Source: Cliona cf. orientalis
Lineage: Eukaryota; Porifera; Demospongiae; Clionaida; Clionaidae
NCBI GenBank assembly: GCA_963930775.1
Contig: OZ005690.1
Coordinates: 2,154,225 to 2,218,224 of the forward strand
Reading direction: 5' to 3'
DNA: 64,000 nucleotides
Position 1 is the first letter of the stretch. Each line of letters begins with the position of its first letter. The position numbers and the translations under genes are program-made. Below, piece after piece: positions 1 through 64,000 of this stretch. The notes under the pieces are model-generated. The model was not told the DNA's origin. It saw nothing but the letters and a program-made list of their open reading frames with translations, and made no database searches.

Positions 1-180
1 CTATACCTGTAGCAAATTAGGCAGGAACTAAATTCATTGTTAATCGTCATAAATGTTTCAATTTTGCATGCAGGCGGGTTGTCATTATTCAGACTCAAAC
101 CCGTAAAAAATTTGGCAGGGAATTGAATTTGGCTGTTTGGTGAATGGACAGGATTACTACCAAATTAAAATCCGCCAATA
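1..180. repeat. Degenerate fragment of a TA-flanked MITE family (family A)
   Basis: Scattered words such as AAATTTGGCAGGGAATT and AAATCCGCCAATAT match the interior of the better copies at 2347-2546 and 14981-15180. No terminal repeat is visible here because the window starts inside or beside it. Confidence 0.4.
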
Positions 181-599
181 TCAAGTCATATTGGATCACC
201 TGCAGCTAATGCGATGTGCACATGCTATATATTACATTGATAGGTGTGGTCTTTGGACAGTTAACCTAGCAGATTGACGATCCACCAAATCCATGCACTA
301 AAATTTCCAGCTACACGGTATAAAGTTTAGGAGAATATGTACATAATAAATTGTTCCAGTGACATAACTAGAGCTCTGTAGTGTAGAGCACATAGTATCC
401 CGCACGCACATTACCAATCTGTAGATCTACTTTTATTTTCAGTCAGTGGATAGCAAGCAGCCAAATAATAAAGTGCCATTATGTTATGAGCATTATTTAG
501 AACATTTCGACAATCTTTATCAGTTCATACTGCGAAACTTACATTTGTAGTTATGCGCACGAGAAAAAGTACATAGCCTGTATTATAGATTATCCATGC
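181..599. other. No gene seen
   Basis: AT-rich sequence without a coherent ORF, splice-flanked exon or clear repeat boundary. Confidence 0.5.
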
Positions 600-850
600 C
601 AGCATTATGCATTGAGCAGGCAGTCGATAGGCATGGCTACAATGGCCAACAGAAAGGCTCTAGCTATTTGTATAACGTTTGTGAAGCGTATCCCTCGATT
701 TGAAGCCCACTGAAGCTTTTTTTTTTGCTAAATTTGATTGACTGGTTGTGCTTACAAGTCGCTCAGGTGCCTAGGTCTTGAGAAATGGAGATGTTTGTGC
801 TAACGACAATGATGACACGTCTACCGCTCATATTTCTTGCAAATCGAGAA
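600..850 (+). repeat. Interspersed repeat family G, copy 1
   Basis: It shares the ordered blocks 'TCGATAGGCATGGCTAC', 'GTATCCCTCGATTTGAAGC', 'TTGTGCTTACAAGTCGCT' and 'GAGAAATGGAGATGTTTGTG' with copies near 10722, 20733 (reverse), 26640 and 28000 (reverse). There is no coding potential. Confidence 0.55.
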
Positions 851-1650
851 AACTCATTTCTCAGAATGGCAACAACAAAAACAGTATTTGTTAATCATAG
901 TCAGCTTCTTTCGATGTTACATTAGATCTACACAATTCATTTCTGTTCCAGCTTTAGATTTGGCTATAGTTCACAAATGCAAACATTTTAGCTATCAGCT
1001 ACACTCGCAAATGACATTCTTTTGAACGTGTGGCAACATAATTGCATACCAAGGTCATGTGACTATAGCGTAAATTCACGTCATGTCCAATTAACCTCCT
1101 CTGAAATTATGAACAGTATGTAAACGATATGATAATGATAATTTTGTGTGCTTTCAGTGATATGATACTCTCTAATGTCATATACTGTACCTATACCTGT
1201 GGTCTATGAATAATGTTGGTGATCACCTTGGATATGATGCAGTGGAGTTTTCAAAGAAGGTATGATTATATGTGTATGGGAAATACATTTCTAGTGGTGA
1301 GGAAAATCATCTATGCGGGGCGACCCTAGTCATGATTTCTTTAAAGCACAAAGGTATGGGGCTCAGAGTACTCAGAGCAGCCTTATATTAAATTTGCATA
1401 AGCCTGAGAAGCTACCTCGAGAGTGAAAGTATCACAAACTTCTAGTAGTTCAATGATGTTGATCACCTATACTTTTAGTAGTAGTGTACTGAGAGAATCC
1501 AGTCTACATGCCATCACCATGATGCCATGACTATCATGAGCACGAGTTGCCACGTACAGCGCATGATGACCATTACATGTACCTTACGTGTTCAAAATTT
1601 TAGTCTCTCCTCACTGAAATGATCACCCCACAAACATACATACATGTACA
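851..1650. other. No gene seen
   Basis: Only short random ORFs are present and no splice-bounded exon was found. Confidence 0.5.
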
Positions 1651-1654
1651 AGTA

Positions 1655-1873
1655 CCGTATTTCTTCTAAGAATTCGGCCCTTCTAATTATTCGGCACCCT
1701 TTACCGAACGATTGAAAATAGTCTCTAATTTTCAGCAAAGGTCGTCACGCATATACACTATAAACGGGAATAGAATGCGCACGCAGATAGAATGTTAAAT
1801 ATTAATCTCTAAAAATTCGGCGAAGCTAAAGCAATATTATTATTTTCATGCCGAATTTTTAGAAGAAATACAG
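1655..1873. mobile_element. MITE with CCGTATTTCTTCTAA ends and TA duplication
   Basis: A left end CCGTATTTCTTCTAAGAATT is mirrored at the right by an inverted copy (AGAAGAAATACAG). TA lies directly outside both ends (1653-1654 and 1874-1875), as for Tc1/mariner-type insertion. The 219-bp interior has no ORF but contains AAAGGTCGTCA near 1738, a word shared with other repeat families here. Confidence 0.65.
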
Positions 1874-2340
1874 TATATATCATTATACTAAGATTATAGT
1901 CTTCCGTGCGTGCGTGTGTACGACCGGAAAGGTGAACGGAAGCGATTCGACCCGAGCTAAAACATTTTACTTCTAGGCATCGCTGGATTTGGGGCGATAC
2001 AACAGATAGCCCACTGACACGGCTGGCTATGCCCTAGCAGCGACTAAAGTCAGCTGCTTCAAAGAAATGCCAGGGCAGAATTAGACTGAACAGTTCCACT
2101 TACAATGGCAGCCTGGAGAATGCAAAGGGGTGATACTCTGGAGTCAATATTGCCCATACTAGGTGCTTTCCAGAAGAAGGCCATTCTATTCTAAGCGTCT
2201 TCTCTTGGGAGCCCTTGCAAGCGAAGCTGCAGACAACTAACGAATTTCTTCAGCTAGCTGATTGACAAAGTCACATGATCAGGAAGGATGTGTGCATGTG
2301 TGAAAATATGTAGGTAAAGGTCGTCGACGGTACATGCACA
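1874..2340. other. No gene confirmed
   Basis: Minus-strand 2110-2240 reads open for about 45 codons and ends near a GTAAGT-like word, but no family was recognised, so no exon is called. Confidence 0.3.
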
Positions 2341-2346
2341 ATAATA

Positions 2347-2546
2347 CCGTATAGCCGGAAAATTTGGCGGTTTGGCAGTCTATATTACAACGGCCAAATT
2401 AAAGTCTGCCAAAATTTCCTACTCGCATATATACGTATGGCAATCCCGTATCGAACCGCCAAATTTAAATCCACCAATATTCTTGTAATAGCGATTTGGG
2501 GCTCAACCACCAAATTCAATTCCTGCCAATATTTCCGGCTATACGG
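2347..2546. mobile_element. MITE family A, TA|CCGTATAGCCGGAAA ends
   Basis: Near-perfect terminal inverted repeats CCGTATAGCCGGAAA / TTTCCGGCTATACGG are bounded by TA (2345-2346, 2547-2548). The interior is built of alternating 'TTGGCGG' and 'CCGCCAAATT' blocks and would fold back on itself. Related copies are at 14981-15180, 17930-18090 and 29594-29845. Non-autonomous. Confidence 0.75.
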
Positions 2547-2967
2547 TATGCAGCACAGAGATAAAGGAGTGAGCGTGTATTCGGCCCCGAATTATATTGG
2601 CTCATACAGCTTTGAAAAAATTAATAGTAGCTATGTACAGTACTCCAGGATTTTTAATTATTATGTTGTTTTAACCTTCTTTTATATCAGCAAAAGGGCC
2701 AGAATCTCCTAGATCAGTGGTATCAATCGACCATTTCTCTACGGATTGCCTCTCTGGCAGCTAACTGGTATTAATAAATGCTGCTCTTGAATATTCGCTG
2801 CAGCGTCTGATCGAGCGGATGTGATAAATTAAATAATTAGTACACTTAAAGTCATAGTGATGCTAAAGGAGTTTGTGAGTGGGTGGGGGATGGAATCACA
2901 CAATTAGCGTAACTGGACTCCCCAATGCAGTGACTTGCTAAATCAACTCCAGGATTGAATAATAATA

Positions 2968-3115
2968 TTAGTCTTCCGCACCTCTGCTGTCCTTGAGGAG
3001 GGAACACACAGCATCAGCATAGTCTAGTCTACCAGCTTTGAAGAACACTTCAATCAGAGCCCTATAAGTGGCTCCACTGCCAAGCCGAGACTTCCATATT
3101 GCAAGGGCCTCTCTC
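2968..3115 (-). CDS. Death-domain protein, exon 2 (C-terminal half of the domain)
   Basis: This minus-strand exon starts after a CAG acceptor (ATCATTGACAG) and runs 148 nt to a TAA stop. It encodes the second half of a Death domain: a REALAIWK helix, then GATYRALIEVF, then a terminal helix with DYADAVCSLL. That order (aW, then 'sTYr.Li.vf', then 'yAd.v...L') is typical of the last three helices of Death domains. Phase is 1+49 codons, which fits the phase-2 end of the exon at 9418-9656. The two together give a 387-nt CDS, 128 residues. The intervening intron is about 6.3 kb and contains the Ty3/gypsy element and a HIRAN element. Pairing the exons is inference from phase and domain continuity. 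Confidence 0.72.
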
Positions 3116-3361
3116 CTGTCAATGATCATACACAATCATAACTATAATTAGTTAGGCCAATACACAATGAAGCACTGTCGTGCATAATAATATCATTATC
3201 AGTCATGCCAATTTCTATCCAACTGGTGTACATGTATTTGTACGTACATGTACTAGCTAGTCCCATTATGCATGATCACGGTAGCCTCGTCCCCAGGCCA
3301 CTCTCACGTTTTCAAAGGCTATGATTAATATTTATGGTGCACGTAATTATGCAGTGTCCTG
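3116..3361. other. Intron sequence of the Death-domain gene
   Basis: Non-coding. It contains a partial 'GTAGCCTCGTCCCCAGGCC' block at about 3280-3305, related to the palindromic repeat at 10432-10552. Confidence 0.45.
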
Positions 3362-3366
3362 TCCTC
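3362..3366. repeat. Target-site duplication TCCTC, left
   Basis: TCCTC directly precedes the 5' LTR and recurs directly after the 3' LTR at 7676-7680. Confidence 0.9.
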
Positions 3367-3470
3367 TGTAATGATTATTAGTTGTGCAATATTATTATTG
3401 TATGGTCTGGTGAGATGCACGTGATCTCGTATCTTCATGCTAATAAGATTATTATTTACCGATCATTACA
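3367..3470 (+). repeat. 5' LTR, 104 bp
   Basis: Starts TGTAATGATTATTAG and ends GATCATTACA, with the TG...CA boundary expected of LTRs. Base-for-base identical to 7572-7675. At 104 bp it is very short, leaving little room for separate U3, R and U5 regions. No clear TATA box or AATAAA is visible. Confidence 0.92.
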
Positions 3471-3485
3471 TGGTGTCAGAGGTAA
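3471..3485 (+). promoter_or_regulatory. Probable primer-binding site
   Basis: TGGTGTCAGAGGTAA directly follows the 5' LTR, the position where a tRNA 3' end primes minus-strand DNA synthesis. TGGTGTCAGA-type sites are common in Mag-like elements; the matching tRNA was not determined. Confidence 0.7.
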
Positions 3486-3488
3486 AAA

Positions 3489-4523
3489 ATGGAGCATTTC
3501 AAACCCCCTGAGCCACTCAGTCTCGAAGGGAACCTGTCGGAAAACTGGAGGAGATGGAAACAACGCTTTGAACTCTATCGCGACGCGAGCGGTATCAGCG
3601 GTAAGGAAGAAAAAACGCAAGCCGCCACTTTGCTACACGTGGTCGGGGCGGAAGCACTGGAAGTGTACAATAATTTCACATGGGACAACGACGGTGATAA
3701 TATGAAGGTGGAACAAATCATGGCTAAGTTTGAAGCATACTGCAACCCAAGGAAGAATGTCACCTGGGAAAGGCACGTGTTTAACAACAGAAACCAATTG
3801 CCGGGTGAGCCCATCGACCACTTCGTGACCGACCTACGCACAAAAGCCAAAACATGCGAATTCGGCACTCTAACCGACAGCCTCATCAGAGATCGCATCG
3901 TTGAAGGCGTGCTTGATGACGGTATACGTAGCAGACTACTCAGAGAGACATCCCTCACCCTCCAGAAGGCTCTCGATATATGCCGATCAAGCGAAGCAGC
4001 CTCCACACAAATGAAGTCACTAACAAATGACAACCCAGGAGCGAGTATCGCAACCATCAACCAAAGAAAGCCAACCTCAAATTCCAGGCACGCAAGCTGT
4101 GGCCGATGTGGAGGACGGCATCCCAAACAATCGTGCCCTGCCATCGGTGCTCAGTGCCACAAATGTGGACTCAAAAATCACTTCAGCAGAATGTGTCGTA
4201 CCAAGGCAAATAGCAAGCGAACAGCACCACAGCAAGCGATTCATCACATTGATGAAGGAAGTTCAGACGAAGACACCGCAAACCTGTATGTCTGCACCAT
4301 AAGCAATAGCAAAGCCAAACAAGATGAAGAATGGAGAGCCACTCTAATTCTCAACGACAGAAGGGTGGTATTCAAATTAGATACAGGCGCGGAATGCAAT
4401 GTTATCTCAAAGGAGGTATACGATTCTGTCAGCAAGCAACCACTTCAAAAAAACAAGGACGAAGCTTGTCGCATTCGGAGGCCACAAGCTAAACCCATGC
4501 GGAAAGGCCCACGTACTATGTGA
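3489..4523 (+). CDS. gag: Gag polyprotein plus start of protease
   Basis: A 344-codon frame starting at the first ATG after the primer-binding site. Residues 1-170 look like a gypsy-type capsid region rich in W, R and E (WRRWKQRFELY near 20-30). Two zinc knuckles follow: C204-x2-C-x3-H-x4-C216 and C223-x2-C-x4-H-x4-C236, which bind the RNA genome. The frame then enters the aspartic protease, with the active-site triad D298-T-G followed by AECNVI. After residue 320 (the A7 run at 4447-4453) the frame no longer resembles protease and stops at 4523. Protease similarity continues in the frame of the pol ORF, one base downstream. Either a programmed frameshift or a one-base indel in the A-run explains this. 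Confidence 0.9.
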   Translation: MEHFKPPEPLSLEGNLSENWRRWKQRFELYRDASGISGKEEKTQAATLLHVVGAEALEVYNNFTWDNDGDNMKVEQIMAKFEAYCNPRKNVTWERHVFNNRNQLPGEPIDHFVTDLRTKAKTCEFGTLTDSLIRDRIVEGVLDDGIRSRLLRETSLTLQKALDICRSSEAASTQMKSLTNDNPGASIATINQRKPTSNSRHASCGRCGGRHPKQSCPAIGAQCHKCGLKNHFSRMCRTKANSKRTAPQQAIHHIDEGSSDEDTANLYVCTISNSKAKQDEEWRATLILNDRRVVFKLDTGAECNVISKEVYDSVSKQPLQKNKDEACRIRRPQAKPMRKGPRTM

Positions 4524-7401
4524 ATACAAGGGCAGGTACAGGGTCCTCGAATTCATGATCGTAGATGGAAATGTCCAAAACGTACTCGGGAAAAGGTCAT
4601 GCTCAGAACTCAAGCTGGTCAAGCGAGTGGACGCTATCGAAAGGTGCATCACAGACGACTATGCCGATGTTTTCCAAGGACTGGGGTGTATCAAGGATGT
4701 TATACACCACATCAAGTTGGACGAAAATGCCAGACCAGTAGTCCACCCACCACGTAGGGTCCCTATAACACTGAGGTCACGAGTAAAGGATGAACTAGAC
4801 CGTATGGAGGCACTCGGTGTGGCTGAGAGAGTGCACGAGCCCTCGGACTGGGTCAATAGTATGGTGACAGTCATCAAACCAAATGGCAAGCTAAGAATCT
4901 GCATAGACCCAAGAGATCTCAATAAGGCAATCAAACGAGAACATTTCCCCACAAAAACCGTCGAAGAAGTGGTAGCGAGAATGCCCAACGCAAAAATCTT
5001 CTCTGTTTTGGATGCCAGTTCAGGATTCTGGCAAATTGAACTCGATCAAGAAAGCTCAAAGCTCTGCACGTTCAACACACCATTTGGCCGCTACAGATTC
5101 AAAAGGCTTCCATTCGGAATTTGCTCCGCACAAGATGTTTTTCAAGATGTGATGTCGGAAATATTCAGTGGTATCGAAGGAGTCGAGGTCATAGTTGATG
5201 ACTTGCTTATTTGGGGTGAAAACCAACAGCAACACGACGAACGCTTAAGACAGGTCCTAGAAAGAGCAAGGCAAAAGAACTTGAAACTCAACAAGGAAAA
5301 GAGCCAAATTGCCCTGGATGAAATCAGCTACATCGGACATGTCCTCAGTAAAGAAGGCCTTAAACCAGATCCTCAGAAAGTACGAGCCATCACTGAAATG
5401 AACCGACCACAGAATAAAGAGGAGTTGCAACGATTCTTAGGAATGGTCACATACGTGGCTAAATTTATTCCCAACTTTTCACAAATTTCCACACCCCTGA
5501 GACAGCTACTAGAGAAGGAAACTGACTGGCACTGGACAGAAATTCAGGAGGAAAGTTTCAACTCGCTGAAGACTTTAGTAACACAATCGCCTGTCCTGAG
5601 ATACTTCGATGTTGGTAAACCTGTCAAGATCTCAGTCGATGCCAGTTCAGGAGGGTTAGGAGCAGTCCTCCTTCAAAATGACCAACCTGTAGCCTATGCA
5701 TCGAAAGCCCTATCACGCAGCCAAATCAACTACGCACAGATCGAGAAAGAGATGCTAGCCGTAGTGTTTGGATGCACACGATTCCACGACTACATATATG
5801 GGCTGAAAGAGATACAAGTCGAAACCGACCACAAGCCACTTGAGTCGATTCTAAAAAAACCACTACACCAAGCACCTATGCGGCTTCAAAGAATGATCCT
5901 ACAAATACAGAAGTACCCTCTGATAGTAACGTACAGACCAGGAAAAGAGTTACTTATTGCAGATACATTGTCAAGAGCATACTTACCTGACGAGGGTGGA
6001 AACATCCTGGATGAGGAACTAGATGTCAACATGATAAACACACTCCCCATATCAGAAAACAAGCTGGAGCTGATTAAGTACGAAACCCTACAGGACCCTC
6101 CACTGCAACAGTTGAAGCAAACAGTGATAACTGGATGGCCGGAAAGAAAGTACGACTGCCCACATACCATCACCCCGTACTGGAATTGCCGTGACGAAAT
6201 ATCCGTGCATGACGGCATCCTGTTTAAAGGTGAACGAGTCATAATCCCGAAGAAACTCCAACCCAAAATGCTACAGATTATACATGGTGCACACTTAGGC
6301 GTAGAAAAATGCAAAAGGCGAGCCAGAGACGTCCTATATTGGCCAGGTATGAATGCACAGGTGGAGGATATGGTTTTAAATTGCCAAGTGTGTGCACAGT
6401 ACAGGAAAAGCAACAGAAAAGAACCACTCTTACCACATGACGTACCTCAGCGACCATGGGCCAAGGTTGGCGGCGACCTTTTTGAAGTCGGAGGACAAAC
6501 ATTCATGATACTAGTTGACTACTATTCAGGATTTTTTGAAATCGATAACCTGAAGCAAACCAAAAGTGAAAACGTAATCAGGTGTTGCAAAGCACAATTC
6601 GCCCGATATGGAATCCCCGACACACTCATCACAGACAACGGTCCACAATTTTCAAGTACGGAATTTAGACAGTTTTCAAACGAATACCAGTTCAAACATA
6701 AAACATCAAGTCCTCATTACCCACAGTCTAACGGAATGGCTGAAAGGGCTGTCCAAACTGCTAAGAGATTGCTAATAAAAGCCAAGGAGGATAAGAAGGA
6801 CCCATACCTCTCACTCCTAGATCTCCGCAACACCCCGAAAAGCAACCTTCTTGGATCGCCAGCACAAAGGCTAATGGGACGACGAACTAAAACGCTGCTC
6901 CCAACTTCTAGCAAACTACTCGAACCCAAAGTCATCAAAACTACAATTGTCAGATCCGAACTACAGGAAGAGAGACGACGACAAAAGCAGTCCTATGATA
7001 GACACGCCAAGGAGTTGACAACTCTCCAACCGGGACAAAATGTTCGAGTTCAATTTGGTAAACAATGGAGACCAGCAGTGGTCACCTCTGTGTCTTCAGA
7101 ACCAAGATCGTACAATATCAAAACACCAGATGGACAAACATACCGCAGAAATAGACGACACCTAATGGAGTCAAAATCAACAGGTTATGAGCAATCAAGT
7201 TTTGATGACAATTGGCCTGGATATGAGCCCCCAGAAAGTGACCCTCCTCCAACGGAGCCAGTTCACGAAGCTCCCGAACAAACTGGTGACAATAGTCCAG
7301 GCTCGAATTCGGTAAACGAAACCAGCCCCCCACTGAGACGCAGCCAGAGGAATACTCATAGGCCAGCCAGGTATGCAGACACTTGGGGTTATAATAACTA
7401 A
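4399..7401 (+). CDS. pol: Pol polyprotein: protease C-part, reverse transcriptase, RNase H, integrase
   Basis: A 1000-codon frame; genuine pol similarity begins near residue 17-20, so the listed ATG is probably not used. Reverse transcriptase has catalytic Asp205 (FSVLDAS) and the VDD box at 266-268. RNase H carries D414 (SVDASS), the E449/E451 region, D477 (ETDHKP) and D522 (ADTLSR). Integrase has an N-terminal zinc motif (H629, H632, C662, C665) and the catalytic D693, D746, E782, with exactly 35 residues between the last two. The C-terminal tail (about 880-1000) is basic, then proline-rich. All catalytic residues are present and the frame is uninterrupted, so the copy could be active if the protease offset is solved in translation. 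Confidence 0.95.
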   Translation: MLSQRRYTILSASNHFKKTRTKLVAFGGHKLNPCGKAHVLCEYKGRYRVLEFMIVDGNVQNVLGKRSCSELKLVKRVDAIERCITDDYADVFQGLGCIKDVIHHIKLDENARPVVHPPRRVPITLRSRVKDELDRMEALGVAERVHEPSDWVNSMVTVIKPNGKLRICIDPRDLNKAIKREHFPTKTVEEVVARMPNAKIFSVLDASSGFWQIELDQESSKLCTFNTPFGRYRFKRLPFGICSAQDVFQDVMSEIFSGIEGVEVIVDDLLIWGENQQQHDERLRQVLERARQKNLKLNKEKSQIALDEISYIGHVLSKEGLKPDPQKVRAITEMNRPQNKEELQRFLGMVTYVAKFIPNFSQISTPLRQLLEKETDWHWTEIQEESFNSLKTLVTQSPVLRYFDVGKPVKISVDASSGGLGAVLLQNDQPVAYASKALSRSQINYAQIEKEMLAVVFGCTRFHDYIYGLKEIQVETDHKPLESILKKPLHQAPMRLQRMILQIQKYPLIVTYRPGKELLIADTLSRAYLPDEGGNILDEELDVNMINTLPISENKLELIKYETLQDPPLQQLKQTVITGWPERKYDCPHTITPYWNCRDEISVHDGILFKGERVIIPKKLQPKMLQIIHGAHLGVEKCKRRARDVLYWPGMNAQVEDMVLNCQVCAQYRKSNRKEPLLPHDVPQRPWAKVGGDLFEVGGQTFMILVDYYSGFFEIDNLKQTKSENVIRCCKAQFARYGIPDTLITDNGPQFSSTEFRQFSNEYQFKHKTSSPHYPQSNGMAERAVQTAKRLLIKAKEDKKDPYLSLLDLRNTPKSNLLGSPAQRLMGRRTKTLLPTSSKLLEPKVIKTTIVRSELQEERRRQKQSYDRHAKELTTLQPGQNVRVQFGKQWRPAVVTSVSSEPRSYNIKTPDGQTYRRNRRHLMESKSTGYEQSSFDDNWPGYEPPESDPPPTEPVHEAPEQTGDNSPGSNSVNETSPPLRRSQRNTHRPARYADTWGYNN

Positions 7402-7560
7402 AAGAAAAAGAACAGTCTTATTAATTAATTTTTGTTATTGTTGATACTATTGTATTGTTAATGATATTAAAGTTTTCTCATGCATAAAATATCTTCTTTG
7501 TGTCTCCTTGTCTTTGTCATTAGTGATCTTTATCATCTGTGAGCCTCCCACTCGTCCTAC

Positions 7561-7571
7561 GAAAGGGAGGA
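7561..7571 (+). promoter_or_regulatory. Polypurine tract
   Basis: GAAAGGGAGGA directly precedes the 3' LTR, the expected site for plus-strand priming. Confidence 0.85.
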
Positions 7572-7675
7572 TGTAATGATTATTAGTTGTGCAATATTAT
7601 TATTGTATGGTCTGGTGAGATGCACGTGATCTCGTATCTTCATGCTAATAAGATTATTATTTACCGATCATTACA
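7572..7675 (+). repeat. 3' LTR, 104 bp
   Basis: Identical to 3367-3470 and followed by the TCCTC duplication at 7676-7680. Confidence 0.92.
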
Positions 7676-7789
7676 TCCTCTACATAATATTATAGCCTTA
7701 AGTTACAATACTGTGCATGCAGTGGACGTAATAACCGTAATCATGAGAACTCTCATGGGACAAGTACTGTACTTAATCTAATACAATGC

Positions 7790-7960
7790 ATGGAAAAAAA
7801 TGATTTCAATTTTGAAAAACGCGCATTTTTCTGGTAAAGGTCGTCAATCGCTCCATATAATTATAAACATTATGAGAATTTGTAAAATGTTAATTCCTTG
7901 TATTAAACTGGATCATGCGTTGTATTCAATTACATTGTAACTACGGTAGTTATGTTTAAA
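7790..7960 (+). repeat. Interspersed repeat family K, copy 1
   Basis: TTTCAATTTTGAAAAACGCG ... GGTAAAGGTCGTCAATCG ... TATGAGAATT ... GGATCATGCGTTGTATTC recurs closely at 54060-54205 and more loosely at 14530-14650. The rest of 7681-8376 shows no exon and lies inside the Death-gene intron. Confidence 0.65.
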
Positions 7961-8580
7961 CACACCACTTTGTTATTCAAGTGGTGCGTAAAATTGTGAC
8001 CGGATTTGGGAAATCGTCCATATTATGGGATTTTTTTCTGAAAGTTGAGTTTGATGTATGATTGATAGGCTCTACCATAGAGCTAACCTGCATTCAAGTT
8101 TTAGGCCGATTGCGCACTTCATTATGGAGATACAGCGCTTTGTTTGCAATCTCGCTACACCCCAATAATCGAGAAAATGAATTATGGTCTAAAGGTGTTG
8201 CTATGCACATGTCATTGTGTCCATACATAAGGCGTATTTGCTTCTTCATTAGTTCTCAAAGTGGACACAGGAAGTATAGGCACACCCAATATCATGGTAT
8301 AGTCCATGGATGTATGCGGACATTGAACGTGTGCAATGCAAAAGACGTTCGCGATGGGAAGCCTGCGATCTTCATACTGTATAGCGGGAAATTTTCAAGG
8401 GTAGCAATTTTCGCGGATGTGGGATTTTGAACTTTTTCGCATTTTAATTTTCGAGGATCAGCCCTGAGACAAAGCCACACCCCCAAATTGGATGCAATGA
8501 AAACCACGCCCCTCTTCTTTCACACGTGTGTGCAAATCATACATGCATATATAGCAGATAGTGTTAAACACGAGCTAACT

Positions 8581-8730
8581 ATGTCTGAACTACGAAGCTG
8601 TGTTGTGGAGGCGACGATCCGTGGCTACCACAAGTATCAAAGCATTTGGGAGGCTGAAGTTGGAGAAAATCTGACGTGTATCTGAGAGCCCGGCAACGTC
8701 CGTGACCCCTATGTTCCTCGTTCAAGGTGC
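8581..8730 (+). pseudogene. HIRAN-domain gene fragment, inactivated
   Basis: From ATG 8581 the reading MSELRSCVVEATIRGYHKY...IWEAEVGENLTCI matches the intact copy on the minus strand at 21195-21677. It is cut by TGA at 8683-8685, where the other copy has CGA (Arg) before EPGNV: a CpG-to-TpG change. Beyond the stop, similarity to the other copy (EPGNV, DPY) fades after about ten codons. HIRAN domains bind DNA 3' ends in HLTF-type helicases; here only the N-terminal portion is present. The role is unknown and the family call rests on the IWEA..GE.L.C.REPGN..DPYA pattern. Confidence 0.65.
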
Positions 8731-8863
8731 TAGGCTAGTTAGCTAGAGAAGCAAAACGTGTCACGAGATAGCGTTTACTTGCACATGATATTACTGACGT
8801 AAACAGCACTGGCTTGCTATGTGGAAGTGGTCGTAAGTTTAATTTCGAGGTATAAAATTTCGC

Positions 8864-9094
8864 CAGGAGCATATGAGCTGCCGAAGGCAGCGAAGGAGCG
8901 TGTAACTTGCGTGCCATCGAATACAAATTCAAATGCGGAACTGGGCGTGGCTATCCGTGTATGTATATGGCAATAGCCAGTTCCAATAGATGTGCACTTT
9001 CCATATTTGGAAGTTATTGCGCTTGAATTTGTATTTTGATGGCACCCGGGCGTACGTGGTAGTTGCACGCTCCTTCGGCGGCTCATATGCTCCT
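8864..9094. mobile_element. Nested hAT-like MITE
   Basis: Ends CAGGAGCATATGAGC and GCTCATATGCTCCT are inverted, and the subterminal CCTTCGGC blocks also mirror each other. It is flanked by an 8-bp duplication AATTTCGC (8856-8863 and 9095-9102). The uninterrupted sequence is seen in the sister element near 21090-21100. An 8-bp duplication is characteristic of hAT transposition. Confidence 0.7.
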
Positions 9095-9417
9095 AATTTC
9101 GCGGATTCACCCTGATCCGTGAAACAGCGAAAATTAATACCCTCGAAAATTTCCCGCTATGCGGTAGCTATATGGACAACTTTTTAACTGGAATGAATCG
9201 AGAGCCTACACAATACATAGTAAGTCAAATGCCCAGCAGAGCGAGCCGCTGACATTTAAATGCACACATGAACAGCTGCTTATCTATTCATAGGCTTGTG
9301 CAGCTTCGATTACATGTAGCATTAGCAGGTAAATCAGCGCATGACATCATTAATTTTCACAATTCAAACGATTACAGATGCCCCAATTGTCCTCAAGAAA
9401 CGGCTCCAATTATTTAC

Positions 9418-9656
9418 CTTTGCAGTTCTGGTTGCCTGGGATTCTTGTCGCTGATGTCGCTCCTGTCTGGCTCGCTCAGGCCGAGGTGATCGGCTATCGG
9501 TCCTTCCCAGTCTGTCATTGACTCGGCCATCTTGCCAAGGTGACGAGGCATCAGTTGACCTCTCTCGTCCCTGTGCTCAAAGTCGATCTCTCGATCCAAT
9601 TTCCATCGATTAGCGTCAGGAACGGAAGATAAGAGGGCGTCTAAGCTTCGAGACAT
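9418..9656 (-). CDS. Death-domain protein, exon 1 (start and N-terminal half of the domain)
   Basis: From ATG at 9656 (minus strand) 239 nt lead to a GTAAAT donor at 9417-9412. The peptide contains ESMTDWEGPIADHLGLSEPD..DI, the classic first half of a Death domain (helix with dW..iA..LGLse.di), ending PELQR. The phase-2 end joins the exon at 2968-3115 in frame, giving an adaptor-sized protein of 128 residues that is essentially one Death domain with a charged N-terminal tail. Death domains mediate homotypic assembly in TNF-receptor, Toll/IL-1 and apoptosis pathways. I did not find a second domain. Upstream (9657-9720) is CpG-containing, compatible with a promoter, but no TATA box is evident. 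Confidence 0.75.
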
Positions 9657-9721
9657 CGCTCAAGGAATCCAACAAAATTCAGATCTCGCGATCGCGAACG
9701 TATCAAAAGTGTACTAGTTAT

Positions 9722-9835
9722 TAGTCTCGAATCCAGACCCCTCCTTCCCGCAGCGCTGGATGTATCACCATAGATTATATATAGGGGAATATATAATCTA
9801 TGGTATCACCAGCACGCGGAAGGAAGGGTCTGGCA
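9722..9835. repeat. Palindromic MITE, interrupted copy of the 18325 family
   Basis: TAGTCTCGAATCCAGACCCC and a mirrored GGAAGGAAGGGTCTGG match the perfect palindrome at 18325-18445. The loop contains a second small palindrome, CCATAGATTATATA / TATATAATCTATGG. Confidence 0.6.
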
Positions 9836-10429
9836 ACTCTTGCACGGTTTTCGTGTGCGTTTGGTATGCAATTAAAGCTATAGTCACATGATTGGAATTT
9901 CATTATAATTTAAAAATTTGTTCTTTGGCGTTATTAAAATTCGCGCGACTCACATATCGACTTCACAGCCATGAAATGGTGCTCGCTATGCTATTGCTCG
10001 TCACCTGAAGACTCGATCGAGCAAGCATAGACGACTATAATTTAACACAGCTCCTCGTCGAGTCAGGACTATCACTGAACACAGACACAAAGACGTCCTT
10101 TCCTAGAAAAATAGCTTCTTTCTCGGGGTTATCACGGCCTTCTTTTGTAGCCCATCTCCTTCGCCTTGTTCTCTAGTAGTCTACTGCGTCTATAAACTCA
10201 GCCATAACTTTTCACTTACAGTATTGCAATATCAGTGCATGCCATGTCAACCGCGATCGTGCGTTCCTGCGGTCCATAATTCGAAAGTCACATGACATCT
10301 TGCACCCCATTGGCTCTATGCAAATTCCTCTAGAGAACACGAAAACCGTGCAAGAAAAAATCAGAAAGTGTCGTAACGCAGAGGAGGTAGGACACGCTTG
10401 ACCTTTGGCTAATATATAGTTCACTAGCC
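9836..10429. other. No gene seen
   Basis: Non-repetitive AT-rich sequence; only short unrelated ORFs. Confidence 0.45.
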
Positions 10430-10431
10430 TC

Positions 10432-10552
10432 GTCCCCAGGCCCCTCCCAACTAGTGATTTAATTAGTGAACTATTAGCCTCGTCCCCAGGCCTCTCCCCG
10501 CGTTGGGAGGGGCCTGGGGACGAGGCTAATAGTTCACTAATTAAATCACTAG
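10432..10552. repeat. Nested palindromic repeats (CCTCGTCCCCAGGCC family)
   Basis: CTAGCCTCGTCCCCAGGCCC occurs twice in direct orientation and once inverted (GGGCCTGGGGACGAGGCTA). ACTAGTGATTTAATTAGTGA appears on both arms, so a long hairpin is possible. Fragments of the same family occur near 3280 and 15836-15895. Confidence 0.6.
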
Positions 10553-10659
10553 TATAGGCTTTTGTGAAGGTTTTTAGAGAATATCGTTGTGATTTTCGAA
10601 CTCAGTGCTATTGATTTAGTGGGGGAGCCCCTCTTTGTTAGCACTGTAGAGCAATTTTT

Positions 10660-10717
10660 GGTAGTGAGCTCATGTAAGTTGTATCTAGATACAACTTAGC
10701 TACATGAGCTCACTACC
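10660..10717. repeat. 58-bp near-perfect palindrome
   Basis: GGTAGTGAGCTCATGTAAGT is mirrored after the centre TCTAGA by ACTTAGCTACATGAGCTCAC. It could form a cruciform or be a tiny MITE. Confidence 0.6.
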
Positions 10718-10721
10718 TACA

Positions 10722-10830
10722 ATTCGCTTTGGTGCCTAGGTCTTGAGAAATGGAGAATTTTGTGCTAGCTAATGACAACAACGACACAACCGATTAGCTA
10801 CTTTACCCCTTGCATATACATGCGGGGTAG
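10722..10830 (+). repeat. Repeat family G, partial copy
   Basis: GGTGCCTAGGTCTTGAGAAA and ACACAACCGATTAG..CTTTACCCCTTGCA match other family G copies. Confidence 0.5.
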
Positions 10831-10835
10831 TGACT

Positions 10836-11104
10836 TGTCACGATAAATTTGGACCCCGCCTTTTTTGTTCCCCCCGGTCCATATATTTCGAAATATTTGG
10901 ACCCCCTGGCCCTTACATTTCTGAAATATATGGACCCCCATGCATGTTGTCAACTATAGCAGAGATCCAGGAGGGTCAGGGGCTGGGTTCTGGGTATAGC
11001 TAAATGGTTAGCAGGGTTAGTTTCTAGGGTCTGTATGGCAGGGTTAGTCTTCAGGGTCTGCATGGGGGGTCCGAATATTTCGGGGGTCCAAATATCACAT
11101 GACA
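10836..11104. mobile_element. MITE family C, copy 1, with 4-bp GACT duplication
   Basis: Left end TGTCACGATAAATTTGGACC and right end GGGGTCCAAATATCACATGACA are inverted. GACT flanks both sides (10832-10835 and 11105-11108). The interior repeats 'GGACCCCC' and 'ATATTTCGAAATAT' blocks. A reverse-oriented copy is at 12744-13018, also with a 4-bp duplication. The superfamily is not assigned. Confidence 0.78.
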
Positions 11105-11146
11105 GACTGGGTGGTGTCCGCACAGAGCTCGAGGCTAGTGGTGTGA

Positions 11147-11646
11147 TCACAGCTTCATAATACGACTCGTATACTCACAGTACTCACAGATAAAAGGTCG
11201 CTTTGGACAGTTGGCCTGGTGTGTCGGGATATCCAAACGTTTGATGAGTGTTGAGCAATGAAGGCATTGGATTTCAACAAATTCGCAGCCTTTTAGTGGT
11301 CTCTCTTGCAGTGGCCATGGATCACAGTTCAGATGTTCATCCAGATCGCCAAATTTCCAACCCAGTCACAACCATAGCTGCTGTTAATGCAGGAGATTTT
11401 CATAGCACACACTTGATACCGTCGTTTACGCATCTTGTATTGTCACAAATAATCGAAATTTTCAGTCTTGCAACACGGACAGGGCTTGCCAGAGTCTTTG
11501 ATCATCTCAATGCATGCCTTACAGAAACCATAGCCACAGCAACTAACTTGATAAGTCTCTCGAAGAACAAGAAAGCATACTGGACACTCGTGTTGAACTG
11601 CACTAGGTGGCTCATCTACCAGCTCACAGTCATAACCATCTTCCAT
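11147..11646 (-). pseudogene. TRAF-like RING/zinc-finger N-terminal fragment
   Basis: From ATG 11646 (minus) the first 67 codons encode a RING finger: ECPVC, then CCGYGFCKAC, then KPCPCC. This is the arrangement at the N terminus of TRAF-type E3 ligases and adaptors. The frame is stopped by TGA just after FDYL. The same frame then resumes recognisable TRAF sequence (YQVCAMKISC..YGCDWVGN). A one-base loss near 11350 shifts the frame, and a further recognisable stretch (LDEHLNCDPWPLQERPLKGC, a C-x2-C..H..C finger, ICEYCEY) follows to a stop at 11147-11149. With one nonsense codon, one frameshift and no coiled-coil or MATH part, it reads as a decaying pseudogene. The alternative is that the first exon alone is used. 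Confidence 0.75.
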
Positions 11647-11961
11647 CTTATATCGAAGTCAGGATTATTATACGCATGTGTAGCATAGGATTTGCTAGAG
11701 GCTAAATGTTTTCAGTCATTGTGCAGGAAGTTTTCTACAATCATGCTCATAAGAAATCTGTCAATAAGTATACATCATCATGATTGTGCTAACTACCATT
11801 ACACTATCCATTGAGAGTGCATTCACCTTATTAATTATTCATAAGCATCATTAGCATAAAAAATAAGAGCATTATTACTGATTATGTGCATCATCCCTAG
11901 ACCCCACCCTCAAGGAGAAAGACGGGATCTAGTGATTGTGGATGATCATGATAATGCTTAT

Positions 11962-12015
11962 CCATAGATATTATAGACTTACGTACACGTGTACGTAAGT
12001 CTATAATATCTATGG
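11962..12015. repeat. 54-bp perfect palindrome with 5-bp direct flanks
   Basis: CCATAGATATTATAGACTTA reads identically on both strands around the centre at 11988/11989. CTTAT lies directly on both sides (11957-11961, 12016-12020), as if inserted with a 5-bp duplication. Confidence 0.7.
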
Positions 12016-12145
12016 CTTATCTGGGCCATGGCCAGCTCCATGAATCGTTAGAGCTTTTTGCCCAAAGTCACCAGACCCGGCCTTTTCCCTCCGCTCGAGG
12101 ATGGGGTCTGGGGATGAGACTAATCCATTTCACACCATCAGTCAT

Positions 12146-12432
12146 GGGTGTAGATAATTTTTTTGTAGTGGGGGGGGGGCCCGGGGGCTTGTGTTGCCAC
12201 ACCCAATTTTGTGACCACTCCTACTTATTATTAGATTACCACCGTGGCAGTGGTGTTATAAATGAACCAATGAGAAAGTGGCTCATCACTTTTGGCAGAA
12301 ATAAAAGTATCATCTTTAATATGGAGCCACAGCTCGATAAGCTTGTACATAATTATATAGTTTATGGTGAAAAATCTGGGGGGGGAGGCTTCAGCCCCCC
12401 TAGCCCCCCCCCCCCCCCCATTATCTACACCC
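12146..12432. repeat. TIR repeat with GGGTGTAGATAAT ends
   Basis: GGGTGTAGATAAT at the left is inverted at the right (ATTATCTACACCC). The interior has G- and C-runs (12170-12184, 12401-12419). No duplication is clear. Confidence 0.5.
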
Positions 12433-12564
12433 TTGTCAGTATTACTGTACATATTATTACTTTTCTGCACAAAAAGAAACAATCCTGCTATAGTATTATG
12501 TATTCATTTTATGCTTATCCTAAAGATAAGGCAGTCATTCCATAAAATTTAATACTGTTCGGCT

Positions 12565-13365
12565 TGCACATGGGAAATAAACTGAGACTCTCCTTATCCT
12601 TGGCTTGCCCTCTCTCCACTGGCTATAGTCACTCTCGTCACGTACTCACTGGGCACGCTATCATCAAAAACTATATCCTTCGTATGTCGTATGTTGCGTC
12701 TATCCACCCAGTAGCTGGATGTTGATTTGACCACGAAACGGCCTGTCACGTGATATTTGGACCCCCGAAATATTCAGACCCCCCATGCAGACTCTGAAGA
12801 CTATCCCTGCCATACAGACCCTGGAAACTAACCCTGCTAACCATTCATACCCAGAACCCAGCCCCTGACCCTTCTGAATCTCTGCTATATAGTTGATAAC
12901 ATGCATGGGGGTCCATATATTTCAGAAATATAAGGGTCGGGGGATCCAAATATTTCGAAATGTATGGACCGGGGGGGGGGGGGGGGACAAAAAAGCGGGG
13001 TCCAAATTTGTCGTGACAGGCCACACTAGGTGATCGTCGAACTCCCCTTTCATCAAGTGGGCATAAACGGAATGTGAGTTCCCTTGCTGGCAAGAATTCC
13101 ATTTGCATGGACTCAGATGTACAGCTTATAGCCCTCGCCTTAGCTTGGTGAAGTCGGGCATCGGCTAGATCATCGAATGAAACTCACTTCTGTGTTTAAT
13201 TTGGCAATCTCATCCTGCTGTTTGGCTACCTTTTTCTTCAATTTTTCATTCTCCTTTTCCAACTTTTTATGCTTGGTCGCATGGAGTGATGTATGAGTGA
13301 CCAGGTTATCCCTAAGATGATCTGGCATATCTTTTCGAGAAAGAGCTATTTCACATAAAAATATC
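12565..13365 (-). pseudogene. TRAF-like C-terminal fragment (coiled coil and MATH domain), MITE-interrupted
   Basis: Reading minus from about 13365, LCEIALSRKDMPDHLRDNLV is a TRAF finger end. It is followed by a lysine/glutamate-rich coiled coil (KKLEKENEKLKKKVAKQQDE) and, in the same frame after three stops, MATH-domain words GEGYKLYI and VHANGI. A frameshift leads to VYAHLMKGEFDDHLVW. Exactly there the 275-bp MITE 12744-13018 is inserted. Beyond it come PFRGQINIQLL and SGERAS, again MATH, with more stops. The fragment is non-functional. It lies upstream, on the same strand, of the RING fragment at 11147-11646, so the two cannot be one collinear gene; they are two copies or a rearrangement. 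Confidence 0.72.
12744..13018. mobile_element. MITE family C, copy 2, inserted in the TRAF pseudogene
   Basis: Ends TGTCACGTGATATTTGGACC and GGTCCAAATTTGTCGTGACA are inverted, and the copy is reversed relative to 10836-11104. GGCC flanks both sides (12740-12743, 13019-13022). Without the element and one GGCC the host sequence reads through the conserved MATH-domain word WPFRG, which fixes the boundaries. An internal G-run lies at 12970-12986. Confidence 0.85.
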
Positions 13366-13452
13366 TTGATCGGAAAAAAGAAGAGCAAAAAATAGAACAA
13401 AAACCTAGCTGCTAATCTACCATCATGCACAAGTTTACTTAAAATAATATTA

Positions 13453-13575
13453 TAGGAAAATCCCATGGGTTATACGTACGTGGGATTGATTTAAGTCAAT
13501 GATCCCACGGGTTATACATAGGACTGAATTAAGTCATGTACTCCATGTGTTTTACATGGGATTGTTTCAAGTCAA
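13453..13575 (+). repeat. Three-unit minisatellite, about 40 bp per unit
   Basis: Units resemble ATCCCATGGGTTATAC..GATT..AAGTCAATG. The three copies differ by about 20 percent. Confidence 0.65.
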
Positions 13576-14029
13576 CTTAGTTTGACCATAGATAAAAGAA
13601 GGGGGTATTATGGTGCAAGCTAGGATAATAATATTGAGATGCATAATAATAATAATATTATTATTATGATTAGTGATCATGATAATGTCCATAGCTTCTA
13701 TATCTCTCCAAAATTGATGTGTCCTGTCTTCTTTGCGTGGGCCTGTGCATCAGCCGGTCCACTCAGAGCCTCACTGCACACGAGGCACCGCAGAGAAAAC
13801 TTGGTAATGTCAGTGTACTGACGAGCCTACGATACAAAAAATTTAATATTGGATAGATAGTTTAGTTAGCACAATTCACTGACACAGCATATCAGATTCT
13901 ACTCTTGGTTAGTGTAATAATGAAAAACTTGACCAGGGTTGTACAGGAGACTACTGGGTCATACTGCAACACACCATTACTGATTTGACCTTAACGGGTG
14001 TTTCCCCAGCTAGGCCTATTCCGCTTTTC

Positions 14030-14205
14030 ACAGCTTCTAATTTGATGTGCTGTATGCATCTCATGCATCCCAATTGTTGTCAGATAACTATTTTGTTGAT
14101 AGTTGACCTCTGTAATTGTTCATCATTGACCTACTTTATGATGACCCAAACCCTTCCCATAGCCAGCAAATTGCCTATAAAAACTTTGGTTGCTAGGAAA
14201 CTACT
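14030..14205 (+). repeat. Interspersed repeat, also at 31490-31655
   Basis: GCATCTCATGCA..CCCAATT, CAGATAACTATTTTGTTGAT, CCTACTTTATGATGA, CCTTCCCATAGCC and CCTATAAAAACTTTGGTTGC recur in the same order at 31490-31655. It lies in a YOD1-like intron. Confidence 0.7.
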
Positions 14206-14529
14206 ATTATTGCATGATACAATTATTTTTATCCCCTCACCTCTTGTGCTTGTTTTGCTATGTCCAAGGCCTCAAAGAGCACTGCCTCATTGCTGCTGGG
14301 GAAGGTGGTCTGGAGAATGGAGGGGGAGGAGCCACTGCCGTCCATCACCACTTGGGGATCGTAGTGGATGCCATCGTAGATGAGCAACGCTCTACGATCA
14401 TACTCCTCACCCTCTCCTGAGAAAAATTAATGATTTAGAGAATGTCACATTATTTAATATTTCTTAATCAATAGTATCACATAAATACATATACATGTAC
14501 CTTACTTAGTCTAATATATACAACATAAG

Positions 14530-14650
14530 GAAAATGGTAAGGGTCGTCAATCATACTCATACACATTATGAGAATTCGTAGAAGGCTAATTTCTTATGTT
14601 AAATAAGATCATACTTTGTGTTTGATTAACTACAGTATTCAACATTCAAG
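14530..14650 (+). repeat. Repeat family K, diverged copy
   Basis: GGTAAGGGTCGTCAATCAT, TATGAGAATTCGTA and GATCATACTTTGTGTTTGAT follow the order of the copies at 7790 and 54060. Confidence 0.5.
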
Positions 14651-14980
14651 CTGCGCATGTATTCTACTCCTGCCAGGATATTACAATACATTAAATTCTA
14701 CTCTGATGATGACAAACGTAAACTTCAAACTATCATTCTAATCTCTTACCAAATCTGTCGACCCTCTGAGACTAAATATCGACCACGTCCAGCTCCACCT
14801 TGAAGTGAGCACTGAAGACAGTCAACTCTATACCACCTGCACAGGGGAGACAGAGATACAGACACAAAATGAATGCCTCATAAATAATGAGCCTAAATCC
14901 ACCTAATATGCATAAAAAAATTCATGTATTGTTCCAGACACTCCTGGGACACAAACTGTCCTGAGAAATGATAATTATTA

Positions 14981-15180
14981 CCGTATAGCCAGAAATATTG
15001 GTGGGAATTAAATTTGGCGGTTGAGCCCAAAATCACTATTGCAAGAATATTGGCGGATTTAAATTTGGTGGTTTGGTACGGGATCGCCATACGTATATAT
15101 GTGAGTAGGAAATTTTGGCGGAATTTAATTTGGCGATTGTAATACAGACTGCCAAACCGCCAAATTTTCCGGCTATACGG
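14981..15180. mobile_element. MITE family A, reverse copy, in a YOD1-like intron
   Basis: CCGTATAGCCAGAAATATTG at the left and CCGGCTATACGG at the right, with TA outside both ends. The interior matches the reverse complement of 2347-2546. Confidence 0.72.
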
Positions 15181-15670
15181 TATATAAGAGTATAGCTATG
15201 TACTCAGAGAAGCATCGATTCTTACAAAGGTATCCACTGCAAATACATTAATAGAAACTTAGATATTTAAATAAGGATTTGCACTTCATTTGGAACACTG
15301 GTACTAAACAGGCAAATTCACTACTACCGGTAAGTACATTTGGTAGCAGTTACCATAGCAACATAATTTCAACCCCAAATTGTGGGATAATTAGAGGTGA
15401 TAGAGGGTAATTAGTATGTTAACGGGTCAGTAGTGACTGCTACCAAAATAGTTAGATGTTGGTTTTGCAAAGCGTGAAGAATATGTAAAACTAACATCTA
15501 ACTGTCATGTAGGTACTGCCCTATAAACCTTGGTGTGGTTTGTATACCTAAGTATACAATCTGAGATTTTTCCCCCTAACTGAACATTCCAAGTGAGCTG
15601 AAATCCACTGTATAATATCATTTTGAATATGTCACTATTTCCATGCATCATGCATATACAAAAAATACCT
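15181..15670. other. Intronic sequence with a small palindrome
   Basis: GTTAGATGTTGGTTTTGC at 15449 is mirrored by ACTAACATCTAAC ending about 15501. Nothing else was recognised. Confidence 0.4.
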
Positions 15671-15676
15671 ATATAC

Positions 15677-15835
15677 CGTAGATCGAGAAATTTTCATCAT
15701 TAAAAATTTCTCGATGATCTTTCCCAACGAAAATTAATATTTTGTGTGCATTAGTTAATACAATGATGTATTACGTACGTTCAACTAAAATTTAACAAGT
15801 GAAATATTTACCAACAAAAATTTTCCGATCTACGG
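15677..15835. mobile_element. MITE with TA|CCGTAGATCG ends
   Basis: CCGTAGATCGAGAAATTTTC at the left is mirrored by AAAATTTTCCGATCTACGG at the right, with TA outside both. 159 bp, no ORF. Confidence 0.68.
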
Positions 15836-16081
15836 TAGCTTCGTCCCCATGCATGCAACATTTAAAAATCAGGAGTGGCCTGGCGACAAGGCTAATCTAG
15901 TCTACGGTAGGTGGTATAATATGTACCTCCCCACGATTGTTCCCTGAGCAGCCACTGCGTGTACTCCTCCCTGGACCTGCCCAGCATGGCAGTGGAGTAC
16001 TTGTCGGGGTTGGAGATGATGATACCAGCAGCCAACTCACGGAGCTCTTTGCTAGACTCAGCATTATTGCACAGAAGAATG

Positions 16082-17239
16082 CTGTAGGCACAGTATTATG
16101 CAATATAGAATGTCTTAATTGGTTTAGATTTCGGTAATGAGTGTGCTGAGGCTTTAAACTGGAGCTTGAAATAATTATGGGCAAAATTCTTCAATAATAT
16201 TACACAGGCATATATACTATACACAATGTTATTATACTGATGGTATCCATGTACATATACGTACATTATGCATGGGATACTTTTACTTCAGACAGCTAAA
16301 TCTTACAGTACAGTCATATAAGCATACTCTTAAAGAGGCAAGAGTTGTCTGCTGCCACAACCCTGCAGCAGTGTGTGGTACAAAGGACATCCCATAAATA
16401 AAATACATACTTGCAAGTATCCAACATCAACAACGACAACAATAAAAGTTGTTCCTAATGGAGCAGGAACCGTCCAGGAATGATCACTGCTGATTGGATG
16501 AGTACAGAATCCTTAACACCTATACACAAAGTGATTTCCTGAAGTTCATCAGAGATGGAAGGCTAATATAATCAGAAGATGACTCTCTTGCAATTATCTG
16601 CAATAATTATGATTCGTGCAAGACATTGTGGTACACGATACAACAGTTTGCATATAGATTGCTCCTCAGATCAAATCAGTGCATGCAGTGTGTGGTATAA
16701 AGCACCTAGCTTGCATGTGCATGCGCACTTGGAGACGATCTGATATTAAGCATAGTTAGCAGGTTCTCAGGGAATTACCGCCTCGCCGAGGTACGTACAC
16801 GCAAATGCAACTCTCCGATTACAGACAAGAATGTCAAAACACACTATATATCACAACATAAATGGTACAAACCTCTATTTATAAGATACACGCAAAAGTA
16901 AGGTCTAATACAAAATAGCTATAATATTATACAAAAGCTATAGAAATTACTAGCGGCCCAGGAGGGCGCACACAGAGCAAATTACAAAGTCCACCAACTG
17001 GGTCACAAATGAGTGAGGTCTAGTCACGCACGCAACACCAGCATGGTTAATACCTATCTACACCTAGCTATTTACACAGAACACATCAAAGCTATGTATA
17101 TACCTAACATGCAGCTGAACAGAATCTGATGTCCTTAGTGTACACATAAACACTAGTTAGCATTACTATTACAAAAGTCTAGGCAAGATACATTACAGAA
17201 GTGATCAGATTCTTATAATATACAGACTCAGGATGAAAG
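16082..17239. other. No gene recognised
   Basis: Searched by eye on the minus strand for the upstream YOD1 exons (a DNSCLF-like word) without success. Only scattered short ORFs. Confidence 0.4.
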
Positions 17240-17598
17240 TTATTCATGTACTATATTCAAGGCATCAACTATGTCATCGGCTAGCTCTTTCAACTGAGCT
17301 ATGTCTCTGAGACCATCCATAAGGACCTTCCAGCTCACGGGTTGAACACCACTTCCATTCAACCATCGTCGAAAGATCTTTTGGTTCATAGTTTCTGTTA
17401 TACCCCCAGCATCATTTTCTATTGCATGCACTATAGTTCCATCATTATCATTTAGTAAGTATGTGGCAAGCTTTATGTTCTGTGCTCCAATCCTTTCAGA
17501 AATTCGTACAGGATTTCCACCATCTTTCGGCTCAAGAAAGAACAGCTGATTCATTGTTGGTTTGTCGTTCATGTGTGGGAAGACCCTGAATGTTGCAC
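17240..17598 (-). CDS. Death-domain protein, terminal exon
   Basis: A polypyrimidine-rich acceptor (CGATACCTACCAG) opens a minus-strand exon that runs about 119 codons to a stop at 17240. After a short lead (FRVFPHMNDKP) it holds a full Death domain: ISERIGAQNIKLATYLLND, then a WLNGSG turn, PVSWKVLMDGLRDI, and a closing helix KELADDIVDAL. The 'WL....pvsW..L...L..i.....A..i' pattern is typical. Upstream exons were not identified; 17599-17830 has no coding signal. It may be the C terminus of a larger receptor or kinase, as Death domains often are. It is separate from the gene at 2968-9656. Confidence 0.7.
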
Positions 17599-17929
17599 CT
17601 GGTAGGTATCGATACACAATGATCATCAAAACAATTGCAACTTGTACTTGTATAAAATTAATAAATTCAATGTGGTGTACATATCATGCATGCTCTCCCA
17701 GCATATTTAAGGGATAAATGTATTGAGCCTTGTTTTTGAAGTGGAATGCTTTGATGTACATGTACATGTATATGCATGGCATTACTCGAGCTCTTAATAA
17801 ACCTTATAGCTATTAAACCTTGGACTGGGGAGGATCTGCCAGATCGAATTTAATGACTAACATCCATTATACCATGAGGAACTGTTTAGGTACCGTGTTT
17901 ATTCTAATAGAATGCAAGCTAAAAAATAG

Positions 17930-18090
17930 TGACAATTTTAACTTTTGTGAATTTAAATTTGGCAGTTCGATAAGGGATCGCCATATGCATTGCATGTGGG
18001 TAAAAAATATTGGCGAGTGAAATAATTTGGTACGTAACTGCAAAGCAGACCGCCAAATTTAATTCCCCGCCAAATGTTCCGGCTAAACCT
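17930..18090. repeat. MITE family A, degraded copy
   Basis: AAATTTGGCAGTTCGATAAG, GACCGCCAAATTTAATTCC and TGTTCCGGCTAAACCTATA keep the family A order, but the left end is lost. Confidence 0.55.
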
Positions 18091-18240
18091 ATACAGTGTC
18101 AGAGTGCTGCTTGTCCCCCAGTGTACGGTGTCCCCTCAGACACACTACACTAGAGCAGCATGTCCCCCCAGATATATGACCCTAGTCTAAGAGTACAATG
18201 TCCACTCCAGTGGGACATGTCCCCCGTATATATACGCATG
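18091..18240. repeat. GTCCCC-rich degenerate repeat
   Basis: The words TGTCCCCC and GGGACATGTCCCC recur, and related words (GGGGACA, ATGTCCCCGGAG) appear at 18790-18920. Together they may be the arms of one disrupted element. Confidence 0.35.
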
Positions 18241-18324
18241 CTCACGAATGAATTGCCATATGACAATAATGCTCAATAATATACTAACTTCTCCTGGGGT
18301 AGTAAAAGTGTATGACACTATGCC

Positions 18325-18445
18325 TAGTCTCGAATCCAGACCCCTCCTTTTCCGCAGCGCTGGATGTATTGCATCACCAGCACGCGTGCTAGTGATGCAA
18401 TACATCCAGCGCTGCGGAAAAAGGAGGGGTCTGGATTCGAGACTA
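18325..18445. mobile_element. 121-bp fully palindromic MITE with 10-bp target duplication
   Basis: TAGTCTCGAATCCAGACCCC at the left is mirrored to the end (GGGGTCTGGATTCGAGACTA), nearly perfect to the centre around 18385. ACACTATGCC flanks both sides (18315-18324 and 18446-18455). A 9-10-bp duplication suggests a Mutator-like source. A diverged copy is at 9722-9835. Confidence 0.82.
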
Positions 18446-18498
18446 ACACTATGCCCTCATACTCTGTACACTCACGGCTTTGACTAGACAAGTTGCAA

Positions 18499-18606
18499 CT
18501 ATATACTTTGCATGTAGATGTTCAGCGTCAGGTACTGGTAGGAAGGCCTATTTGCAATAGCATTTGCAAACGCTTTATATTCTGGCATTGCTCCCTTTGC
18601 TTGCAG
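18499..18606 (-). CDS. Unidentified terminal exon, 35 codons
   Basis: After the acceptor CTTTCTTGTAG, 108 nt (36 codons including TAG) encode a compact peptide with AMPEYKAFANAI and NRPSYQYLTLNIYMQ. Amino-acid composition and a clean phase-0 acceptor suggest a real last exon. No family was recognised, and no upstream exon was found before the G-run at 18919. Confidence 0.4.
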   Translation of the reverse strand: MQAKGAMPEYKAFANAIANRPSYQYLTLNIYMQSI

Positions 18607-18918
18607 CTACAAGAAAGCACAGATGCATAGCCATCTCTTAGCATGTTTTAAGAGCCGACTGTTGTCCACGTTTCCTCTCCTGATTGGCCCAAAAAGCTTG
18701 AACTATTATCCTATATCTGGCATCTTATTCTAATTATTATTATCAAGTATACACTTTTCTTGTAATAATAATCACACTGAACTACTTTCACTGTGACTCT
18801 GGGGACACCTAACCCCGGAGAGGACAAATAGCTCTAGTGTTAATTGTCCTACGGGGACATTCTATACTCTAGTGAAGCATGTCCCCGGAGACATATAGCC
18901 CTATAGGGTACAATGTAT

Positions 18919-18941
18919 TGGGGGGGGGGGGGGGGGGGGGG
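18919..18941 (+). repeat. G homopolymer
   Basis: A run of over 20 G with one C break; G4-forming or an assembly artefact. Confidence 0.8.
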
Positions 18942-18949
18942 CGGGGGTC

Positions 18950-19626
18950 ACGTGACTCAGGCTATAACAACGGTATATGCTACAATATAACAAGAAACCC
19001 TAAATTGTTTAATTAAAGGCATTATGTCACGTTATAACCGGGCTGATTTGCCTACTCTAGTATTTGAACCAGCTCGCCCACGCAGTAAATGAACAATGGG
19101 TGTGGCGGATGCATAGTTGATAAGCCGAGTTCAAGGCGCGCGTGCGGCACGTTCAAATCTGTCTGCTGAGGCACGCTCTGTCGGGCATTCGACTTTTCAG
19201 GCATCTTGCAAGCTCTCCAACTTTTACTTATTGGTGTTCTTGCTATTTTGGCTGCCGTTAACTAGAGTTTGCAGGGTTCTCAAATTGACAATTGCAAACA
19301 GTGCTTTTCGCTGCACGTATTCGATTTCCGCGTACTTCCATGGACTATATATACCATGGTACTGGGAGTGCCCGTACTTCCTGTACTCACTTTAACTAAA
19401 TTAATTTTTTTAGCTTATACTATTAAGCTTATTGAGAAGCAATTACGCCTTATATAGTGACACAATGCCTTTAATAATATTATGAGCATTGATCTTTAAA
19501 AATTTGTTCTTTTTTACTTTTCAGCATTAGAGTAATGGGTCTACTAAATGGGAAAAACGGGCTGAGTTTTTGAAAATGGTCAAAAAAAATAATAGGCAAG
19601 AAAAAAAGGAATAATTCAATTAAGCC
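18950..19626. other. No gene confirmed
   Basis: 19340-19382 (TTCCATGGACTATATATACC..CCGTACTTCC) is an inverted match to 8266-8310, so at least part is interspersed repeat. Confidence 0.35.
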
Positions 19627-20254
19627 CTAATGGCCACCATCATTACCATTATCATCCCGATCACCACCACTGTAATCGTTGCCATGACTATTGCCAGTTT
19701 TAACTCCAGTAGTTTCAACAGATACTTGACCACCTTCTTGAGTTATAGTGTTATGATCACCCTTAATAGAACCAGCAGTACCACTAGCAGAACTGTTAGG
19801 TCCAGTAGCTTTAACAGTTCCTTGAACACCTTTTTGAATTATAGTGTTATTATCACCCTCAATAGAACAAGCAGCACCACTAGCAATACTTCTAGGACCA
19901 GTAGTTTCAACAAATACTTGAACACCTTTTTGAATTATAGTGTTATGATCACCCTCAATAGAACCAACAGCACCACTAGCACAACTTCCAGTGCCAGTAG
20001 CTTTAACAGTACTATGAGCGTTACGTTGACCACTAGCAAAGCCAATGCCTGCATTGGAGTATGAATGAGTGGGGGTCATGCATATTAAAAAAAGAGTGAT
20101 GAATCTGCTATTGCATTATGACTGATACACATGTACTATGCTCAATTGTGATGCTTACTGTATTCCGATAAATAGGTCTGAAGTGCCAATAAAGTTGAAA
20201 CAGCAATAGCAGATCTTACCACCAGCGGAGTTTGTGTCAACCTGAAGCCCATTT
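19627..20254 (-). CDS. Hydrophilic 35-residue-repeat protein, last two exons
   Basis: Exon 20048-19627 (minus) follows the acceptor CATACTCCAATGCAG and ends in a stop. It encodes three 35-residue repeats with the core ASG.AGSIEGDHNTIIQKGVQ separated by V..TTGP segments, then a GND/GGD-rich tail. A preceding 35-nt exon 20254-20220 (acceptor GATCTGCAG, donor GTAAGA) joins in phase and encodes GLQVDTNSAG, which runs into GIGFASGQ. The repeated 'GDhNTI' strands look like stacked beta-turns, as in solenoid or adhesive proteins, but no family was recognised. The first exons are missing. The repeats are also a DNA minisatellite of about 105 bp, so copy number may vary between individuals. Confidence 0.55.
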
Positions 20255-20732
20255 CTGCAGATCAAGAGTATATTTTACTAGTATGTCTAGTGAGCACTAA
20301 TGCACTCTTTGTTATAGTAATTATAGATCTTGATTTCACAAAAAGTGACAGAGCTAACAGTAGAACTTCAAAACTAATGGATCTATAGTTTGGTACACAA
20401 CAGCTAGTAGGATTTATTAACTATATGTATAATCATTAGCTAGCTAGACCCAACAAGTCTACCTCATGCCAAAAAGCATCCAGCTAGCTACAGGGCCTTC
20501 TTCCTTCAGTATGTAGGTCTGGCTGAAAAAAATGCATGAAGTGCTTAAGCTTGTAGATCAGCTTCATACCTGGCCTACTTAACATAATTATGTTGCATGC
20601 TGAAAAGTGAGAGGAATGCTGGAAATAGGTCTAGGGATAAGGTTACTAGTAGACTGTCACTGGTGGGACGTGAGGCTTAGCAGGGTACAAGGGGGTTAGT
20701 CTCAGCATGATCAAGCCATGTGTGGAGATCTT
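20255..20732. other. No gene seen
   Basis: May hold upstream exons of the repeat-protein gene; none could be defended. Confidence 0.35.
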
Positions 20733-20935
20733 AGCTATTACCCTGCGCACATGCACAAGGGGTAAAGTAATCGGTCTGTATGTCTATCTCGTTGTTATCA
20801 GCACGAAAATTGCCAGCTCTCGAGACCTAGACATCTGTGCATGTTGTAAGGACAATAATTTGGTAAATATCTGTGAGAAACTGGTTTCGAATTCTGTATG
20901 CTTCGAATTGCTGAACATGGCTCACAAGGGATATA
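20733..20935 (-). repeat. Repeat family G, reverse copy
   Basis: ATTACCCTGCGCACATGCAC..AAGGGGTAAAGTAATCGGT and CTCGAGACCTAGACATCTG match the reverse of 26640-27042. Confidence 0.6.
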
Positions 20936-21027
20936 GCTAGCTATACATACACACTGTGAATTTAATGGAAATCAAACCATGCACGATTGCCGCTCATTTT
21001 CAAACTTTGGACCTTGTGAGCAAAATA

Positions 21028-21868
21028 CCGTATAGCGGGAAATTTTCGAGGGTATTAATTTTCGCTGTTTTCGCGGATCAGGGTGAATCCGCGAAATTTT
21101 ATACCTCGAAAATTTCCCGCTATACGGTATGACTTGACGACCCGTTCCTACACTGACTTAGCTCGAGCATGCGCAGTCCCACCAGCACATGATATCAGTA
21201 GAATGGGTGTGGTCGATATAAATCACAAGGCATGCTAAACAGAAACACAGTGTCTAGAGTGCCGGCAAATTTATGTACAAATTTATATTGCCATATGCAG
21301 GAGGGGGCGGGGACTAGGGCTATGTAAGAGTACAGTATTTTATATGGACTTACCGGCACTATAACGCTTAAATTGCGGTGCCGGCACCGGCACTGTAGAC
21401 ACAGCCAAACAGAAAATGCAGCGTTAGCTAGCCATTTTCGAAAGATACTGCCTCCTTTTCGAAGAAAGAGCGAACATATAGCTGACATTTTTCTTGGGAC
21501 GTGTCCAACTATTTTTGAAGACTCGGGTTTTGTGACAGCTATAGCGTAGGGGTTATGGACGTTGCCGGGCTCTCGGATACACGTCAGATTTTCTCCAATT
21601 TCAGCCTCCCAAATTCTTTGATACTCATGGTAGCCACGGATCATCGCCTCCATAACACAGCTTTGTAGTTCAGACATAGCTCGTGTTTAACACTACCTGC
21701 TATGATTTCGACGCACGTACGTATGAAAGAAGAGGGGCGTGGTTTTATTGCATCCAATTTGAGGGTGTGGCTTTGCCTCAGGGCTGATCCTCGAAAATTA
21801 AAACGCGAAATAGTTCAAAATCCCACATCCGCGAAAATAGCTACCCTCGAAAATTTCCCGCTATACGG
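21028..21868 (-). mobile_element. TIR element carrying a HIRAN-domain ORF, copy X
   Basis: CCGTATAGCGGGAAATTTTC at the left and CCCGCTATACGG at the right, with TA outside both (21026-21027, 21869-21870). The left 100 bp (21028-21127) are themselves a complete palindrome ending in the same terminus. The interior matches element Y (8377-9164) in reverse. No transposase; apparently a non-autonomous element that has carried a host-like exon. Confidence 0.75.
21195..21677 (-). CDS. HIRAN-domain fragment ORF
   Basis: From ATG 21677 (minus), 160 codons. Residues 1-78 follow the HIRAN pattern: GYHEYQRIWEAEIGENLTCI, REPGN..NPYAIAV, IVGHVPRKMS, LFLRKGGSI. HIRAN modules recognise DNA 3' ends in HLTF/RAD5-type proteins and occur alone in many invertebrate genes. 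After residue 78 the sequence loses all HIRAN character and ends in a low-similarity tail, so the domain is truncated by the element structure. Sequence before the ATG is shared with copy Y. Function is unlikely without the rest of the fold. Confidence 0.6.
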   Translation of the reverse strand: MSELQSCVMEAMIRGYHEYQRIWEAEIGENLTCIREPGNVHNPYAIAVTKPESSKIVGHVPRKMSAICSLFLRKGGSIFRKWLANAAFSVWLCLQCRCRHRNLSVIVPVSPYKILYSYIALVPAPSCIWQYKFVHKFAGTLDTVFLFSMPCDLYRPHPFY

Positions 21869-22130
21869 TATCCCAATTAATTTGAACATGATGACAGAAT
21901 TAATCAGAAGTTCAAATTATTGGCCCAAATAATATTATAGAATTCTTCATGGCACGGCATTAATGTTAATATTTACTACTGAGCCTTGTTTCCTAGGTAA
22001 TAAGCAGGAATTATATTCCATATCATACTTCCCATGGGGCAATACGTTCGATATGAAGATATCATACTTCCCCCAGGCGCGCGCCGCATACACGTGGTCT
22101 TATTGCACGCGCGATCGATCTGCTATACGC

Positions 22131-22226
22131 TAGTATAAAGCGCTCAGTCTGTTTGGCCAAACGTACAACAGTTTGAGCCTGGAAAGAGCCAGAGAGAAGT
22201 ACGCTAGCGATATCTACGGACTACTG
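22131..22226 (+). promoter_or_regulatory. Candidate promoter and first non-coding exon
   Basis: A TATAAA box at 22134-22139 lies in a CpG-richer stretch, followed about 90 bp later by a strong donor (CTACTG|GTGAGTG at 22226/22227). No downstream plus-strand exon was identified. Weak. Confidence 0.3.
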
Positions 22227-22357
22227 GTGAGTGTTTTCAGTATTAATAAGGGCTGATAGTGCTTTCCTCTACTAAAACAGGTAGTCTTGTGCCCAGACCC
22301 CACCCTCGAGGGTGGAGTCTAGCTCATGGTAACAATAATTTGTTCACAATATTCATG

Positions 22358-23843
22358 CTAAATTGACCATTGTTCGTCCGCTTCCTTTTTCCATACGTTG
22401 ATTGTTGCTGCTCGAACACCATACTTTTTTGCCATATCAGCATTAACACTAGCTATATATATAAACCTGGAATGTTGGTGGTCTTGCTTCCATCTCTTAA
22501 GGTACCATTAAATTGCGTGGGCGTGAGGTGGGGGATATGACACCTAAACCACATCAAAGTCATTAGTGAGGTGCATGTTGTGTAACCACGCCCTTTTAAT
22601 TGCACAGGTCTCAGGGGTGTGGCTGCTAGAGCCGGAAGTGTTCATTTAATATCCTCCATGGACCGGAAGCCGAGCCGGAAGGGAGGAGCCAGGCCACGCC
22701 CAAAACAGCCCCACCCTGTTCCCCAAGGACCACCATTCTCAATCAAGTGCCTACTAACCACCGGATGTCCACCGGAAGCCCACAATCAATCGCAATTAAA
22801 ACACACAGCTTCCTCAAGGCCAAAACACACACAAACACTTGGAGGCCGTTCTGCCACACCGCCCACGCAACAGCTCACCTCATTTCCTGTGTGGGCGGAG
22901 TAACAGCACGTCATCGCAACCACATCCGCTTCAAACCATCGTCAGCTTCCGTCCAGCCGTACAGGCCCCTCGATCGCACCGCCGTACAGTGCCTCATTAA
23001 CAGACATGGCCTCACCTTTGACCTCCTGCCACGCCCCCAAAGCCTCCTCGCGGGGTTCAAAGGTCACCACCGCATCCGGGACACGCCCACCTATCGCCGA
23101 GGCCAAGTCCCAGGCGCCGATGTCCAAGCACTGGCCCGTGAAGCCACGCCCAATCGGAAGCAATAAAACCTGCATTAACGCACACGCACACACTCCACAC
23201 AGTGCCAGGAACACGCCCACATGCTTAATTAGGCCTAATAAGCTTTTTTTTTTTTTTTTTTTTTTTTTGTCGTTGCGGTTAATAGTTAAGAAAGAATGCT
23301 TTGATCTTGCTTTGATGTGGGCAATTACCGGCCTTTTCTTCAGGGGCCACTTCCGGTCGCTAATTACACGCGCATAATCATCCCTGGCCGATTCTGGACA
23401 CGCCCACCTTCGACCAAAAGCACTCGTATGGCCTCTTCGGCCACGCCCCTTCACGATTCGCTAATTGAATTAGCCATTCCTGACGCTCACGCCCACGCAA
23501 TTAAATGGTACCTTAACAGATCTAATATGTACGTTATATTTTTCACATAGCGACTCATCACGCTTAAGTAACAATTCAGGATTGTCAAAAAAAGGATTGC
23601 TACTTGTAAATCTTAATGGTAAACAATCCCTAAGCCACCTTCGAACAGTTTGAACACTCATATGGTATTTTGTAGCTAATTCTTTGGGATCAGAGTGAGC
23701 TAAGCTTGCATCAGCATTCAAATCAGATACGAATCTACCTTTTGCTGTACGCCGGTTTGTCTTGGTCTTAGGACCAGGGTTCACTTTTCTATATCGCCAC
23801 TTAGCATCAGGAGTAAATGAAAAAGAGCCATAAATGGTAAAAT
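22358..23843 (-). pseudogene. Helix-turn-helix-repeat protein gene, exon split by a TTAA element
   Basis: The minus-strand coding segment 23843-23513 resumes in the same frame at 22496-22358 (stop TAG) once the TTAA-flanked insertion 22501-23512 and one TTAA are ignored. The peptide is basic at the start (RRTAKGRF) and then has three similar modules: ELATKYHMSVQTVRRW, LCEKYNVHIRSVKRW and DMAKKYGVRAATINVW. Each has the spacing of a helix-turn-helix recognition unit ending in W-K/R. The second module spans the insertion point, which makes the reading convincing. It is probably a DNA-binding protein, host or transposon-derived; the family was not recognised. A possible acceptor (TTTTCTTAAG) lies just before 23843. 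As it stands in this window the gene is broken. Confidence 0.68.
22501..23512 (-). mobile_element. TTAA element, copy 1 (1,012 bp)
   Basis: TIRs GGTACCATTAAATTGCGTGG / CCACGCAATTAAATGGTACC extend about 27 bp with one mismatch. TTAA lies at both borders (22497-22500, 23513-23516), as for piggyBac-type insertion. The interior is richer in GC than its surroundings and has a T-run of over 20 at 23245-23268. Its minus strand is open for 170 codons (23454-22942), with a hydrophobic start and the stretch TFEPREEALGAWQEVKGEAM; the plus strand is open as well. No transposase. Copies are at 51519-52531 and 62989-64000. Confidence 0.85.
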
Positions 23844-24176
23844 CTTAAGAAAATCTTTTAAGCATATCAGTGTACGATATTGAAACCATTTAGAATAAGC
23901 TACATACCCAGTAGCAACGAACAAAACACTACCAACAATGAGCAGCAAAAAAAAAAACACTATAACATCCAGATACAAACATGATAAATACCACCAATAA
24001 AATGTGCCACTAAAATTTAATTAGTATTTTTATCATAACTGTATGCAACACCCTGCCTCAAACACTGCTAGCGCTGCCATATAGTACAATGACTAGGAGT
24101 GATCCAATGCTACACATGTCACAAACAATAAAACAGCCCACAAATATGTATATACTAACAGGAATACCGGTGTCAT
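23844..24176. other. No further gene confirmed
   Basis: A minus-strand frame 23978-23781 encodes a hydrophobic peptide ending LSGDIEK. Its status is unclear (see findings). Confidence 0.3.
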
Positions 24177-25060
24177 AAAATTTTGGGGACCCCATGAAAG
24201 TGGGGACCCCGGGTCCCTATTTTCATTTTGATTTTGGGGACCTTTCCGTGAATTTGGGGACCCCCAGGTATAATCGAGTATAATTCGATATTCATAGTAG
24301 AAAATGAAGAATCAGTGGTTGCCATGAGTTTACTTGGTTCAGCGGAGCTCATAGTAGTTATTGTTAGGAGAAATTAGTGGTTAGCTAGAAACAGTATGGC
24401 TAGCTTGTTTAAAAGGCTGTGCACTCTTGTGGAAGTATCGATTTAGCAATCTTATGGTAATATAAAGGTCGTCAGCGCTTTGCACGTAATTGCATGCAGA
24501 CTGAAAACCCAATCTATTTTTCACTCTTTAGACAAACTTAGCTCAACTTTTTATGAAGTTTATGACTGTGCCAGGGTAGCTCTTGTGTATAAATTAAATT
24601 TACTCAGGCTTGTTAGCTACATACTGCTTGTTGGGAGATATATAGTTAGAAACATAAATTTAAAGTGGAGACATGGCCAGATATCATTCATTCTATGGGG
24701 TGTCAAATTCATTATTGGCAGGCATTTAGAAAAGTCTGGGGATTTATGAAAGTAGTGGACATTTACGTAAATCACAGTGGAAATTTGACATGAATCACAG
24801 TAGAAGACATTGATTTTTAGAGATGCTACAACTGTGGGTATTTATGAAAGTATATATTTACGTAAATCTTACTGGTAGTAGATATTATGTAAATTGCAGC
24901 AGATATTTACACAGTTTATGACAAATTCTGTAGCATGTGTGTAGTGGCAGATATTTAGTGATGTATGAAAGTAGTGGATGTTTACAAAAAAAACACAGTG
25001 GACATTAAATTAATGTCATCCCCATAGGTTGTGTGCTCTATGCTCCATATAAGAGGTGCC
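24177..25060. repeat. Repeat block D/E, inverted copy of 33660-34455
   Basis: 24180-24265 is rich in GGGGACCC and ATTTTGGGGACC words, inverted at 34305-34450. 24730-25010 contains degenerate units of the type TATGAAAGTAGTGGA.ATTTAC..AAATCACAGTGG, mirrored at 33670-34110 (TCCACTGTG..TAAACATCCACTAC). The two blocks therefore form a 9-kb-spaced inverted pair. Confidence 0.65.
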
Positions 25061-25655
25061 ATTTGTGTCAAATGTGACCCGCTATGGAAAAACCGACCAC
25101 TCGCGTTAAAATATGATCTTGCAGTAGGGGGTTCGATACTCGACTCAACGTTATTTTTCAAATTTTTTTTCTTTGGATATTCTGAAAGTATAGTCCTTTG
25201 CCCATCCATTTATAAAATTTCAGCGCGATCCGAGCTTGTTTAGTGTGTGTACCGCTCGAAAGAAAGAATGGCATTCAGTTTTAGCTGGCTACGTGAACGG
25301 ACCTACAGTCTTATCGATCTATTATAATCTACAAGTCGCGGTCGATCACCATGACGATACCCGCGCTTAATTAGCGAGCTAGCATAGCACAGTAAGTCAG
25401 TAGTGGCCGACTCGAGGCCCTTGTCTTGCTTTCGATCCTACACAGAGCAGCCACTCACCCTCGGCTCCACGATCGACGGCACCAGAAGTCAATCAAGAAG
25501 ACAGTCCCACCCATCCACCCCACCCCCTAATCATACAATACACTGTCATAATATATACTGAATTAAATTGTTTACTAAAATCAATATCAATGCCTAACTA
25601 TCTATGTAGACCAACAGAGCTCAACAGCAGCAGCCCAGTCCTGCCTGAGGGGGGC
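25061..25655. other. No gene confirmed
   Basis: 25440-25470 (minus) has a donor-like GGGTGAGTG, but no exon could be defended. Confidence 0.3.
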
Positions 25656-25659
25656 GGGG

Positions 25660-25774
25660 AGAAGAGAGAAAGAGATAGATGGAACGGGGGGAGAGGGGGG
25701 GAACAGACAGACAGAGAGAGAGAGACAGAAAGAGAGAGAGAGAGGGGGGGGAGAGAGAGAGTGAGAGAGAGAGG
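25660..25774 (+). repeat. GA-rich simple sequence
   Basis: Purine-only stretches of GAGAGAGA, GGGGGGAG and GACAGACAG. ORFs here are low-complexity shadows. Confidence 0.9.
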
Positions 25775-26150
25775 AGCTGAGGTAAATTACATGGACATAC
25801 ACGTACATTCACGGAAAATTTGACATGCATGTTACTTGTACAGTTATGGACGAGGATGAAGGAACTAGTACCTGTGCGGCAAACTTCATAAACAGCTACT
25901 GAGAAGACCTTGCCACTGTATCAGTCTCAGAATCACTGTTGAGTCAACAGCCACTATCCTCGTTGACGTCCACACTAACCCCAGCTCAACTGTGCCAGCT
26001 TGGATGATACATACCTGTCCCACCGTATACGATCTCATGCAAGACTAGTCGACTATCCTTCCTCATGTTTGTCGCCGGCTTTAAGCCCTTCTCTCCTTCC
26101 CCCTCGCCCCAATTTCTACAAGTACATCATACATGTACATGCACGCATAC
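25775..26150. other. No gene confirmed
   Basis: The minus strand around 25890-26010 stays open for about 40 codons but matches no family known to me. Confidence 0.3.
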
Positions 26151-26152
26151 AT

Positions 26153-26154
<2 letters not shown>

Positions 26155-26192
<38 letters not shown>
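26155..26192 (+). repeat. (CA)n microsatellite
   Basis: About 19 CA units. Confidence 0.95.
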
Positions 26193-26195
<3 letters not shown>

Positions 26196-26639
26196 TCAAC
26201 ATGCACACAAACTCTCCGTGTTTACTATATACGTACCTTAGCTTTCCAAATCTTAAACTAGAGCTCTGTAGAGCACATACCCCGCGCGCGCACATTGTGC
26301 AATCTATAGATTTACTTTCGGTGCATGCCATGATGGTTATAATTTTGTAAACTTCAGAGAAATAGAAAATTAATACTGCTTAGCCTACTGGGGGTTTTAG
26401 TGACACTTGAAAAACTGAGTGTTCTCTGCACCCAGACCTAGCCTGACCATAGATTATATATTCCCCTCCCCTGTGCCCAGGCAAGGAAGATATGAATTTC
26501 TACCTTTATTTTTTGTAATAATAGTAGTATAGCTGTCTTACATTATGATTGGTTCCAGATTTCAGTCACTATAGACATCACGAGCATTATTTAGAACATC
26601 GACGATCTTTACCTGTCATATGCTTGGCCACTTAGTTGT

Positions 26640-27042
26640 GCGCATGAGCAGAAAGTATGTGGGCACTGTCGATAGGCGTGGCTACGGTGGCCAACAAAAA
26701 AATCACTATTTGTGACGCTCGTGGACCGTATCCTTCGATTTCACGCATACTGAAGCCATTTTTTCGCCGAATTCGATTGATTCGTTGTGCTTACGAGTTG
26801 CTTAGACGCCTACATCTCGAGATATGGCGATTTTTGTGCTGATTCGTTGTGCTTACGAGTTGCTTAGACGCCTACATCTCGAGATATGGCGATTTTTGTG
26901 CTAACGACGACGACGACACAACCGATTACTTTACCCCTTGCACATGCATATGCATGCGCGGGGTAACAATGAGCAGACGACGACACAACCGATTACTTTA
27001 CCCCTTGCACATGCATATGCATGCGCGGGGTAACAATGAGCA
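26640..27042 (+). repeat. Repeat family G, main copy with two local tandem duplications
   Basis: 26779-26840 is repeated exactly at 26841-26902 (62 bp). 26909-26975 is repeated at 26976-27042 (67 bp). The rest matches the other family G copies. The last block ends CATGCGCGGGGTAA. Confidence 0.8.
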
Positions 27043-27999
27043 GACTCATCCTCACAGTGAGAGCATCACATCCAGTCGTTGGTAGACTCACAGCGCAGTA
27101 TAGAGCCTTCATTTTCTATAACAAAGGCTTATCACAACCTGCATAGCGCAGTACTGAGCCTTCAAAATACATTTTCTACAACAAAGGTAAACTGAGCTTT
27201 TCACAAACGTAGCTCATACCTAACAGTGCACACAGCTAGCTAGTAAATTCACAGCTACGAATGGCTATCTCATGTACTTCATGTTAAATTACACCCAGGG
27301 GTGTTTATTACATGCAGCCTTAGCTATAAGAACAATCATAGACAACTTATGAAGTGTAGAGTCCATCGCTTCTCTCGATATCTTCTCCCTAAGACCAGGA
27401 CTGCTGTACTGGCGCTCTCTCTGTGGCCATCTTTCCCGGCAAATTCATTATGGCGCTAACCGCGTGGTGTAATACGGAGCGTATACGGAAACATTGAACG
27501 TCGAGCTATGTACGTATGTACAAAACGCTCCGTTTCTCAAAAAATTGTGAACTGAGGCACGGGTAACCCGTGTACAATTTTTTGGCCATAACTCGGTTAG
27601 GAAGCTTTTTAGAGCCTGGCTCTTTGACCGTTGAACTCTACAGTAAATTCTGCGTCGATCTATACCCAAAACGCGATTTTCATAATAGGTGGTTATCTCA
27701 TAGATTATCTATGGTTATCTCAGTTTCATGCCTTGTTTCAAGACCATTATAATCATTAGCATAAGGAAATCTCATGGTCTGAATATTCGGAATCCAGGTT
27801 TCAAACTGTAAACAACTTAATGAGCTTTGGAACATTAGTTAATGCAAAGGAGTCAAAAGTAACTGTAATAATGCGTTTACCTCAAATTAATGATGTGTCA
27901 AATAATTCAACGGGTCATTAGGAATAATTCACCCTCCTCTGTATTAGCCATGGTTACTGCATGCATGCTGTCTAGCTTAGACTCTAATTACCCCGCGCG
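27043..27999. other. No gene seen
   Basis: Contains a small stem at 27538-27585 (AAAAAATTGT / ACAATTTTTT around GGGTAACCC). No exon recognised. Confidence 0.4.
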
Positions 28000-28260
28000 C
28001 ATGCTCAAGGGGTAAAGTAATCGGTCGTGTCGTCGTTATCGTTGTCATTGTCGTTGTTGTTGTCGCTGTTGTCGTTAGCAGAAAAATCGCCATATCTCGA
28101 GGTCTAGGCACCTGAGCGACTGGTAAGCACAATGAATCAGTCGCATTTGACGAAAAACGGGCTTCAGTGTGTTTCGAATCGAGGGATATGGTCCACGAGC
28201 GTCACAAATAGTGCCTTTTTATTAGCCTTCGTAACCACGCCTATTGACAGTGCCCACTCA
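28000..28260 (-). repeat. Repeat family G, reverse copy
   Basis: CGCGCATGCTCAAGGGGTAA, an imperfect GTCGTT/GTTGTC tract, CATATCTCGAGGTCTAGGCA, TGGTAAGCACAATGAATCAG and ACCACGCCTATTGACAGTGC are the reverse of family G. Confidence 0.75.
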
Positions 28261-28267
28261 ATGCATT

Positions 28268-28560
28268 GGGCTATTCCAGTTAATAAGGATACACCCCCAT
28301 GGAAGAACACTAATTAGTCTTCAGGGGTTTTATTTGGAGAATCTAATTTCTGTCTTATGGGCTCAAAATAACATTTAATAATTTGTCTGATGGGTATCTT
28401 AAATTAGATTAATAATTTGTCTGATGGGTAGATGGGTATTTTAAAGAAGTGAGGGAGAATCAAATCATACAATTAATTATTAATAATCAGGGATTCCCCC
28501 AGAATAGAATCCAAACCAGGTGCTTAATGATATTCATAGGGTTTTAATTAAGTTGTGGCT
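28268..28560. repeat. Left arm of a GGGCTATTCCAGTTAATAA element
   Basis: GGGCTATTCCAGTTAATAAG and CACCCCCATGGAAGAACACT are mirrored at 33260-33303. A related foldback is at 34469-34896. The interior repeats 'AATTTGTCTGATGGGTA' twice. Confidence 0.5.
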
Positions 28561-28754
28561 TTAAACTCCACCCATTTCTTTGATGTTTATCCAATTAGCC
28601 CAAAGTCAAACCGGGTGGCCCACCCTGATTCAGGTATGCTGGGGGAAACACTGAATAATAATAACCAAATAATTTACTCATCAGCCTTAAATTACATATA
28701 CATCTCAGATGCTCCCACAACCATGGTATCACAGTGCTATATTATTATAGTATA

Positions 28755-28939
28755 CAGTGCATGGAACCCCTCTATAAGGACATCCCTGAAATGATGAAAC
28801 CTCCCTTAATCAGGACACCATGCATGGTTCCAGCAACGTATAGCTAGAAAGGTGCCACCCCAGAAATGAGAACACTTTTGATCAGGACACCTTATTAAGC
28901 TGTCCCAATTCGGAATATACAGAGAATTCTACTCCACTG
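28755..28939. mobile_element. Possible pogo-like MITE remnant
   Basis: TA|CAGTGCATGGAACCCCTCTA ... CCACTG|TA with internal TAAGGACA and TCAGGACACC words. These resemble the 'CAG..aacCTCtatAAggACA' ends of Tigger/pogo MITEs. The TIRs match only over CAGTG. Confidence 0.4.
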
Positions 28940-29057
28940 TAGAAGTATTGAACCACACTATCACATATATCCTAGCTCTAGAGTATGTCTGTGCATACCA
29001 GGATAAATATAGGATAAACAAAAGGGGTCAGATATAGCTACCCGTTCAGACTAATCG

Positions 29058-29433
29058 TGACCTGCTCTGAGAAAAGGCACCACTCGGGATATTTCATAAA
29101 AAATGAGTTTTTAGCAAGGATTGATCTGTGTGTGCTGAATCCAATGGTGCAAGTTTCATAAAAATTTATATTGATCACAAGTGGAATCATGACCATTTTT
29201 ATACACACAGATAGATATAATATTCGATTTTCGGAAAATGCGTATATTTAATTAAATTTTGTATTAAATTGTATGTGTCCGAGAAATTGTTTGCGCCCAT
29301 AACGATAGTTTACATTTGCAACTATATAAACATAGCATATCAATATGTATATGAAGCCAAAATCCTATAGTTTCTGGTAAAGTAAAAAAAATGAAATTTT
29401 ATCCCGAGTGGTCCCTTTTCTCAGAGCGGTTCA
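29058..29433. repeat. Foldback repeat with CTCTGAGAAAAGG ends
   Basis: GACCTGCTCTGAGAAAAGGC plus CACTCGGGAT is mirrored by ATCCCGAGTGGTCCCTTTTC plus TCAGAGCGGTTC. The 375-bp interior has no ORF. Confidence 0.65.
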
Positions 29434-29593
29434 CAATTATTTGGATACATACTGATACACAGCCTAGCTTTAATTTACATCATGATTTTGGTTTTATAAT
29501 TTATCCCTAAAGATATAGATCGACCCCCTAGGGACATAATTTATATTATTGTCGACTTAGCTAATAATTATCCCTATGGAGAATTACGTAATA

Positions 29594-29845
29594 CCGTAGA
29601 GCTGGAAAATTTGGCAGGGAATAAAATTGGGTGGGTTGATGGTATGCCTCTAAATTAAATTCTGATCTGCATGCATGTAATATATGTACACATAATAACA
29701 AGAGAGTATAAGATAATAATATTATAGCGATACCATACCATAACTGCCAATTTAAAATCAATTTAAAGTGCTGAATAGTGTGAAATGCGCCATTGGGACC
29801 CAAATTGCCTAACTTATGTGACTGCCAATATTTTCACCTATATGG
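29594..29845. mobile_element. MITE family A, diverged copy
   Basis: TA|CCGTAGAGCTGGAAAATTTG ... TTTTCACCTATATGG|TA with family A interior words. Confidence 0.55.
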
Positions 29846-30262
29846 TATTAATTTAATCCAAGCTATCCTTCAAACAAACTCTCCCCATTACCATAATAAT
29901 TAATGATAAGTATGTGCTCATAGGGCTTACTTGGGCCAGTGCTCATTCTGTTTGTCATGGACTAGCTATGTCAATCATGTTTATTTGCATAATATTATGA
30001 TTTTTTCTAGGGGTTATGACTCTGTATGCGCATGGTGTGCGTATACACATACATGTGCATAACTATAGCAGTTGAGCTTTGCCATATTTCTCTAGTTTCT
30101 GTATTGTAATGTTTTAGAGATGCTACTTGTTGAGCTCAAAAACTCCAGAAGATTTTTTAAAATTTACCTAATATTATGCCACTTGTCGAGAGGTGAATAG
30201 TGAGGTACTGTTTATTATAATAATATTATAATTAGCTATCTTTGTTGTGACAGCTAAATATG

Positions 30263-30480
30263 CAGTGGCGTGTCCAGAATTTGAAGGAGGGAGGTGCTAA
30301 ATTTTAGGCCACAGCGCCCAAAACGTTGCTTACAAAGCGAATTTTAAGTTCATTGTTGGTTCTGGCTACCAGTTGTTGATTATCAGCATAAAGAGTTGCC
30401 ACTGAGCTATGATCTGGTTGTTGTGCCAGAGCTGAGGGGGGTGCTCGAGCACCCGGAGCCCCCCCTTGGACACGCCACTG
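30263..30480. mobile_element. MITE with CAGTGGCGTGTCCA ends (hAT-like)
   Basis: CAGTGGCGTGTCCAGA at the left and TTGGACACGCCACTG at the right. ATATG is found on both outer sides, a possible short duplication. 218 bp. Confidence 0.65.
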
Positions 30481-31300
30481 ATATGTTTCATACAATTGCA
30501 AGTGTGAACTAGCTATAATAAACTCGAGGACAGGTGTTAGCAACAGCAAGAAAGTATAGTGATCATTACTCATGTATAAACCAGTGCCCCCCTCCTCTGT
30601 ATGCAACTCTGACCCCTTAGAAACGAGCCAGGCTTCCCCTTCAGAATACCAGTATGTAAGTTTAGGTAAATAGCATATACTAATAGGCCATATTCACAAT
30701 AACATTCTATTATCTCCACTAGTATATCACAGGGAGAATGGCACTGTTGGTATGCTAGTAAGATAGAGCTATCAGGAATTATATATGGCTGAGGACTCAT
30801 ACCCCCCCAGTAATAGAAAATAAACAAGGAGGAGCTAGAGGGTCTGGCTGGTGTACTACTAAAGTATCCACAAAGAGAGGGAAGGGGTACGTGGTGAATG
30901 AAGCTGGCCAACAGCAGTACTTGATCTATACTTTCCTGAGGCTCCAGCTCAATTCAGGATCACGCAGTGTGTGCAATGGAGTTAGTGATTGTGTATGTGA
31001 AGCTCAGGGTGGTCTCCACCACAGATGGAGTGATGCAGCCCTAGCGGTGCACATAATTAGTCTGTTTGGGTTAACACCTTCCTTATAAGGAAAGTGTGAA
31101 TGTCACTATGTACACACCTGTCCACTGCTGCATAAAAGTTACTGCTTTGAGTTTGCAAAGCTCACTGGTAACCTATTATATGCTCCAATCTCATCATACT
31201 CTTAAACACATTCCCCAAATTTATATGACATACAATGTACTCAGACAGCATTCACTCTCAAACTCAGAGCTTCAAAGGTCACACTCTATTGTAATACCCT
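30481..31300. other. No gene confirmed
   Basis: A minus-strand frame at 30911-30570 (113 codons) and a plus frame at 30891-31088 have no recognisable motif. Confidence 0.3.
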
Positions 31301-31304
31301 AATC

Positions 31305-31900
31305 ACATCACACATACCCTAATCACATAGCACTTAAAAACAACTCATACATACCCTAATCACTTCACACATACATAATATTATCATATCATACCCTAAT
31401 CACATCACACTCTCAAATAATTAACTAGTATACATATAATAGTTATCTGCCAGTAATTGGGGTGCATGAGATGCATGGTCGAATGTACCACAATTACTGG
31501 CAGAATGCATCTCATGCACCCCAATTACTGGCAGATAACTATTTTATTGGTAGTTGACCTCTGTTCATCATTGGCCTACTTTATGATGATTCAACCCCTT
31601 CCCATAGCCGGCAAATTGCCTATAAAAACTTTGGTTGCTAAGCAACTATCAACAAATATCCATACACTCTAATACCTCCAAACTATTCATAAACATACCC
31701 AATTAAACTATCACTTCATTGACTCATACACATACCCATTCCATCATTGATCAATATAATAATAATACAATGTACCCTAATCACCTCAATCGCAATTGAG
31801 TATTATCAATCACATCACACATACTCATATATACCCTCATAATCCATAATACATACCTAGCCTAATAATCACATCAAATTAATACCCTAATATCATACAG
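31305..31900 (+). repeat. Degenerate TACCCTAATCACATCACACA repeats
   Basis: Imperfect units recur at 31305-31420 and 31770-31890, split by the palindromic repeat at 31440-31660. Confidence 0.6.
31440..31660 (+). repeat. Palindrome-headed interspersed repeat
   Basis: AGTTATCTGCCAGTAATTGG is mirrored within 100 bp (CCAATTACTGGCAGATAACT). The 3' part matches 14030-14205. Confidence 0.7.
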
Positions 31901-32900
31901 CTCAAACACATAATTGCCAAGGTAAATAGTGGCAGAATATTCTCCAATACAGAGATTAGAGTCTCAAACAGGTTCATGTTAGTGTACACAGTGACACTGT
32001 GCTCAATATAAAAGAATTAATAGGTACTAATTAAATTCCTATGTCAAGGTCAGTTATATGGCAGCCATTGTCTTGTATTGGCCTGCCTGCCATATAACTA
32101 TAACTTATTGTATCCCCTCACACACTCATTGACAAGTAACATAACACCACATACCCACTTAGATACATAATACCACATACAATCTCCATAATAATAGTTA
32201 TTATTATTATGGACTATACAGTACACAGTACGTAGTTGACCATCGCCTAGCAACAGAAGTTCTTATAGGCAAATTACTGGATACCAGAGGGGTATTGGTG
32301 ATCATAGGGTAGCATAGGTGGCGGAACCAGGGGGGGCATCAGGGGCATGTGCCCCCCTTGCATGATAGTCCTTTAATAGATCCCTATTGTGGTAGACATG
32401 TGACACATCCACTGCGTCTCTCCCCCCGTCATCCTCTGCCACTGGGTAGGCCAATGATGAGAGGAGTCATGAGAAACTTAACTAGTACGTTGTATGCAAG
32501 ACCTTACCTGGGGTGTATTCGATCATGCATCTTGTGCACCCCAATTAAGGTCTTGTATAGCTTACAATCCACCAGTCATGCTGTTCTATATTATTGTAAT
32601 ATACTTAATGCATTAATTCTCTTGGCTGTGCCACGGACACATTCAATTCTTCAATAGTAATCCCCTACCGTTTTTGCAGTGGTTCCCTTCAAGCACAGTA
32701 TCAATTACCTTATTGTTTCTGCTAATTAAAGGGTAATACCCCAGACATCATCCATTTAGCAGCTCCCTATCGACACTACCTCTCAGTGCCCTATGGACAC
32801 TGTAATGTCAATTCAAAAATGCTTGAGATAATAATCATATTATTATGGAATAAAATAATAGCCATCATTGCTAATTTCACCTGTGAAGGAAGTATATTAA
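31901..32900. other. Repeat-like, no gene
   Basis: 32225-32280 holds a reverse fragment of the 14030/31490 repeat (GTAGTTGACC, TTATAGGCAAATTAC). Confidence 0.4.
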
Positions 32901-32904
32901 TATT

Positions 32905-33240
32905 ATTATAATTAGTCCGGAAGGTATCCAGTGTATTCATTATGACGTCTTGGGGGTTCAATTAATTATAAGTTGTCATCAGGGTACAATTAATGTACCC
33001 ATAATTAGTCCAGAGGGTACCCAGTGTAGTCATTATGACGTCTTGGGGGGGGGGGGGGAAGTGGCTTTAATTAAGTTGTCATAAGGGTAAATGTATAATA
33101 TATACCCATAATTAGTCCGGAGGGTACCCAGTGTATTCATAATGACGTCTTGAGGGGTGAAGTGGCTTCAATTAAATTGTCATCAGGGTAAGTGTGCCCA
33201 TAAATTAGTCTTGAGGGTGTTTAGGTGGTTTTAATTATTG
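32905..33240 (+). repeat. Tandem repeat, about 100 bp per unit, 3-4 units
   Basis: Units carry ATAATTAGTCCGGAGGGTAC, CCAGTGTATTCATTATGACG, TCTTGGGGGG and AAGTTGTCATCAGGGTA. There is a G-run at about 33042-33057 in unit 2. The array ends at the GGGCTATTCC-type inverted end (33260-33303). Confidence 0.75.
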
Positions 33241-33303
33241 TCATGGGGGGAAACGTGATAGTGTTCTTCCATGGGGGTGTATCTTTATTAACTGGAATAG
33301 CCC

Positions 33304-33659
33304 ATTATGCATACTGGCCTTGTGCTTTCTGCTCATACGCATAAAATTGAATATTATGGCTGGTAAAGGTCGTCAATAATGCTAATGGCACAGGTTCGGC
33401 AGATTGCGCAATGTGCGCGCGGGGTATGTGCTCTATAGAGCTCTAGTTAATGATCTGTTACAGTAACCATGGCGAATACAGAGGAGGGTGAATTATTACT
33501 AATGACCCGTTGAATACTTATGCTAATGATGAATGATCTAGAGATATTATAGGCATGAAACTGAGATAACCGCCTGTTATGGTTAGAATAATGATTCATT
33601 TTTTGCAGTGATATATATATATATATGTACATGTATATATTATAATAGCTATTACTATT
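33304..33659. other. No gene seen
   Basis: GGTAAAGGTCGTCAATAATG at 33362 carries the recurrent 14-mer. A short ATAT run lies at 33611-33625. Confidence 0.4.
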
Positions 33660-34455
33660 GTACTATTGATTAAATGTCCACTGTGTTTTTCTGTAAACAT
33701 CCACTACTTTCGTAAATTCCTGCAACATCACTAACTTAATATGTCTGCCACTAAAAATTTTGTCACAAACTGTATAAATATCTGTTCATGTTCGTGTTTG
33801 CATGGGGTACACAACCTATGGGGATGACATTAGTAGTATTACTTGATTTTAATGTCCACTGTGTTTTTTTTTGTTTTTTTTGTAAACATCCACTACTTTC
33901 GTAAATTCCTGCAATATCACTAAATGTCTGCCACTACAGAATTTTGTCATAAACTATGTTACAGTAAATATCTGTTTCAATTTACACAATGTCTACTAGT
34001 GAGATTTACATAAATATCTACTACTTTCATTAATCCCCACATGTACAGTTGTAACATCTCTAAATAATATTCCACTGTGATTTACGTAAATATCCACTAT
34101 ACTTTTATAAATCCCCAGACTTTTTCTAAATGCCTGCAATAATGAATTTTGACACAAAATTAATGGCACCCCACTTCATTCTAGCATGTAACCACAACCT
34201 AGAGCTTGCACGATAATAATCATGTTACAAAATTAGCTAATGGATACCATGCGGGCTGAGTCATGTGCTGTCTAGTCAATGTACATGCCTACAGTCAAGT
34301 GTATTGCACTGGGGGTCCCCATTTTCATAAGAGGGTCCCCAAAATCCTGTGAAAATGGGGACCCAAAAGGTCCCTAAAATATTATGAAAATAGGGTCCCG
34401 GGTCCCCATTTTTCTATGAAAGTGGGGACCCTATTTTCATATGAAACCGGTAATA
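33660..34455. repeat. Repeat block D/E, second arm
   Basis: Inverted counterpart of 24177-25060, including an internal direct duplication of AATGTCCACTGTGTTTTT..CATCCACTACTTTCG (33672 and 33852) and the GGGGTCCCC-rich end 34310-34445. Confidence 0.65.
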
Positions 34456-34468
34456 TGATATCCATATT

Positions 34469-34896
34469 GGGCTATTCCATTTAATATCCATACACCCCCT
34501 ATGGATGACTAGTAAGGAAAATTTAACCCCTGGACATGATTAACTAGCTACCATCCCCCCTAGACAGTCGTTAATTAGGTCACTTTTCCCCCAAGACATA
34601 ATTAAAAACATTACTACTCCCCCTGGATTATTAATCAAATCAAGTGTTGTTCCTCCTGGACACAAATTAATGCGTTAATTTATGGAAGGGAAATCACCTT
34701 AAGGAGCAAAGTGCCCCCCTGGACACCACAATTAGTGATGATTTCACCCCTAGACATAATTAAATTTGACCAAAATACCCCCCTTCCCTTCATTAAAATC
34801 AGTGTTTTACCCCCCTGGACAAGCCTCAAAATATCCCCCTGGACATTCGTTAGCAGTCATCCATAGGGGGTGTATGCTCATTAAATGGAAGAGCCC
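34469..34896. repeat. Foldback element with GGGCTATTCCATTTAAT ends
   Basis: GGGCTATTCCATTTAATATC and CACCCCCTATGGATGACT are mirrored by AGTCATCCATAGGGGGTGTA and ATTAAATGGAAGAGCCC. The interior has recurrent 'CCCCCTGGACA..ATTAA' words. Confidence 0.7.
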
Positions 34897-35580
34897 ATTC
34901 TTGGTTAAGGTTACGGTATAGTGTTCCACCCACGCATGGTCAAAGTTCACATGAATAATAAATGAGACAGTTATATTCCAGTTTATGTCCAAGTTCTTTG
35001 CACAGTCAAGGCACAGGTAAGTATATAGCTCTCCTGATGCCTGCCCCATAGTCCACAAAAACGAAAAGCAAACCTGCCACTGTACGTCTGTCTGCAAGCG
35101 CGGGTAAGTTTTGCAATTTCCTGCGTCAGTTTTTAACAGCCTCTATGTAATGATATACAAGCAAAACGATAGCTTACAAGTCTCTACAGAGCCAAGTATA
35201 GCGTTTGAACTCTATCGAGTTACACAAACAGAAAGCGAACATAAAAACTTACTGCTCAGCTGCCATGTGACTCACTTAATGGTGGCCCTCCAGGACAAAA
35301 CCTTGTCTGACGACTCGCCATCCTAGAGTTTTCGAAAAAGCGCTATACCTGGCCCTGCTCCGATCGATGGACTAGTGTGAACAACAGCAAAGTCAGTTCG
35401 TTCGAGTCTCTGGTCTTCAAAATTTGACGCAGGAACTTGGACTTTGTTTGCATCTGGAAAATGGTCGACGTTCGTTCGCATTGTTACGACGCAAATGCAA
35501 TCTAACGCAAATGCGATCTATCAACACTTAAAAAAATTCGACAGGGAAAAAAAAGAAAAAAAAGTCAAAGTGTACGGCAA
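34897..35580. other. No gene confirmed
   Basis: A minus frame at 35097-34807 (96 codons) and a plus donor-like word (CGCGGGTAAGT at 35100) were seen; neither gives a recognisable protein. Confidence 0.3.
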
Positions 35581-35652
35581 GATTCGAACCCGCTCTATAG
35601 CTACCGTCCCATACATAAGAGCCCAACCACTCGGCCTCCACCGTTGTTGCTG
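35581..35652 (-). repeat. tRNA-like sequence (SINE head or tRNA pseudogene)
   Basis: On the minus strand GGCCGAGTGGTTGGGC resembles an A box and GGGTTCGAATC is a good B box, about 35 nt apart, with a pairable T arm. The acceptor stem does not close, so it is not called a functional tRNA. A pyrimidine-rich run follows. Confidence 0.5.
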
Positions 35653-35704
35653 CTGGCAGCCGTTATTTCAACTATTTTATAGATAAACCCTACACAACCC
35701 TCAA

Positions 35705-37195
35705 AGTTACATTTTGTAAACTTGCAGTTTTTCAATTTTGCACTTTTTCAAACATGCAGTTTGTCAATCAGGCACTTTTGCAAACTTGCTGTTTATCAAT
35801 TCGCATTCAGTACCCCAACAGTAAGGGACGTGCAGTAAGATAACCATACCCAATTTCGCAGCCTTGGTGGTTCCGAAGGGCCATTCCATACCATAACATA
35901 GACGGAAGGGGGAGGGGGAGGGCCATGGCCCCCCACTTTTCAAGGCTGACACACCCACTTTTTGCCTTGTTAATTTTACCCGTCTGCAATAGCCTTTTAT
36001 CATTAAATTTTCTGAGTCAAATATTATGCTAGTTTCATTGTTCCTCGCCTTGAAATCGACTGTTTTTTGCCCGTTGTCCATCGTTGTTTCTTCATTTTCA
36101 TGGACGGGTTATCGCTAACTAGTGGGCGTGGCTTAAAATTTTGCGCGCGCGCGCAAAGCGCGTGGATCATCTGCCCCCTCATATTCAATATGCTATGCTT
36201 CCGCCGCCTATGCATAACATTTCAAAGTTGAATTTTGCTACTTTTCAATCTTGTACTTTTGCAAACTTGTATTTTTTCAATGTTGCATTTTTGCAAACAT
36301 GCAGTTTACCAACATTGCACTCTTGCAAACCTTCATTTTTGATAACCTAAATCCGATCAGCTAAGACTCAGTAAAAAAATGTATAGGAGATGCACATGCA
36401 TTGTACAAACCTACAGTGGCTCAGAAGCCAGAAGGGCCATCCATCTTGTAATTGCAAGACTAGTTTCAAACTTACGGTTAATTGTAGCTATTTTGTAAAA
36501 CTGAATTTTTTTCAATTTTGTACTTTTGCAAAGTTGTATTTTTTCAATCTTGCACTTTTGAAAACATACAGTTTGCCAAACTAAATCTAAGAGAAGGTGA
36601 ATATTGTGAAGTGTAGCTATGTCTGGCCCATGAGATTCCCTACACACGTACACACACACACACATATGCACACAATGCATAAGTTGGCTATAATTATTGA
36701 TAACCTTATTGCGATGACATACAAGCTCACACCCCCTAATATCATCAAGGCTGCATGCATCAACATCAAGGCCAACTTGCACTATTAGTCTTGTATCAAT
36801 AATTATTATGACATCATTGATTCCCATTTCAAGTTGATAAACCGATAATGGATTTCTTTGCTTCTATACGGACTGATAGCAACTGAGAGTGATGTCACTT
36901 CTATTAATAGATGTGACTATAATGGTGGTGCTATATGACATTGTAGTGTGCGCCACGGTTAATAATATAATAATATGATGTGCATCTCTTGTGCATACAC
37001 ATCATAGTTTTAATTTCACTAGATCTTATTGCACGTCCCTATACTGTTGGGGTACTGAATAAAAATTGATAAACAGCAAGTTTGCAAAAGTACCTGATTG
37101 ACAAACTGCATGTTTACAAAAGTGCAAAATTGAAAAAATGCAAGTTTACAAAATGCAACTTTGAAAAATTGCAAAGATGGATGGCCCTTCTGGGC
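35705..37195. repeat. 1.5-kb foldback composed of about 20-bp TTTGCAAACTTGCA units
   Basis: Both arms (35705-35850 and 37020-37195) carry imperfect 'CTTTTGCAAACTTGCAGTTT' units in opposite orientation, next to the mirrored words TACCCCAACAGTA / TACTGTTGGGGTA. Further unit blocks lie inside (36220-36350, 36500-36580). Confidence 0.65.
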
Positions 37196-38090
37196 CACCG
37201 TACATTTGCATCGTTATACGCGTTCCCGACTAAACCGCATTAAAACATACGTAAATTGTGTCCATGCGCAATCATTTATAAATTGCATGTCGAATACTAT
37301 CCCGTAACCTTAAAGGTAACTACAATAAATAGATAATTATTATAAAATAATTGAAAGTAATCCCCAAACACACGAGTAACTATTTTTCAAGTTTTGTCAT
37401 TGATAAATACCGTTACTTTGTAGAATAAGTGTCAGTAGAGGTAGCTAACTGACTCCAGCCCTATACACCTTGACTGATTTGAATGTGTTGATAGCCAGCA
37501 AAACTCGACCCCAGTTTGCTAAGCTCCCTGTTGAAAGAGAAGAATCCATGAACATGCCAAAAGAGAAGGAAGCCACTTACTATTCTGAATTCAGAACGAA
37601 TTTGTCAAACAAATCACTCGTTTGCCTCGCAACAACGACCACTGCAAGGCTCCAAGATTCAGCTCTCAGATGCAAAATCTCAAAAGACAGCACAGCCACG
37701 GGTACAGTACGATATGCGATCTGGATGACCGTGACTCGTAGCTCCGACGATTGCACAATTGTGCACACCTAAATTTTTGACCAATGAGGCTCGTCTTAAA
37801 AGCAAAGCCGCACGGACTTTCACGCGGCGGCGCCGCGCGTGCATCAACTAGTCTCGTGCCCAGCCCCCTTAAGCTTCATGCACGCGCGAGAATGGCAAAA
37901 GGGTCGCACTTACGCGTCCGGTTGGAATGCAATAATTGGCAACTCAGGTATGCGTACAATAAAAACTAACCGCCACTTCCGTACCGCGTGCATAGACCGA
38001 TGTAATACAAATCATATAGAGAAATACACAGTGTACACGTATTGGTGAAAGTAAAATAAAAAAGAAAAACTTCAGTGTACGTATGGACGG
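37196..38090. other. No gene confirmed
   Basis: A plus frame at 37470-37772 (100 codons) has no recognisable motif. 37790-37910 is locally GC-rich. Confidence 0.35.
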
Positions 38091-38546
38091 GTTGCCTTAA
38101 TGTGATTCATGACATGAAAGTTCAAGCCACATAACCATGCGGCCATGATTAGGAAAATCAATACCGTCAAGGCTTGTTGCTATGGCAATGAATGTTTTTT
38201 AAGATAATGCTATTGATCCATGTAATCATCTCACCAACTTTGAGACTTGTCTGATCTATTGCTGATTTTATAAAAATCCTAGAAGTGAGCAATTTTCCCA
38301 TATGTTTGTATGGCAGTAGGGCAAAATGTGCCCTACCGCAATACAAACATATGGGAAAATTGCTCACTTCTAAGATTTTTATGAAATCAGCAATAGATCA
38401 GACAAATCTCAAACTTCAGTGTGATGATTACATGGGTCAATAGCATTATCTAAAAAAAAATCATTGCCATAACGACATGTCTTGAGGGTACTAATTTTTC
38501 TAATTTATGACCTTGCCATGCTAATCGTATTAAGGCAACCCGTCTA
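38091..38546. repeat. 456-bp foldback repeat
   Basis: GGACGGGTTGCCTTAAT at the left is mirrored by ATTAAGGCAACCCGTC at the right. The central 38240-38400 is an almost perfect hairpin around TAGGGCAAAATGTGCCCTA. Confidence 0.82.
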
Positions 38547-38586
38547 TACAGGGTTAGTTGCAAAAAATGTAGTTTCAGTGTTACAT

Positions 38587-38980
38587 TTAGCCAGAGAGCC
38601 GACTCTCTGCAATTCCTAGTTCGAGGCTGGCATTAGGTACTCGGTGAGATTTTGAGCGGCTGCCTCGAATGCACATCACTGCAGATCGCAGGAGGGAGAA
38701 GGAGAGGGTGCATCTCATCCAAGCCATAGTCTTGCTATACTCGATGTTCCTCTTCTCAGACAAATTGTCTGCCAGGCGCTTGTAGAATAGTGTGGCTTCC
38801 CGCCCCATACCGCCTGTGGTGGAAAACACAAGTGGAGTGAAAGAGCCATTTTCAACCTCACGGATTCTATCTCCATACTCTCTCTTCTTTGCTTGCTCAT
38901 GACGCCGGTACAGGCTTGAGATGCTGGAGTGACGATAGCTCTGTGCGTTTGGGTGGAAAACCCTTACATCGCATAGACCG
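38587..38980 (-). pseudogene. Retroelement protein C-terminal segment, 5' truncated
   Basis: The minus strand from about 38980 to the stop at 38587 is open for about 130 codons. It reads CDVRVFHPN, ISSLYRRHEQAKKREYGDR, FTPLVFSTTGGMGREA, FYKRLADNLSEKR and MRCTLSFSLLRSAVMCIRGS. I recall this block as the conserved C-terminal end of reverse-transcriptase-bearing retroelement proteins frequent in cnidarian and sponge genomes. Upstream of C-D-V-R-V the similarity stops, as in a 5'-truncated insertion. The frame is intact. The element class is not assigned with confidence. Confidence 0.55.
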
Positions 38981-39376
38981 ATTATCCCTAGACCGAGCGC
39001 ACGCGCGTACGTAACGGATCACGCATAATTAATTACATTCCACTAATGTCATGTGACCATGGTTCTGCAACCTGATTGGGCCGCAATATATGTACCAATC
39101 TTAGAGCAGCCGAACAATATGCATATTGCTGGGGATTTACTCCGTTTTCTTGGTTCTACAACGTTTTGAAGTTACTCACTACAGTTTGAGTGTGATAGGC
39201 CTCAACCCCTGGTAGAGGGAGGGCTTGGTGTAGCCTCGTAACCAGGACCTTCAAAAGGAGGATGAGGAAGGGCCGGGTACACATGCATGCGCATGCGCCG
39301 GGGGACCCCAGAAAAATGTGGGGGTAATCGGATACTATTGTATACTCTTCATTTATCGTCCATAGAACTGTACGTC
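38981..39376. other. No gene seen
   Basis: Presumed intergenic; GC-rich near 39260-39300. Confidence 0.4.
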
Positions 39377-40056
39377 ATGCAGAACCATCACTATGGTGAT
39401 ACGACCGGTCGCTATGGAGACCCCAGTGCATATGCGTGCAGTGTGTACCAGGCCCCTTCTCCTCGTCTTGAAAGCCTGGGAATGAGGCTAGGCTTAGTGC
39501 TACATGTAGCACAATGGTACTACAGCAGAGGTGTGCCATCACTTTATCTCCTGGTGTTCTATCACTGTATACACAACAAAGTTGATGGCGACCTGGAGCA
39601 TCTTCCTCCACCACTTCACATGCACTTGTGTATAACAATCTATAGCTGCCAAACTGATCCAGTTTATCAACAAACAGCATCATCACCCAGGGGTGTTCCA
39701 TTTATTCTATTGGCTACAACTTCATCTGGCTGGATCTGTTGTAAGTGGACATGTGAGTGGTGTATGTATGTGGCATGTACTTACATAGAATAATATTATT
39801 GTGCATGAACATGTAAACATAATTTATATAAAAAGGCATCACTTGTGCACATGTATGTACAAGTACACAATGTACGGTATGTACTTCCCTTACACTTAGT
39901 ATACATACATGTACATGTTTATTCTTCAGCTTCACAATCTTTTGCTTATTTTATCCAGGTGAGCATGAGGATGTCACACAGGCCGTCATCAGACCGAAAG
40001 TCATAGACACTCCCAACTGGCTGCCTCCTGAACCCCCTTTTGATTTGTGCCTGTGA
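39377..40056 (+). CDS. Candidate two-exon gene of unknown function
   Basis: Exon 39377-39740 (ATG, MQNHHYGDTTGRYGDPSAYA) ends at TGTT|GTAAGT. Exon 39959-40056 opens after TTGCTTATTTTATCCAG and reads EHEDVTQAVIRPKVIDTPNW then LPPEPPFDLCL to TGA. The phase is correct and the total is 153 codons. The acceptor, phase and proline-rich end support it. Against it, part of exon 1 (TCTTGAAAGCCTGGGAATGAGGCTA) looks like repeat, and no domain is recognised. The only plus-strand host gene candidate. Confidence 0.35.
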
Positions 40057-40485
40057 CTGTCATTCCTACTACTTTCTGAAGCTGGTAAGTACAGGGCTAG
40101 TATAATACACACAAAATGTACCTATCCACTTAAAGATCGTGCATGCAGCTTTTATTGTAGAATTTTTTCACAAATGCGAGGAAGGATTTAACCAAGGTCT
40201 TCTCGCCCAATCAGTGTATTATACACATATGCACATACATTGTAGGTACCCAGATGTACATGTACTCTCAGAGAATAATAGTATGTGCCTTGGTACCCCA
40301 ACAATGGGCTTTCCCTTCACATGTCGGCAAAGAAGACATGGCTATTGAACAATGTACAATTCAAGCTGATTCATCTATATGGCTGTGTTGCCATTAGGGT
40401 AGTACCTGACATTTGAACATGTTATTTAAGTACACCTTGTTACAATTCTTTTATCTTAGTGTGTGGTTAGCTTGGTGAAAATTAA

Positions 40486-40864
40486 ACACTAAGTAGAAAA
40501 AAAAAAAAGAAATAATTCGTGGAGGAACTGGGAGAACTTGGGGACATAATTTTTACATGGGCACGCAGAATGGGTCAAAATACGAAATTTGATGGTGGGG
40601 AATTTTTATTCACGCCTTAGAATTAAAGTTATGGCACTTTAAAGTATTCCCATATGTTTGCATAGGAAGCCATGCGTTTTGCAATGTTTTCCGCCCACGC
40701 GCTACGTGAGGGGCGGGGCCACGCGCGCACATAAACGTGACGACCTTTACCAACTATTTGACAAAATTGAAATTTAGGCTGCCTGCTTGCATTGTATGGT
40801 TCCACTATGCATCCAGCTCGATTATATGGTGGTTTTTGGACAATTTTTTTTTTCTGCTTAGTGT
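40486..40864 (+). mobile_element. TIR family U, copy 1
   Basis: ACACTAAGTAGAAAAAAA at the left, TTTTTTTCTGCTTAGTGT at the right. The interior has GGGCACGCAGAATGGGTCAA, CACGCCTTAGAATTAAAGTT, GCCCACGCGCTACGTGAGG and the reversed 14-mer TGACGACCTTTACC (40738). 379 bp, no ORF. Confidence 0.8.
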
Positions 40865-41223
40865 TCTGGTCTTGAAAAAGCAAATTTAAATGATTAAATA
40901 ATCTAATTCATGGGGGATTTGGGAGCACTTGGGGACATAATTTTTGCACCGGCACGCAGAATGGGTCGAAACTAGAGATTTGACCTGAAAGAATTTTGAT
41001 TCACGCCTTAGAATTAAAGTTGCGGTCCTTGAAAGTTTTCCCATATTTGTATAGGAAGCAATGTTTGCCCATAAAAAAAATTACGGGCGCGCGGCGTACG
41101 TTGACGACCCTTTACCAAACATTGTGCATATTGCTGTTTGGGTGCCTGCTTGCATTGTTTGGCTCTACTATGCATCCAGCTCGACTGTGTGGTGGTTTTC
41201 GGACCATTGTTTCTGCTTAGTGT
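40865..41223 (+). mobile_element. TIR family U, copy 2 (left end lost)
   Basis: The interior order matches copy 1 and the right end TTTCTGCTTAGTGT is present. It abuts copy 1. Confidence 0.7.
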
Positions 41224-41275
41224 GTGGTCCCCTTGATAAATAAAAAATAAAAATAAATAACTAAACACTAATTAA

Positions 41276-41664
41276 ACACTAAGTAGAAAAAAAGCATATT
41301 TAAATAATTAAATAATCTAATTCATGGGGGGTTTGGGAGCACTTGGGGGGACGATTTTTACATGGGCACGCAGAATGGGTCAAAATTAGAATTTTGATGG
41401 CGGGAAATTTTGATTCACACCTTACAATTAAAGTTATGGCCCTTTGAAGTTTTCCCATATGTTTGTATAGGAAGCCATGTATTTGCAATGTTTCCACCCA
41501 CGCGCTACGTGAGGGGCGGGGCTACGCGCGCACATAGACTTGACGACCTTGACCCGATTTGGTGTAAATTGAAGTATAGGTTGCCTGCTTGCATTGTATG
41601 GTTCCACTATGCATCCAGCTCAACTATGTCGTGGTTTCCAGACAATTTTTTTTCTGCTTAGTGT
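41276..41664 (+). mobile_element. TIR family U, copy 3
   Basis: ACACTAAGTAGAAAAAAA ... TTTTTTTTCTGCTTAGTGT, 389 bp, same interior. Confidence 0.8.
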
Positions 41665-41759
41665 TCTGGTCACCTTGATAAATAAATAAATAATAAGTAT
41701 TACACACTAAGTAGTTACACACTAAGATAAACTATTAAATAATTACACACTAAGTAATT

Positions 41760-42382
41760 ACAACCTAAGATAAAAGAATATGTGAGTGTGTAATGTAATG
41801 TAATTAATGTAATGTAATGTAAATAATTCATTCGAAGCACAGGAAAAGGTATTGTGCAATAATTTTTATATCAGCATGTAGAGTGGATAAAAAATAATAA
41901 TTGAATCGTCTCAGATTTTTGATTTTCACTTTCAATTTTGAAATATGAGTCGTAGTAGTTTCTGACCACTAAAGCATGCAGGAAATGACTTCTGTCCAGA
42001 TGGTGCAATGGTTAAGCTCAACCAGTGTCAAATGCGTACACTGGTTCGAATCCCACCCAGGGCCAATTTTTTTCCATCTTTTTTTTTCACTGCCAGTGAT
42101 ATCGATGCTGGGAAGGCAGTCTACATACACAAACAACATTCCATGGGCAATGCTCCTTGCGTTGCGTCTAGACTAGGGTGATAATTACGTATACAAGCCT
42201 CAAGTCACTCTCAGATATGTTATGCATTAGTATTATGACATTATAGTGGTAATCAATGTTTGCAACTTGAAAGTTTCTGCCATACCACATACCTGACCTA
42301 TTGTAGCAGACATATACGATAGAAAATGGTGACATACCGTTGACTAATTACTGCTTGATAAAATTCTTTTATCTTAGGTTGT
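41760..42382 (+). mobile_element. TIR family V, copy a, with tRNA-like core
   Basis: Left end CAACCTAAGATAAAAGAAT and right end ATTCTTTTATCTTAGGTTGT. Subterminal TAATGTAATG repeats are at the left. The tRNA-like segment 41993-42064 has TGGTGCAATGG (A box) and GGTTCGAATCC (perfect B box). This copy lacks about 9 nt between the boxes (GTGTCTGCC) present in the others. Confidence 0.8.
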
Positions 42383-42887
42383 GGTTTATTACAACCTAAG
42401 ATAAAAGAATATGTGAGCGTGTAATGTAATGTAATTAATGTAATGTAATGTAATGTAATGTAAATAATTCATTCGAAGCACAGGAAAAGGTATTGTGCAA
42501 TAATTTTAATATCAGCATGTAGAGTGGATCAAAAATAATAATTGAATCGTCTCAGATTTTTGATTTTTACTTTCAGTTTTGAAATACGAGTCGTAGTAGT
42601 TTCTGACCACCAAAGTATGCAGGAAATGACTACTGTCCAGATGGTGCAATGGTTAAGCTCAGTGTCTGCCAACCAGTGTCAAATGTGTGCACTGGTTCGA
42701 ATCCCACTCGGGGCCAATTTTTTTCCATCTTTTTTTCACTGCCAGTGATGCTGGGAAGGCAGTCTACATACACAAATAACATTCCATGGGTAAAGCTCCT
42801 TACATTGGATCTAGACTGGGGGATCATTACATATACAAGCCCCACGTCACTCAAATACACAGATCTCAGATGTACGTTGTGCATTAG

Positions 42888-43782
42888 AAATCAAGAAATC
42901 ACCTTAAAAATGGCAGACAGGTCCATTAAAGTTGCAGTCTTAGAAGGATACTTTGCTAGCCTTAGTGCTCTGGGATTCCCTATGCCCTTGACTTTGCAAC
43001 TGCAGCAGAGTGATCTGAGACTAAATGCAGCTATGTGGAGAGCCCAGTCTTCAAAGGCAGGCTTCTCTGTCAGCTTCTTCTGGCCTGTTGCTAACCCACC
43101 TGACCCAGCTGCAGGATTGAATAATTTGAAGAAAAAGAAAAGGAGAACAAAGAGGAGGAAAGCAAAGGCTGGCAGTATAGTAGAAGTAGTTAGTCTGCAA
43201 GCTAAATCTGCTAATTCTGAGTCTGGATCCCCATCTATTCCAATTGATGCCAACCATGATGGCCCTCATTCGGATAAATCACAGCAAAGTGAAGAGCCTT
43301 CGGACCAGCCAACAGCTATTGATCTTGAAGAGTGTACTGATGTTATGTATGAGAAGAAGGATGATGTTCATGGTGTAAAGTATGTTTGTGGTGAAAGTGA
43401 TGGCTGGACGCCAGTTGTTGGTAAGCGGAAGAAATACAAGGTGCCAACATGCCTGATTAAATCGAGAGCTCCACCACACATCTGTGCAAATCTACCATCT
43501 ACTAGTGATTCCAGTGATTCAGATAGTTCTGGCTCCAACTGCTCACTTAACATCCCAGCTGGTGCAAATGTGCACTACTCAAAGCGTGGTGGTAAACCTG
43601 GCCTTCAAATAACATCTAGTTCAACAGCTACTTGGACCCCCATCTCATCTAGAACAAGATCCAAACTCAAGACTAACACATGTAGTTAGTGTACTTTTTA
43701 TCAGGCTGTTACGGTCTCTGTAACAGTCCTTCAGCTACTATAGCTGTAAAGTAATAATAATAATAATAATAATAATAATATA
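42888..43782 (+). mobile_element. Insertion with one ORF and a TAA-repeat tail (retroposon-like)
   Basis: Flanked by ATTAG (42883-42887 and 43783-43787). The uninterrupted site is visible in the sister copies near 44455-44465 and 45595-45605. The 3' end is GTAATAATAATAA..., a simple-repeat tail as in I-type non-LTR elements, preceded by a short stem GTTACGG..CTGTAAC. It contains the ORF 42910-43689. Confidence 0.75.
42910..43689 (+). CDS. 259-codon ORF of the retroposon-like insertion, unknown function
   Basis: ATG at 42910 lies 22 nt inside the insertion, in a purine-rich context (TTAAAAATGGCA). Residues 1-75 are ordered-looking (VAVLEGYFASLSALGFPMPL, WRAQSSKAGFSVSFFWPV). Then comes a lysine/arginine block (KKKKRRTKRRKAK), a long acidic/serine-rich stretch, WTPVVGKRKKYKVP, a serine-aspartate run, and a C-terminal WTPISSRTRSK. 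Basic, low-complexity, nucleic-acid-binding character would suit an ORF1-type protein of a non-LTR element, but no domain is recognised. The same frame is open further upstream into the V element; homologous V copies show that part is not coding. Confidence 0.6.
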   Translation: MADRSIKVAVLEGYFASLSALGFPMPLTLQLQQSDLRLNAAMWRAQSSKAGFSVSFFWPVANPPDPAAGLNNLKKKKRRTKRRKAKAGSIVEVVSLQAKSANSESGSPSIPIDANHDGPHSDKSQQSEEPSDQPTAIDLEECTDVMYEKKDDVHGVKYVCGESDGWTPVVGKRKKYKVPTCLIKSRAPPHICANLPSTSDSSDSDSSGSNCSLNIPAGANVHYSKRGGKPGLQITSSSTATWTPISSRTRSKLKTNTCS

Positions 43783-43970
43783 ATTAGTATTATGATGTTA
43801 TAGTGGGTGTAGTAATCAATATGTTTGCAAGTTGAGATTTTCTGCCTTACCACATATCTGACCTATTGTAGCAGACATATAGGATAGGAACTGGTGACAT
43901 ACCGTTAACTAATTACTGGTTGATAAAATTCTTTTATCTTAGGTTGTGGTTTAGCTTGTTACAACCTATT

Positions 43971-45029
43971 ACAACCTAAGATAAAAGAATATGTGAGCGT
44001 GTAATGTAATGTAATTAATGTAATGTAATGTAAATAATTCATTCGAAGCACAGGAAAAGGTATTGTGCAATAATTTTTATATCAGCATGTAGAGTGGATC
44101 AAAAATAATAATTGAATCGTCTCAGAATTTTGATTTTCACTTTCAGTTTTGAAATATGAGTCGTAGTAGTTTCTGACCACTAAAGTATGCAGGAAATGAC
44201 TACTGTCCAGATGGTGCAATGGTTAAGCTCAGTGTCTGCCAACCAGTTTTAAATGCGTGCACTGGTTCGAATCCCACCCAAGGCCAATTTTTTTCCATCT
44301 TTTTTTTCACTGCCAGTGATGCTGGGAAGGCAGTCTACATACACAAATAACATTCCATGGGTGATGCTCCTTACATTGGATCTAGACTGGGGGATAATTA
44401 CATATATAAGCCCCAAGTCACTCTCAAATACACAGATCTCAGATGTCACGTTGTGCATTAGTATTATGACGTTATAGTGGGTATAGAAATCAGTGTTTGC
44501 AAGTTGAGATTTTCTGCCTTACCACATACCGTAGAAACTGGTTGTTAAGCGCTGCTCGCTGTTAAGCGCTGCTCGCAGTTAAGCGCATACTTTTTATTAA
44601 GCGCATAGTTTTGTGCGAGCTTTACCGCTCTTTGTTAGGCGCATATGCCCAGCAAGCCAGCTGAAGGACGAACGATCGGTTATATGAGCCCAGAAAGAAG
44701 GCTAGAAGTAGGCTGGAGAAGAAAACGTCGAGAATTACGCTCTCTGGTCGCTTCTTGGCCACCGTTGTAGGCCTATCTACCCTCGATACGTTCTTTACGC
44801 ACGCCCCACCTACCGTGTTTTAGCACTTTTAATTAAGCGCATGCTTCCTGTTAAGCGCATACTTTTTGTTAAGCGCATATTTTCTTGCTGCCGCGTGCTA
44901 TAAGCGCATGCGCTTAACAACCAGTTTCTACGGTACCTGACCTATTGTAGCAGACATAATATATGATAAGAACTGGTGACATACCATTAACTAATTACTG
45001 GTTGATAAAATTCTTTTATCTTAGGTTGT
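43971..45029 (+). mobile_element. TIR family V, copy c, interrupted
   Basis: Same termini. The tRNA-like core is about 44204-44285. Interrupted by a TA-flanked MITE at 44529-44933. Confidence 0.85.
44529..44933. mobile_element. MITE with TA|CCGTAGAAACTGGTTGTTAA ends, inside V copy c
   Basis: CCGTAGAAACTGGTTGTTAA is mirrored at the right (TTAACAACCAGTTTCTACGG). TA occurs at both borders (44527-44528, 44934-44935), and the empty site is seen in copies b and d (ACCACATACCTGACC). The interior repeats GTTAAGCGCAT in both orientations. Confidence 0.88.
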
Positions 45030-45042
45030 GGTTTAGCTTGTT

Positions 45043-45757
45043 ACAACCTAAGATAAAAGAATATATGAGCGTGTAATGTAATGTAATTAATGTTACAACC
45101 TAAGATAAAAGAATATGTGAGCATGTAATGTAATGTAATTAATGTAATGTAATGTAATGTAATGTAATGTAAATAATTCATTCGAAGCACAGGAAAAGGT
45201 ATTGTGCAATAATTTTTATATCAGCATGTAGAGTGGATCAAAAATAATAATTGAATCGTCTCAGATTTTTGATTTTCACTTTCAGTTTTGAAATAAGTGT
45301 CGTAGTAGTTTCTGACCACTCAAGTATGCAGGAAATGACTACTGTCCAGATGGTGCAATGGTTAAGCTCAGTGTCTGCCAACCAGTGTCAAATCCATGCA
45401 CTGGTTCGAATCCCACCCGGGGCCAATTTTTTTTCCATCTTTTTTTTCACTGCCAGTCATGCTGAGAAGGCAGTCTACATACACAAATAACATTCCATGG
45501 GTAATGCTCCTTACGTTGGACCTAGACTGGGGGTGATTGCATATACAAGCCCCAAGTCACTCTCAAATACACAGATCTCAGATGTACGTTGTGCATTAGT
45601 ATTATGATGTTATAGTGGATATAGTAATCAATGTTTGCAAGTTGAGATTTTCTGCCTTACCACATACCTGACCTATTGTAGCAGACATATATGATAGGAA
45701 CTGGTGACATACCGTTAACTAATTACTGGTTGATAAAATTCTTTTATCTTAGGTTGT
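45043..45757 (+). mobile_element. TIR family V, copy d
   Basis: Starts with a short duplicated left end (45043 and again 45095) and ends at 45757. The tRNA-like core is 45344-45424 with intact A and B boxes. Confidence 0.82.
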
Positions 45758-45774
45758 GGTTTAGCTTGAAAGAA

Positions 45775-46005
45775 ATAAACTATTAAATAATTAATTAATG
45801 TTCGAGACTCTGGGAAGCTATTTATGACAAACTGTTTACATGAGCACGCAGAATGGATCGCACCTGGAAATTTGATGGAACAGAATTTTGATTCACGCCT
45901 TAGAATTAAAGTTATGGCCCTTTAAAGTTTTCCCATATTATGTTTGTATAGGGAAGCCATGCGTTTGCAATGTTTTCCGCCCACGCGCTACGTGAAAAAC
46001 GAATC
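45775..46005 (+). repeat. TIR family U, truncated copy
   Basis: GAGCACGCAGAATGGATCG through GCCCACGCGCTACGTGA, then unrelated sequence; both ends are lost. Confidence 0.65.
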
Positions 46006-46194
46006 CCGTTATGTATACCCGAAACCCGCGCGCTCCGCGCGCCATAGGCGCACGGCCCATAGGGGGCTGGGCTAAATCACACAGTATTATAATATGAACT
46101 GCTAAGGCTAGGTAGGGTTTGGTTTTAGGGTAGTGTTTGACACACAAGGGTTAGTACTACTATTGTCTATAAAGTCGTGACAAAAGAGCAACTG

Positions 46195-46266
46195 GCAGCG
46201 GCGTTCACGGTGGTGCCTAAGGCTCTGGTGTATGGATCCGTGGACCCCAGTTCGATCCTCGCTCCA
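46195..46266 (+). repeat. tRNA-like sequence
   Basis: TGGTGCCTAAGGCTCTGG and CAGTTCGATCC at A- and B-box spacing, followed by a T-run. The stems do not close well. Probably a tRNA-derived SINE head. Confidence 0.4.
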
Positions 46267-46489
46267 TTTATTGATTTTTTTTTTCCCCAATAAAACCATT
46301 GCAAGGCAATATGGCATACCCATCCAAACCACTTTCTCCATATAAACTTAATACAAACAAAAATGAAGCTAGCAACGCGTCTGTGTAACCAATTTACATG
46401 GTTAAGAGATCAAATGATAGCTCATTCTGTGAGCTATCTGGTGCAATTTGTTCTGTGACTGAACTCCTAACCAGAGCTGAGATATTGTA

Positions 46490-47196
46490 CAGTGCTACAG
46501 AGCAAGAGAGCAAAACTTTTAATTTTCCTTTACAAGCAGATTTATTATCACAAAATTAGTCAAATGTTGCTATTTTAGCAATAAAAAGTCGTTTCAGGCC
46601 AAAAATTTTTTTACGATTTTCCCCATAGAGTTCAATATAGAAACCATACAAGTGCAGCTAGCTTTTTAGCAAAAATCTTGCAAATTTTGACTTCAAATGC
46701 GAATATCTCAAGAATGCAAGCTCATATGGACTTCTTATCCGGTACCATAGTATATCACTACAGTGTCTACATGTACCTAAAATATGGACTCTTAACAGGA
46801 AGTGGAAGTAGCGATTCTTATCCCAAACGTTTTTTGACTGTTTTTGCTTAAATTTTAGCATATTTTTGCAAGTTTCTCAGTAATTCCTTGGAGTTTACAC
46901 CTCTAGCTCGGGACTAAGTTTTTTCCTTGCAGTACCTACCACTGTGTCAAGTCGGCATTCTTAACGCAAAGCAGTTTGTCTAAACTGATCCCAAACACTT
47001 TTTCAGTACCTCGGTATAGAAATATGGCCACGCCTCCTTATTAAAACCACATGGGAATTCCTCTCACTCACTGAAGCTCAACAAGGACTTACTATTTAAG
47101 AATCTGTTGTCAATTAGTACCCAATTACTATATGTTTTGGCTTAGGCACAATAAAGTAAAAATTGAAAAGTTTTGCTCTCTTGCTCTGTAGCACTG
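46490..47196. mobile_element. 707-bp Tc1/mariner-like non-autonomous element
   Basis: TA|CAGTGCTACAGAGCAAGAG at the left and CTCTTGCTCTGTAGCACTG|TA at the right, with the match continuing through GAGCAAAACTTTT. No transposase ORF. Confidence 0.8.
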
Positions 47197-47960
47197 TAGA
47201 TTATCTGGGGATCCTTGGCGGCCCATAGTTTGTATGGTGCCATGTCTGTAGTACTGCATGAGGAACTATCATACCTATTATAATTTTAGCATTAGTCTAG
47301 CTAGCTACATCACAATAAGAATTCATACCATGCATACTTACACTGTACTGACATCCCTGGCACTCGATTAGATGCTCTAGTCATCGAGCACCAATCATAA
47401 CAAATACTACTGCTTACAATTAAAGTTTCTACTTCGTACACGCACGCACACATCCTATTCGCGATTTATGATCAAACTAGCTTACCTTCCATTGGCTTTT
47501 CTCGTTACAAACTAGAGAATCGCTTTAGTTGACGACCATCGGTACCGTTCTTCTTGCCCAATATTGGTTCCAAGCCTTTCCATACGCTTCGTTTTCTCCT
47601 TCTTTCACCGCTATGAGCAACGCAACACACCAACGAACTTATCTCATTCTCCTTGGTGCCACTCGTTCATTGCATTCTTCAATTTAGGTGGGCGTTACCG
47701 TACGCGCAACGTCACAGCATGCGATCGAAAATTTATTGGTGCAATGCACGTACGTACTAACAGGGACTTTCCCCATGGTTCTGACACAACAAACACGGCG
47801 TTTTCTCAGATATAAAAGTGAAATTTAAAGGTTTGATACATATGATTTTCTCTATTTCTTCCATTCTTCACCTGCATATAAAATTATTGCATGATATCGT
47901 TCCATAGGCCCCAAGAATTATTTATTTATATTACATTACATTACATTACATTACTCATAC
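47197..47960. other. No gene confirmed
   Basis: Contains a short ATTAC repeat at about 47930-47955. A plus frame at 47564-47815 is unrecognised. Confidence 0.35.
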
Positions 47961-47965
47961 GGAAA

Positions 47966-48385
47966 TTCTTTTATCTTAGTGTGTAATTTCACAAAGTGCT
48001 GGTGGAATGTGTGGAGAGCCATAAAGTGCAAGAAAACTCTTAGTAGAACCTTATAATGCAAGCAAACTCAGAATGGAGCCATATAATGCAAGCAGGAGCA
48101 ATATAACAATGTATGTTCGGTAAAGGGTCGTCAACGTACCCCGCGCACCCGTAATTTTTTTTTATGGGCAAACATTGCAAGTGAATGGCTTCCTATACAA
48201 ACATATGGGAACCTTTAAAAAGCCGTAACTTTAATCCTAAGGCGTGAATCAAAATTCTGTCCGGTCAAACCTATTATTTTGACCCATTCTGCGTGCCCAT
48301 GTAAAAATTATGTCCCCAAGTAGTCCCAAATCCCCCATGAATTACACTATGAAACTTTTTCTTTGTTTTTTTCTTTTTCAAGCAA
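47966..48385 (-). mobile_element. TIR family U, reverse copy with a V-like end
   Basis: ATTCTTTTATCTTAGTGTGT at the left mixes the V and U termini. Then reversed U interior (GGTAAAGGGTCGTCA at 48119, TTCTGCGTGCCCATG). Confidence 0.65.
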
Positions 48386-48391
48386 GCCTAT

Positions 48392-48772
48392 ACACTAAGC
48401 AGAAAAAAAAAGTGTCCGGAAACCACCATATAATCAAGCTGGATGCATAGTAGAACCATGCAATGCAAGCAGGCACCCTAAACTTCAATTTTGTCAATAG
48501 TTGGTAAAGGTCGTCACGTTTATGTGCGCGCGAGGCCCCGCCCCTCACGTAGAACGTGGGCGGAAAACATTGCAACTGCATGGCTTCCTATACAAACATA
48601 TGGGAAAACTTCAAAGGGCCGTAACTTTAATTCTAAGGTGTGAATCAAAATTCCCCAAGGTCAAATCTCTAGTTTCGACCCTTTCTGCGTGCCCATGTAA
48701 AAATTATCTCCCCAAGTGCTCCCAAACCCCCCAAACATTAATTAATTATATAAATTCTTTTTTTTCAAGGCG
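48392..48772 (-). mobile_element. TIR family U, reverse copy
   Basis: ACACTAAGCAGAAAAAAA at the left; the right TIR is eroded to TTCTTTTTTTTC. The 14-mer is at 48503. Confidence 0.75.
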
Positions 48773-48778
48773 ACCTGA

Positions 48779-49130
48779 ACACTAAGCAGAAAAAAAATTG
48801 TCCAAAAACCACCATATAATTGAGCTGGGTACATAGTGGAACCATAAAATGCAAGCAGGCAGCCTAAATTTCAATTTTGTCAAAAGTTGGTAAAGGTCGT
48901 CACGTTCATGTGCGCGCGTGGGCGGAAACATTGCAAACGCATGGCTTCCCTGTACAAACATATGGGGAAATTTCAAAAGGCCGTAACTTTGATTCTAAGG
49001 TGTGAATCAAAATTCCCCAAGGTCAAATCTCTAGTTTCAACCCATTCTGCGTGCCCATATAAAAATTATGCATCCAGGTGCTCTCAATCCCCCTGTGAAT
49101 TATTTTTCTATATTTTTTTCTACTTAGTGT
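48779..49130 (-). mobile_element. TIR family U, reverse copy
   Basis: ACACTAAGCAGAAAAAAA ... TTTTTTTCTACTTAGTGT, 352 bp; the 14-mer GGTAAAGGTCGTCA is at 48889. Confidence 0.82.
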
Positions 49131-49147
49131 TTAACAAGGCGACCTGA

Positions 49148-49523
49148 ACACTAAGCAGAAAAAAAATTGTCCAAAAACCACCATATAATCGAGCTGGGTG
49201 CATAGCGGAACCATACAATGCAAGCAGGCAGCCTAAAATTCAATTTTGTCAAAAAGTTGGTAAAGGTCGTCATGTTTATGTGCGCGCGTGGCCCCGCCCC
49301 TCACGTAGCGCGTGGGCGGAAACATTGCAAACGCATGGCTTCCTATACAAACATATGGGATAACTTCAAAAGGCCGTAACTTTAATGCTAAGGCGTGAAT
49401 CAAAATTCCCTAAGGTCAAATCTCTAGTTTCGACCCATTCTGCGTGCCCATATAAAAATTATGCACCCAGGTGCTCTCAACCACCCTGTGAATTATTTTT
49501 CTATATTTTTTTCTACTTAGTGT
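49148..49523 (-). mobile_element. TIR family U, reverse copy
   Basis: Both TIRs present, 376 bp; the 14-mer is at 49259. Separated from the previous copy by AAGGCGACCTGA, a spacer seen before several copies. Confidence 0.82.
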
Positions 49524-49581
49524 TTAATTTCTACTTAGTGTATAACTTAGTGTATAATTAGTGTATAACAAGGCGACCTGA

Positions 49582-50934
49582 ACACTAAGCAGAAAAAAAA
49601 TTCTCCAAAAACCACCATATAATCGAGCTGGGTGCATAGTGGAACCATACAATGCAAGCAGGCAGCCTAAATTTCAATTTTGTCAAAAAGTTGGTAAAGG
49701 TCGTCACGTTTATGTGCGCGCGTGGCCCCGCCCCTCACGTAGCGCGTGGGCGGAAACATTGCAAACGCATGGCTTCCCTGTACAAACATATGGGAAAACT
49801 TCAAAGGGCCGTAACTTTAATTGTAAGGTGTGAATAAAAAATCTGTCCAGTCAAATCTCTAGTTTCGATCCATTCTGCGTGCCCATGTAAAAATTATCTC
49901 CCCAAGTACTCCCAAACCCCCCATGAATTAGATTATTTAATTATTTAATTATTTAAATTTGCTTTTTTTTTCTACTTACAGTCTACGCTAAGACCTCCTT
50001 AAGTGGTACTATGGAATGTTATCATCAATCAACCGCGGTTGACGTATAGGCGCGCCACAGTCAGGAAGGGTGGTCTATGAATATAATTATTTGCGCATGC
50101 CTCGCGTATACGCGTAAGCTAACAGCGATTAAAGCCCTATGCATGACGTCACACCACTGGTCGACACGGCTACAAATTCCCTTTTTTGAGATTTTGTGCA
50201 GCTATATCTGAACACGAGCAAGGATTTACCGGAAGCCAAGGCAGGTCAATGATCTATGGGATGGAATGTTCATGTGACCAATTAATCAAGCAGCCAGGAC
50301 AGTTTGCTGCAGGTTGAACACTCGCTTGAACTTCACCGAAACAGAGCGATGACTGGAGATGGCCATGAAGATCGGTTCATAAATAACGAACAGTTATAGG
50401 TAGAGAGTTCAAACCTGTTACAGAGACTAGTATTAAGGTAGATCTATTAGCCTCAGTTCAGTTTAGTTAGTACTACAGTGTTGTACATGGAGCTATTTTT
50501 GTGAGAATTGTTGAATTATTTCTGATATTTGAGCTGGTGTTTCTGGAGGTAACGACAACGGTATGTCTCAAGTATTTGTCAAGATACTTACTTGAAAGTT
50601 AGCTCCCAGATTTGTAACTATGAACTGCTGGAGGCTATTTGCTGCATGTTGAACACTCAACTGAAGTTGGAGGCGGCCAGACTCGCCTAAGGACCGTTTG
50701 GCCTTGTTCTGCTCGAATGACCGGCCAGAATCTATGATCTTGTACTCCCAGGTGTTCTATAATCCCTTTGCACTGTGTGTTTTAAGTGTGTAGCTTACAT
50801 CTCTTATGTCTAGGTAGCTACGAAAATTTTAGTACATGCATTATTCCACCATGCGGTCGCCCATATACTACTGTACAGCTGCTCAACCGCATTCCAGAGC
50901 CAATTAAGGCGGTCTTAGCGTAGACTGTTAGTGT
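49582..50934 (-). mobile_element. TIR family U, reverse copy interrupted by a 949-bp element
   Basis: ACACTAAGCAGAAAAAAA at the left; the right end TCTACTTAGTGT is split at TTA by 49979-50927. The 14-mer is at 49693. Confidence 0.82.
49979..50927. mobile_element. 949-bp non-autonomous element with TTA duplication (PIF/Harbinger-like)
   Basis: CAGTCTACGCTAAGACC at the left and GGTCTTAGCGTAGACTG at the right. TTA lies on both sides (49976-49978, 50928-50930) and the U-family terminus is re-joined when it is ignored. No long ORF. A 3-bp TTA/TAA duplication is typical of Harbinger. Confidence 0.82.
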
Positions 50935-50963
50935 TTAACTATTTCTATTTCAAGGCGACCTGA

Positions 50964-51355
50964 ACACTAAGCAGAAAAAAATGTCCAAAAACGGCCACAT
51001 AGTTGAGCTGGATGCATAGTAGAGCCATACAATGCAAGCAGGCATCCTATACATCAATTTTGATCAAAGTGGGTAATGGTCGTCACGTTAATGTGCGCGC
51101 GTGGCCCCGCCCCTCACGTAGCGCGTGGGCGGAAAACATTGCAAACGCATGGCTTCCTATACAAACATATGGGAAAACTTCAAAGGGCCATAACTTTAAT
51201 TGTAAGGTGTGAATCAAAAATCTGTCCGGTCAAATCTCTAGTTTTGACCCATTCTGCGTGCTCATGTAAAAATTATCCCCCCAAGTGCTCCCAATCCCCC
51301 CATGAATTAGATTATTTAATTATTTAATTATTTGCTTTTTTTTTCTACTTAGTGT
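50964..51355 (-). mobile_element. TIR family U, reverse copy
   Basis: ACACTAAGCAGAAAAAAA ... TTTTTTTTCTACTTAGTGT, 392 bp; carries GTAATGGTCGTCA in place of the usual 14-mer. Confidence 0.8.
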
Positions 51356-51518
51356 TTAATAACTACTACTTAGTGTATAACTACTTAGTGTGTAATTACT
51401 TTTATTTACTTTTACTTCTTAGTGTGTAATTTTATAATATATTTATGCATGCATACATACAGATGACAAATTGCGAAAATGAAGGATGCATGCATAGGGT
51501 ACATAAATAGTGTCTTAA

Positions 51519-52531
51519 GGTACCATTAAATTGCGTGGGCGTGAGGTGGGGGATATGACACCTAAACCACATCAAAGTCATTAGTGAGGTGCATGTTGTG
51601 TAACCACGCCCTTTTAATTGCACAGGTCTCAGGGGTGTGGCTGCTAGAGCCGGAAGTGTTCATTTAATATCCTCCATGGACCGGAAGCCGAGCCGGAAGG
51701 GAGGGGCCAGGCCACGCCCAAAACAGCCCCACCCTGTTCCCCGAGGACCACCATTCTCAATCAAGTGCCTACTAACCACCGGATGTCCACCGGAAGCCCA
51801 CAATCAATCCCAATTAAAACACACAGCTTCCTCAAGGCCAAAACACACACAAACACTTGGAGGCCGTTCTGCCACACCGCCCACACAAGAGCTCACCTCA
51901 TTTCCTGTGTGGGCGGAGTAACAACACGTCATCGCAACCACATCCGCTTCAAACCATCGTCAGCTTCCGTCCAGCCGTACAGGCCCCTCGATCGCACCGG
52001 CGTACAGTGCCTCATTAACTGACATGGCCTCACCTTTGACCTCCTGCCACGCCCCCAAAGCCTCCTCGCGGGGTTCAAAGGTCACCACCGCTTCCGGGAC
52101 ACGCCCACCTATCGCCGAGGCCAAGTCCCAGGCGCCGATATCCAAGCACTGGCCCGTGAAGCCACGCCCAATCGGAAGCAATAAAACCTGCATTAACGCA
52201 CACGCACACACTCCACACAGTGCCAGGAACACGCCCACATGCTTAATTAGGCCTAATAAGGCTTTTTTTTTTTTTTTTTTTTTTTTTGTCGTTGCGGTTA
52301 ATAGTTAAGCAAGAATACTTTGATCTTGCTTTGATGTGGGCAATTACCGGCCTTTTCTTCAGGGGCCACTTCCGGTCGCTAATTACACGCGCATAATCAT
52401 CCCTGGCCGATTCTGGACACGCCCACCTTCGACCAAAAGCACTCGTATGGCCTCTTCGGCCACGCCCCTTCACGATTCGCTAATTGAATTAGCCATTCCT
52501 GACGCTCACGCCCACGCAATTAAATGGTACC
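51519..52531 (-). mobile_element. TTAA element, copy 2 (1,013 bp)
   Basis: Same TIRs as copy 1; TTAA at 51515-51518 and 52532-52535. Nearly identical interior with a few substitutions. The minus-strand ORF is 52238-51960 (92 codons) plus an upstream frame 52473-52243 across the A/T run. It sits at the 3' edge of the LINE remnant. Confidence 0.88.
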
Positions 52532-52902
52532 TTAAATATAAATATGTACCCGAAAAGACTAAAGAGTCAATAGTTATGAGTGATGTGATCAACATGGGAC
52601 CAGTAATTACGTTTGAAGGACAACAGAGAGGGGGATGATGTAATTTCATACGGTAATGAGTTCCACTGTGAAATAGTACGAAGGAAGAATGAATGGTAGA
52701 GAACATCAGTGAGAGCATACTGCTAAGCCAGATGCCTGTCTTCCTGTGAATGTGTGGAGTATGCATTTGAATACTTGGAGACCGGAGCATTTGGAAATCT
52801 ACAGCATCCCCACACAATTTTAAATAAATGGCTCAGGCTCAAGTACTGCCTGCGTTCATCCAAGTTGGGTAGTTGGTATTGGCTCAGTAGATTGCTGTAG
52901 TT

Positions 52903-52904
<2 letters not shown>

Positions 52905-52938
<34 letters not shown>
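52905..52938 (+). repeat. C homopolymer inside the LINE remnant
   Basis: More than 30 consecutive C; G-quadruplex-prone on the other strand, or an assembly artefact. Confidence 0.9.
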
Positions 52939-53071
52939 AGTCCTTGGAGCACATTCTAAGAGCAAATTTTTGGACTGCTTCTAATTTGTTGATGTCCTTA
53001 GAATGATGTGGACTCCAAACAGGCGCAGCATACTCCAAGCGCGGGGGTGTATCAGAGCGATGTACAGTTTA

Positions 53072-53321
53072 GGCCACTGTAACTTAAATGCTTGTTTCCC
53101 GTCCTCTCCAATTCCTGGAGAGCATGCGGGCGGGCGGTCATTATTCATTATTCATTATGCATGAACATCATTATGTAACCACTAAACCTTGCCCACTTCC
53201 TGTTGTTTACAAGGAGCATGCCTAGCTGGCTAGCTGAAGCAATGCATAATGAATTTTGAGGCGGCTACAAAATAAGCATGCGTGCGGGTGACGGGAAACA
53301 AGGAATCAAGTTACAGTGGCC
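53072..53321. mobile_element. 250-bp MITE with TTA duplication (Harbinger-like), inside the LINE
   Basis: GGCCACTGTAACTT...TGTTTCCCGTC at the left and GACGGGAAACA..AAGTTACAGTGGCC at the right. TTA on both sides (53069-53071, 53322-53324). The LINE words LHK and LYIAL become contiguous when it is ignored. Confidence 0.85.
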
Positions 53322-53600
53322 TTATGGAGAGGCTCTGAGCTGGACCAAAGATAGAAATGACAGTACAACATCCCGACGAGCCTACGAGCCTTGGTTGATA
53401 CAGAACTGATGTGGGTAGACCATGATAGGGTGCTATGACACCAAGGTACTTATATTCGGTAACTTGCTCTAGTGGGTTATTATAAAGTATGAGTGTTGGG
53501 TTTTGAACACCTCTGTTTCTATGATCATAAATTTGCACTTAGTTGAGTTCAAGCAAAGGTTATTGTCTTCTACCCAGTCACTAACATTCATCAAAGCATA

Positions 53601-54055
53601 AGATAAAGCTTACATATCAGCAGGTTGGTGGGTTACAGGTGTTCCTGAATGTTTGGTAGGTATCATTATCTACACTCTGCAGTCTGAGGCAAAAAATCTG
53701 AAAGTTCCTGTACATTCTTGAGAATTCTGACTAATAGTTGAAAGTGACCTTTGCTGGACACTTCTCTTTTACCAAGAGGGAAGAGAGATGCATGGGTCTA
53801 GCAGGCCAGACTAGCTGTAGCTAAGCTTATAGCTGAACCTGCTCTATGCATTTCCTTGTTAGCTAAATAGATGTAAATTTCTGCATGGTTATACATGGTA
53901 TACTAGGAAGTACAATTAGCTATTGTGTGCATCAGCAAGTAAGGTGCACACATACTAGCCAGTAATGTAGATATGGAAGAGGAAATGACAAACAGTCCAT
54001 CCACTACAGCATGCATGCATGCAAAAGTTGAGAACAGTTACCGTACTTAATCTAA
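53601..54055. other. No gene seen
   Basis: Possibly more 5' LINE sequence, but nothing readable. Confidence 0.4.
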
Positions 54056-54059
54056 TACT

Positions 54060-54205
54060 ACGCATGCCAAAAAAATAATTTCAATTTTGAAAAACGCGCG
54101 TTTTTTCTGGTAAAGGTCGTCAATCGCTCCATAGATAAACGTTATGAGAATTCGTAAAATGCTAATTTATTGCGTTAAATTGGATCATGCGTTGTATTCG
54201 ATTTA
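54060..54205 (+). repeat. Repeat family K, copy 2
   Basis: TTTCAATTTTGAAAAACGCG, GGTAAAGGTCGTCAATCGCT, TATGAGAATTCGTAAAATGC and GGATCATGCGTTGTATTCGA match 7790-7960 closely. Confidence 0.8.
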
Positions 54206-55359
54206 TAACTATATGGTATATAGTGATGTGTGTTCTTCTCAAGGCTGAGGTATCTATATTATAATTAAGTGGCTACAATCAGTGCTTTGCAAATTGGAAT
54301 GGATTACTGGGTGTGAGATTGGCCATGTGTACACATAGTTGATCTCTTCTAACATGAGCTATCCTATGATTCCTAGGGAAATGACATCTTATACATGTAC
54401 CTACCAGTTGAATTATATATTATAATATTATTTGGCAAATACATTTTGCATGCTGGCCTTGGCTTCTCTCAAAATCAATGAGACCCTAGCTTAATTGTTG
54501 GCTGACCATTGTAAGCTATAACATATGGGACAACTAGAGCTCCCTAGAGCATTTTACCATACGTTTGCTGTTATGTGTGTTTTGTCTAGTTAGCCCTGTG
54601 GCTAGCTGAAGAGCAGCCCTGAATTCTATGTGTGTGTATAAATATCCTGTGTTTCTGTGTGTGCCTGGTATTCAGTATTAGAGATTATTTCGATCACTCT
54701 GTATTACACTGGTCATCTACAATAAGGGGCACTGCTCCTGCCCTCCCACCTTGCACTTCTGGTAGACTTCTGATGCTAGCTAATAGTGAACATCACCCAC
54801 AAGAAAGCCTTGCTTTGTCTCTTACAAACCTACCTCACAAAATTAAGCTTCCTTCAAGTTAAGATAAAGTTGGGTATCACTTGTACAGGAGCATCAATGT
54901 GCAATTTCAGACATGTTTAGGATAAAAATTCAGCTGATGCTGAATGGCTAGTTGATGTATATAAAAGCTAGGGATATCTCATAACAGTCAGGCTTGTGCC
55001 TCTGGAAACTTGTCAACCAGCCTACCTTGAATGGGTGGTGGCCAGGCTGACAAATGCATGGATTATCCTGGCAGGACTTTTGCTGTCCATGGATCAGAAA
55101 GAGTATTGTGCCAAAATACAGTTGTCTCTGTTAACCAGCAACATACACCAACCAGGAGTTCCCCACATTACTAGGGGTAATAGGAGTATGTTTGGCAGTA
55201 GGTTGCCTCACTGCTATGCATAATTATTGTGTGAGTAGCTATAGCACACAAAGAGTGTGCATAATAGTTTGCATGATTTCCTATATTAACACTGTACTTT
55301 CTTTCCTGCAATAACAATTTAGGGAATGGCTTTGTCAGATGACACTCATATGCTTCTAG
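54206..55359. other. No gene confirmed
   Basis: Two plus-strand frames (54632-54862, 54996-55223) have no motif. 55300-55365 has an acceptor-like tract before GGAATGGCTTTGTCAG, the apparent source of the tandem array that follows. Confidence 0.3.
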
Positions 55360-55364
55360 CTTTG

Positions 55365-56470
55365 TATCAGAAGAAGCTAAGCTACGCTAGATTACAGGAT
55401 TGTGTTGCTGTTGATCATGAGAAGCATAAGATGTTTTTGCAAGTGCATGAAAGTTGATTATCTGCGTGTATACTGCATAGGCAAGTGAGCCATGTTTTTC
55501 CAGCATAATCAGCTTCCTAGTTTACTCATGTACATTGTAACTTACAACAACTGACTAAAGTAAGTTTCAGTAGCTATATCAATCGTGATTGAAGCATCAG
55601 ACTCACCCATATAGTGTAGTTTTCTGCAGGGACTTGCATATGACATTGTTTAGATTACATGATTGTGTTGCTGTTGAGAAGCATATGATGTTTTTGCAAG
55701 TGCATGAAAGTTTATTATCTGTGTGTATACTGCATGTATAGGTAAGTGAGCCATGTTTTTCCAGCATAATCTGCTTCTTAGTTTACTCATGTACATTGCA
55801 ACTTACAACAACTGACTAAAGTAAGTTTCAGTATATCAATCGTGATTGAAGCATCAGACTCACCCATATAGTGTAGTTTTCAGGGACTTGCATATGACAT
55901 TGTTTAGATTACATGATTGTGTTGCTGTTGAGAAGCATAATATTATGATGTTTTTGCAAATGCATGAAAGTTTATTATCTGTGTGTATACTGTATAGGTA
56001 CTATAAGTGAGCCATGTTTTTCCAGCATAATCTGCTTCTTAGTTTACTTATGTACATTGACTTACAACAACTGACTAAAGTAAGTTTCAGTATATCAATC
56101 GTGATTGAAGCATCAGACTCACCCATATAGTGTAGTTTTCAGGGACTTGCATATGACATTGTTTAGATTACATGATTGTGTTGCTGTTGAGAAGCATATG
56201 ATGTTTTTGCAAGTGCATGAAAGTTTATTATCTACATGTGTACTAGGCAAGTCACAAGCCATGTTTTCCAGCATAATCTGCTTCCTAGTTTACTCATGTA
56301 CAGCTTACATTACAGTTTACATTTACATTACATTACAGCTTACATTTATATTACATTACATTACTGTAACATTACATTACATTATAGCTTACATTAAGTG
56401 ACTAAAGTAAGTCTCAGTATATCAATCATGATTAAAGCACCAAACTCATCCATAGTATGAATCAGGGACT
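55365..56470 (+). repeat. Tandem array of about 240-bp units, 4 units
   Basis: Each unit runs GATTACATGATTGTGTTGCT, ATGTTTTTGCAAGTGCATGA, GAGCCATGTTTTTCCAGCAT, CTGACTAAAGTAAGTTTCAG, AAGCATCAGACTCACCCATA. Unit starts are near 55390, 55650, 55900 and 56160. The last unit carries a TTACATTACA microsatellite (about 56300-56395). Confidence 0.85.
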
Positions 56471-57036
56471 TGTAAACCAAGTGTGATCATGGCATACCAG
56501 TAAACCACACATGCAGTCATAATTATTCCGGTCAAAGTAATCTTGCAACATAAGAACATGTGAATGGTATTCTGTTATAATGTCTTAGTCTCAAGTATGG
56601 AACTAGAGAAAACACCTGTCTCACCATATGTATTTCTCACAAACATAAAGACAGAATACTCAAGAGGATGGAACAGTGTAGTTCACATCCTGCAATTATT
56701 GGAGGAATATTGTTTATATCATAATATCTCCAAATGTACATCCCCCTCCTCTTTCTCTCTATCCTTTTTTTTCTTCTTGCATGGGGGGTAGGAGAAGGGG
56801 GAAAGGTTCCCTCATCCCCCTCTAAAGCAAAAGCATTTGTCTTAATCAGTGTATACTAATTTCTTAATCTCTTAAGAGATTGCATGCTTAACACAAACGA
56901 ATGTATTAGTAAATAGTAATTTTTATGATCAATTATCATTGAACTGGTTATAATACTATTACTGTTACTAATAATCATTGTTCTAGCTGACATGGTTAGG
57001 CAAAATATGTACTAGAGTAATCATAAGTATTTTCTA
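56471..57036. other. Presumed 3' flank of the receptor gene
   Basis: No exon recognised. No clear AATAAA on the minus strand within the first 150 bp after the stop. Confidence 0.4.
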
Positions 57037-60000
57037 TTATGAGACAGTATAATACTCGTTTTGTGCAGTAGTATGTGCTTTGTTTCTTGGGAGGTCTAGA
57101 ATATCTTGATAAATAGGAGGTGGAGATGGCTCTGGTTTGAAAGGAGGAGGGACTTCAGGGGCATCCGGATCAGGAGGAATCACTTTTTTGTTATTTTCCA
57201 GGACATGATAAATGTGTTGAACTTCCTATATGAAACACAAGGTACACAATATAAAGATCCTACTAATCAAAATTTTTTTTGCTAATTTTGCTTCTATATA
57301 GCTACTATATTGTTCAGTTGTTACGTACCTACTATATATCCCACCTAAGTATCCTTTTGTATTATCATAGTATCAGCTATAACTAGGATATTCTCCTGAG
57401 GGAAAGTATGATCCATATTTCCCCTGGTCCCCTGGCAATCATTCTGACCAATCGGAGTCATTGTTTACTTCATGCCAGCAATGACCACACTGCCATACCT
57501 AGCACCTTTAATTTGCATGTGCTGGAGTACTTAATACTACAGTAGCTATTTAGTACATCTACAGCATAGGCAGTAGTACGGTGGCCGTACAGTAGACATT
57601 GTTTACACAGATACAGGAACTGGATGGGCTAACTTACATGAGCAGGAATTCAATGATGATCTACATGCATGCATGCAGATGGTTATAGCTAGCTAGCTCA
57701 GTAGTCTTTGTAGCTGATCCACACAGTCTATCTACGCTTAGCTTGTTGTATTCATGGGAAGCCAGTGAGTACTGGTTAATTCAATACTTGAGTAGCGATT
57801 GTTCAGTGAAGAGCCAAAGAATCAAACTACCTTCTCTTCTTGTTTCTCTGCTAGTTTATTTACTGTGCCAGTTACTATGGAGGACTGTGCATGTGCACTA
57901 TACTACGCGCACCGCATCGTGGACCAATCAGGGTGGGATATAGTAGATATAGCATGGTTGCCAGGGATTTATTGCAACGTAAACTACCCTAACTTGTCCT
58001 TGGGCTGCGCCCTCTTGACTCGGGTCGGTTACTTTCATAAATCCCTGGCCCCATGCTATAACTAGCTATGTGTAACATAAATCAGTTTTATATACCTTAC
58101 TGTCTGTGACATCAGCATACGTGTTGTTGATGGTCTCTTCTACACAGTTATTTTTAGAGGTGACATCATCAACAGTGCTCTTGACTCTATAATCAGTACC
58201 CTAATTCATGAGTAACATAAATTTTATTACTGTATATGCATATAAAATATAAAATTCATAAAAATTTAATTATTCATGCTTTACTGTATAATTGCTGATT
58301 CTTGTATCTACAGGCTAATTTCCAACCTATAAATCCACCTTGATAATTATGAGCTGGCTATTACAATAATAATATTATTGTGTTTGTTTCACATACATAC
58401 ACTGGTCTTGTTAGGTAAATCATAAAGTCCAATGGCTTGTTGTGATTCTTCACTTTCTGTTTGTTCCTTTGATTCAGCAGAATTTTTATCAGTACATATT
58501 CCAGCCTTTGATCTATAGATTAATTGTAATAATTATTTTGCCAACACATTCTAAATTCATTTACCTTTTTCTGAATAAAAGTATAGCAAACATTAATATT
58601 GCAATGATTGATAATACAATAAGTATTGTAGGAACAGTGATGAACAGCAGCATTGTAACAGTTGTAGTTCCTATGAAACATTGAGACACATGATACTGAA
58701 AAGCTAGCTTCACACATCTTCCAAATTATTATAAAAACTCATGAACTCACCCTTAGATGATTCATTCGCTGGTGAACAAATTATACTGTTATTAAACAGT
58801 ATCCTGCCACTAATAGCCAACTTTCCAATTGACCCATCTGATTCAATGTCAAAACCAAAAATCTCAATGACATCTTTCATTGGTGGACAAGTGACATTCT
58901 TCACCAATTCAGAATGAACTTCATTTGTTAAGTTCAATGTAATATTGCCTGATCTCCCCACTAGTACCACCATACATCCTTTAGCATTGGAACCAGAGAT
59001 TAAGTCACACTGGACAATAATGATATCATTGTTTTTATCATAAATTGCAACTATTTCCTGAACATCAGTAGTATCTATGATTATTACAATAATAAAAATG
59101 ATGCACGTTATAAAGATAATTCAGGACTTACAAAAATATGTGTAGGTAGAAGGGACATTACCAACTATGTTTGCAATCAGGACTCGAAAGAAATATTTTC
59201 TATTTTCCAGTAAATTACCAATCGCAATGGACTGAATCACATGTGGTTTACTGGAATGTTGTATTACTTTAGATGCTAAACCTTGAACCTCCAGTGTGTA
59301 GTTCACAGGATAATCCTCACAGAACATGTCAGACTTTGCTCCATGGAAGTTAAAAGCAATCAACTAGCTATAATAAAGTATAAAATTCTTACAATGCTTA
59401 CCTCAAATGACACATTAAGTTTAATTTGTCCGGCTATCTTAATCACAGAGTATGTGAGAGAAGCATTCAACTGCTCAATATCAGGCAGAGAAGGTAGTAT
59501 TCTACTGATCACAGAGCTAGGTACACTGCAATCAGATCCAGTGTAAGTGGCACCAACATAAGTAGCAGTGACAGAGAAATTGTAGCTCTCACAAGGTGGG
59601 GCACCTTCGGGGGCTGTGAAGCTATAGTGATGCTTAGTTGTATTAATGACTTTCCTGTTTGAGCCATAAGTAATAGTCAAAGTAGAGTTTTGTACCAAAT
59701 TCATGGTTACTGTAGAGAGTCCAGTCCAAGAAATGTTTAGTACACTTGAGTCCACATCAACAATGTCTAAGACAATGGCTATTGGCTCTGAAAGAAAAGA
59801 GTTAATAACACTAAATTCTCTACATGCAAAGGAAATATGCAAATTAAACAAACCATATACTCGTAATTTTATCTCCTCTGGCATCAATTTGCCTATGTAT
59901 GTGCACCTTATCACAGTACCATTGTTCACATTTGTGTTATTTATTTCAATCACTGCTGAAGGTGAATTTGATATTTCATAAAGATCATAACTACTGAGTA

Positions 60001-60314
60001 TATTCCTCTGTTCACGTTCATCACTGAACTCTATATCAGCAAAAGTAGTATTTGCTATGTCCACTTCAAAGTATGGCTGTGTAATGCCTTTATATGCACA
60101 GTTGATGATGGTGGTTGAGTTCTGTGGCACAAGTACATAAGACATTGGCCATGGTGGCTGAGATACTGTAACTAAGGTTACACGTATAGAGAAGTACGGT
60201 TGATAATGGTTTGAGAAATTATATTTGCTTACCTCTACATGCTGATTGACATAGTTCCCACTCTACTAAAAGTAAAACTACAACGATTAATAGTTTGGAG
60301 TAGACCAAAAGCAT
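57037..60314 (-). CDS. Type I membrane receptor: signal peptide, Ig-like, FN3, TM, tyrosine-motif tail
   Basis: Nine exons (minus): 60314-60233, 60165-59854, 59787-59402, 59363-59132, 59074-58751, 58670-58565, 58512-58401, 58200-58096, 57225-57037. All have GT/AG borders and agreeing phases; 1,848 nt, 615 residues. Residues 1-24 form a signal peptide. An Ig-like segment follows (about 28-131, cysteines in INCAY and IRCTY), then an FN3 domain (132 to about 235, LNISWTG..YNFSVTA) and a second FN3-like region to about 337. A cysteine-bearing extracellular module runs to 445, then a hydrophobic helix at about 451-475 and a 135-residue cytoplasmic tail. The tail has YxxV/L/I sites at Y546 (YADV), Y559 (YHVL) and Y592 (YQDI), plus a proline-rich stretch (570-590). 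It is probably a cell-surface adhesion or signalling receptor docking SH2 proteins; the ligand is unknown. Intron 3 is only 38 bp. Intron 8 contains a MITE. Confidence 0.8.
57947..58064. repeat. Small foldback in receptor intron 8
   Basis: TATAGCATGGTTGCCAGGGA plus TTTAT is mirrored by ATAAATCCCTGGCCCCATGC plus TATA. Confidence 0.65.
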
Positions 60315-60518
60315 TTTCAGGCTACCAACAATGTAGTTTCTCAGTATATATCACCAGAGAAATGATATAGCTACAAGACTATCTGTAGACTTGAAAGCTA
60401 CAAGTCCTTCTTACCAGGAAGTGGGAGGTACCTTGGCAGTATAAAAGAACAACATTGGTGAATACTTTTACCCAGGCTCTACTATTACTTCAAGGGTGGA
60501 GAACAGGTAGCAAAAGTG
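60315..60518. other. 5' flank of the receptor gene
   Basis: No clear TATA box in the correct orientation; promoter not defined. Confidence 0.35.
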
Positions 60519-60803
60519 GGGGGGGGGGGGGGGGGGGGGGGGGCTCAGACCTTTGACTGTGTACTATGACAACATGCAGTGAGGCATGCTCCCCCAGAAA
60601 ATTTTGGAAATTTCGACTCTCTGAGAGCGTTTCTGATGCATTCTGGCAGCAGTTTTTTGACTGATTTAGTAGTTATTTTTACTCAAGCAATCTTTTGCAA
60701 TCACCCAGAACTATGTTGCTGTAATTTTATAGTATGGGTATGTTATAAAATGGGGGGGGGGGGGGGGGGGGGGGGGGGCTCTGCCCCCCCCCCCCCCCCC
60801 CCC
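60519..60803 (+). repeat. G- and C-homopolymer cluster
   Basis: G-runs at about 60519-60543 and 60751-60778, directly followed by GCTCTGCC and a C-run at 60784-60803. The last two could form a G/C hairpin. Confidence 0.85.
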
Positions 60804-61134
60804 ATTTCTCCGCCCCTGTACTTATGATCTCCCCTAAGAGCTTGCAATTGGGTATGAGGCTAACACGTTACTTTAAAATTTCCTATAGGTTATTTATACA
60901 ATCAACTTCGGAATGAGAGAAGGGAGAGTGTCCCACTTAGTAGTAGCTACCATCCCTAAGCAAAGGTCATTAGTATGTAAATAATTATGTCTAAATAAGC
61001 ATGTAATGAGTTAAATATGTGCATTTACATTCACATTAGCATTGTGGCCATGAAATCTCAACCAGCAATGTTGATTTTCTGTAGCAACTACGTTAATTTT
61101 GTGCATTAATAATGCTGAAAGGTCATGAACCCTT
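60804..61134. other. No gene seen
   Basis: AT-rich, short unrelated ORFs only. Confidence 0.45.
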
Positions 61135-61139
61135 GCATG

Positions 61140-62752
61140 CAGGAGATGGAACGGTGGAATGGAATAGTGGAACGATGGAATGGAATAGTGGAATGGTGGA
61201 ACGGTGGAATAGTGGAATGGTGGAACGAGCGACTAACGACCCTGTACCGTTTTTACTCGTATAAGTGGGCCAATTGGGCATGCGCACTAGCAATTGACGT
61301 TAATATGGTAGATACCAGGCTATCTGTTACTGGAGAATTATCGACATCTCTACAAGTTGAAAGAGTGTTTTGAAGCTGTGTGAAAAGGAGCCTGTGTATG
61401 TGTTGTTGTTGTGTTTAATTATACGCATAGCTATACTATAGCCGCTATCTATATAACTGACAAATTATTCTCAGTGGAGTATCATATCAACCCCTGGCAC
61501 ACACCTATAGTCTGTGATATAGCTAGCTATTGAGGCATTGATTGACTCGTCAGCCATCATTGAACCCTGGCTGAAGGAGGAAGGAAGAGGACCACATTCA
61601 GGGAGATCGAAGTATGCAAATTATACAGTGGAGAATTATGCACATCGTAGTAGTCACTCACGGGTACTATCAATACACTCACATAAATTATTAGCCGGGA
61701 CTTGAATATTAACAATACTTTTGAAACAACAAGGTATTACAGTCGAGCCTCCGAATAAAGGACACTTTGGGAACGGGCCCCTTGTCCTTTGTTCGGAGGT
61801 CGTCCCTATCTCGGAGGTTCATGATTTTTCAATCAATTGTGATTGTATTATCCTTAACAGGTTAGTAAATGCACTGAGCAGTAGAGATGATAATCAAGTG
61901 GTTGGTATGTTCTGTTTTCAGTGTCAACATGGCACAGGCTGAATTTTTTTTGTTTCTGAAGTACTGGCTACTCTAGAATATTATTATCGCGCATGCAGCA
62001 TAATATCGCGACCGCCTAGATTGCGGCAAAAGTGGGCGTGGCATCGTTAATTTAAGGGCGTGGTTTCCGGATGTCCGCTATTTAGAGGCAGTTTTGCATT
62101 GAAAGGTCACGTTGGGAGCTTGGATCTTGTCCGCTGTCCGGAATCGAGAAGCGTCCGCTTCTCGGAGGTTGCTAATGTACTATAACTATGCTAAATTCAA
62201 TCGGTAACACGGCACTTGTCCGCTGTAGGGAGGTTGTCCGCTTCTCGGAGGGTCCATTATCGGAGGCTCGACTGTATATCAAATACAATATATTATACTA
62301 TATACTTTATGAATATTTGATTGATTGACCAGGGCATTCAGCCGAGTGCCACAGGTGACATGATCGTCACCTGGGTAGCTAGTATTCTGTAAATGTAACG
62401 GGCACTGTGACCAATAGAACTATTCAGGCCTTGGTCCCAGGCAGTGCCAGGGATATAGCATTCAAGGCCATAATATTGTGGCATGGCAACAGGCTGAGCA
62501 ACAAATTAAATAGGCACCATACTAGGGCAGATATTCTGTCTGTGCTGGAAGTAGCAACATGTGCTCTGTGGCTTTTGCCTCTCCGAGTCTACATCCCCGA
62601 CCTATTCTTCTCTCTCGCCTTTTCTGACTCTGCTGAAGCTGTGATAGTGCGCACGCGCGAATAAATTGGTGTGGTACAGGGTCGTTAATCATAGTTGCCC
62701 ATTCCACAATTCCACCGTTCCACTATTCCATTCCACCGTTCCACGTTCCATT
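61140..62752. mobile_element. 1.6-kb foldback element with inverted GGAAT minisatellite ends
   Basis: The left arm is imperfect GGTGGAATGGAATAGTGGAA repeats ending TAACGACCCTGTACC. The right arm is GGTACAGGGTCGTTA followed by inverted ATTCCACCGTTCCAC repeats. Minisatellite arms with a common inner boundary are typical of foldback elements. The interior contains a separate pogo-like MITE and no recognisable gene. Confidence 0.68.
61740..62274. mobile_element. 535-bp pogo/Tigger-like MITE nested in the foldback element
   Basis: TA|CAGTCGAGCCTCCGA at the left and TCGGAGGCTCGACTG|TA at the right. The interior repeats 'TTGTCCGCTTCTCGGAGG' in several places, as pogo-like elements do. Confidence 0.82.
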
Positions 62753-62984
62753 GAATCTAGACACCCGTGGGATACTCTCCTCTCTCTTCTATTATACGAA
62801 CTCTTGATACAAAATTGAAAAAAGGAACAGATAACTGTGATTTTAATAATTAATTTTACACAATGTTTTGCACTTAAGAGATCTACAAGTAGCTCAACAA
62901 AGTAAGTTGTTACAGTAGTATAATATTATAAAAGGTTACAGTATTTTTGATAACAATCAACAGCATGTTCCTAAAATTAAGTTC
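62753..62984. other. No gene seen
   Basis: AT-rich spacer between the foldback and the TTAA element. Confidence 0.45.
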
Positions 62985-62988
62985 TTAA

Positions 62989-64000
62989 GGTAGCATCAAA
63001 GTGCGTGGGCGTGAGCGTCAGGATTGGCTAATTCAATTAGCGAATCGTGAAGGGGCGTGGCCGAAGAGCCCATACGAGTGCTTTTGGTCGAAGGTGGGCG
63101 TGTCCAGAATCGGCCAGGGATGATTATGCGCGTGTAATTAGCGACCGGAAGTGGCCCCTGAAGAAAACACCGGTAATTGCCCACTTCAAAGCAAGATCAA
63201 AGCATTCTTTCTTAACTATTAACCGCAACGACTTAAAAAAAAAAAAAAAAAAAAAAAAAAGCTGATTAGGCCTAATTAAGCATGTGGGCGTGTTCCTGGC
63301 ACTGTGTGGAGTGTGTGCGTGTGCGTTAATGCAGGTTTTATTGCTTCCGATTGGGCGTGGCTTCACGGGCCAGTGCTTGGACATGGGCGCCTGGGACTTG
63401 GCCTCGGCGATAGGTGGGCGTGTCCCGGAAGCGGTGGTGACCTTTGAACCCCGCGAGGAGGCTTTGGGGGCGTGGCAGGAGGTCAAAGGTGAGGCCATGT
63501 CTGTTAATGAGGCACTGTACGGCGGTGCGATCGAGGGGCCCGTACGGCTGGACGGAAACTGACGATGGTTTGAAGCGGATGTGGTTGCGATGACGTGTTG
63601 TTACTCCGCCCACACAGGAAATGAGGTGAGCTCTTGCGTGGGCGGTGTGGCAGAACGGCCTCCAAGTGTTTGTGTGTGTTTTGGCCTTGAGGAAGCTGTG
63701 TGTTTTAATTGGGATTGATTGTGGGCTTCCGGTGGACATCCGGTGGTTAGTAGGCACTTGATTGAGAATGGTGGTCCTTGGGGAACAGGGTGGGGCTGTT
63801 TTGGGCGTGGCCTGGCCCCTCCCTTCCGGCTCGGCTTCCGGTCCATGGAGGATATTAAATGAACACTTCCGGCTCTAGCAGCCACACCCCTGAGACCTGT
63901 GCAATTAAAAGGGCGTGGTTACACAACATGCACCTCACTAATGACTTTGATGTGGTTTAGGTGTCATATCCCCACCTCACGCCCACGCAATTTAATGGTA
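62989..64000 (+). mobile_element. TTAA element, copy 3, opposite orientation, cut by the window end
   Basis: TTAA at 62985-62988, then GGTAGCATCAAAGTGCGTGG (a diverged TIR). The window ends at GGTA, two bases short of the expected right terminus. The 92-codon ORF is on the plus strand here (63284-63562) and differs from copies 1 and 2 at a few codons. An A-run lies at 63236-63260. Confidence 0.85.

Follow-up and report, generated by a model that had tools for sequence, protein, structure and literature searches.

The window, that is, the whole 64,000-nucleotide stretch of DNA that was analysed, carries on its minus strand, from 60314 to 57037, a gene of nine exons joined in a single open frame across eight GT-AG introns of 52–870 nt. 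The nine in-phase exons given in the preliminary description are thereby borne out. The encoded protein (here the focal protein) comprises a signal peptide, an Ig-like domain, an FN3-like domain, an FN3 domain, a conserved fourth domain, one transmembrane segment and a tail of 137 aa. Exon 1 (60233..60314) supplies the ATG and the signal peptide, recognised in the sequence by its hydrophobic start. Exon 2 (59854..60165, phase 1-1) would encode the Ig-like domain 1, the evidence for which is weak. Sequence and family comparison assign to exon 3 (59402..59787) the FN3-like domain 2 together with the beginning of FN3 domain 3, and the remainder of domain 3 falls, according to relatives and profiles, in exon 4 (59132..59333). 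The family alignment places in exon 5 (58751..59074) the conserved domain 4, for which no known relative was found, and exon 6 (58565..58670) holds the transmembrane segment, identified by sequence and hydrophobicity, and the residues RKR.

The tail is spread over three exons. A motif scan of tails located Y501 of YDLP (58413–58424) in exon 7 (58401..58512). Exon 8 (58096..58200), which is phase 0 at both ends and was set by family exon borders and alignment, contains Y512 (58189–58191, in YRVK) and Y536 of YADV (58108–58119). Exon 9 (57037..57225), recognised by a family last-exon motif and alignment, contains Y549 of YHVL (57199–57210), Y582 of YQDI (57100–57111), the adjacent Y601 and Y602 of YYTV (two Tyr codons at 57049–57054, read from the sequence) and the stop. 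The preliminary description had overlooked Y501, Y512 and Y601/Y602, as well as the second FN3-type domain and the fourth domain of about 106 aa. Intron 2 (59788–59853, minus strand) is 66 nt long and has no in-frame stop, such that its retention would add 22 residues with the frame unbroken.

The position of the exon 4 acceptor affects both protein length and residue numbering. An acceptor at 59363 underlies the 616 codons (615 aa and stop) claimed earlier and leaves an intron of only 38 nt, whereas the acceptor at 59333 gives a 68-nt intron and a protein of 605 aa. In 12 of the 15 relative loci compared, an AG precedes a conserved Cys by exactly five residues, just as it does at 59333 in the focal gene (SDMFC), 30 nt further on than the alternative; the three loci in which this border differs (L043, L044 and L058) are near copies of each other. 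Because the relatives place the matching border there, we adopted 59333 and discarded the 616-codon model. It follows that residue numbers after exon 3 drop by ten, and Y546, Y559 and Y592 become Y536, Y549 and Y582. The motifs YADV, YHVL and YQDI, and the nine residues between the first two, stand as originally reported.

Elsewhere in the window, retrotransposon-like frames with reverse transcriptase, RNase H and integrase domains occupy 3486–7398 on the plus strand, and a HIRAN domain frame (E 5.4e-8) lies at 21198–21686 on the minus strand. A similar repeated element, judged by translated frames, is present in three copies (22630–23460, 51648–52305 and 63127–63874).

By our own grouping, a protein search of the organism's own genome (216.8 Mb) located the focal domains at about 35 other places, a count that excludes a weak match on contig C9. 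Thirty-two of these are on contig C1, mostly within 14.28–17.41 Mb, and there is one each on C2, C3 and C4; the C2 place is about 5 kb upstream of the focal gene on the same strand. The relatives share exon borders, domains and tail tyrosines with it beyond what chance would give. Judged by its sequence, the focal gene is a member of a lineage-expanded, clustered family.

A final tail exon that carries the motif [EDQN]HxY[HFSR][VT]LE is present in 13 of the 20 loci examined (L039, L042, L043, L044, L045, L047, L048, L050, L051, L052, L056, L057 and L058) and was not found within the stretch examined at the other seven (L040, L041, L046, L049, L053, L054 and L055). At the DNA level, a strict form of the motif, which does not match the focal gene itself, occurs 19 times genome-wide against none for the reversed control, and eight of the 19 matches are in the focal family. 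A looser tail pattern matched 97 times and its reversed control 34 times, which is too noisy outside clusters. By eye, L054 has a different tail, rich in tyrosines, in which Y[QDE][DE]I motifs recur, and L041 contains a reverse-transcriptase-like frame.

The full-length focal protein matched no Pfam family above its cut-off and had no meaningful relative in PDB, where one match reached E 1. The domains were compared one by one through family alignments, which took in 18 of 18 relatives for A1 and, once near copies and incomplete rows had been set aside by eye, 14 of 19 for A2, 9 of 15 for A3 and 11 of 19 for A4. Domain 3 is the clearest case: its family profile matches Dscam (3.8e-7), RPTP-S (1.1e-6) and also NCAM2 in PDB (E range 3.8e-7 to 1.3e-6), and Pfam fn3 is found in six of ten members with a best E of 3e-4, the focal copy scoring 0.035, below the curated cut-off. 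By these profile matches domain 3 is an FN3 domain. Domain 2 appears weakly FN3-like, with fn3 matches in three of 15 members (best E 0.011) and one match to the Torso FN3 (0.0015); its profile had no match in PDB. In domain 1, a Trp and a Cys pair are invariant in all 19 members. Pfam Ig_3 was matched weakly in one of the 19 (E 0.081), and 15 of the 16 PDB matches with E<1 to the domain 1 profile are TCR alpha chains, likewise weak (E 0.28–0.97). A single-sequence fold of exons 2–3, a low-confidence model with a mean pLDDT of 52.6, has two Cys in strands which, by a count made by eye, are placed like B and F. Together, profile and predicted fold weakly suggest that domain 1 is Ig-like. Pfam and PDB profile searches returned nothing convincing for the family-conserved domain 4. 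Thus, of the domains claimed earlier, the hydrophobic N-terminus, the single further hydrophobic segment and FN3 (through the family profile of domain 3) hold, and Ig is weakly supported.

Thirteen tails could be modelled, 12 from relatives and that of the focal gene; the relatives' gene models came from a custom predictor and were compared with exon ends common to the family, and tail starts were set by eye, the transmembrane segment being misread in the L044 model. Y[DE]xP is present in all 13 tails compared with 7–25% of shuffled tails. A canonical ITAM is present in six of the 13 (L045, L048, L050, L051, L056 and L057), which form about three subgroups by eye and hence are not independent, or in five of 13 without L057, whose penultimate exon was placed by hand; shuffles gave 0.25–2.3%, those of the six tails 0.35–2.3% each. 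L048 was given the family acceptor as its border, and the predictor's own spacing of 8 is likewise canonical. In these relatives the two halves of the ITAM lie on either side of a phase 0 junction: YxxL closes the penultimate exon, and YHVL, YFTL or YSTL opens the last one. Three further tails (L043, L044 and L058) read YAML-x5-YHVL, with a spacing of 5, and in another three (L039, L042 and L052) the first half (YxxL) is missing, no such penultimate exon having been found. At L047, which is outside the 13 because its upstream tail is unmodelled, YAKL joined by eye to YHTL would make an ITAM with x7. The focal YADV-x9-YHVL is the least canonical among the tails with both halves: it fails the strict ITAM pattern (YxxL/I x6-8 YxxL/I) on both the x9 spacing and the +3 Val. 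The ITAM-like character claimed for the focal gene therefore does not hold for that gene itself, but a canonical ITAM does occupy the equivalent place in the relatives named above. The strict ITIM pattern (S/I/V/LxYxxI/V/L) matches the focal protein at residues 3 and 242 alone, neither of them in the tail, and a full-protein Pfam scan at E up to 1 revealed no kinase or phosphatase domain.

We consider it somewhat probable (roughly 0.55) that the focal gene encodes a type I phosphotyrosine docking receptor of an expanded family, in which the focal copy carries a degenerate ITAM. The degeneracy could also mean that the focal copy is a decaying gene that has lost its own signalling while the family still signals, as among the tails with both halves it alone has a +3 residue that breaks the ITAM consensus, and its spacing is the longest. 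We regard such decay as very unlikely, given that all nine exons are open, splice sites are intact, exon borders are kept, and Y501, Y512, Y536, Y549 and Y582 are all retained.

The phosphotyrosine docking reading also draws on conservation around the exon 8/9 junction. An alignment of seven tails, representing half of the 14 tail-bearing genes (13 loci and the focal gene), has six invariant columns: Y, Y, H, Y, L and E. It omits L044 and L058 (close to L043), L045 (close to L050), L047, L039, L042 and L052. Y512, Y536 and Y549, which are all three focal tyrosines across that junction, are invariant in 7/7 aligned tails. Taken with Y[DE]xP in 13/13 tails, this supports the earlier proposal of a tyrosine-motif receptor, the comparison being with relatives in its own genome. 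Conservation of the tyrosines, whose lack in related species the preliminary description had named as a refutation, is seen here among paralogues within this genome.

Sorting signals of the YxxPhi form provide the main rival account, in which the tyrosines would engage clathrin adaptors without phosphorylation and the protein would serve as an adhesion or uptake receptor. YADV, YHVL, YQDI and YYTV all fit YxxPhi, and a tail devoid of a catalytic domain agrees with such a role. Nevertheless, Y[DE]xP, common to every modelled tail, does not fit YxxPhi, the paired spacing of 6–7 in six tails is not required by sorting, and the conserved Glu after YHVL is left unexplained. On balance, we find a sorting function unlikely.

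Docking of phosphotyrosines presupposes SH2 partners, and the genome yielded 103 SH2 matches, several within frames that also hold a tyrosine kinase. An SH2 pair at L059 matches PTPN11/SHP-2 (E 3.9e-58), and a second SHP-2-like locus (L060) was judged by eye. A Crk-like gene at C8:4202476-4210523 is represented by four ordered exon hits with 54–62% identity. Searches of the genome with Syk, both whole and as its SH2 part alone, found no gene that clearly combines both Syk SH2 domains with a kinase; since 69 of 1594 candidates were scored in the whole-protein search, this negative falls short of proof of absence. Weak ordered SH2 pairs are present on C16 (1204981-1223023, with matches at 1222799, E 0.0026, and at 1204981, E 3.5e-5, separated by 18 kb) and on C19 (5510920-5515695, with matches at 5510920, E 0.005, and at 5515483, E 0.67); C9:308677-308967 is another candidate SH2 place, and the genome may contain a Shark-type kinase. 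On the minus strand of C17 (2316556-2325288), outside the window, a 2925-aa open frame has nine consecutive tyrosine-kinase-like matches and an SH2 match, as in a tandem multi-kinase.

The same set of partners bears on whether the receptor might be inhibitory, with single phosphotyrosines and the pair recruiting SHP-2 and so damping other signals. SHP-2 in the genome, with the second similar locus, and the failure of the genome search to find a clear Syk-type gene are in line with this proposal. The focal tail, however, has no ITIM consensus, and relatives have YxxL pairs at ITAM spacing, which together make an inhibitory function quite unlikely.

As a phosphotyrosine docking receptor, the focal protein might work as follows. 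Its ectodomain (Ig-like, FN3-like, FN3 and domain 4) would bind a ligand or a neighbouring cell, and clustering would lead Src-type kinases to phosphorylate the tail tyrosines. The Y[DE]xP site, YDLP in the focal gene, could then recruit a Crk- or Nck-type SH2 adaptor. SH2 domains of the Crk/Nck type prefer Y[DE]xP, and it is this motif preference, along with the Crk-like gene in the genome, that suggests Crk-type reading of the site. A tandem-SH2 protein would be drawn to the Y536/Y549 pair at the exon 8/9 junction, and the only such protein clearly identified in the genome is SHP-2. YQDI could take a further SH2 protein. Because the focal copy is off the ITAM consensus, it may signal mainly via single sites.

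Among known receptors, Hydractinia Alr proteins form a clustered multigene family with a single transmembrane segment and Ig domains that are hard to detect by sequence. Candidate genes for allorecognition in this cnidarian are reported to carry ITAM and ITIM motifs (PMC12065747). By description, Alr and the focal family would be alike in clustering, ITAM motifs and a single transmembrane segment. The fester co-receptors (FcoR) of Botryllus have 520–610 aa, Ig domains, one transmembrane segment and a long tail with an ITIM, a hemITAM or the tyrosine core motif YxxI/L/V (PMC12065747). They resemble the focal protein, so far as they are described there, in size, an Ig-type domain, the single transmembrane segment and the long tyrosine-motif tail, but they have sushi and C2-type Ig domains, whereas in the focal protein FN3 domains are combined with paired tyrosines and a Y[DE]xP site in the tail. 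It is by analogy with Hydractinia Alr and Botryllus FcoR that a role in immunity or allorecognition might be proposed.

Draper and MEGF10 are also single-pass receptors with an ITAM, and in the fly a Src kinase serves as writer of the Draper ITAM, the tandem-SH2 kinase Shark as its reader and the SHP-2-type Corkscrew as its eraser (PMC8092387, PMC4503800). Their EMI/EGF-type ectodomain and NPxY tail, as given in the available parts of these papers, were not seen in the focal protein by Pfam or in its tail sequence. Another invertebrate protein, oyster CgIgIT2, combines an Ig ectodomain, a transmembrane segment and an ITAM (PMC11999971); it has five Ig domains, with no FN3 mentioned in the accessible part of its description, in contrast to one Ig-like domain plus FN3 domains in the focal protein. 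Among the matches listed in a literature search by titles and abstract openings, a scope that mostly leaves out subscription journals, no sponge ITAM receptor was described.

ITAM-type receptors are thus on record, in the portions of the literature consulted, from flies, oyster, a cnidarian and a tunicate (hemITAM) (PMC4503800, PMC11999971, PMC12065747). Printed accounts of the origin of Syk, as far as their available parts show, conflict: the kinase is dated to vertebrates (PMC8662651), fly Shark is termed a Syk homologue (PMC4503800), and a tunicate is reported to express syk-family kinases and Hydractinia to encode associated signalling molecules (PMC12065747). That the animal belongs to an early lineage, as first proposed, is plausible, and its gene content suggests a sponge. 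It is possible, if doubtful, that such an early-branching animal, probably a sponge, has a large Ig/FN3 family with genuine ITAMs across an exon junction beside Crk-type YDxP and no classical Syk, the reader in its place being SHP-2, Crk or a Shark-like protein. If this were true, ITAM-type receptor signalling would predate Syk. A clustered family bearing conserved paired tyrosines in a probable sponge, in a genome where SHP-2 and a Crk-like gene are present and no clear Syk was found, would allow a direct test of how receptor, adaptor, phosphatase and kinase were assembled one after another. In addition, outside the window, the looser tail pattern matches 23 times in a dense cluster on the minus strand of C13:693061-782333, with some matches 66–96 bases apart; a further group of genes that have a comparable tail motif lies there.
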